Assembly: GCA_000827325.1 (NCBI GenBank)
Contig: KN832911.1
Span: 23,741 to 67,226, forward strand
Direction of reading: 5' to 3'
Origin: Oidiodendron maius Zn
Taxonomy: Eukaryota > Ascomycota > Leotiomycetes > Myxotrichaceae
Length of the DNA: 43,486 nt
The position numbers and the translations under genes are program-made. Shown in pieces: positions 1-43,486 of the stretch (positions are counted from its first letter, which is position 1; each line of letters starts with the position of its first letter). The notes beneath the pieces are model-generated. The model was given only the letters and a program-made list of their open reading frames with translations, was not told the DNA's origin and made no database searches.

Positions 1-1130
1 ATACTATAAGAACTACTACTACTAGTAACTTATAAAGAGTTCTAGGATATTTTTTCTAAAGAAGTATTAGATATATTATCTCTTAACTAGCCCTATAATT
101 ATAGGATTAATCTAATAGAGTCTAATAATCTAGGTTTTAGACTACTATACTATATAACTATAGAGGAACTAAAGGAGATTAAGTACTACTTTATCAAGAA
201 CCTTTATAAAGGTTTTATAGAGCTTAATTAGACCCTCTTTACTATACTAATCCTCTTTATCTATAAGGCTAATAGATACCTATATCTCTATATTAATTTC
301 TAGAACTTAAACTAGATAATCTATAAGGATTAGTATTCTCTTCTATTAATTAATAAGTTACTAAGCTAGATTAGCTATACTAGACTCTATACTAAGCTAG
401 ATATCTATTAGGCTTTTAATTAGATCTAGATAAACTCTAAGTCTAAGGAGTTAACTATCTTCTAGACTTATTATAGCTTATATAAGTATAAAGTCCTTCT
501 TTTTAGCCTTACTAATAGACTAGTAATATATTAATAGTATATAAATAATATTCTATTTAATTATCTAGATAATTTCTATACTACTTATCTAAATAATATC
601 CTTATTTACTCTAAGAATAAGTTAGACTATAAAGAGTATATTAAGAAAGTCTTATAATAGCTAAAGGATATAAATCTATAGACTAATCTAAAGAAGTATA
701 AATTCAGGGTTAAGTATACTAAATATCTAGACTTTATTATTACTATAGATAATATTAAGGTTAATCTAGAAAAGGTCTCTATAGTAGTTAACTAGACTAC
801 TCTTATTACTATAAAGGGAATCTAGTTATTCCTAGACTTCTATAACTTTTATAGATACTTTATCTAGGACTATAGAAGGATTACTAAGCCTCTAATCTAA
901 CTTATAAAGACTAATATTCTATTTATATTTAATAAGTAGTATTAGAAGGCTTTTAAGAAGCTAAAGCTATAGCTTATAGTTATACTAATACTATACTATT
1001 ATAGCTCTAAATATAAGTTAATAATTAAAATAGATATATTAGATAGAGTAATTGCTAGTATTCTATTATAGCTCTATCTTAATAAGGAATAGTATCTAGT
1101 TGCTTATTTCTTAAAGACTATAGTATCTAC
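1..1130 (+). pseudogene. Chromovirus A, segment 1: reverse transcriptase to RNase H (RIP-degraded)
   Basis: Plus-strand reading gives a Ty3/gypsy polyprotein fragment in one frame, broken only by TAG/TAA codons where Gln or Trp are expected. The RT thumb and palm are recognisable. The catalytic YLDD box lies at 586-597 and reads YLNN, two G-to-A changes. It is followed by the ILIYS segment and, downstream, by an RNase H start that includes AYFLKT. The segment begins before the window and stops at 1130, where element B inserted. The reading resumes at 23847 with the next RNase H residues (KYNYKIYDKE). This is the oldest and most heavily mutated chromovirus copy here and it cannot encode protein. 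Family and domain order are established knowledge; the mutational cause (RIP) is inferred. Confidence 0.9.
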
Positions 1131-1425
1131 TATAATAGCCTAGTTACTATAAGCTTTATAAAGGGAGGTAGTAGCTAGTTAAAGTACTATATTAATAAAG
1201 ACAATTAAACTAAGAAGAGAAAAGCTCTCTAGATAAACACTTAACTATATAAATACTACTTAGTCTAGATTAAGCCTAGTACTAAAAGGATATAGTAAAT
1301 TGCTAGTGGCTGCTCTAGCCTACTAGTCTTAATCTATTATAAATTCTCTTTAACTACTATATTTAGATCCTAGCTACTACTAGTCTAGTAGAACTACTCT
1401 ATCCTAGCCTAGCTAGACTGTTATA
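1131..1425 (-). repeat. 3' LTR of chromovirus B
   Basis: A 295-bp LTR, collinear with 23547-23841 and with the other family LTRs in the window. Immediately inside it (1426-1437) lies ctaccctcctct, which on the minus strand is the purine-rich primer for plus-strand synthesis. Differences from the other copies are mostly C/T and G/A transitions. Confidence 0.93.
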
Positions 1426-3039
1426 CTACCCTCCTCTTTAAGTAGTAGGTACCTTTAACTATAGTAGTTAAGTAGATATATTAGACCTATTGTCTATTAG
1501 ATCCTTATAGCTATTATATCCCTGCTTTTAAGCCTTAATCTAATCGACTAGTCTATATAGTAGTTCTAGCTATTATAGATATTTAGTATAGAAATTGTAT
1601 AGTTTATATAGAGAGTATTTGAAATCTAAGGCTAGATAGAAGTTAAAGTCTTTATTATAGTTGACTTAAGTAGCCTAGTATAGTAGCTTGCTCTATAAGA
1701 GCTTAATAGCTAGTATCTTATTTACTTTATATTTAGTGTTATCTATAATATATATAGACTCTAGCTCTAGGTTATATTACTCTAGTAAAGGATTATCTAC
1801 TACCTTATATAGCTAGTCTATATAAAAAACATTATATACCTTAATAGAGTCTAGTAGCTTTAATTAATAAGAGTAGCTTACCTTCCTTAAGATCTTAAAA
1901 GAGCCCTTATTCTAGTTATCTAGCTTCTTGCTAGGTTATAGTATATACTAGCCTTTTCAGGTAACCTAGACCTTATCCTTTATATTAAAGTTAAAGACCT
2001 ATTAGTATAGATTAATATTATACTCTTTCTTATACTAAGCCTTCTTAATAGCTTCTTTACCTTTATTAAGGGCCTTTTCTATATAGGTAGTAATATCCTT
2101 AGTATATTCCTAGCTAAGCTATAGTATAGTATTAGCTAGTACTAGCTATAGTAGAGTCTAGTTAAAGGAGGTTTAAGGTAGATAGCTGTTCTAGACCTTA
2201 TATAGGGATAAGCTACTAAGACTACTATAGGGTAAAGTCAATTAAGTATAGTCAATTATTAGCAGGTAGTCTAACTAGTTATTCTAGTAGTAGCTTATAA
2301 AAGGGTATAGATATAAATTATTATATTAGTTAATGATCTTAGTTTAGCTATCTGTCTATAGGTAATTAGTAGTTAATAGCTTATACTTAATCCCTAATAT
2401 ATAATAAAAGGCAGTCTAAAACTCTAATATAAACTAGAGACTTTAGTCTAAAACTATTAAGTTAGGGGCTCTATAGTATTAGTAGATATATTAGATAAAT
2501 AGCTAGACTAAGTCCTTAATATTTATAGTCTTAAAGTAAGGGATAGATATTACCTGCTTAGTAAGCTAGTTAACTATAACTAGTATAGTATTAAACCTCT
2601 TCTTATCTAGTAGAAAACTCTTAAAGTCTACTAATATATCCCTTTAAGGCTTATCTAGTATTAGTAAGGGGTATAGTAAGCTAGGGGTCTTATCTCTAAT
2701 TATATAGGATCTATAATAGATATAGTAGTTTTATATATACTATTTAATATCTGACTATATACCTGGTTAGTAATAGTATAGCTATAAGAGCTAATAAGTC
2801 TTGTCTCTATCTAGATAAACAGTTAATATCTAATTATAAGCTTCTTAGATTAGCTCTATATAGAGGTTATCTAGAGTAGTAGAGATAACTAATTGATCTA
2901 TATATAGTAATAGTCTATCCTTAATAGTATATTTACTTAAAGTAGCTAACTTAGCTTATATATAGAGGGCTTCTAAAGACTCTATATCCTTATTAGCCTG
3001 AAGTATCCAGTTAACCAGGTTATTAGACTTATTAAAAGG
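1426..3039 (-). pseudogene. Chromovirus B pol, 3' part: integrase and chromodomain
   Basis: The minus-strand relic of the end of pol. By alignment to H (31663-33275) it covers the C-terminal chromodomain, the integrase core and the HHCC zinc-binding region. Stops (TAG/TAA) replace Gln and Trp throughout. Element C entered at 3040, between the integrase region and the protease/RNase H side. The frame continues at 19371. It is clearly more AT-rich than the same region of C just to its right, which fits a longer exposure to RIP. Confidence 0.85.
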
Positions 3040-3334
3040 TATAATAGCCTGGCTACTATAAGCTTTATAAAGGGAGGCAGTAGCTAGTTAAGGTGCTATA
3101 TTAATAAAGACAATTAAACTAAGGAGAGAAAAGCTCTCTAGGCAAACGCTCAACTATATAAATACTACTTAGCCTGGATTAAGTCTAGTACCGAGAGGAT
3201 ATAGCAAATCGCTAGCGGCTGCTCTGGCCTGCTAGTCCTAATCTGTTATGAATCCTCTTTAATTACTATATCTAGATCCTGGCCGCTACTAGCCTAGCAG
3301 AACTACTCTATCCTAGCCTAGCTAGGCTGTTATA
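3040..3334 (-). repeat. 3' LTR of chromovirus C
   Basis: A 295-bp LTR paired with 19071-19365. It ends in ggctgttata, retaining the GGCTGTTA inner end, and is followed at 3335-3348 by ctacccccccccttt-type sequence, the polypurine tract on the minus strand. It is less RIP-mutated than the LTR of B. Confidence 0.93.
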
Positions 3335-6203
3335 CTACCCCCCCCTTTAAGTAGCAGGTACCTTTAACTATAGTAGTCGAGTAGGTATATTAGGCCTATT
3401 GTCTATCAGATCCTTATAGCTATTATATCCCTGCTTCTAAGCCTTGATCTAATCAACTAGTCTGTATAGTAGTCCTAGCTGCTATAGATATTCAGTATAG
3501 AAATCATGTAGTTTATATAGAGAGTATTTGAAATCTGAGACTAGGTAGAAGTTGAGGTCTTTATTATAGCTGATCTAGGTAGCCCGGTATAGCAGCTTAT
3601 CCTATAAGAGCTTAGTAGCTAGTATCTTATCTACTTTATACTTAGCGTTATCCGTGATATATATAGGCTCTAGCTCCAGGTTATATTACCCTAGTAAAGG
3701 ATCGTCTACTACTTTATATAGCTAGTCTATATAGAAAACATTATATACCTTAATAGAGTCTAGTAGCTTTAGTTAGTAAGAGTAGCCTACCTTCCTTAAG
3801 ATCTTGAAAGGGCTTTCATTCTAGTTATCTAGCTTCTTACTAGGTTATAGTATATACTAGCCTTTTTGGGTAACCTAGACCTTGTCCTCTATATTGAAGT
3901 TAGGGACCTATTAGTATAAGTTGATATTATACTCTTTCTTATACTAAGCTTTCTTAATAGCTTCTTTACCCTTATTAAGGGCCTCTTCTATACAGGTAGC
4001 AATATCCTTAGTATATTCCTGGCTAAGCTATAGTATAGTATTAGCTAGTACTAGCTATAGCAGGGTTTAGTTAAAGGAGGTTTAAGGTAGATAGCTGTTC
4101 TAGACCTTATATAAGGATAAGCTACTAAGACTACTATAGGGTAGGGTTAATTAAGTATAGTCGATTATTAGCAGATAGTCTGACTAGTCATTCTAGTAGT
4201 AGTTTATAAAAGAATATAGATATAAATCATTATATTAGTTAATGATCTTAGTTTAGCTATCTATCTATAGGTGATTAGTAGTCAATAGCTTATACTTGAT
4301 CCCTAATATATAGTAAAAGGCAGCCTAAAACTCTAATATAAACTAGAGACTTTAGTCTAAGACTATCGAGTCAGAGGCTCTATAGTATTAGTAGATATAT
4401 TGGATAAACAGCTAGACTAAGTCCTTAGTGTTTATAGTCTTGAAGTAAGGGATAGATATTACCTGCTTAGTAAGCCAGTCAACTACAACTAGTATAGTAT
4501 TGAACCTCTTCTTGTCTAGCAGGAAACTCTTAAAGTCTACTAATATATCCCTCTAGGGCTTGTCTAGTATTAGTAAAGGGTATAGCAAGCTAGGGGTCTT
4601 ATCCCTAGATATATAGGATCTATAACAGGTATAGCAGTTGTATATATACCGCTTAATATCTGACTGTATGCCTGGCTAGTAGTAGTATAGCTGCAAGAGC
4701 TAGTAAGTCTTATCCCTGCCTGGATAGACAGTTAATATCTGATTATAAGCTTCTTAGATCAGCTCTATATAGAGATTATCTAGAGTAGTAGAGACGACTA
4801 ATCAACCTATATATAGCAATAGTCTGTCCTTAATAGTGTATTTGCTTAGAGTAGCTGATTTAGCCTATATATAGAGGGCTTCCAGGGACTCTATATCCTT
4901 ATTAGCCTGAAGTATCCAGTCAACCAGGTTATCGGACTTATTAAAAGGGTCTTCTTCTTTAATAGGTAGTAGGTTAATTACTAATATCTTAATACCTAAG
5001 TCCTGAAGAACTCTAGGATCCATCTAGTCCTGGGATAGGAAGGTATAGGTCTAATATTAGGTCTTGATTCTATCTTAAGTAGCAACCTTAATATCCCTCT
5101 AGGTAAATATATCCGCTTTCTGGTTCTGTTTACTAGGCCTATAGGATACAATAAAATGGTATTTGGCTAGTGCTTTAGTCTAGCAAGCCTGATAGCTAGT
5201 TAGCTGCTTTATTAATATAAAGTACTCCAGAGCCTTATAGTTAGTATAGATTTTGATCTGTTTTGTAGTCCCCTAGAGCTCTAGGCACCACTTAGCCAGT
5301 GATCTAACTATAACTAGTATTTCCTTGTTATATATCTTATAGTTATACTTAGTAGGCACTATAGTCTTTAAGAAGTAGGTGACTAGATACTATTCCTTAT
5401 TAGGGTAGAGCTATAATAGAATACTAGCAATTACCCTGTCTAATATATCTGTTTTGATTATTGACTTGTATTCAGGGCTATAATAGTATAGTATTAGTAC
5501 AGCTATAAGCTGTAGCTTTAGCTCCTTAAAAGCCTTCTAGTACTACTTATTAAATACAAATAGAATATTAGTCTTTATAAGTTGGATTAAAGGCTTAGTA
5601 ATCCTTCTATAGTCCTAGATAAAGCACCTATAAAAGTTGTAGAAGTCTAGGAATAACTAGATTCCCTTTATAGTAGTAGGAGTAGTCTAGTTGACTACTA
5701 TAGAGACCTTTTCTAGATTAACCTTAATACTATCTATAGTAATAATAAAGTCTAGGTATTTAGTATACTTAACCCTGAATTTATATTTCTTTAGATTAGC
5801 CTATAAGCCTATATCCCTTAGTTACTATAAGACCTTCTTAATATACTCTTTATAGTCTAACTTATTCTTAGAGTAAATAAGGATATTATCTAGATAAGTA
5901 GTATAGAAATCGTCTAGATAATCAAACAGGATATTATTTATATATTACTAATATATTGCTAGTCCGTTAATAAGGCTAAAAGGGAGGACCTTGTACTTAT
6001 ATAAGCTATAATAAGTCTAGAAGGTAGTTAACTCCTTAGACTCAGAGTCTATCTGGATCTGATTAAAAGCCTAGTAGATGTCCAGCTTAGTATAGAGTCT
6101 AGTATAGCTAATCTAGTTTAGTAACTTATTAATTAATAGAAGAGGATACTAATCCTTATAGGTTATCTAGTTCAAGTTCTGGAAATCAATATAGAGATAT
6201 AGG
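3335..6203 (-). pseudogene. Chromovirus C pol: RT, RNase H, integrase and chromodomain relic
   Basis: Minus-strand pol. Reading from right to left it holds RT (about 5600-6200), RNase H (about 5050-5550), the integrase zinc and core region (about 4100-4900) and the chromodomain near 3550-3800. Frames are closed by TAG/TAA at Gln/Trp positions. The hAT element D entered the RT palm region after 6203, and the rest of RT plus protease and gag continue at 16155. The sequence keeps more CpG and TpG than B, so it is younger or less mutated. Confidence 0.85.
6196..6203. repeat. Left target-site duplication of hAT D (GATATAGG)
   Basis: Identical to 16147-16154. Joining the flanks at this octamer restores the uninterrupted chromovirus RT sequence found in the other copies. 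Confidence 0.92.
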
Positions 6204-6413
6204 TAAGCTATATAATAGGTATCTATAGATAACCTATTAAGGATAACTACCTACCTACTAGATACCTAACCTAACTAGATAAGTAGTATAAAATATAACT
6301 ATCTATCTAGTAGGTACCTATAGATATCTATTATTTCAGATATATAACTATATATAATTTAATATAGTAATCTTTATACTACTTTTATTTAAGCTCTTCA
6401 ATTAAAGGCTATA
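6204..6413. repeat. Left terminal inverted repeat and subterminal region of D
   Basis: The 11-bp terminal repeat is 6204-6214. The following 200 bp contain short repeats of the type ctagtaggtacct and cctaacctaac. Matching motifs occur at 16030-16130 near the other end, where they read gtaggtacct and ctaggtacctgac. Subterminal arrays of this kind are typical transposase-binding regions in hAT elements; binding here is inferred. Confidence 0.7.
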
Positions 6414-6534
6414 TATATAAATTTAGCCTTAATAATTAATATCAAAATTATATAATTATTCTAGTCTATATAATATATATCTTAAGTATATATAGGGATA
6501 TATCTATAACTAGTATTACTATAAAGATTACTAT
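6414..6534. repeat. Left arm of a ~121-bp inverted repeat inside D
   Basis: This stretch is the near-exact reverse complement of 7541-7662, and most differences are transitions. The arms face each other across about 280 bp once the SINE-like insertion is removed. They could be terminal repeats of a small DNA transposon (MITE-like), or an inverted duplication made within D. No clear target duplication was seen outside the arms. Confidence 0.75.
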
Positions 6535-6606
6535 ATATATATATATATATTATATAGTAATACTATAATCTAATATAAAACCAACTCTATAAACACTACA
6601 ACTATA

Positions 6607-6750
6607 GCAGATTAGTATAACCCTAAATACTAATATACTTAGTTTAAGGCTAAGAATACCTCCAAGCCCAAGGAGCTATACTACTACTATAAGGAGTAAC
6701 AGGTTAAGATCAGGAAAGCTAAGTACAAGGAGAACCTTATAAAGAGGCAA
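6607..6750 (+). pseudogene. Short coding-like relic between the inverted arms
   Basis: A plus-strand frame of 48 codons reads like protein once TAG/TAA are taken as Gln. It is rich in Lys and Tyr and ends in KAKYKENLIKRQ. Several Tyr codons could be former Cys (TGC or TGT to TAC or TAT), so a small zinc-binding domain is possible. I do not recognise the family. It precedes the SINE-like insertion and lies between the 121-bp inverted arms. Confidence 0.35.
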
Positions 6751-6814
6751 TATATCACTATATATATATTTAATTAATAATTGTAATAATTTGTCTCTTA
6801 TTATATTAAGTAAT

Positions 6815-7525
6815 TGCCCGGATAGTGTAGTAGTTGTATACCTAGATCCTAAAAGTCATTATCGAACCTAATAGGTCTTGCCTACCCTATTTAAACCTGT
6901 AATATAAGGGATATTGGTTCGAATCCAGCTCTAGGCACCTCTTCTATTGCCTCCTAGAAGATGACTAGCTGGTTCACCTAGGACTGCTCCCCCTAGGCCT
7001 AGCTTGAACCTGGATTCTGCTCCCGGTTATCACAGTAGCGGTTTTTGCCTAACCGAGAACCTTGGCCCTGGCTTCTGCTCCCGGATACTATAGTAGCAGT
7101 CGCCTAACCAAGAACCTGGGCAAAACCCTACCTTTCTAGAGGGGTGAGCCTCTAGAAACGATAAAGACTAAATTATTGATATACGACTAAAGAGCTTGAG
7201 ACTAGGGTGATAGGGCCCTACAACCGTAACCAATCAAGTAGCGAAGCGACCAGCCCCTAGAGGCCGTCTAGGAACAGAACTGGGTGAGAGACAGGGCTGG
7301 ACACCAGAGGCAGGGATAGTGGTCTGATCCCAGGGAGAAGGAGGAAGTTTGGTTCAGAGTTACCACTGGACGAGTTTACCTAGGCCTCCCGATTATTTGC
7401 CTATATTATAAGGGGGTATATATATCAGTAAGGATTCTTCCAAGAGGTTGCGTTAGCCTTTGTATATAGGATATTATTGTATAGAAGTACTGTAGCTTAG
7501 CTATTACAGAGGATAATAATAATAA
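6815..7525 (+). mobile_element. SINE-like retroposon with tRNA-like head and (AAT)n tail
   Basis: A GC-normal island of about 711 bp, free of RIP, inside RIP-degraded D. It is flanked by a perfect 13-bp direct repeat, TATATTAAGTAAT (6802-6814 and 7526-7538). The 5' part resembles a tRNA (see separate entry), and the 3' end is an aataat microsatellite (about 7513-7525). A tRNA-derived head, an unrelated body, a simple-repeat tail and a long target duplication together define a SINE. The body contains a 58-bp imperfect tandem duplication (units start at 7015 and 7073) and a 9-bp hairpin (7134-7142 with 7149-7157). Fungal SINEs of similar size exist (Foxy of Fusarium, about 0.7 kb). No protein is expected. 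Confidence 0.7.
6816..6937 (+). ncRNA. tRNA-like pol III promoter head of the SINE
   Basis: It begins gcccgga and ends tctaggca. The acceptor halves pair except at one C/A position and one G/T wobble. An A-box-like tagtgtagtagttg and a perfect B box ggttcgaatcc (6916-6926) are present. The anticodon arm cannot be folded cleanly, and the region is about 49 nt too long for a plain tRNA. It is therefore either a tRNA with an intron or, more likely, the tRNA-derived head of a SINE. Confidence 0.55.
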
Positions 7526-7540
7526 TATATTAAGTAATCT

Positions 7541-7662
7541 TATAGTAATCTTTATAGTAATACTAGTTGCAGCTATATCTCTATATATACTTAAGGTATA
7601 TATTATATAGACTAGAATAATTATACAATTTTGATATTAATTATTAAAGCTTAATTTATATA
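7541..7662. repeat. Right arm of the ~121-bp inverted repeat inside D
   Basis: The reverse complement of 6414-6534. It starts with tatagtaatctttatagtaa, one of the many dispersed copies of this short motif in D. It lies between the SINE-like insertion and the 3' end of the first H3-like gene. Confidence 0.75.
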
Positions 7663-7777
7663 TTACTATAAACTTAGCTAGTATAAATTAGATTTATATT
7701 AGATAAGGGATAGATTAATATAAATATTATTATAAAATCAATAAAGTATTTAATATATACTTATTAATATCCTATAA

Positions 7778-8338
7778 TTAAGTATATACTTGACTAACTT
7801 TCTTATATCCTAGTATTCCTAGTCTTATTTGCTAGACAAGAAGTATATCCTTTTGCTGAATTATAACTCTCTTAGTATATATTACTACTAGATTAGTTAC
7901 TATAAATATTAGTATAATTAATAAAGAAGATATAAGTAATACTTATACTTGAATTTATAAACCAATACTATCTCTATAGTTTCTTATAGAGTATAATAAG
8001 CAGCTTCTTGGAATTGATATAATCTATTAATTTGGTTGTCTAAAGTAATTCTATTTATAATTTCCCTAACTATATACCTAAATAGTGCCTTCAGAATAAA
8101 GAGCTTAGTAGACTTTTGATAGTATCTGATTTCATATAGAGTATAGACTAAACCAGTCAGTAACTTATAGTAATCTTTATATTAATTGATATTACTTATA
8201 TTTTTGTCTTTTATACTTTAAGATTAGAGCCTTTCTTGCTTCTTTAGTCTCTAGCTTTATTATAGAGTATATTTTAGATAGAGGAAAGAGTATAGTTTTG
8301 CCTCCTATAACTAGACCAGAATGGGTTTTAGTCCTAGC
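7778..8338 (-). pseudogene. Histone H3-like gene 1 carried by hAT D (RIP-degraded)
   Basis: Minus-strand exons read as histone H3. A tail exon (about 8338-8200) starts ARTKTHSG, against ARTKQTAR in H3. A core exon (8147-7947) contains YEIRYYQKSTKLFI and IVREI. A last exon (7899-7778) contains VTNLVVIYTKRV and KDILLVQQIR, against TNLCAIHAKRV and KDIQLARRIR. The two introns are about 8199-8148 and 7946-7900. Their 5' sites read ATAAGT, consistent with RIP of GTAAGT. The upstream sequence ends CTACTAACTTTTATAG, so the start codon probably lay in a further upstream exon. Loop 1 between REI and the LQE helix is 22 residues, against 16 in H3 and 18 in CENP-A, and the C-terminus is about 15 residues longer than H3. 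Gln codons are turned into TAG/TAA, so the gene is dead. The H3 fold assignment is strong. Whether it was a canonical-H3 or cenH3-type variant is inference. Confidence 0.8.
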
Positions 8339-8386
8339 TCTATAAAAGTTAGTAGTGTTTTGTTATAGGGGTAATTATACTTATAT

Positions 8387-8735
8387 TTTATAGTAATCTT
8401 TCTAGTAATATATTTAGATCAAAAAGACTAGCTAATTAAAGTAAGTTAGAGTAAAAGTGAAAAATAGATATCTAGTAAAAAGAAGATTAAAGCTATCTAG
8501 CCCTATAAAGATTAGCGGTATTTTATTATTAGATTAATTTTCTTATAATTTATAGTAATCTTTCTAGTAATATACTTGGATAAAAAAGGCTAGCTAGTTA
8601 AAGTTGATTATTATAAAAGTAAAAAAATAAATATCTAGTAAAAAGGAGATTAAAGCTATCTAGCCCTATAGAGATTAATAGTATTTCATTATTAGATTAA
8701 TTTTCTTACTATTTATAGTAATCTTTCTAGTAATA
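8387..8735. repeat. Tandem repeat, 162-163 bp unit, between the H3-like genes
   Basis: Two full units (8387-8548 and 8549-8711) are followed by the first ~24 bases of a third (8712-8735). Each unit starts with the motif tttatagtaatctttctag and shares internal blocks such as gattaaagctatctagccc. The array lies upstream of H3-like gene 1 and downstream of H3-like gene 2. A duplicated promoter region is one possibility. No coding frame was seen in 8339-8904. Confidence 0.85.
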
Positions 8736-8904
8736 TACCCTAATTAGAGCTATATATTAGCTGAAGCAATATTATAGTAAAGGGTATAATATTATAGTAA
8801 AGGTAAGGATAAATATAGAAAGAAAGGTAATTTAGATAAGATATCTATATAAAAGGATAAAATTATTAGACATTAAGACTAGTACCTGTATTTTGGCTAC
8901 TAAT

Positions 8905-9416
8905 CTAACTATAACGCTCTCCTACTAGCTTATACTCTAGTATACCCTCTCTTATACTTTATACTAGCTTTATATCCTTTTACTAAATTATAATTCTCTT
9001 AGTATAGATTATAGCTAGATTTGTTACTATAAATATTAGTATAAAAGATAAAATTAACTAGATAATTATATACTTATACTTAAACTTGTTTATTAATGCT
9101 ATCTCTACTACCTCTTATAATACCTCTAGTATAGAAGCTTAGATATAATAGTATTGTCTAACAGTAATACTATATATTATCTCTTTTACTAGTTATATAA
9201 ATGGTACCTTTGGAATTAAGAGATTAATAGATCTTTAATGTTTTTATATCTCTTAAAGTATATATACTATATATAGAGTCAGTATAATTATAGTAACTAT
9301 TATAGTAATATTAATTATATACTATATTAACTAATATAATATTGCCTTTTTGGACCTGCTCTAGTACTATTTAAGGGTACTATACTAGATAAGGTTTTAC
9401 TAGCCCTAGTCTTAGC
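8905..9416 (-). pseudogene. Histone H3-like gene 2 carried by hAT D (RIP-degraded)
   Basis: A second, diverged copy with the same exon layout. Its tail exon reads AKTRASKTL and ends near GPKRQYY. An intron follows with branch-like TACTGAC and end TATATATAG. The core exon contains INLLIPKVPF, LVKEI and a VLQEV helix, and the last exon contains VTNLAIIYTKR and KDIKLVQSIR. The spacing from KEI to the LQE helix is 18 residues, as in CENP-A and two more than in H3. A one-base insertion in an A run just before the RS-INLL segment shifts the frame, in addition to RIP stops. The last intron ends in TACTAATATTTATAG, as in gene 1. The two genes are tandem, same strand, about 570 bp apart, and probably arose by duplication within the element. 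Confidence 0.75.
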
Positions 9417-9872
9417 ATTGACTTTTTAATAATATTAATATAATCGGGCTTTATTAGTATAAATATTAGTATAAATATATATACAGGAAGTAAAGGGTCT
9501 GATTACTTATATATTTGTTATATAACAGTAGCTTTAATAGGTGATTATAGTATAGGTTAGCCAAATAAGAAGTTGCTTATATTAAGAGTTGTTATATAAA
9601 AGGGATAGAAGTAATATATAATAACATTATATATTATATAATTGTTATAATTATATAATCCTATTAGTTATATAATACTAGTAAATACTGTCTACTATAA
9701 CCTTATTTCTTAGACTAATTAGCTTCTAGACCTTATAACTATATTACCTCTTATAATATATATCTTTAGAGTCTACTATATAACTACAATATAATAGACT
9801 AAAGCTAACCTTCTATAAGTATAACCCTTATTATAGTAATCTTTATACTAATAGTATATAAAGAATCCTTGA
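9417..9872. other. AT-rich spacer between H3-like gene 2 and the plus-strand gene of D
   Basis: About 455 bp separate the minus-strand H3-like gene from a plus-strand coding relic, a divergent arrangement. No readable frame was found. It contains one copy of the dispersed motif (tatagtaatctttatacta, near 9834), inside what could be a short intron. A bidirectional promoter could lie here, but no box is distinctive in such AT-rich DNA. Confidence 0.4.
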
Positions 9873-10111
9873 AAGCATAAAGCTTCTAATAAGCTATCAA
9901 CTAATATAAATATAGTAAAGGTTAGATAAAGAAATAAGTATATTATCTAGGATCTAATTTAAGACAAAGTAGAGAAAGCCAAGTATATAGATTAGAGTAC
10001 AATTATATATACTAAGAAGAAGCTAGTCTAGATATAGGAGTATCAAGATATAACTAAGGAGAAGAAGTAGTAGCTTATTAATAAGTCTGCTTATAAAGTT
10101 ATACTTTAATA

Positions 10112-10165
10112 GTAAGTGTTTTACTTAGATTATAGTAATATTTATACTAATCTATTATATAATAG
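10112..10165 (+). other. Spliceosomal intron relic with shared core motif
   Basis: GTAAGT at the 5' end and AATAG at the 3' end, 54 bp. The interior carries tatagtaatatttatactaa, nearly identical to cores in the introns at 10618, 13913, 14774 and 15861. The frames on both sides join in phase. Confidence 0.65.
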
Positions 10166-10617
10166 CTCCTATAAGGGAAAGGATATAAAATCAGTTATAA
10201 TAAAGCTAGACTAGAGTAATAAAGGAGGCCTTTATACTATAACTGATAATTATAATCTTGCTTAAAAGGATATTAATTATAAGTCTAATAATGAATACAA
10301 GTTTAAGATAAGATAGTATCAAGATAAGAGAGTAAATAATAACTCTATACTAGAAGCTCTCTTTAAGGAGGAATTAATATTAAGTAGTATAAATATAAAG
10401 AAAGTATTTAGCTAGATAAGTAATAAGATTATTATAAATATTACTATATACTAATAATAAATAGAAGCAGAAAGAACTTAAGTTTAAAATTTGGTATAGA
10501 ATCTAGCTTTAATATAAAAGATCTTTATTCTAAAAGATTTAAAAGCTTATAAATAGTAGCTAGGAGTATATCTTATAAGCCAGTCCTTTATATATTAATA
10601 AGTCTAAGTAAGTTATA

Positions 10618-10667
10618 TTCTATTTATAGTAATATTTATAGTAACTAATTAAACTAACGTTTTATAG
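10618..10667 (+). other. Spliceosomal intron relic with shared core motif
   Basis: GTAAGT start, branch-like ACTAACG and TATAG end, 50 bp. It contains tagtaatatttatagtaac, the same core as the other D introns. Confidence 0.65.
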
Positions 10668-11292
10668 TATATTTTATAACTATATAGGCCTAGACAAATT
10701 CTTTATAACTAACAAAAAGGGGATCTAGAAGAATTATATAATATAGAATAAGGAAGATAATAATCCTGAATAGACTACCTTACTAGGTCCTACTAATTAA
10801 TAGCTAGAGGATATTAATAGTACTGGATTTTGCTTCTCTAATAAGAAATCTAGTTATTTTAATGCTTATAAGATAATTTATAAGAAACAGATCTCTAATG
10901 ATAGATTATATAAGAGGATTTTCCCCTCTAGTACTAACCTTCTCTTGATATCTAAGAGCTTGATTTCAGATATAGCCTTAACTAGCTTTCTTAGGCTTTA
11001 GATAGACAGAATATAAGTCCTATTCCTTATAATAATCTTTATACTAACTACTCTAGTTATTATACTAGTATTATTTCAGTAATGATATTCTTACTAATTA
11101 GATAACTGAAATAGATACAGTAAGCTATTCTATACTAATACTTATACTAACCTTATTTCTATACTCTAGTCTTATTCAAGTATAGTCTAATAGAAATACT
11201 CTTATAGTATATAAGTTTTAATATTATTTAGAGATTATACTAATTAATATAATAATTATAGCTTTAATTATACTATATATATTATTATCTAT

Positions 11293-11706
11293 NNNNNNNN
11301 NNNNNNNNNNNNNNNNNNNNNNNNNNNNNNNNNNNNNNNNNNNNNNNNNNNNNNNNNNNNNNNNNNNNNNNNNNNNNNNNNNNNNNNNNNNNNNNNNNNN
11401 NNNNNNNNNNNNNNNNNNNNNNNNNNNNNNNNNNNNNNNNNNNNNNNNNNNNNNNNNNNNNNNNNNNNNNNNNNNNNNNNNNNNNNNNNNNNNNNNNNNN
11501 NNNNNNNNNNNNNNNNNNNNNNNNNNNNNNNNNNNNNNNNNNNNNNNNNNNNNNNNNNNNNNNNNNNNNNNNNNNNNNNNNNNNNNNNNNNNNNNNNNNN
11601 NNNNNNNNNNNNNNNNNNNNNNNNNNNNNNNNNNNNNNNNNNNNNNNNNNNNNNNNNNNNNNNNNNNNNNNNNNNNNNNNNNNNNNNNNNNNNNNNNNNN
11701 NNNNNN
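11293..11706. other. Assembly gap (414 N)
   Basis: Unsequenced run within D. The flanking sequence on both sides is AT-rich and in the style of D, so the real gap size and content are unknown. Confidence 0.99.
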
Positions 11707-12060
11707 CTAAAGAAAGTATATAATTAGCTAGGTCTTCTTTACAAGATATATAGTATTATATAGTCTTAGATAAAGTATATACTATTAAGAATAATATAGG
11801 ATAAATAAGAGTAGCTTATTAAAATTTAAAAAGCCTCTATAAATAGTATATATTAGGATAAATAAGTCTAAGAGTATCCTATAGTAATACCTATACTAAG
11901 ACCCTTAATTTCGCTTAAAGGTTTTATTAGCTAAATAAAGTATAATGACTATAGATCTTTAGAGTTTAAAAAGGTATATTCTATTATATATAATTAACTA
12001 TTAGATTTTAAAGATTTTAAATTTTTTATTTAGATTTTTTTAAAATATAATACTTTTTAA
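11707..12060 (+). pseudogene. Unrecognised coding-like relic after the gap
   Basis: A plus-strand frame of about 110 codons is readable with TAG/TAA as Gln. It includes EYPIVIPILRPLISLKGF and then a Phe/Lys-rich end (DFKDFKFF). It may belong to the same gene as the frames left of the gap. No family is recognised. Confidence 0.4.
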
Positions 12061-13207
12061 TACTTTAAATATTAATACTATTCTTTAAGACTTAATAGTT
12101 ATAATATACTACTATATCTTTATTATATATAAAAGATAATATAGGGTTCTTTTTTAAAATACTAGAATAGCTAGATTTTTATATCTATTATTAATAAAAG
12201 AGAGAGGAGAAGAAGGGGAGGGGGGGGGTATCCCTTATTTAGTTAATATATAACTTTATAAATATATTCAACAATTAATTAAGATATATTATTGGATCGC
12301 TTATCCCTATTAGTTATAGGTTTTTATACCAGATAAAGGGATAATATAAGGTATAAGGTTAAGGTCTTTATATAGAATATATAGGATATAGTTAAGATAC
12401 TAGTATAATATACTAGTTATAATAACCTCTAGATTATAGAAGGGAGACTAGTCCTCTCTAAGAGTTCTATAAGAAATAATCTGTATTTAAATGAAGTTAA
12501 GACTATAATAATACTAATACTCTAGTTATAGTAATCTTTATAGTAACCCTATTATAAACTATAGAATTAAGTATATATATATAATAGTATTCTTATAGCT
12601 ATATATCCTCTTTCTATTAAACTACTATCTTTATAGATACTTCTATTTATTATTACTTCTAAGCTTTATTAAGAATCAATTTGCCTATAATAGCTACCTT
12701 ATTATTAGAAGCATTATTTGATTTCTTAGTTCAATCTGATAATATAGTAGTAAATAAAGCTAGCCTACTATAAATTAGGTCTAGAAATAACTTCTTTTAA
12801 TAGTCAAGGGAATACTACTAATTATTTCTCTATTAGTAAAGGGAAACTATCTAGGTAGTTTAATAAAACAATATATCTTTCTTAGATATAATAAAACAAA
12901 TTAGATAGGACTCTTTATATAGAGTTTTAGAAATATAGAAAAAGTTTTACTAAGCTATATCTTATATAACTAGCAAGCTAGTAGTTATATATCAGAGGTA
13001 TTATACTATACTTATATATCTAAAGGTTAAGAATATAGGGACTTCTATACTAGAGAAACACCTTTTATTAGTCTAGTATAGAAGGGAGCTTAAGGATAGC
13101 TCTTAATCCTTAATCTTGAGTTTTATATAAATATATCTCTAGCTACTATAAATATTATTATAAATATTACTATAAACACTAATCTACTTCTATAGCTAGT
13201 ATTGACT
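12061..13207. other. Part of D upstream of the recognisable hAT transposase
   Basis: It contains a purine/G-rich run at about 12200-12229 and one dispersed motif copy (tatagtaatctttatagtaa, near 12533). Frames at 12340-12480 and 12800-13080 look protein-like after reading TAG/TAA as Gln. They may be the N-terminal, BED-like part of the transposase, but no zinc-binding residues can be confirmed after RIP. No intact gene. Confidence 0.4.
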
Positions 13208-13912
13208 TTCAATTAATTAGATTTCTATAATCAAATTCTTATAATAATTATTTTAATATAAATCCCTTTCTAGTTAGTTGAAAATACTAAATAGAAGAGG
13301 CTTGCTTTAATACAAAATCTATAATATCTACTCCTAAATACAACTACTATTCGAAACTATCTAATAATCTAGCTTAAACAAGTTAAAGCTACCTTCTTAT
13401 AAGATATTGTTCCTAAAGCTAAAGTCTTATTATTACTTGATTGCTAGTCTAGCTTAATATAGTTATCCTTTATAGCAATTATAGTCTATTATATCAATAA
13501 AGATTAGTATCTATATAAAGAGCTAATTAGTTTTGAAAATTTAATAGATATATATTCTAGGAGCAAGTTTACTAAGGTTATTAATAATATAGTTATGAAA
13601 TATCAGCTATAAAGTCAAGTAATCTCTATTATAACTAATAATATAAATAATAATAGCTCTCTTGTCTTAGAGCTTAATTCTATAATCTATACTACCTTAA
13701 AAAAGAAACTAGTTATATTTAATAATGAAATCTAGTATATTCTCTACCTTTTATATATTATCTAATTAGTACTATAGGCATTATTAGAGAAGATCTAGAT
13801 TCAGCTAAAAAACAAAGTCTTCTTAAGAGACTAGAAAGAGGTATAGTAATTAAGTAATCTTGATCAAATTGCTACTACTAAAAATAGAGGTATTCTATAT
13901 ACTTTAGCTAAA

Positions 13913-13962
13913 GTAAGTATTACTATTATTATAGTAATATTTATAGTAATTATATAATATAG
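13913..13962 (+). other. Intron 1 of the hAT transposase relic
   Basis: Begins GTAAGT, ends AATATAG, 50 bp, with exons in phase 0 on both sides. The interior is tatagtaatatttatagtaa, the shared D-intron core. Confidence 0.75.
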
Positions 13963-14773
13963 CTTTATAAACTTGCTATTCTTGTTAATTCAAGTATTTA
14001 GTAGAAGTAGTAGTTTGAAAAGCTTTAGATTTAATATAATAAGATTAAATAAAGATCAGCTCTAGTTCTATAGCTTATTATAGATATTTCGATCTAATAG
14101 GATTTAATAGAGCTTATAATGATTTGTACCCTCTGCCTTTACTATATAATTAATCAGTATATAAAGTTATTTGAATATATAACTCTATTTACCTTATCTA
14201 GGTCTAAATAGAAGAAGATTAAATACTTAATTGATATTATATAGCCCTTTAACTTCCTTACTACAAATATCAGAAGAACTAAGAGTATTACCCTCCCTTA
14301 TATATTATTAATATATAATCTTCTCTTTAAGCAGTTTACTAAATCTTAATAGTAGCTTGAAATAAAGCTTATAACTTCTCTATAGGTAAAGGAGTTAATA
14401 GCTAGTATTAATATAGCTAAAGCAAAACTTGACAAGTATTATTATAAAGTTTATACTAATCTTAGAAGTCTCTATAAGATTAGGGTATTACTAAACCCTA
14501 AACTAAAAGCAGAGAGTTTTAATTAGGATTACTACTAGCTTGATTATAATATAAAAGTATAGGATATTGAGTTTAAACAACAATTATAAAGTCTCTATAC
14601 TAGGGACTATATATACTAAGACTAATAGAATACTGATTAGCTATAAGCATTTTAATATCAGAATAAAAACCCCCTTATAGTATTATTAGATATTAATCAG
14701 TTTAGTTGTAATATATAGTCAGATAATTCAGAAACAATCAATATAGAAGAAGTATTAGAGTAGCTTATAATAA

Positions 14774-14835
14774 GTAAGTTTTTATAGTAATATTTATAGT
14801 AACCTATTATTAGTATATACTAATATAAAATATAG
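14774..14835 (+). other. Intron 2 of the hAT transposase relic
   Basis: Begins GTAAGT, contains the shared core tatagtaatatttatagtaa and a branch-like TACTAAT, and ends ATATAG, 62 bp. Splicing in phase 1 joins the core to the dimerisation domain in one frame. Confidence 0.75.
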
Positions 14836-15060
14836 GACTAGATAATAGACTACTACTTGAAGTATAGAAATCTCTTAAATACTAACTCTCTAGTCTTACT
14901 ACTATAGCTTAAGACTTACTAGCTATCCTAATAGCTAGTGTTAGTATTGAATATATATTTAATTATATATATAATATATATTATTATCGATATAGCCAAT
15001 TAAAACCTGATACTATTTGAGCGTTAATGCTTATTTATTGCTATTAGTAATTAATTTTAT

Positions 15061-15860
15061 ATATAGATAAGCTTCAAAGTACTCTTAGTCTAATTATTAA
15101 TATTAATACTATAACAAATAAGGAAATAGAGGCTGAAGTTAAAGAGTATAAGAGGGAATATCAACTAAAAGTAGCTGAAATTGATAAATAGGATCAAGAC
15201 TAATTTATAAATAATACTAAGGAGAATATCCTACCCTAGACTTGTAAGATTGAACTACAGAAGGAATTCCGGGTTAGAGCTAGGTATCAAGGCTCTAATC
15301 AAGGGGCTATAGGTATATATAATCTTAATTTACTCTCTAGTCTATAAGAGAGTAATAGAAGAAGGCAGAGGGAGGAGTTTAATAGAATAAATTGGGATGT
15401 TTCTAGCTTTAAAGAGCCTGAAATACCTTCAATTCATTAATTACTAGATAGGGAGAGTTCTATAGATAGTACTCCTTAATCTCTTAGAGATTCTAATAGC
15501 TTATCCTAAAGAAAACAGTAGCAAATATAGTTAGATTCTTTAATAAAACTATAATTTCTCTACTATATAAAGTCTTGAGTAGAGGTTCAGGTTAATATAT
15601 AGGTTATAGTTGGATATTAAGGTAAAACTCAGTTATATTGACTATAGGCTTTCAGTATAGTAGAATACCAAAAGTAGTAGGTTAAGAGAGTAATATAAAG
15701 ACAACTAACTAAGTATAGCTATACTGGAGTAAAGGCCCCTTTATATAGACTTATTCAACCTCTTATTGACTTATATAAATCCTCTGAATCCTGGATTCTA
15801 AAGGATATCCTGAATCCTAAGGGATATATTATACAAGCTTAAGGCCCTAATCAATATAAA
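15061..15860 (+). pseudogene. In-frame C-terminal extension after the hAT domain, unknown function
   Basis: The transposase frame does not end after the dimerisation domain. It continues for about 265 codons without a stop that RIP could not explain. The segment is very rich in charged residues and former Gln/Arg codons (for example NKEIEAEVKEYKREYQ, then ESNRRRQREEFNRINWD). It ends at an intron (15861-15921) 225 bp before the element's terminus. I do not recognise the domain. It may be a second domain of the transposase or a separate protein whose start is no longer visible. Confidence 0.5.
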
Positions 15861-15921
15861 GTATAGTAATATTTATAGTAATACTTATTTAACATTAATA
15901 CCTATACTTAATTTTAAGTAG
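15861..15921 (+). other. Putative intron near the right end of D
   Basis: Begins GTATAG, ends AAGTAG, and contains tagtaatatttatagtaa, the same core as the other D introns. The short sequence after it (15922-15990) shows no convincing final exon. Confidence 0.5.
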
Positions 15922-16146
15922 GGTACAAATCTACTACTCTTATAAATATACTTGTTTTAGTATTATTACTAATATAATTGACTCTAGCTATACTAATCCT
16001 AATTAAAGGTAGGTATCTAATAGATACCTACTCTAAAAGGATCTAACCTGACCTAACCTAGTAGGTACCTATATAAAGGAGGATCTACTCTATAGGTTAG
16101 GTACCCAAGAAACCTACTAGGTACCTGACCCAAAGTATATAGCCTA
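15922..16146. repeat. Right subterminal region and terminal repeat of D
   Basis: It contains repeated gtaggtacct, ggttaggtacc and ctaggtacctgac motifs between 16009 and 16130. It ends with the 11-bp terminal repeat (16136-16146), tatatagccta, the inverse of the left end with one transition. The duplicated target GATATAGG follows at 16147-16154. Confidence 0.75.
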
Positions 16147-16154
16147 GATATAGG

Positions 16155-19070
16155 TATCTATTAGCCTTATAGACAAAGAGGATCAGTATAGTAAAGGGGG
16201 CCTGACTAGGCTCTATAAAACCTTTATAAAGATTCTTGATAAGGTAGTACTTGACCTCCTCTAGTTCCTTTATAGTTATATAGTATAGTAGTCTAAAACC
16301 TAGGTTATTAGGCTCTATTAGATTGATCCTATAATTGTAGGGCTAATTAGAAGGCAATATATCTAATACTTCTTTAGAAAAAACATCCTGGAACTCCTTA
16401 TAAGCTACTAGTAGTAGTGGTTCTTGTAGTAGAGTAAGCTCTAACTAGCTAATTTGATAGAGATCAGTAGTCTAGCTACTACTATCTATAAAGCTTTAGT
16501 CCTTCTAATCTTAGATCAATCAATTAATCTTATATAGGCTAGTTAAAAAGAGCTCGCTATCCTTTTAGTATAGATATAGGCAAAAACCGTTTACTGAGAT
16601 AGTGTTAATATCTATCTAGTAGGGTCTTTTAGCTTTAGTAGGCTAGTAGGGCTTCTTTTAGTAAGGGAGGTTAGAGGTTTGCTATTAGTCCAAAAGGTTA
16701 TTATTTATCTTCTATAGGCAGTCCTAGAGCTCTAGCTTAAAGGAGACCTTAGATTAAAGCTTCTGCTTTAGCTTTAGTTAAGGGGTTAATTTAACCTAGC
16801 TACTAGGGGAAATCAAGGTAATCTCTATACTCTTATAGCCTAAATCGCTTCCCTAATCTATAGCAGTAAAGGCCTAGTCCCTATAATCTATATCTTCTTA
16901 GTAGCTAAAAGCCTTTAGAGCTAGGATTAGATTTTAGTAGTTCTACTAGATTTCCTTGGCTACCAAGTAGCTAGATAGTAATTTAGCTGGCTAGACTAAG
17001 CAGTATTGCTAGTAATCTAGTAAAACATTAAAATAGACTAGCTACTTCTATCTAATTATTATATCGTGGCTTTCTAGATCTAATATTAAGAGAGGTATAT
17101 TATACTAGTAATACTAGTTAACAGTCAGGTATAGCTATATATAATAGGTAACTAGTCTCTCTAGCTGGCTATTATATCCTTTAATCTAGATAGAGCTAGA
17201 TAGTTGAGTAGTTTTAATATTAAAGGACTTAGCTAGATTAATTATAAAGAGTATATTAATAAATATAAATCTATTTACTCTAGAGTTAATAAGGGTATAT
17301 AAGGTAATACTAGTTCTATAGGTTAATAGTATATAGGCTATAGTAAGGTACTATTCTTCTATAAGACTTCTTAAGTCAATTCCCTATAAATTAACCCCTA
17401 GAAAGCCTAGACTGGAGTCTTTGTCTAGGCCTCCTCTTTTCCCGGGTCTGTATCAGCAACTCTATCCCTATAAATAGTGTTCTTATAGACTCCTAAGTCT
17501 CTAGCTTTATTATTCTTAATATCCTTGATATTAGCTGCTTAGTCTAGTAGCTTATAGTCTATATATAGGTAGCTAATCCCTCTATAATTAAAGCACCTAG
17601 TCTACTAGTATAGCTAGAACAGTAATATAACTAGCTAGAGGTTAATTAGCTTAGGCTAAGGCAGCTAGTCTAGAGCTAGTAGTAGTATACTGCCTACTTA
17701 ACTAAGTGGCTTTAGAAGTTAAGGATACCTAACAGCCGGACAGGTAGAAGGTAGCTATATAGTAGCTTTAGCCTCTTAATCCTTTATAATCTAGTTGTTG
17801 AAGTATTATAGGTTAGTATTAATATAGCCTAGATAATTATAGAGCTTCTGGAAATTGCTATCTAGATTATACTTAGTAGCTAGGATATATAACTAAAGAG
17901 GAGCTATAACCTTCTTATATAAGTTATTAAAACAGTCTGTCTCTAGAATCCAGCCTCTATTAGCTAGCTAGAGGAATTATATCTTAAAGTCCTAGAAAAA
18001 CTCCTTATCCTTTATTTTTAGTTCTTTATATTTAGTATAAGAGTCTTCCTTATAGTATTAGTTATAATAGATATTATTAAGGGTTATTAGTATCTTAGTA
18101 TAGTTAAGGTAAGGGTTATTGTTCTTTATATTACTAGTATATTAAGGGTATAAGTACTGCTAAGCTTCTCCCTCTATATAGTTAAAGATAAACAACTAGA
18201 TCTTCTAATTGCTATCAAATTAAAAGCTATCAATTTGGAGTTTATCTATAACTTGCTTTTTCTAGACTTAATATTTAATAGTTCTATCCTTCTTTCTAGA
18301 GAACTAAGGAGGGTCCTTATACTTTAGTTTATATTGAACTATATACTAGGATTCAGATCTAGTTGTTGGTTCTAGAGAAGCTTAGAGAGGAGTCAGGTTT
18401 TAGAGCAACTAGACAACTATAGCCTCTAGCTTTTCAATCTACTTCTAGATAGTCTTAGCCTCTATTTAACTCTTGACTTAGGTATACTAGAGAGCTAAGA
18501 GGTTAGTATACTAGTCTAGACTCTTAAAGGATTCCTGATTAAAGGGGTTGCTTTTAAAAGGGGCTGGATACTAAGTAGATCCTTAGAGTTTAGAAGGTCT
18601 ATAAAAGGTATCCCTTGCTTTACCCTTGTCTTTGGCTAGAGGGGCTATATTAGTAGTCTTGAATTTAGAGATTAGGCTTAGAGTATCAAATCAGTTATAT
18701 AGTTATATTGCAGGTATATCCTGATTTCTATTACTATAGACTATTAGGAATAGTATTCTTACTAGGATATATTTACTAGTTATATAGATATATATTTAAG
18801 AGTTAAAGAGTATAAGAGGTTTAATAGATAGATAGTAAGTATAAACAGGCTTAATAAACACTAGTTCTGATTAAATGCTAGCTTCTAAGGCTTCTCTAGC
18901 TGCCTTTGCTTTAATAGCTTGTTTTATAACTATATAGTTGGAGCTAGTAATATCAAAGGTATAGAAGGGCTATAGATTGACTGAATCTAGTAGCTCTTAG
19001 TAAGCAGCAGTAGTATTTAACCTTGACTAACTATAAGAGTAAAGAAGAAGAAGAGTAAGTTTAATTATAA
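16155..19070 (-). pseudogene. Chromovirus C: rest of RT, protease and gag (RIP-degraded)
   Basis: The minus-strand continuation of C after the hAT insertion. It includes the N-terminal part of RT and the protease side of pol, the gag zinc knuckle near 17560-17600 (compare H at 35926-35967), and the gag N-terminus near 18950. Upstream of gag, next to the 5' LTR, the primer-binding sequence is at 19058-19068 and reads agtttaattat (one G-to-A from the intact form). No intact frame. Confidence 0.85.
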
Positions 19071-19365
19071 TATAATAGCCTAGCTACTATAAGCTTTATA
19101 AAGGGAGGCAATAGCTAGTTAAAGTACTATATTAATAAAGACAATTAAACTAAGGAGAGAAAAGCTCTCTAGATAAACGCTTAACTATATAAATACTGCT
19201 TAGCCTAGATTAAGTCTAGTGCTAAGAGGATATAGTGAATCGCTAGCGGCTGCTCTAGCCTGCTAGTCCTAATCCGTTATAAATCCTCCTTAACTACTAT
19301 ATCCAGATCCTAGCTACTACTAGCCTAGTAGAACTACCTTGTCCTAGCCTGGCTAGACTATTATA
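19071..19365 (-). repeat. 5' LTR of chromovirus C
   Basis: 295 bp, paired with 3040-3334. It contains the acaattaaact block (minus strand AGTTTAATTGT) that is complementary to the primer-binding site next to the LTR. It is followed by the duplicated target AAAGA (19366-19370). Confidence 0.93.
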
Positions 19366-19370
19366 AAAGA

Positions 19371-22300
19371 GTCTTCTTCTTTAATAGGTAACAGATCAAT
19401 TACTAATATCTTAATACCTAAGTCCTAAAGAACTCTAGGATCTATCTAGTCCTAGGATAAGAAAGTATAGGTTTAATATTAGGTCTTAATCCTATCTTAA
19501 GTAATAACCTTAGTATCCCTTTAGGTAAGTGTATCCGCTTTCTGGTTCTGTTTACTAGGCCTATAGGATATAACAAAGTAGTATTTAGCTAGTGCTTTAG
19601 TCTAGTAAGCCTAATAGCTAGTTAGCTGCTTTATTGATATAAAGTACTCTAGAGCCTTATAGTTAGTATAGATTTTAACTTGTTTTATAGTCCTTTAAAG
19701 CTCTAGATACCACTTAGCTAGTAATCTAACTATAGCTAGTATTTCCTTATTATATATCTTATAGTTATACTTAATAAATACTATAGTCTTTAAGAAGTAG
19801 ATAACTAGATACTATTCCTTATTAAAGTAGAGTTATAATAGAATACTAGTAATTACTCTATCTGATATATCTGTTTTAATTATTAACTTATATTTAGGGC
19901 TATAATAGTATAGTACTAGTATAGCTATAAGCTATAGCTTTAGCTTCTTAAAAGCCTTCTAGTACTATTTATTGAATATAAATAGAATATTAGTCTTTAT
20001 AAGTTAGATCAGGGGTTTAGTAATCCTTCTATAGTTCTAGATAAAGTGTCTATAAAAGTTATAGAAGTCTAAGAACAACTAGATTCCCTTTATAGTAGTA
20101 GAAGCAGTCTAGTTAACTACTATAGAGATCTTTTCTAGATTAACCTTAATACTATCTATAGTAATAATAAAGTCTAGGTATTTAGTATACTTAACCCTGA
20201 ATTTATACTTCTTTAGGTTAGTCTATAAGCCTATATCCTTTAGCTACTATAAGACCTTCTTAATATACTCTTTATATTCTAACTTATTCTTAAAGTAAAT
20301 AAGGATATTATCTAGATAAATAGTATAGAAATTATCCAGGTAATCAAATAGAATATTATTTATATACTACTAATATATTGCTAGTCTATTAATAAGGCTA
20401 AAAGAGAGGACCTTATACTTATATAAGCTATAATAAGTCTAGAAGGTAGTTAGCTCCTTAAACTTAGAGTCTATCTAGATCTGATTAAAAGCCTAATAGA
20501 TATCTAGCTTAGTATAGAGTCTAGTATAGCTGATCTAGCTTAGTAACTTATTAATTAACAGGAGGGGATACTAATCCTTATAGGTTATCTAGTTCAAGTT
20601 CTAGAAATTAATATAGAGATATAGATATCTATTAGCTTTATAGATAAAGAGGATTAGTATAGTAAAGAGGGCCTAATTAGACTCTATAAAACCCTTATAA
20701 AGGTTCTTAATAAGGTAGTACTTGATCTCCTCTAGCTTCTTTATAGTTATATAGTATAGTAGTCTAAAACCTAGGTTATTAGGCTCTATTAGATCAATCC
20801 TATAATTATAGGGCTAGTTAGAAAGCAATATATCTAATGCTTCTTTAGAAAAAACATTCTAGAACTCCTTATAAGCTACTAGTAGTAATAGTTCTTATAG
20901 TATAGTAGGCTCTAACTAGCTAATTTAATAGAGATTAGTAGTCTAGCTACTACTATCTATAAGGCTTTAGTCCTTCTGATCTTAGATTAACTGATTAATC
21001 TTATATAGGCTAGTTAAAAAGAGCTTGCTATCCTTTTAGTATAGATATAAGCAAAAACTGTTTACTAAGATAGTATTAATATCTATCTAATAAGGCCTCT
21101 TAGCCTTAGTAGACTAGTAGAGCTTCTTTTAGTAAGGGAGGTTAGGGGTTTACTATTAGTCCAAAAGGTTATTATTTATCTTCTATAAGTAGTTCTAGAG
21201 CTCTAGCTTAAAGGAGACCTTAGGTTAAAGCTTCTGCTTTAGCTTTAGTTAAGAGATTAATTTAACCTAGCTACTAGAGGAAATTAAAGCAATCTCTATA
21301 CTCTTATAGCCTAAGTTGCTTCCTTAATCTATAGTAGTAAAGGCCTAGTCCCTATAATCTATATTCTCTTAATAGCTAAGAGCCTTTAGAGCTAGAATTA
21401 GATCCTAGTGGTTTTACTGGATTTCCTTAGCTATTAAGTAACTAGATAGTAACTTAGCTAGCTAGACTAAGTAGTATTGCTAGTAATCTAGTAAGATATC
21501 AAAATAGACTAGCTACTTCTATCCAATTATTATATTATAGCTTTCTAGGTCTAATATTAAGAGGGGTATATTATACTAGCGATACTAGTTAATAGTCAGG
21601 TATAGCTATATATAATAGATAACTAGCCTTTTTGGCTAGCTATTATATCCTTTAATCTAGATAGGGCTAGATAGTTAGATAGTTTTAATATTAAAGGATC
21701 TAGCTAGATTGATTATAAAGAGTATATTAATAAATACAAATCTATTTACTCTAGAGTTAATAAGGGTATATAAGGCAATACTAGTTCTATTAGTTGATAG
21801 TATATAGACTATAGTAAAGTACTATCCTTCTATAAGACTTCTTAAGTTAATTCCCTATAAATTAACCTCTAGAGAGTCTAGACTAGAGTCTTTATCTAGA
21901 CCTCCTCTTTTCCTAGGTCTGTATTAGTGACTCTATTCCTATAAATAGTATTCTTATAGACTTCTAGATCTCTAGCTTTATTATTCTTAATATCCTTGAT
22001 ATTAGCTGCTTGGTCTAGTAGCTTATAGTCTATATATAGATAGCTAATCCCCCTATAATTAAAGTATCTAGTCTGCTAGTATAGCTGGAACAGTAATATA
22101 ACTAGCTAGAGGTTGATTAGTTTAGACTAAAGTAACTAGCCTAGGGCTAGTAGTAGTATACTATCTACTTGACTAAATAGCTTTAGGAGTTAAGAACACT
22201 TAATAGCTAGATAGATAGAAGGTAGCTATATAGTAGCTTTAGCCTCTTAATCCTTTATAATCTAGCTATTAAAGTATTATAGATTAGTATTAATATAGTC

Positions 22301-23546
22301 TAGATAATTATAGAGCTTCTAGAAGTCGCTATCTAGGTTATACTTAGTAGCCAGAATATATAACTAAAGAGGAGCTATAACCTTCTTATATAAGTTATTA
22401 AAACAGTCTATCTCTAGAATCTAGCCTCTATTAGCTAGCTAGAGGAATTATATCTTAAAGTTCTAGAAAAACTCCTTATCCTTTATTTTTAGTTCTCTAT
22501 ATTTAGTATAGGAGTCTTCCTTATAGTATTAGTTATAATAGATATTATCAAGGACTATTAGTATCTTAGTATAGTCAAGGTAAGGGTTATTATTCTCTAT
22601 ATTACTAGTATATCGAGAGTATAAGTACTACTAAACCTCTCTCTTTATATAGTTAAAGATAAAGGACTAGATCTCCTAATCGCTATTAAATTAAGAGCTA
22701 TTAATTTGGAGTTTATCTATAACTTGCTTCTTCTAGGCTTAATACTTAATAGTTCTATCTTTCTTTCTAGAGAACTAAGGAGAATCCTTATATTTTAGCT
22801 TATATTAAACTATATACTAGAATTCAGATCTGGTTGTTAGTTCTAGAGAAGCTTAGAGAGGAGTTAGGTTTTGGAGCAGCTAGGCAACTATAGCCTCTAG
22901 CTTTTTAATCTGCTTCTAGGTAGTTTTAGCCTCTATTTGACTCTTGACTTGGGTATACTAGAGAGCTAAGAGATTAGTATACTAGTCTAGACTCTTAAAG
23001 GGTTCCTGATTAAAGGGGTTGTTTTTAAAAGAGGCTGGATATTAAGTGGATTCTTATAGTTTAGAAGGTCTATAAGAGGTATCCCTTGCTTTACCCTTAT
23101 CCTTAGCTAGAGGGGCTATATTAGTAGTCTTGAATTTGAAGGTTAAGCTTAGAGTATCAAATTAGTTATATAGTTATATTATAGGTATATCCTGATTTCT
23201 ATTACTATAGGCTATTAGAGGTAGTATTCTTACTAGGATATATTTGCTAGTTATATAGGTATATATTTAAAGGTTAAAGAGTATAAGAGGTTTGATAGGT
23301 TAGTAAAGGTAGTAAGTGTAAACAGACTTAATAAATACTAGTTCTAATTAAATTCTGGTTTCTAAAGCTTCTCTAGCTGCCTTTGCTTTAATAGCTTGTT
23401 TTATAACTATATAGTTAGAGCTAGTGATATCAAAGGTATAAAAGGGCTATAGATTAACTAATCTAGTAGCTCTTAGCAAGCAGTAGTAGTATTTAACCTT
23501 AACTAACTATAAGGGTAAAGAAAAAGAAGAATAAGTTTAATTGTAA
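19371..23546 (-). pseudogene. Chromovirus B: RNase H, RT, protease and gag (RIP-degraded)
   Basis: The minus-strand continuation of B from gtcttcttctttaatagg, the point where C entered. In order from left to right (3' to 5' of the element) it holds RNase H (about 19500-19950), RT (about 20000-20620), the pol N-terminus and protease, and the gag zinc knuckle (about 22020-22060) and gag. The primer-binding sequence agtttaattgt is intact at 23534-23544. Stops occur throughout. Confidence 0.85.
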
Positions 23547-23841
23547 TATAATAGCCTAGCTACTATAAGCTTTATAAAGAGAGACAGTAGCTAGTTAAAG
23601 TACTATATTAATAAAGACAATTAAACTAAGGAGAGAAAAGCTCTTTAAGTAAACACTTAACTATATAAATATTACTTAGTCTAGATTAAGTCTAGTACTA
23701 AAGGGATATAATGAATCGCTAGTAGCTGCTCTAGCCTACTAGTCCTAATCTGTTATAAATTCTCCTTAACTACTATATCTAGATTCTAGCTACTACTAGT
23801 CTAGTAGAACTACTCTATCCTAGCCTAACTAAGCTATTATA
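23547..23841 (-). repeat. 5' LTR of chromovirus B
   Basis: 295 bp, paired with 1131-1425. It contains acaattaaact at 23617-23627, the exact inverse complement of the primer-binding site 23534-23544. Element A resumes after the duplicated TCTAT (23842-23846). Confidence 0.93.
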
Positions 23842-23846
23842 TCTAT

Positions 23847-24382
23847 TAAGTATAACTATAAGATATATAATAAGGAAATACTAGCTATAGTTAGATTACT
23901 AGCTAAGTAGTATCTAGAGCTCTAAAAGACTATAAAACAGATCAAAATCTATACTAACTATAAGACTCTAGAGTACTTTATATTAATAAAGCAGCTAACT
24001 AACTATTAGGCTTACTAGACTAAAGTACTAGCTGAATACTACTTTATTATATCTTATAGACTTAGTAAACAGAACTAGAAAGCAGATATACTTACCTAGA
24101 GGGATATTAAGGTTATTACTTAAGATAGGATTAAGATCTAATATTAAACCTATACTTTTCTATTCTAGGATTAGATAGATTCTAGAGTTCTTTAAGACTT
24201 AGACATTAAGATATCAGCAATTGATCTACTATCTATTAAAGAAGAAGACTCTTTTAATAAGTCTAATAACCTAGTTAACTAGATACTTTAGGCTAATAAG
24301 GATATAGAGTCTCTAGAAGCCCTCTATATATAAGCCAAGTTAGCTACTCTAGATAAATATACTATTAAAGATAGACTATTAC
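23847..24382 (+). pseudogene. Chromovirus A, segment 2: RNase H and linker
   Basis: Continues the RNase H frame broken at 1130, reading KYNYKIYDKEILAIVRLL and later YKTLEYFI and LTNYQAYQTK, standard Ty3/gypsy RNase H positions. It ends at 24382, inside the spacer before the integrase zinc region. The last five bases, ATTAC (24378-24382), are the target duplication of E, and the frame resumes at 38396. Confidence 0.88.
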
Positions 24383-24663
24383 TATAATAGTCTAGCTATT
24401 ATAAGCTTTATAAAGGGAGGCAATAGCTAGTTAAAGTACTATATTAATAAAGACAATTAAACTAAGGAGAGAAAAGTTCTCTATATAAACAATCAACTAT
24501 ATAAATACTACTTAGCCTAGATTAAGCCTAGTATTAAGGGGATATAGCAAATCGCTAGTGACTAATCTAGTCTACTAGTCCTAATCTATCACTAATCCTC
24601 CTTAACTACTATATCCAGATTCTAGCTATAACTATACTACTCTAGCTTAGCTAGGCAATTATA
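24383..24663 (-). repeat. 3' LTR of chromovirus E (281-bp subtype)
   Basis: Paired with 38110-38390. Followed by the polypurine tract (minus strand) ctaccccccccttc at 24664-24677, then by the TA into which Fot1 inserted. Confidence 0.92.
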
Positions 24664-24682
24664 CTACCCCCCCCTTCAAGTA

Positions 24683-24780
24683 GTCGTTCGGTTACATAAC
24701 CCACCCACTTTATATAGTAAAGTGGGTGAGGGAAGGCAATACGCCAAGAACAGCAATACGCCAATATTTTACCCTGAAAC
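24683..24780 (+). repeat. Left terminal inverted repeat of Fot1
   Basis: Starts gtcgttcggtt. It contains an 11-bp hairpin (24702-24712 with 24718-24728) and two direct copies of gcaatacgccaa (24736-24747 and 24753-24764, 17 bp apart). These are candidate transposase-binding sites. Confidence 0.95.
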
Positions 24781-24807
24781 CCCACCTTCCATAACTCAAC
24801 GCGCACA

Positions 24808-26496
24808 ATGCCATCCAACGCCACTAAAATCGAGGCTAATATTGCTGCTGCTAGCGCTGCAATGGATGCTAATCCACGTCTGAAAGCCTCTGAAGCTGCC
24901 CGTCAGTTTTCAGTATCATATTATGCATTGCGTCGGCGCCGCGCTGGCGTTCCGGCTAGTAATAGTCGAGGGGGACATAATAAGAAGCTGAATTCAGTGC
25001 AAGATACAGCTTTACGAGACTATATATTCATGCTTTACAGCTGCGGGACTCCAGCTAATACTGAAGCAGTCCTCTTAGCTGCTAATCGGCTGCTTTATTA
25101 CTCAACTGGTGACCCTGAAAAGTCAGTCTCGGTACGCTGGACTAAGGCCTGGATTAAGCGCCAATCTAGTTATATCGATACCCTGAAATCTAAGCCACTA
25201 TCTGCAAAGCGCCTAGCCTCGCATATAATAGAGGATATTGAGGGCTATTTTAAGGCCTTTAAGAGGTGTAAGGACTACTGGGGGATCCAGGATGAGGATA
25301 TATATAATTTTGACGAGACTGGCTTTCAAATCGGTGTCTCTTCTGGTGAAAAGGTCCTAGTTCCAAAGGATACACAGGCTGTATATACAGCAGACCCTGA
25401 AAATAAGGAGCTAATTACCTCAGTTGAGACTATTAATTATGGGGGTCGAAAGGTGCCCCCTATGATTATATTTGCTGGGGCTTATCACCTGCGTCGATAT
25501 TTTAAGAATGACCTAGATGGTGGTATTACGTTCGCACGATCAAGCTCTGGCTACTCAAACGATACGCTAGGGCTTAAATACCTTGAACACTTTAATTACT
25601 ATACTCAATCAAAGAGTGTTGGTAAATACCGGATGTTAATATTTGATGGCCATGGGAGTCACCTTACTCAAGAGTTCCTAGACTTCTGCTGGCAGCACCA
25701 TATTCGGCCTTTCCAGCTCCCTGCTCACACTACACACCTCTTACAGCCTCTAGATGTTGGTGTATTTCAGAGCTTAAAACATAACTTTAAGAAGGAGGTT
25801 CGGAAGCAGGTCTTCTTAGGTGCTAAGGAAATATCACGCACTGATTTCTTTGCCTTTTTTCAGCATTTCCATGATAAAACCTTCAAAAATCCACGGATTC
25901 ATAAGAGTGCTTTCCGGAAGACAGGCTTAATTCCACTGGATCCACAGCTAGTCCTCTTGAAATTAAAGGAGTATCGGGCTCTTCAACGTCCTAAAACACC
26001 ACCACTCATTCAGAGGTCTTCGCCCCTACTACCCTCTTCTTCACCTGGATTTACAACACCACCACCACCAGACTGGACTCAATTTCAGACCCCTTTAACT
26101 ATGAGGACTCGGAAGCTAGGGGTTGAGTATATTAGACAGCGGCACAATGATTCCCTAGAACAGGGAACACCGATTACACCCTCTGTAATACATGTGGCTG
26201 CAAAGATCGAGAAGGCTTCAGAGACATCAATGTTAGCCGGGGCCCTTTCAAAGCATCGTTTACAGGATATGGCTAGTGCAGAGGCTGCACGTAAGAAGAG
26301 GAAGGATGATAGTGGTAAAGTAGTCCAAAAGTATAGTGAAATAAGGGTTTACCATGCACGTATGCAGATTCAGGGTGAGGAGGAGGATGAGAAGGAGGTA
26401 GTCAATATGTGTCTTAAGAAGAAGGAGAAGATTTGGCGCAAAAATTATCTGCAGGTACTAAAAGAGCTGAAAGAGAGCTTTATAGAGATAATATAA
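24808..26496 (+). CDS. Fot1/pogo-family transposase, intact, 562 aa
   Basis: A cut-and-paste DDE transposase. Residues 10-45 look like a psq-type helix-turn-helix (ASEAARQFSVSYYALRRRR), and residues about 60-120 match the CENP-B/Tc5 DNA-binding region (TPANTEAVLLAANRLL, RWTKAWIKR). The catalytic DDE_1 domain has Asp169 in YNFDETGF, Asp280 in LIFDGHGSH and Asp316 in LLQPLDVGVF. The last two are separated by 35 residues, giving the DD35D spacing of the Fot1 group. A Lys-rich tail (KKRK near 496-499) could help nuclear import. The length is close to Fot1 (about 540 aa). The start at 24808 has A at -3 and is the first ATG inside the left terminal repeat boundary. It is the only intact gene in the window and probably still encodes active protein. 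Confidence 0.96.
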   Translation: MPSNATKIEANIAAASAAMDANPRLKASEAARQFSVSYYALRRRRAGVPASNSRGGHNKKLNSVQDTALRDYIFMLYSCGTPANTEAVLLAANRLLYYSTGDPEKSVSVRWTKAWIKRQSSYIDTLKSKPLSAKRLASHIIEDIEGYFKAFKRCKDYWGIQDEDIYNFDETGFQIGVSSGEKVLVPKDTQAVYTADPENKELITSVETINYGGRKVPPMIIFAGAYHLRRYFKNDLDGGITFARSSSGYSNDTLGLKYLEHFNYYTQSKSVGKYRMLIFDGHGSHLTQEFLDFCWQHHIRPFQLPAHTTHLLQPLDVGVFQSLKHNFKKEVRKQVFLGAKEISRTDFFAFFQHFHDKTFKNPRIHKSAFRKTGLIPLDPQLVLLKLKEYRALQRPKTPPLIQRSSPLLPSSSPGFTTPPPPDWTQFQTPLTMRTRKLGVEYIRQRHNDSLEQGTPITPSVIHVAAKIEKASETSMLAGALSKHRLQDMASAEAARKKRKDDSGKVVQKYSEIRVYHARMQIQGEEEDEKEVVNMCLKKKEKIWRKNYLQVLKELKESFIEII

Positions 26497-26543
26497 TAAG
26501 GGTATAATATAAGGTAGTGGTAGTGTATTAGGTTATTTAGCTA

Positions 26544-26641
26544 GTTTCAGGGTAAAATATTAGTGTATTGCTGTTCTTGGTGTATTGCCTTCCCTCACCT
26601 ACTTTACTGTATAAAGTGGGTGGGTTATATAACCGAACGAC
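26544..26641 (-). repeat. Right terminal inverted repeat of Fot1
   Basis: The inverse of 24683-24780. Five of its six differences from the left repeat are changes towards A or T, and the 47 bp between the stop codon and this repeat are also TpA-rich. Confidence 0.94.
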
Positions 26642-26643
26642 TA

Positions 26644-27366
26644 GTAGATACCCTTAACTATAGTAGTTAAGTAAGTGTATTAGGTCTATTATCTGTTAGA
26701 TCCTTATAGCTATTATATCCCTGTTCCTAAGCCTTGATCTAGTCAACTAGTCTATATAGCAGTCCTAGTTACTATAGATATTTAGTATAGAAATTATATA
26801 GTTTATATAGGGAGTATTTGAAATCTAAAGCTAGGTAGAAGTTAAGGTCTTTATTATAGCTGATCTAGATAGTCTAGTATAGCAGCTTGCTCTATAAGAG
26901 CTTAGTAGCTAGTATCTTATCTACTTTATACTTAGTATTATCTGTGATATATATAGGCTCTAGTTCCAGATTATATTGCTTTAGTAAAGGATTGTCTATT
27001 GCTTTATATAGCTAGTCTATATAGAAAACATTATATACCTTAATAGAGTCTAGTAGCTTTAGTTAGTAAGAGTAGCCTACCTTCCTTAAGATCTTGAAAG
27101 AGCCCTTATTCTAGTTATTTAGCTTCTTACTAGGTTATAGTATATACTAGCCTTTTCAGGTAATCTAGACCTTGTCCTCTATATTGAAGTTAGAGACCTA
27201 TTAGTATAGATTAATATTATACTCTTTCTTATACTAAGCCTTTTTAATAGTTTCTTTACTCTTATTAAGGGCCTCTTTTATATAAGTAGTAATATCCTTA
27301 ATATATTTCTAGCTAAGCTATAGTATAGTGTTAGCTAGTACTAGCTATAGTAGAGTCTAATCAAAG
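26644..27366 (-). pseudogene. Chromovirus E: chromodomain and integrase C-terminus relic
   Basis: Continues E from its polypurine tract. It aligns with H 31682-32399 on the minus strand: the end of pol, the chromodomain (about 26850-27070) and the integrase C-terminal part. It stops at 27366, where the TRIM begins. The frame is closed by RIP stops. Confidence 0.85.
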
Positions 27367-27552
27367 TGTAATAGCTCTAGCCTAGTGTAGCTAGGCTAGG
27401 GTTGTTACCTATATATAGTAGAATAGTATTAGAGCTACTAACTCTAATATTGTACCTTTTTAGCCTACTAGTATAGTAGTGAAAGCTATTCCTATTACTG
27501 CTAAGCAAGTGCTCTGCTTGCTTATACTCTAGGTAGTTCTAGGGCTATTATA
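27367..27552 (+). repeat. Left LTR of the TRIM
   Basis: 186 bp. A TATA box (TATATA, 27410-27415) lies 29 bases upstream of TAACTCTAATATT (27439), the inferred RNA 5' end. A hairpin of the type taagcaag/cttgctta is at 27502-27524. Confidence 0.88.
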
Positions 27553-27825
27553 GAATATTAGAGTTATATAGTCTATATAGTATAGGACCTGCTTGGGTAG
27601 TAGGCAAGGCTATATAAGGGCTGAAACCTATAAGTCTCTGGGTAGTAGTCTAGATACTAGCTTAACTAGTCTACTAGTACTATATAGTGTTCAAGGGCTT
27701 TGCTTAGCTAAGGCTAGGTTAGTTGATAGTTAACTATATATATGTCTGTTATAGCCCCTAAGGGAAGTGAAGCACTTGATAAGACTAGAAGGCTCAAGGA
27801 TATACCTAGCTAGAAGGGGGGGTAA
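27553..27825 (+). other. Interior of the TRIM
   Basis: 273 bp without an open frame. It starts with the primer-binding sequence and ends with the G-rich polypurine tract. It is markedly less RIP-mutated than its host, keeping tgcttgggtagtaggcaagg and similar stretches. Confidence 0.8.
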
Positions 27826-28011
27826 TATAACAGCCCTAGCCTAGTATAGCTAGGCTAGAGTTATCACCTATATATAATAGAATAGTATTAGAGCTACTAA
27901 CTCTAATATTATACCTTTTTGGCCTACTAGTATAGTAGTGAAAGCTATTTCTATTACTGTTAAGCAAGCGCTCTGCTTGCTTATACTCTAGGTGGTTCCA
28001 GGGCTATTATA
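27826..28011 (+). repeat. Right LTR of the TRIM
   Basis: 186 bp, starting tataacagcccta. It contains two perfect hairpins: ctagcctag/ctaggctag (27836-27844 with 27850-27858) and taagcaagc/gcttgctta with a 5-nt loop (27961-27969 with 27975-27983). Confidence 0.88.
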
Positions 28012-31000
28012 ATAATAGAATACTAGCAATTACTCTATCTAATATATCTGTTTTGATTATTAACTTGTATTTAGGGCTATAATAGTATAGTATTAGTATA
28101 GCTATAAGCTATAGCTTTAGCTCCTTAAAAGCCTTCTAGTACTACTTATTAAATATAAATAGAATATTAGTCTTTATAAGTTAGATCAGGGGCTTAGTAA
28201 TCCTTCTATAGTTCTAGATAAAGTATCTATAAAAGTTATAGAAGCCTAGAAACAACTAGATTCCCTTTATAGTAGTAGGAGTAGTCTAGTTAACTACTAT
28301 AGAGACCTTTTCTAGATTAACTTTAATACTATCTATAGTAATAATAAAGCCTAGATATTTAGTATATTTGACTCTAAATTTATACTTCTTTAGGTTAACC
28401 TATAAGCCTATATCCCTTAGCTACTATAAGACCTTCTTAATATACTTTTTATAGTCTAACTTATTCTTAAAGTAAATAAGGATATTGTCTAGATAAGTAG
28501 TATAGAAATTGTCTAGATAATTAAACAGGATATTATTTATATACTACTAATATATTACTAGTCTATTAGTAAGGCTAAAAGGGAGGACTTTATACTTATA
28601 TAAGCTATAACAAGTCTAGAAGGTAGTTAACTCCTTAGACTTAAAGTCTATCTAGATCTAATTAAAAGCCTAGTAGATATCTAGTTTAGTATAAAGCCTA
28701 GTATAGCTGATCTAGCTTAGTAACTTATTAATTAATAGGAGGGGATACTAATCCTTATAGGTTATCTGGTTTAAGTTCTAGAAATTAATATAGAGATATA
28801 GATATCTATTAGCCTTATAGATAAAGAGGATTAGTATAATAAAGGGGGCTTGACTAGACTCTATAAAACCTTTATAAAGGTTCTTGATAAGGTAATACTT
28901 GACCTCCTCTAGTTCCTCTATAGTTATATAATATAGTAGTCTAAAACCTAGATTATTAGACTCTATTAAGTTAATCCTATAATTATAGAGCTAGTTAGAA
29001 GGTAATATATCCGATACTTCTTTAGAAAAAATATCCTAGAACTCCTTATAAGCTACTAGTAGCAATAGTTCTTGTAGTATAGTAGGCTCTAACTAGCTAA
29101 TTTAATAGAGGTTAATAGTCTAGCTACTACTATCTATAAGGCTTTAGTCCTTCTAATCTTGGATTAATTGGTTAATCTTATATAGACTAGTTAAAAAGAG
29201 CTTACTATTCTTTTAGTATAGATATAAGTGAAAACTATTTACTAAGATAGTATTAATATCTATCTAGTAGAGCCTTTTAGCCTTAGTAGGCTAGTAGGGC
29301 TTCTTTTAGTAAGGGAGATTAGAGGTTTACTATTAGTCTAAAAGGTTATTATTTATCTTCTATAGATAGTCCTAGAGCTCTAGTTTAAAGGAGACTTTAG
29401 GTTAAAGCTTCTACTTTAGCTTTAATTAAGAGGTTGATTTAATCTAGCTACTAGAGGAAATCAAGGCAATCTCTATACTCTTATAGCCTAAGTTGCTTCC
29501 CTAATCTATAGTAGTAAAGGTCTAGTCTCTATAATCTATATCTTTTTAGTAGCTAAGAGCCTTTAGAGCTAGGATTAGATCCTAGTAGTTCTACTGGATT
29601 TCCTTAACTACTAAGTAGCTAAGTAGTAACTTAGCTAGCTAGACTAAGTAGTATTGCTAGTAATCTAGTAAGATATCAAAATAGACTAGCTACTTCTATC
29701 CAATTATTATATTATAGCTTTCTAGATCTAATATTAAGAGAGGTATATTATACTAGTAATACTAGTCAATAGTCAGGTATAGCTATATATAATAGATAAC
29801 TAGCCTCCCTAGCTAGCTATTATATCCTTTAACCTAGATAGAGCTAGATAGTTAGGTAGTTTTAATATTAAAGGACCTAGCTAAATCGATTATAAAGAAT
29901 ATATTAATAAATATAAATCTATTTACTCTAGAGTTAATAAGAGTATATAAGGTAATACTAGTTCTATTAGTTGATAGTATATAGACTATAGTAAGGTACT
30001 ATCCTTCTATAAGACTTCTTAAGTCAATTCCCTATAAATTAACCTCTAGAGAGCCTAGACTAGAGTCTTTATCTAGGCCTTCTCTTTTCCTAGATCTATA
30101 TTAGTAACTCTATCTCTATAAATAGCATTCTTATAGACTTCTAGATCTCTAGCTTTATTATTCTTAATATCCTTGATATTAGCCATTTAATCTAGTAGCT
30201 TATAGTCTATATATAGATAGCTAATCCCTCTATAATTAAAGTATCTAGTCTGCTAGTATAGCTAGAACAGTAATATAACTAGCTAGGGGTTAATTAGCTT
30301 AGACTAAGGTAGCTAGCCTAAGGCTAGTAGTAGTATACTATCTACTTGATTAAGTAGCTTTAGGAGTTAAGGATATCTAATAGCTAGACAGATAGGAGGT
30401 AGCTATATAGTAGCTTTAGCCTCTTAGTCCTTTATAATCTAGCTATTAAAGCATTATAGGTTAGTATTAATATAGCCTAGATAATTATAGAGCTTCTAGA
30501 AGTTACTATCTAGATTATACTTAATAGCTAGAATATATAACTAAAGAGGAGCTATAATCTTCTTATATAAGTTATTAAAATAGTCTACTTCTAGGATCTA
30601 GCCTCTATTAGTTAGCTAGAGGAATTATATCTTAAAGTCCTAGAAAAACTCCTTATCCTTTATTTTCAGTTCCTTATATTTAGTATAGAAGTCTTCCTTA
30701 TAGTATTAGTTATAATAGATATTATCAAGGGCTGTTAGTATCTTAGTATAGTTAAGGTAAGGGTTATTGTTCTTTATATTACTAGTATATTAAGGGTATA
30801 AGTACTACTAAGCCTTTCCCTTTATATAGTTAAAGATAAACAACTAGATCTCCTAATTACTATTAAATTAAGAGCTATCAATTTGGAGTTTATTTATAAC
30901 TTACTCCTTCTAGACTTAATACTTAATAGTTCTATATTTCTTTCTAGAGAACTAAGGAGAGTCCTTATACTTTAGTTTATATTAAACTATATACTAGGAT

Positions 31001-31362
31001 TTAGATCTAGTTATTAGTTCTAGAGAAGCTTAAAGAGAAGTCAGGTTTTAGAGCAACTAGATAACTATAGCCTCTAGCTTTTCAATCTGCTTCTAGGTAG
31101 TCTTAGCCTCTATTTGACTCTTAACTTAGGTATACTAGAAAGCTAAAAGGTTAGTATACTAGTCTAGGCTCTTAAAGGGTTCCTGATTAAGGGGGTTGCT
31201 TTCAAAAGGGGCTAGATACTAAGTAGATCCTTATAGTTCAGGAGGTCTATAAGAGATATCCCTTACTTTACCTTTATCTTTAGCTAGAGAGGCTATATTA
31301 GTAGTCTTGAATTTAAAGGTTAAGCTTAGAGTATCAAATTAGTTATATAGTTATATTATAGG
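28012..31362 (-). pseudogene. Chromovirus E: RNase H remnant, RT, protease and gag zinc knuckle
   Basis: Resumes E at the point equal to H 33736. It contains the start of RNase H, RT (about 28190-28800, with the YLDD region near 28480), the pol N-terminus, the gag zinc knuckle (about 30180-30240) and most of gag. It stops at 31362, the end of the ATAGG target (31358-31362) of H. Stops occur throughout. Confidence 0.85.
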
Positions 31363-31657
31363 TATAACAGCCTGGCTACTATAAGCTTTATAAAGGGAGG
31401 CAGTGGCTAGTTAAGGTACTATATTGATAAAGACAATTAAACTAAAGAGAGAAAAGCTCTCTATACAAACAATCAACTGTATAAATACTACTTGGCCTGG
31501 ATTAAGCCTAGTGCTAAGGGGATATAGCGAATCGCTGGTAGCCGATCCGGTCCGCTAGTCCTAATCCGTTACTAATCCTCTTTAACCACTATATCCAGAT
31601 CCTGGCTACAACCAGCCTGGCAGAACTACACTGGCCTAGCCTGGCTAGGCTATTATA
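31363..31657 (-). repeat. 3' LTR of chromovirus H
   Basis: 295 bp. It starts tataacagcctgg and ends ggctattata. It contains an 8-bp palindromic pair gcctagcc/ggctaggc (31634-31641 with 31643-31650) near the U3 end. Confidence 0.95.
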
Positions 31658-31672
31658 CTACCCCCCCCTTCA
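31658..31672 (-). promoter_or_regulatory. Polypurine tract of chromovirus H
   Basis: The plus strand reads ctacccccccccttc-like; on the element strand it is gaa followed by eight G and tag, directly abutting the 3' LTR. It is the primer for plus-strand DNA synthesis in LTR elements. Equivalent tracts lie at 1426, 3335, 24664 and 39669. Confidence 0.9.
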
Positions 31673-31700
31673 AGTAGCGGGTACCCTTAACTATAGTAGT

Positions 31701-34700
31701 CAAGTAGGTGTATTAGGTCTATCGTCTGTCAGGTCCTTGTAGCTATTATATCCCTGCTCCTAAGCCTTGATCTAATCGATTAGTCTATATAGCAGTCCTG
31801 GCTGCTATAGATATTCAGTATAGAAATTATATAGTTTATATAGGGAGTATTTGAAATCTGAGGCCAGGTAGAAGTTGAGGTCTTTATTATAGCCAACCTA
31901 GGTAATACAGTATAGCAGCTTACCCTGCAAGAGCTTAGCAGCTAGTATCTTATCTACTTTATACTTAGCGTTATCTGTAATATATATAGGCCCTGGCTCC
32001 AGGTTGTATTGCTCTAGTAAAGGATTGTCTGCTGCCTTATATAGCTGGTCTATATAGAAAACATTATATACCTTAATAGAGTCTAATAGCTTTAGTTAGT
32101 AAGAGTAGCCTATCTTCCTTAAGATCTTGAAAGGGCCCTTATTCTAGTTATCTAGCTTTTTGCTAGGTTATAGTATATACTAGCCTTTCCAGGTAACCTA
32201 GACCTTATCCCCTATATTGAAGTTAAGGACCTATTAGTATAGATTGATATTATACTCTTTCTTGTACTAAGCCTTCTTAATAGCTTCTTTACCCTTATTA
32301 AGGGCCTCTTCTATACAGGTAGCAATATCCTTAGTGTATTCCTGGCTAAGCTATAGTATAGCATTAGCTAGTACTAGCTATAACAGAGTCTAGTTAAAGG
32401 AGGTTTAGGGTAGATAGCTGTTCTAGACCTTGTATAGGGATAAGCTACCAAGACTGCTATAGGGTAGGGTTAATTAAGTATAATTGATTATTGGTAGGTA
32501 GTCTGACTAGTTATCCTGGTAGTAGCTTATAAAAGGGTATAGATATAAATTATTATATTAGTTAATGATCTTAGTTTAGCTATCTGTCTATAGGTAATTA
32601 GCGGTCAATAGCTTATGCTTGATCTCTAATATATAGTAAAAGGCAGCCTAAAACTCTGATATAAACTAGAGACCTTAGTCTAAGACTATTAAGTCAGGGG
32701 CTCTATAGTATCAGTAGATATATTAGGTGAACAGCTAGGCTAAGTCCTTAGCGTTTATAGTCTTGAAGCAAGGGATAGATATTACCTGCTTAGTAAGCTA
32801 GTCAATTATAACCAGTATAGTATCGAACCCCTTCTTGTCTAGCAGGAAACTCTTAAAGTCTACTAATATATCCCTCTAGAGTTTATCTGGTATTAGTAAG
32901 GGGTATAGTAAGCCAGGGGTCTTATCCCTAGATATATAGGATCTATAACAGGTATAGTAGTTATATATATACTGTTTAATATCTGACTATATATCTGGCT
33001 AGTAGTAGTGCAGCTGTAAGAGCTAGTAAGTCTTATCCCTACCTAGGTAGATAGTTGATATCTAATTATAAGCTTCTTGGATCAGCTCTATATAAAGGTT
33101 ATCTAGGGTAGCAGGGATGACTAATCGATCTATATATAGTAACAGTCTATCTTTGATAGTATATTTGCCTGGAGTAGCTGATTTAGTCTATATATAGAGG
33201 GCTTCTAGAGACTCTATATCCTTATTAGCCTAAAGTATCTAGTCAACTAGGTTATCGGACTTATTAAAAGGGTCTTCTTCTTTAACAGGTAGTAGGTTAA
33301 TTACTGATATCTCAATACCTAAGTCCTAAAGAACTCTAGGATCTATCTAGTCCTAGGATAGAAAGGTATGAGTTTGATATTAGGTCTTGATTCTATCTTA
33401 AGCAGTAATCTTAGTATCCCTCTAAGTAAGTGTATCCGCTTTCTGGTTCTGTTTACTAGGCCTATAGGATACAATAAAATAGTATTCAGCTAACGCTTTA
33501 GCCTAGCGAGCCTAATGGCTGGTTAGCTGCTTTATTGATATAAAGTACTCCAGGGCCTTATAGTCAGTATAGATTTTGACCTGTTTTATAGTCCCCTGGA
33601 GCTCTAGATACCACTTAGCTAGTAATCTGACTATAGCTAGTATTTCCTTGTTATATATCTTATAGTTATATTTAGTAGATACTATAATCTTTAAGAAGTA
33701 GGCAACTAGATACTATTCCTTATTAGAGTAGAGCTATAAAAGGATACTAGTAATCACTCTATCTGATATATCTGTTTTGATTATTAACTTGTATTTAGGG
33801 CTATAATAGTATAGTACTAGTATAGCTATAAGCTATAGCTTTAGCTCCTTAAAAGCCTCCTAGTACTGCTTATTGAATATAAATAGAACATTAGTCTTTA
33901 TAAGTTAGATTAGGGGCTTAGTAATCCTTCTATAGTCCTAGATAAAGCATCTATAAAAGTTATAGAAGCCTAGGAACAACTAGATTCCCTTTATAGTAGT
34001 AGGAGTAGTCTAGTTAACTACTATAGAGACCTTTTCCGGATCAATCTCAATACCCTCTATAGTGATAATAAAGTCTAGGTATTTAGTATACTTGACCCTG
34101 AATTTATACTTCTTTAAGTTAGTCTATAGACTTATATCCCTTAGCTACTATAAGACCTTCTTAATATACTCTTTATAGTCTAACTTGTTCTTAGAGTAAA
34201 TAAGGATATTATCTAGATAAGCAGTATAAAAATCGTTTAGGTAATCAAATAGGATATTATTTATATATTACTAATATATTGCTGGTCTGTTAGTAAGGCT
34301 AAAAGGGAGGACCTTATACTTATATAAGCTATAACAAGTCTAGAAGGTAGTCAACTCCTTAGACTTAGGGTCTATCTGGATCTGATTAAAAGCCTAGTGG
34401 ATATCCAGCTTAATATAGAGCCTAGTATAGCTGATCTAGCTTAGTAACTTATTAATTAACAGGAAAGGATACTAATCCTTATAGGTTATCTAGTTCAAGT
34501 TCCGGAAATCAATATAGAGGTATAGGTATCTATTAGCCTTACAGATAAAGAAGATTAGTATAGTAAAGAGGGTCTAACTAGGCTTTATAAAACCCTTATA
34601 AAGGTTCTTGATAAGGTAGTGCTTAATCTCCTCTAGTTCCTCTATAGTTATATAGTATAGTAGTCTAAAACCCAGGTTGTTAGGCTCTATCAGGTCGATC

Positions 34701-37372
34701 CTATAATTATAGGGCTAGTTTAGAGGTAATATATCTAATACTTCTTTTAAAAAGATATCCTAGAACTCCTTATAAGCTACTAGTAGTAGTAGTTCTTGTA
34801 GGATAGTAGGCTCTAATTAGCTAATTTAATAGAGGTTAGTAGTCTAGCTACTGCTATCTATAAAGCTTTAGTCCTTCTAGTCTTGGATTAACTAGTTAAT
34901 CTTATATAGGCTAGTTAAAAAGAGCTTGCTATCCTCTTAGTATAGGTATAGACAGAAACTGTTTACTAAGATAGTATTGATATCTATCTAGTAGAGCCTC
35001 TTAACCTTAGTAGGCTAGTAGGGCTTCTTTTAGTAAGGGAGGTTAGGGGTTTACTATTAGTCTAAAAGGTTATTATTTATCTTCTAGAGGTAGTCCTAGA
35101 GCTCTAGCTTAAAGGAGACTTTAGGTTAAAGCTTCTGCTTTAGCTTTAGTCAAGGGGTTGATTTAACCTAGCTACTAGAGGAAATCATAGTAATCTCTAT
35201 ACTCTTATAGCTTAAGTTGCTTCCCTGATCTGTAACAGTAAAGGTCTAGTCTCTATAGTCTATATTCTTTTAGTAGCTAAGAGCCTTTAAGGCTAGGATT
35301 AGATCCTAGCAGTTCTACTGGATTTCCTTAGTTACTAAGTAGCTAGGTAGTAACTTAGCTAGCTAGACTAAGTAGTATTGCTAGTAATCTAGTAAGATAT
35401 TAAAATAGACTAGCTACTTCTATCTAATTATTATATTGTAGCTTTCTAGGTCTAATATTAAGAGAGATATATTATACTAATAATACTAGTTAATAGTCAG
35501 GTATAGCTGTATATAATAGATAACTAGCCTCTCTAGCTAGCTATTATATCCTTTAACCCGGATAGGGCTAGGTAGTTAGATAGTAGTAATATTAAAGGAC
35601 CTGGCTAGATTGATTATAAAGAGTATATTAACAAATATAAATCTATTTGCTCTAGAGTCAATAAGGGTATATAAGGTAATACTAGTTCTATTAGTTAATA
35701 GTATATAAGCTATAATAAGGTATTATCCTCCTATAAGACTTCTTAAGTTAATTCCTTATAAATTAACCTCTAGGGAGTCTAGACTAGAGTCTTTATCTAG
35801 GCCTCCTCTTTTCCCGGGTCTGTATTAGCGACTCTGTCCCTATAAATAGCGTTCTTATAGACTCCTAGGTCTCTAGCTTTATTATTCTCAATATCCTTAA
35901 TATTAGCTGTTTGGTCCAGCAGCTTATAGTCTATATATAAGTGGCTAATCTCCCTGCAATTAAAGTACCTGGTCTACTAGTATAGCTGGAACAGTAATAT
36001 AACTAGCTAGGGGTTAGTTAGTTTAGACTAAGGCAGCTAGCCTAGAGCTAATAGTAGTATACTACCTACTTGACTAAGTAGCTTTAGGAGTTAAGGATAC
36101 CTAATAGCTAGATAGGCAGGAGATAGCTGTATAGTAGCTTTAGCCTCTTAGTCCTTTATAATCCAGCTGTTAAAGTGTTGTAGGTTAGTATTAATATAGT
36201 CTAGACAGTTATAGAGCTTCTGGAAGTCGCTATCTAGATTATACTTGGTAGCCAGGATATATAACTAAAGAGAAGCTATAACCTTCTTATATAAGTTATT
36301 AAAACAGTCTACCTCTAGGATCTAGCCTCTATTAGCTAGCTAGAGGAATTATATCTTGAAGTCCTAGAAAAACTCCTTATCCTTTATTTTCAGTTTTCTG
36401 TATTTAGTATAGGAGTCTTCCTTATAGTATTAGTTATAATAGATATTATTAAAGGCTATTAGTATCTTAGTATAGTTAAGATAAAGGTTGTTGTTCTCTA
36501 TATCACTAGTATATTAAGGGTATAAGTATTACTAAGCCTCTCCCTCTATATAGTTAAAGATAAAGGACTGGATCTCCTAATCACTATTAAATTAAAAGCT
36601 ATTAATTTAGAGTTTATCTATAACTTACTCCTTCTAGGCTTGATACTTAACGGTTCTATCCTTCTTCCTAGAGAACTAAGGAGGGTCCTTATACTTTAGC
36701 TTATATTAAACTATATACTAGGATTCAGATCTAGTTATTGGTTCTAGAGAAGCTTAGGGAGAAGTCAGGTTTTAGAGTAACTAGATAACTATAGCCTCTA
36801 GCTTTTCAATCTGCTTCTAGGTAGTCTTAGCTTCTATTTGACTCTTAACTTAGGTATACTAGAGAGCTAAGAGGTTAGTATACTAGTCTAGACTCTTAAA
36901 GGGTTCCTAATTAAGGGGGTTGCTTTTAAAAGGGGCTAGATATTAAGTAGATCCTTATAGTTCAGGAGGTCTATAAAAAGTATCCTTTGCTTTACCCTTA
37001 TCTTTAGCTAAAGAGGCTATATTAGTAGTCTTGAATTTGAAGGTTAAGTTTAGAGTATTGAATCAGTTATATAGTTATATTATAGGTATATCCTAATTCC
37101 TGTTACTATAGGCTATTAAAGATAGTATTCTTGCCAGGATATATTTGCTAGTTATATAGGTATATATTTGAAGGTTAAAGAGTATAAGAGGTTTGATAGA
37201 TTAGTAAAGGTAATAAGTATAAACAGGCTTAATAAACACTAGTTCTGATTAAATTCTAGCTTCTAAGGCTTCTCTAGCTGCCTTTGCTTTAATAGCTTGT
37301 TTTATAACTATATAGTCAGAGCTAGTGATATTAAAGGTATAGAATAGCTACAGATTGACTGAATCTAGTGGC
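31701..37372 (-). pseudogene. Chromovirus H gag-pol relic with C-terminal chromodomain
   Basis: A minus-strand polyprotein, readable from gag near 37372 to a stop at 31701-31703. The gag zinc knuckle is at 35926-35967: Y/C-F-N-C-R-E...H...D-Y/C, the first and last Cys now TAC/TAT. RT lies at about 33990-34560, with YLDD at 34208-34219 reading YLDN, followed by ILIYSKN. RNase H is at about 33430-33900, and integrase (zinc region then core) at about 32430-33190. The chromodomain (about 31790-32030) reads YKVDKILAAKLLQGKLLY, VGYNKDL and ASDFKYS. Domain order and chromodomain mark a Ty3/gypsy chromovirus. Mutations are TAG/TAA at Gln/Trp and Asp-to-Asn changes. Confidence 0.9.
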
Positions 37373-37435
37373 TTTCAGTAAGCAGTAGTAGTATTTAACC
37401 TCAACTAACTATAAGAGTAAAGAAGAAGAAGAGTG

Positions 37436-37446
37436 AGTTTAATTGT
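37436..37446 (-). promoter_or_regulatory. Self-priming primer-binding site of chromovirus H
   Basis: On the element strand it reads ACAATTAAACT, starting two bases after the 5' LTR. It is the exact complement of AGTTTAATTGT in the LTR (37519-37529). No match to a tRNA 3' end is seen. An 11-nt match to the RNA 5' end is the Tf1/sushi self-priming mechanism. Confidence 0.82.
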
Positions 37447-37448
37447 AA

Positions 37449-37743
37449 TATAATAGCCTAGCTACTATAAGCTTTATAAAGGGAGGCAGTAGCTAGTTAA
37501 GGTACTATATTAATAAAGACAATTAAACTAAGGAGAGAAAAGCTCTCTATATAAACGATTAACTGTATAAATACTGCTTGGCCTAGATTAAGCCTAGTGT
37601 CAAGGGGATATAGCAAATCGCTGGTAGCCGATCTGGTCCGCTAGTCCTAATCTGTTACTAATCCTCCTTAACTACTATGTCTGGATCCTAGCTACAACCA
37701 GCCTAGCAGAACTATACTGGCCTAGCCTGGCTAGGCTGTTATA
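37449..37743 (-). repeat. 5' LTR of chromovirus H
   Basis: 295 bp, paired with 31363-31657. On the element strand, U3 runs from 37743 to 37530. The inferred RNA start AGTTTAATTGT is 37529-37519, and the rest is R/U5. Confidence 0.95.
37519..37574 (-). promoter_or_regulatory. LTR core promoter: TATA boxes and RNA 5' end
   Basis: On the minus strand, TATATAG (37547-37553) lies about 24 bases upstream of AGTTTAATTGT (37529). A second box, GTATTTATAC (37565-37574), conserved in all family LTRs, lies about 40 bases upstream. The position of the start is inferred from its complementarity to the primer-binding site. Confidence 0.65.
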
Positions 37744-37748
37744 ATAGG

Positions 37749-38109
37749 TATATCCTGATTCCTATTATTATAGACTATTAGAGGTAGTATTCTTGCTAGG
37801 ATATATTTGCTAGTTATATAGGTATATATTTAAAGGTTAAAGAGTATAAGAGGTTTAATAGATTAGTAAAGATAGTAAGTATAAACAGGCTCAATAAACA
37901 CTAGTTCTAATTAAATTCTAGCTTTTAAGGTTTCTCTAGCTACCTTTACTTTAATAGCTTGTTTTATAACTATATAGTTAGAGTTAGTAATATCAAAGGT
38001 ATAAAAGGGCTATAGATTAACTAATCTAGTAGCTTTTAGTAAATAGTAGTAGTATTTAACCTTAACTAACTATAAGAGTAAAGAAGAAGAAAAGTAAGTT
38101 TAATTATAA
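37749..38109 (-). pseudogene. Chromovirus E: gag N-terminal relic and leader
   Basis: Continues E after H. It aligns with H 37088-37448. It ends with the primer-binding sequence agtttaattat (38097-38107), one G-to-A from the intact block, next to the 5' LTR. Confidence 0.85.
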
Positions 38110-38390
38110 TATAATAGCCTAGCTACTATAAGCTTTATAAAGGGAGATAGTAGCTAGTTAAAGTATTATATTAATAAAGACAATTAAACTAAAGAGAGAA
38201 AAGTTCTCTATATAAACAATTAACTATATAAATACTACTTAACCTAGATTAAGTCTAGTATTAAGAGGATATAGCAAATTGCTAGTAGCTAATCTAGTCT
38301 ACTAGTCCTAATCTATTACTAATCCTCCTTAACTACTATATCTAGATTCTAGCTATAACTATACTATCCTAACCTAGCTAGATAGTTATA
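38110..38390 (-). repeat. 5' LTR of chromovirus E (281-bp subtype)
   Basis: Paired with 24383-24663. It contains acaattaaact at 38180-38190, complementary to the primer-binding site. The duplicated target ATTAC follows (38391-38395). Confidence 0.92.
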
Positions 38391-38395
38391 ATTAC

Positions 38396-38973
38396 TATAT
38401 ATAGATTGATTAGTTATCTTTACTACTCTAGATAATCTTTATATAAAGCTAATCTAAGAAGCTTATAATTAGATATTAACTATCTATCTAGATAGAGATA
38501 AGACTTACTAGCTCTTATAGCTATACTATTACTAGCTAGATATATAGTTAGATATTAAGTAGTATATATAAAACTACTATATCTATTATAGATCCTATAT
38601 AGCTAGAAATAAGACCTCTAGCTTACTATACTCTTTACTAATACTAGATAAACTCTAGAGAGATATATTAGTAGACTTTAAGAGTTTTCTACTAGACAAG
38701 AAAGGGTTTAATACTATACTAGTTATAGTTAACTGGTTTACTAAGCAGGTAATATCTATCTCTTGCTTTAAGACTATAAACGCTAAGGACTTAATCTAGC
38801 TGTTTATCTAATATATCTACTAATACTATAAAGCCTCTAATTTAATAGTCTTAGACTAAAGTCTCTAGTTTATATTAGAGTTTTAGGCTACCTTTTACTA
38901 TATATTAGAGATTAAGTATAAGCTATTAACTACTAATTATCTATAGACAGATAGCTAAACTAAGATTATTAAC
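38396..38973 (+). pseudogene. Chromovirus A, segment 3: integrase zinc region and catalytic core
   Basis: Resumes A after E. The reading starts at the integrase N-terminal zinc region (LYIKLIQEAYNQ and IYLDRDKTYQLL, where His residues are now Tyr or Gln). It continues into the core with VDFKSF (first Asp), a second Asp in VLDQSLQF, and QTDSQTKIIN, where the catalytic Glu is expected 35 residues later. That codon (38962-38964) is AAG, Lys, explained by G-to-A. It ends at 38973, where a TRIM inserted (left target TTAAC, 38969-38973). The remainder of A is not in the window. Confidence 0.88.
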
Positions 38974-39373
38974 TATAATAGCTCTAGAACTATCTAGAGT
39001 ATAAGTAAGTAAAGTGCTTACTTAATAGTAATAGAAATAGCTTTTACTACTATACTAGTAGGCTAAAAAGGTATAATATTAGAGTTAGTAGCTTTAATAC
39101 TATTCTACTATATATAGATAATAACCCTAGTTTAGCTATACTAGACTAGAGCTATTATATTACCCCCTTTTCTAGCTAGATATATCCTTAAGCCTTCTAG
39201 TCTTACTAAGCACTTTACTTCCCTTAGAGGCTATAACAGATATATATATAGTTAACTATTAACTAATCTAGCCTTAGCTAAGTAAAGCCCTTAAATACTA
39301 TATAATACTAGTAGGCTAGTTAAGCTAGTATCTAGACTGTTATCTAGAGACTTATAAGTTTCAGCCCTTATAT
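38974..39373 (-). mobile_element. Second TRIM copy, minus strand, truncated by chromovirus I
   Basis: The 186-bp LTR at 38974-39159 is the reverse complement of the TRIM LTR at 27367-27552, followed by the polypurine tract (ttacccccttttc, 39160-39172) and 214 bp of interior. I inserted after 39373 (left target TATAT, 39369-39373), so the other LTR is not seen. It is more RIP-mutated than the TRIM in E, which suggests an older insertion. Confidence 0.85.
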
Positions 39374-39668
39374 TATAATAGTCTAGCTACTATAAGCTTT
39401 ATAAAGAGAGGCAGTAGCTAGTTAAAATACTATATTAATAAAGATAATTAAACTAAAAAGAGAAAAGCTCTTTAGGTAAATGCTTAACTATATAAATATT
39501 ACTTGGCCTAGATTAAGCCTAGTATTAAAGGGATATAGTGAATCGCTAGCAGCTACTCTAGCCTACTAGTCCTAATCTATTATAAATCCTCCTTAACTAC
39601 TATATCTAGATCCTAGCTACTACTAGTCTAGTAGAACCACTCTATCCTAGTCTAGCTAGACTATTATA
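39374..39668 (-). repeat. 3' LTR of chromovirus I
   Basis: 295 bp, standard family LTR, followed by ctacctcccctttt (polypurine tract on minus). Its partner is missing. Confidence 0.92.
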
Positions 39669-42600
39669 CTACCTCCCCTTTTAAGTAGTAGATACCCTTA
39701 ACTATAGTAATCAAGTAGGTATATTAGGTCTATTGTCTATTAGATCCTTATAGCTATTATATCCCTGCTTCTAAGCCTTAATCTAATCGACTAGTCTATA
39801 TAGTAGTCCTGGCTACTATAGATATTTAGTATAGAAATCATATAGTTTATATAGAGAGTATTTGAAATCTAAGGCTAGATAGAAGTTAAGGTCTTTATTA
39901 TAGCTAATCTAGGTAGCCTAGTATAGCAGCTTGCCCTATAAGAGCTTAGTAGCTAATATCTTATCTACTTTATATTTAGTATTATCTATAATATATACAA
40001 GCTCTAGCTCTAGGTTATATTGCTTTAATAAAGGATTATCTACTATCTTATATAGCTAGTCTATATAGAAAACATTATATACCTTAATAGAGTCTAATAG
40101 CTTTAGTTAGTAAGAGTAGCCTACCTTCCTTAAGATCTTGAAAGGACCCTTATTCTAGTTATCTAGCTTCTTACTAGGTTATAGTATATACTAGCCTTTT
40201 TAGATAACCTAGACCTTGTCCCCTATATTGAAGTTAGGGACTTATTAGTATAGATTAATATTATACTCTTTCTTATACTAAGCCTTCTTAATAGCTTCTT
40301 TACTCTTATTAAGGGCCTCTTTTATATAGATAGTAATATCCTTAGTATATTCCTGGCTAAGCTATAGTATAGTATTAGCTAGTACTAGCTATAGTAGAGT
40401 CTAGTCAAAGGAGGTTTAGGGTAGATAACTGTTCTGGACCTTATATAGAGATAAGCTACTAAGACTGCTATAGAGTAGAGTCAATTAAGTATAGTCGATT
40501 ATTAGTAGATAGTCTGACTAGTTGTCCTGATAGTAGCTTATAAAAGAATATAGATATAAATCATTATATTAGTTAATGATCTCAGTTTAGCTATCTGTCT
40601 ATAGATAATTAGTAGTCAATAGCTTATACTTGATCTCTAATATATAGTAAAAGGTAGCCTAAAACTCTAATATAAACTAGGGACCTTAGTCTAAGACTAT
40701 TAAGTTAGGGGCTCTATAGTATTAGTAGATATATTAGATAAACAGCTAGACTAAGTCCTTAGTGTTTATAGTCTTAAAGTAAAGGATAGATATTACCTGT
40801 TTAGTAAACTAGTTAACTATAACTAGTATAGTATTAAACCCCTTCTTATCTAGCAGAAAACTCTTAAAGTCTACTAATATATCCCTCTAGAGTTTATCTA
40901 GTATTAGTAAAGGGTATAGTAAGCTAGAGGTCTTATCTCTAGCTATATAGGATCTATAATAGGTGTAGTAGTTTTATATATACTGCTTAATATCCGACTA
41001 TATATCTAGCTAGTAATAGTATAGCTATAAGAGCTAGTAAGTCTTATCCTTATCTAGATAGATAGTTAATATCTGATTATAAGCTTCTTAGATTAGCTTT
41101 ATATAGAGGTTATCTAGAGTAGCAGGGATAACTAATCGATCTATATATAGTAATAGTCTATCCTTAATAGTGTATTTGCCTAGAGTAGCTAACTTAGCTT
41201 GTATATAGAGGGCTTCTAGAGACTCTATATCCTTATTAGCCTAAAGTATCCAGTCAACTAGATTATTAGACTTATTGAAAGGGTCTTCTTCTTCAATAGA
41301 TAGCAGATTAATTGCTAATATCTTAATATCTAAGTCCTAAAGAACTCTAGGATCTATCTAGTCCTAGGATAAGAAGGTATAGGTTTAATATTAGGTCTTA
41401 ATCCTATCTTAAGCAGTAACTTTAGTATCCCTCTAGGTAAGTATATCCACTTTCTGGTTCTATTTACTAGGCCTATAGGATACAATAAAGTGGTATTCAG
41501 CTAGCGCTTTAGTCTAGTAAGCCTAATAGCTAGTTAGCTGCTTTATTGATATAAAGTACTCTAGAGCCTTATAGTTAGTATAGATTTTGATCTGTTTTAT
41601 AGTCTTTTAGAGCTCTAGATACTACTTAGCTAGTAATCTAACTATAGCTAGTATTTCCTTATTATATATCTTATAGTTATACTTAGTAAATACTATAGTC
41701 TTTAAGAAGTAAGTGATTAGATACTATTCCTTATTAGAGTAGAGTTATAATAGGATACTAGTAATTACCCTGTCTAATATATCTGTTTTAATTATTAACT
41801 TATATTCAGAGCTATAATAGTATAGTACTAGTATAGCTATAAGCTATAGCTTTAGCTCCTTAAAAGCCTTCTAGTATTACTTATTGAATATAAATAGAAT
41901 ATCAGTCTTTATAAGTTAGATTAAAGGCTTAGTAATCCTTCTATAGTCCTAGATAAAGCACCTATAAAAGTTATAGAAGCCTAGGAATAACTAGATTCCC
42001 TTTATAGTAGTAGGAGTAGTTTAGTTAACTATTATAGAGACCTTTTCTGGATTAATCTTAATACTATCTATAGTAATAATAAAGTCTAGGTATTTAATAC
42101 ACTTGATCCTGAATTTATACTTCTTTAGATTAGCCTATAAGCCTATATCCCTTAGCTACTATAAGACCTTTTTAATATACTCTTTATATTCTAACTTATT
42201 CTTAGAGTAAATAAGGATATTATCTAGATAAGCAGTATAGAAATTGTTTAGATAATCAAACAGAATATTATTTATATACTACTAATATATTACTAGTCTA
42301 TTAGTAAGGCTAAAAGGGAGGATCTTATACTTATATAAGCTATAATAAGTCTAGAAGATAGTTAGCTCCTTAGACTTAGGGTCTATCTAGATCCAATTAA
42401 AAGCCTAATAGATATCTAGCTTGGTATAGAGCCTAGTATAGCTGATCTAGCTTAGTAACTTATTAATCAATAGAAGGGGATATTAATCCTTATAGATTAT
42501 CTAGTTCAAGTTCTAGAAATTAATATAGAGATATAGATATCTATTAGCCTTATAGACAAAGAGGATCAGTATAGTAAAGGGGGCTTAACTAGACTCTATA

Positions 42601-43000
42601 AAACCCTTATAAAGGTTCTTGATAAGGTAGCACTTGACCTCCTCTAGTTCCTCTATAGTTATATAGTATAGTAGTCTAAAACCTAGGTTATTAGGCTTTA
42701 TTAGATTGATTCTATAATTATAGGGCTAGTTAGAAGGTAATATATCTAATACTTCTTTAGAAAAAATATCCTAGAACTCCTTATAAGCTACTAGTAGCAG
42801 TAGTTCTTATAGTATAGTAGGCTCTAACTAGCTAATTTAATAGAGATTAATAGTCTAGCTATTACTATCTATAAGGCTTTAGTCCTTTTAATCTTGGATT
42901 AACTAGTTAATCTTATATAGGCTAGTTAAAAAGAGCTTACTATCCTCTTAATATAGATATAAGCAAAAACTATTTATTAAGATAGTATTAATATCTATCT
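39669..43000 (-). pseudogene. Chromovirus I pol: RT, RNase H, integrase and chromodomain relic
   Basis: Aligns with H from 31658 to about 34990 on the minus strand. The chromodomain is near 39880-40090, integrase near 40400-41250, RNase H near 41430-41880 and RT near 41960-42540. The YLDD region (about 42220-42232) reads as YLDN. It is closed by RIP stops. RIP density is intermediate between H and B. Confidence 0.85.
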
Positions 43001-43486
43001 CTCTCCGGTGAACAGCCATCGGAATCGCCCTGAAAAGGGTGCTGGACATCGCAAAAATCGAGGATATGATATTTAACTCTTCAGTCTATCGAGTCCGAGG
43101 GGCTACAGCACCGTGTACCTGCTGCATGGTCGCTGAGGGCGCGAAACGTGGTTTTGTTGTGATTCTGGTCAAGAATTGTACGCGACCGTGACTACAACAT
43201 AATATACACGTCGAATCGACCACGACTCGAACTATCGCACTACCTGCTAGTCAATTGATTGTATAAGAGGGAGATGGCTTACAATAACCATCCGACCCTA
43301 CTATGTACTATAGTAGGGACAGGACACCCTCGATACCGTCCGGCTCTGAGTAGTCGCGTCAGGGTCGCAGTTTACTCCCTGGCGCGACTCGAGGGCTTGG
43401 AAGATCCTTAAGTGTTCCTCCTTGTGTAATGGAAGTTGTTAACCCCTATATAGGTCCAAGGACGACTCGTTAAGACCAAAGGGTTA
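43001..43486. other. Non-repetitive, GC-normal right flank
   Basis: Base composition changes abruptly at 43001 and no RIP bias is visible. It does not match any repeat in the window. A 9-bp inverted repeat with a 5-nt loop (ccctactat 43296-43304 with atagtaggg 43310-43318) is present. Beyond the short open frame at 43012-43191 I see no gene in the remaining 295 bp. Confidence 0.7.
43012..43191 (+). pseudogene. Short open reading frame fragment with a Cys cluster
   Basis: 59 codons open from the breakpoint side to a TGA at 43189-43191, with no RIP-type stops. The end reads APCTCCMVAEGAKRGF and then LVKNCTRP. It has no family I can name with confidence. The Cys-rich piece is loosely like short Cys-rich modules in fungal lineage-specific proteins. 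It lacks a clear start and could be an exon fragment or chance. Confidence 0.25.

Follow-up and report, generated by a model that had tools for sequence, protein, structure and literature searches.

Transposons of the hAT type that carry histone H3-like genes have been described in Pyrenophora tritici-repentis and Pseudocercospora fijiensis. The P. tritici-repentis element is 5.6 kb long and comprises a transposase, a central ORF, and one H3-like gene; near-identical intact copies and transcripts are documented, and the H3-like protein was judged to be neither H3 nor CenH3 (Manning et al. 2013, PMC3538342). The P. fijiensis genome contains 471 H3-bearing hAT elements (about 9.5 kb when full), each with one or two H3-like sequences, a 20-bp terminal inverted repeat (TIR), an 8-bp target-site duplication (TSD), and RIP damage, and H3-like copies are also found in five other Mycosphaerellaceae (Dhillon et al. 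2019, PMC6710886). DUF659 was found in the P. fijiensis element and the dimerisation domain was not; the second H3-like copy is marked by a 16-residue insertion, and the authors concluded that host H3 had been captured in intronless form, as a transcript or a retrocopy (PMC6710886).

The locus analyzed here lies in a window of 43,486 nucleotides from Oidiodendron maius Zn (contig KN832911.1, positions 23,741 to 67,226), part of a genome of 45.9 Mb in 58 contigs; designations such as C14, C36, and C12 refer to contigs of this genome and to the copies of the element found on them. The window contains a hAT-type element, D, with two tandem H3-like genes, A and B (together, H3L). The earlier note on this DNA knew of no such histone-bearing transposon; that claim fails, since the P. 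tritici-repentis and P. fijiensis elements (PMC3538342; PMC6710886) place D within a known kind. By description, D is like the P. fijiensis element in its size of about 9 kb, its H3-like genes (two, against one or two per element there), its 8-bp TSD, its traces of a hAT-type transposase, and its RIP damage. It is unlike that element in that both of its H3-like genes have introns, where the published account is of an intronless retrocopy; in its TIR, about 11 bp of which is clear as against 20 bp; and in its transposase, where the dimerisation region is weakly found and DUF659 is not reported by Pfam, the reverse of the P. fijiensis description. The P. tritici-repentis element, again by description, is intact and 5.6 kb long with one H3L gene, whereas D is broken and about 9 kb long with two. 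The introns, a selection signal between A and B, and a kinship with proteins of Bisporella and Talaromyces marneffei may be new, as judged from searches of one open-access library.

Structure and condition of element D

D occupies 6204..16146 on the plus strand, a span that includes two later nested inserts, and it begins with TAAGCTATATA and ends with TATATAGCCTA. The perfect 8-bp duplication that had been claimed around it is borne out by direct reading of the sequence: GATATAGG lies at 6196..6203 on the left and, identical in all 8 bases, at 16147..16154 on the right (strand is not applicable to either). The claimed hAT termini held exactly on the right; the left end, reading TAAGCTATATA, deviates by one base, and a search found no exact TAGGCTATATA on the plus strand. 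The termini are of the type TAGGCTRYRYA, with about 11 bp of clear TIR and RIP-type variants across the 9 left and 11 right ends compared, those of the window among them, and in alignment the ends in the window match the 8 other left and 10 other right ends, RIP-type changes aside. Both the 8-bp duplication and the short TIRs of the hAT superfamily are present in D. The only other copy with both ends is that on C14 (about 9.1 kb), which shares the 7 bases AAGTTGC between its flanks, or 8 if one boundary is moved by 1 base. The window copy has landed in a different dispersed repeat (about 5.3 kb), which the alignment shows continuing on both flanks (window 4099-6205 and 16146-19365 correspond to C12:10185-12291 and 12281-15505).

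Two other genes can be recognized in D, both on the plus strand and both broken. The readable part of a hAT transposase gene (13450..15075, limits approximate) is defined by its frames and by a match to PF05699 in the dimerisation region (14895-15035). With stop codons read as residues in this mutated copy, the match reaches E 0.0011 and 19.1 bits, just under the curated cut-off of 21.4 bits; in the C14 copy, likewise mutated, it reaches E 0.0019 and 18.4 bits, again under that cut-off. A "central" gene of several exons (9970..11030) was placed from the frames of the C14 copy, from which its approximate limits were transferred. Searches of the protein collection at E <= 0.001 yielded no relative of the central gene (439 candidates) or of the transposase (5761 candidates).

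The nested inserts are foreign to D, and strand is not applicable to either. One of about 710 bp (6815..7525) is missing at this place in the C14, C36, C12, and C51 copies; the other, of about 280 bp (15574..15853), is skipped by the alignments of other copies, which pass from window position 15573 to 15854-15856. The 710-bp insert has near-copies at C51:24580-25307 and C19:20988-21697 and an approximately 12-bp flanking repeat, ATATTAAGTAAT; its RIP indices are 1.65 for TpA/ApT and 0.81 for (CpA+TpG)/(ApC+GpT). A tRNA-derived origin, suspected by eye, is unsupported, tRNA and Rfam scans of the whole window having returned 0 hits.

D also contains several internal repeats. The left part has a 123-bp inverted repeat (93%; window 6413-6535 and 7541-7663), also present in other copies, which may represent a fold-back element or a subterminal structure of the hAT type. 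Just upstream of H3-like gene A, at window 8380-8789, a unit of about 163 bp is repeated three times head to tail, and every copy of the unit bears, with one mismatch, a near-palindromic 20-bp motif, TATASTAATMTTTATASTAA. A scan of the window allowing up to 2 mismatches found 25 matches to this motif, against 0.40 expected in the window, and 24 of them lie in D (6363-15881), spaced about 400 bp apart and on both strands. Genome-wide there are 80 exact matches, 70 in the D pieces found and 10 elsewhere (coordinates counted by hand). The motif sits in the H3L introns and in seemingly non-coding parts of D, as well as in transposase and central-gene introns that were inferred from changes of frame; it may be an introner-like repeat that spreads introns, or a binding site, perhaps for the transposase.

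All copies that were read contain RIP-type stop codons, and no intact copy was seen. Exons 2 and 3 of gene A, for example, carry 2 stops in the window copy, 1 in C14, 6 in C36, 4 in C12, and 9 in C11. Four host loci give TpA/ApT values of 0.60-0.76 and (CpA+TpG)/(ApC+GpT) values of 1.14-1.32; the corresponding values are 1.46 and 0.36 for the window copy and 1.38 and 0.65 for C14, which fits RIP.

Matches in the genome number 29 for the left end of D, 19 for the transposase part, 14 for the right end, and 4 for the central part. Many contigs start or end in or beside copies of D (ends of C36, C51, C22, C15, C8, C16, C34, C41, and C12). D is a common assembly breakpoint, so these copy counts are lower bounds. 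A DNA search with window 7700-9500, the region of the H3 pair, gave 10 matches, one being the window and the others pieces on C14, C36, C12, C11, C51, and C19. Four copies (window, C14, C36, and C12) can be traced from the left end into the slot of the pair, and within the reach of each copy all four contain the H3-like genes; D and the H3 region form one contiguous stretch in C14, and in C36 up to the contig end, with a large insert present in C12. The pair occupies one and the same slot, without gaps at the junctions, in the window and C14, and the same is true of C36 and C12 as far as they can be read. Among the other copies, that on C51 runs into the contig end after arriving at exon 3 of gene A, that on C22 leaves D ahead of the slot, at about window 7646 (its last 407 bases are unlike D), that on C11 has H3 pieces broken up by inserts, and the remaining D copies examined end before the slot. 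Because so few copies can be followed into the slot, the absence of copies lacking H3 is weak evidence.

The two H3-like genes

Profile searches uphold the two minus-strand H3-like genes that the earlier note had placed within a hAT transposon. The minus strand of window 7526-11292 matches PF00125 (Histone) at E 1.4e-10 and 42 bits (cut-off 26.4) with stop codons read as residues. A search of the genome with the same profile gave 8 matches, among them an open one at C14:1151720-1151902 (E 3.2e-9), which is this gene's counterpart in the D copy on C14 and which matches without read-through of stops. Exon lengths are divisible by 3 in all covering rows of the alignment (5 rows for each of the three exons of A; 3, 3, and 4 rows for exons 1, 2, and 3 of B), and a chance similarity to H3 is ruled out by the E-values together with the frames kept in all of these rows. 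The span given for the pair, 7778-9416, is also confirmed: gene A stops in frame at 7778, and the readable tail of gene B begins at 9416.

Gene A (7778..8338, minus strand) has three exons. Exon 1 (8200..8338) can be read from ARTK, its start codon being unplaced, and is stop-free in 5 of 5 covering rows; exon 2 (7947..8147; EIRYYQKST ... VREI ... LQE) is open in C14; and exon 3 (7778..7899; TNL...KR...KDI...IR...GYK) ends at an in-frame TAA and has one internal stop in the window copy. Gene B (8905..9416, minus strand) has the same organization: exon 1 (9323..9416), which encodes a tail reading AKTR... and whose start codon is likewise unplaced, has 1 stop in the window copy; exon 2 (9078..9266) has 6 there and 2 in C14; and exon 3 (8905..9026), which ends at an in-frame TAG, has 3 internal stops in the window copy. 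The ARTK-type tail start that had been attributed to both genes is found in A; in B the corresponding residues are AKTR, or TKTR in the C12 row. Loop 1 is longer in both genes than in canonical H3, as it is in host CENP-A. Gene A has the sequence FELTNL and a C-terminal end reading EYKKVG in C14 and GYKKVS in the window; the end of gene B reads GYKLV in C14 and EYKLV in the window and C12.

Two introns, both phase 1, interrupt each gene, and the claim that they lie at the same places in A and B proved correct. Intron 1 (8148..8199 in A, 52 nt; 9267..9322 in B, 56 nt) lies a few residues before the LxEI helix, and intron 2 (7900..7946 in A, 47 nt; 9027..9077 in B, 51 nt) lies in the residue preceding TNL. 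In C14, the least mutated copy, three of the four introns start with GTAAGT, and all four have a branch-like site (ACTGAC or ACTAAT) and end in TAG: intron 1 of A reads GTAAGT...CTGAC...TTTAG, intron 2 of both genes reads GTAAGT...ACTAATATTTATAG, and intron 1 of B has a weak 5' site, GTACAT. In the window copy, mutation has altered the 5' splice sites of both introns of A and of intron 2 of B, three of the four. Intron 2, at 47-51 nt, corresponds to about 16 codons, so the 16-residue insertion described in P. fijiensis (PMC6710886) might be an unrecognised intron.

Host H3, read by eye on the translation, has introns at TARK/STGG and VTIQS/KDIQL, and host CENP-A, read in the same way, has introns before the GDPLP stretch and after LVR. 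The introns of A and B match neither. A captured host H3 would be expected to have the host positions, or no introns if it came in as a retrocopy, and A and B have neither arrangement. Intron positions lacking in both host H3 and CENP-A argue against the model of an intronless retrocopy put forward for P. fijiensis (PMC6710886).

Selection and relatives

RIP produces transitions only, and A and B were therefore compared by transversions. In the C14 copy there are 13, 7, and 29 transversions among 94 codons at positions 1, 2, and 3, respectively, or 20/188 at positions 1 and 2 compared with 29/94 at position 3 (Fisher p 4.8e-5), a count that comes from one pair of short genes in one copy, in which both A and B carry stops. 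This depletion at positions 1 and 2 is as expected if A and B were constrained as proteins after they split. The introns and the codon-position bias together argue that the H3 cargo worked as a gene.

A protein search with gene A found 771 proteins at E <= 1e-5 among 805 candidates. The best match (P0001, Synchytrium microbalum, 254 aa) consists of two tandem H3-type histone domains, the first of them divergent. The second and third best, P0002 from Bisporella sp. PMI_857 and P0003 from Talaromyces marneffei (TMatcc_001239), are not canonical H3. These two intact proteins share FE[LM]TNL with gene A, their loop 1 is likewise longer, and they extend at the C terminus with a GY[KR]-type sequence; unlike A and B, they are intact single proteins and far less diverged from canonical H3. 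In pattern scans of the best 120 of the 771 proteins, 3 (P0002, P0003, and P0064) have FE-x-TNL with a residue other than D at x and 2 (P0002 and P0003) have the GY[KR] extension after the last helix, and the longer loop 1 (spacing over 18) is less specific, occurring in 10. P0002 is no closer to P0003 (55% identity) than to host H3 (56%). The host canonical H3 and CENP-A resemble A and B in the histone fold and the order of motifs, with the ARTK-type tail start common to gene A and H3; they differ in intron positions, C-terminal extension, and tree position, and H3 alone of the two differs in loop 1 length.

The tree was built from 29 rows, namely A, B, host H3, host CENP-A, the second half of P0001, P0002, P0003, and 22 hand-picked members of the best 120; it includes only one CENP-A, and the rows for A and B are mutated sequences. 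A, B, P0002, and P0003 stand apart from the 25 other rows with support of 97/96, and P0002 and P0003 form a clade at 99/97 when the RIPed rows are left out. Constraining A and B together with host H3 gave a p-AU of 0.019 and with host CENP-A a p-AU of 0.021, and both placements are rejected. In trees with fewer rows, B alone gave 0.0023 with host H3 and 0.0013 with host CENP-A, and A alone gave 0.109 and 0.064, neither of which is rejected. The branches of A (1.5 changes per column) and B (1.9) are the longest in the tree, and the end branch of P0002 is 0. B pairs with P0002 (99/94), so that A and B are not sisters, and a group of A, B, and P0002 excluding P0003 reaches only 91/74. This arrangement fits poorly with a simple duplication within the element, unless the long branches mislead. 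The tree offers support, not proof, for a grouping of the mutated A and B sequences with the intact H3-like proteins from Bisporella and T. marneffei. P0002 and P0003 need not themselves be borne by elements.

Origin and meaning of the histone cargo

We interpret D as a dead hAT-type transposon that carried, in two tandem genes, an H3 variant which was divergent and had once been functional, and we give this reading a probability of roughly two-thirds. The transposase would have moved D by cut-and-paste, giving the 8-bp duplication; D spread to many places, and RIP-type C-to-T mutation then broke every copy read. H3L would represent a separate H3-like group with intact members in other Pezizomycotina, and not a recent copy of host H3 or CENP-A; this is supported, not proven.

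The published model for P. fijiensis (PMC6710886) would instead make the cargo passive: host H3 was taken up by a hAT element as a transcript or retrocopy, the copy was duplicated and spread without ever mattering, and RIP destroyed it. The architecture and fate of D are those published (about 9.5 kb, one or two H3-like sequences, an 8-bp TSD, and RIP), and gene A taken alone is not separated from host H3 (p-AU 0.109). We nevertheless consider this account unlikely for D, given two spliceosomal-type introns that A and B have in common at positions found in neither host H3 nor host CENP-A, transversions that are biased by codon position, and the grouping of A and B with the Bisporella and Talaromyces proteins. 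Descent of H3L from a CENP-A captured for centromere targeting is quite improbable. Loop 1 is long in A and B as in host CENP-A, but also in those 10 of the best 120 of 771 proteins; gene A keeps YQKST where host CENP-A has YQSST, and gene B reads HQRSI; and in a tree with one CENP-A, placement with it is disfavored for A and B together (p-AU 0.021) and for B alone (0.0013), A alone not being rejected (0.064).

Hardly credible is the suggestion that the H3 pair is a separate mobile unit or a host locus that came to lie in D by chance. The antisense orientation of the genes relative to the transposase, the presence of other nested inserts in D, and the departure of the C22 copy from D before the slot would all suit such a passenger. 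A test for a nested insertion or host locus had been set beforehand, and it found the pair in the same slot in other D copies of this genome, without junction gaps in the window and C14 and as far as C36 and C12 can be read. In addition, a search of this genome with P0002 found 15 places, 12 of them in D copies and the other 3 being host exons (H3 and CENP-A); no intact H3L outside D was found in that search.

If D is a dead transposon that once carried a working H3 variant, a live D would have expressed H3L, which would have joined H4 in nucleosomes and might have given the element some advantage, for example by marking element chromatin or by resisting silencing or heterochromatin. A role of H3L in altering chromatin or resisting silencing is conjecture; it is consistent with both the trace of purifying selection and the separate placement in the tree. 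Broader still, and put forward tentatively at clearly less than even odds, is the proposal that H3L is a long-lived variant group kept by hAT elements of the Pezizomycotina as a working, selected gene, represented here by two diverged paralogues, and not a housekeeping gene taken up passively, so that an element supplies its own nucleosome component and shapes the chromatin of its copies, for example against silencing, until RIP intervenes. In this genome H3L most likely does nothing now.

An oddity that the published account (PMC6710886) reads as a neutral retrocopy would thereby become a testable idea, that mobile elements may encode a chromatin component of their own. The intact relatives in Bisporella and Talaromyces are concrete proteins of which it can be asked whether, and where, H3L enters nucleosomes.
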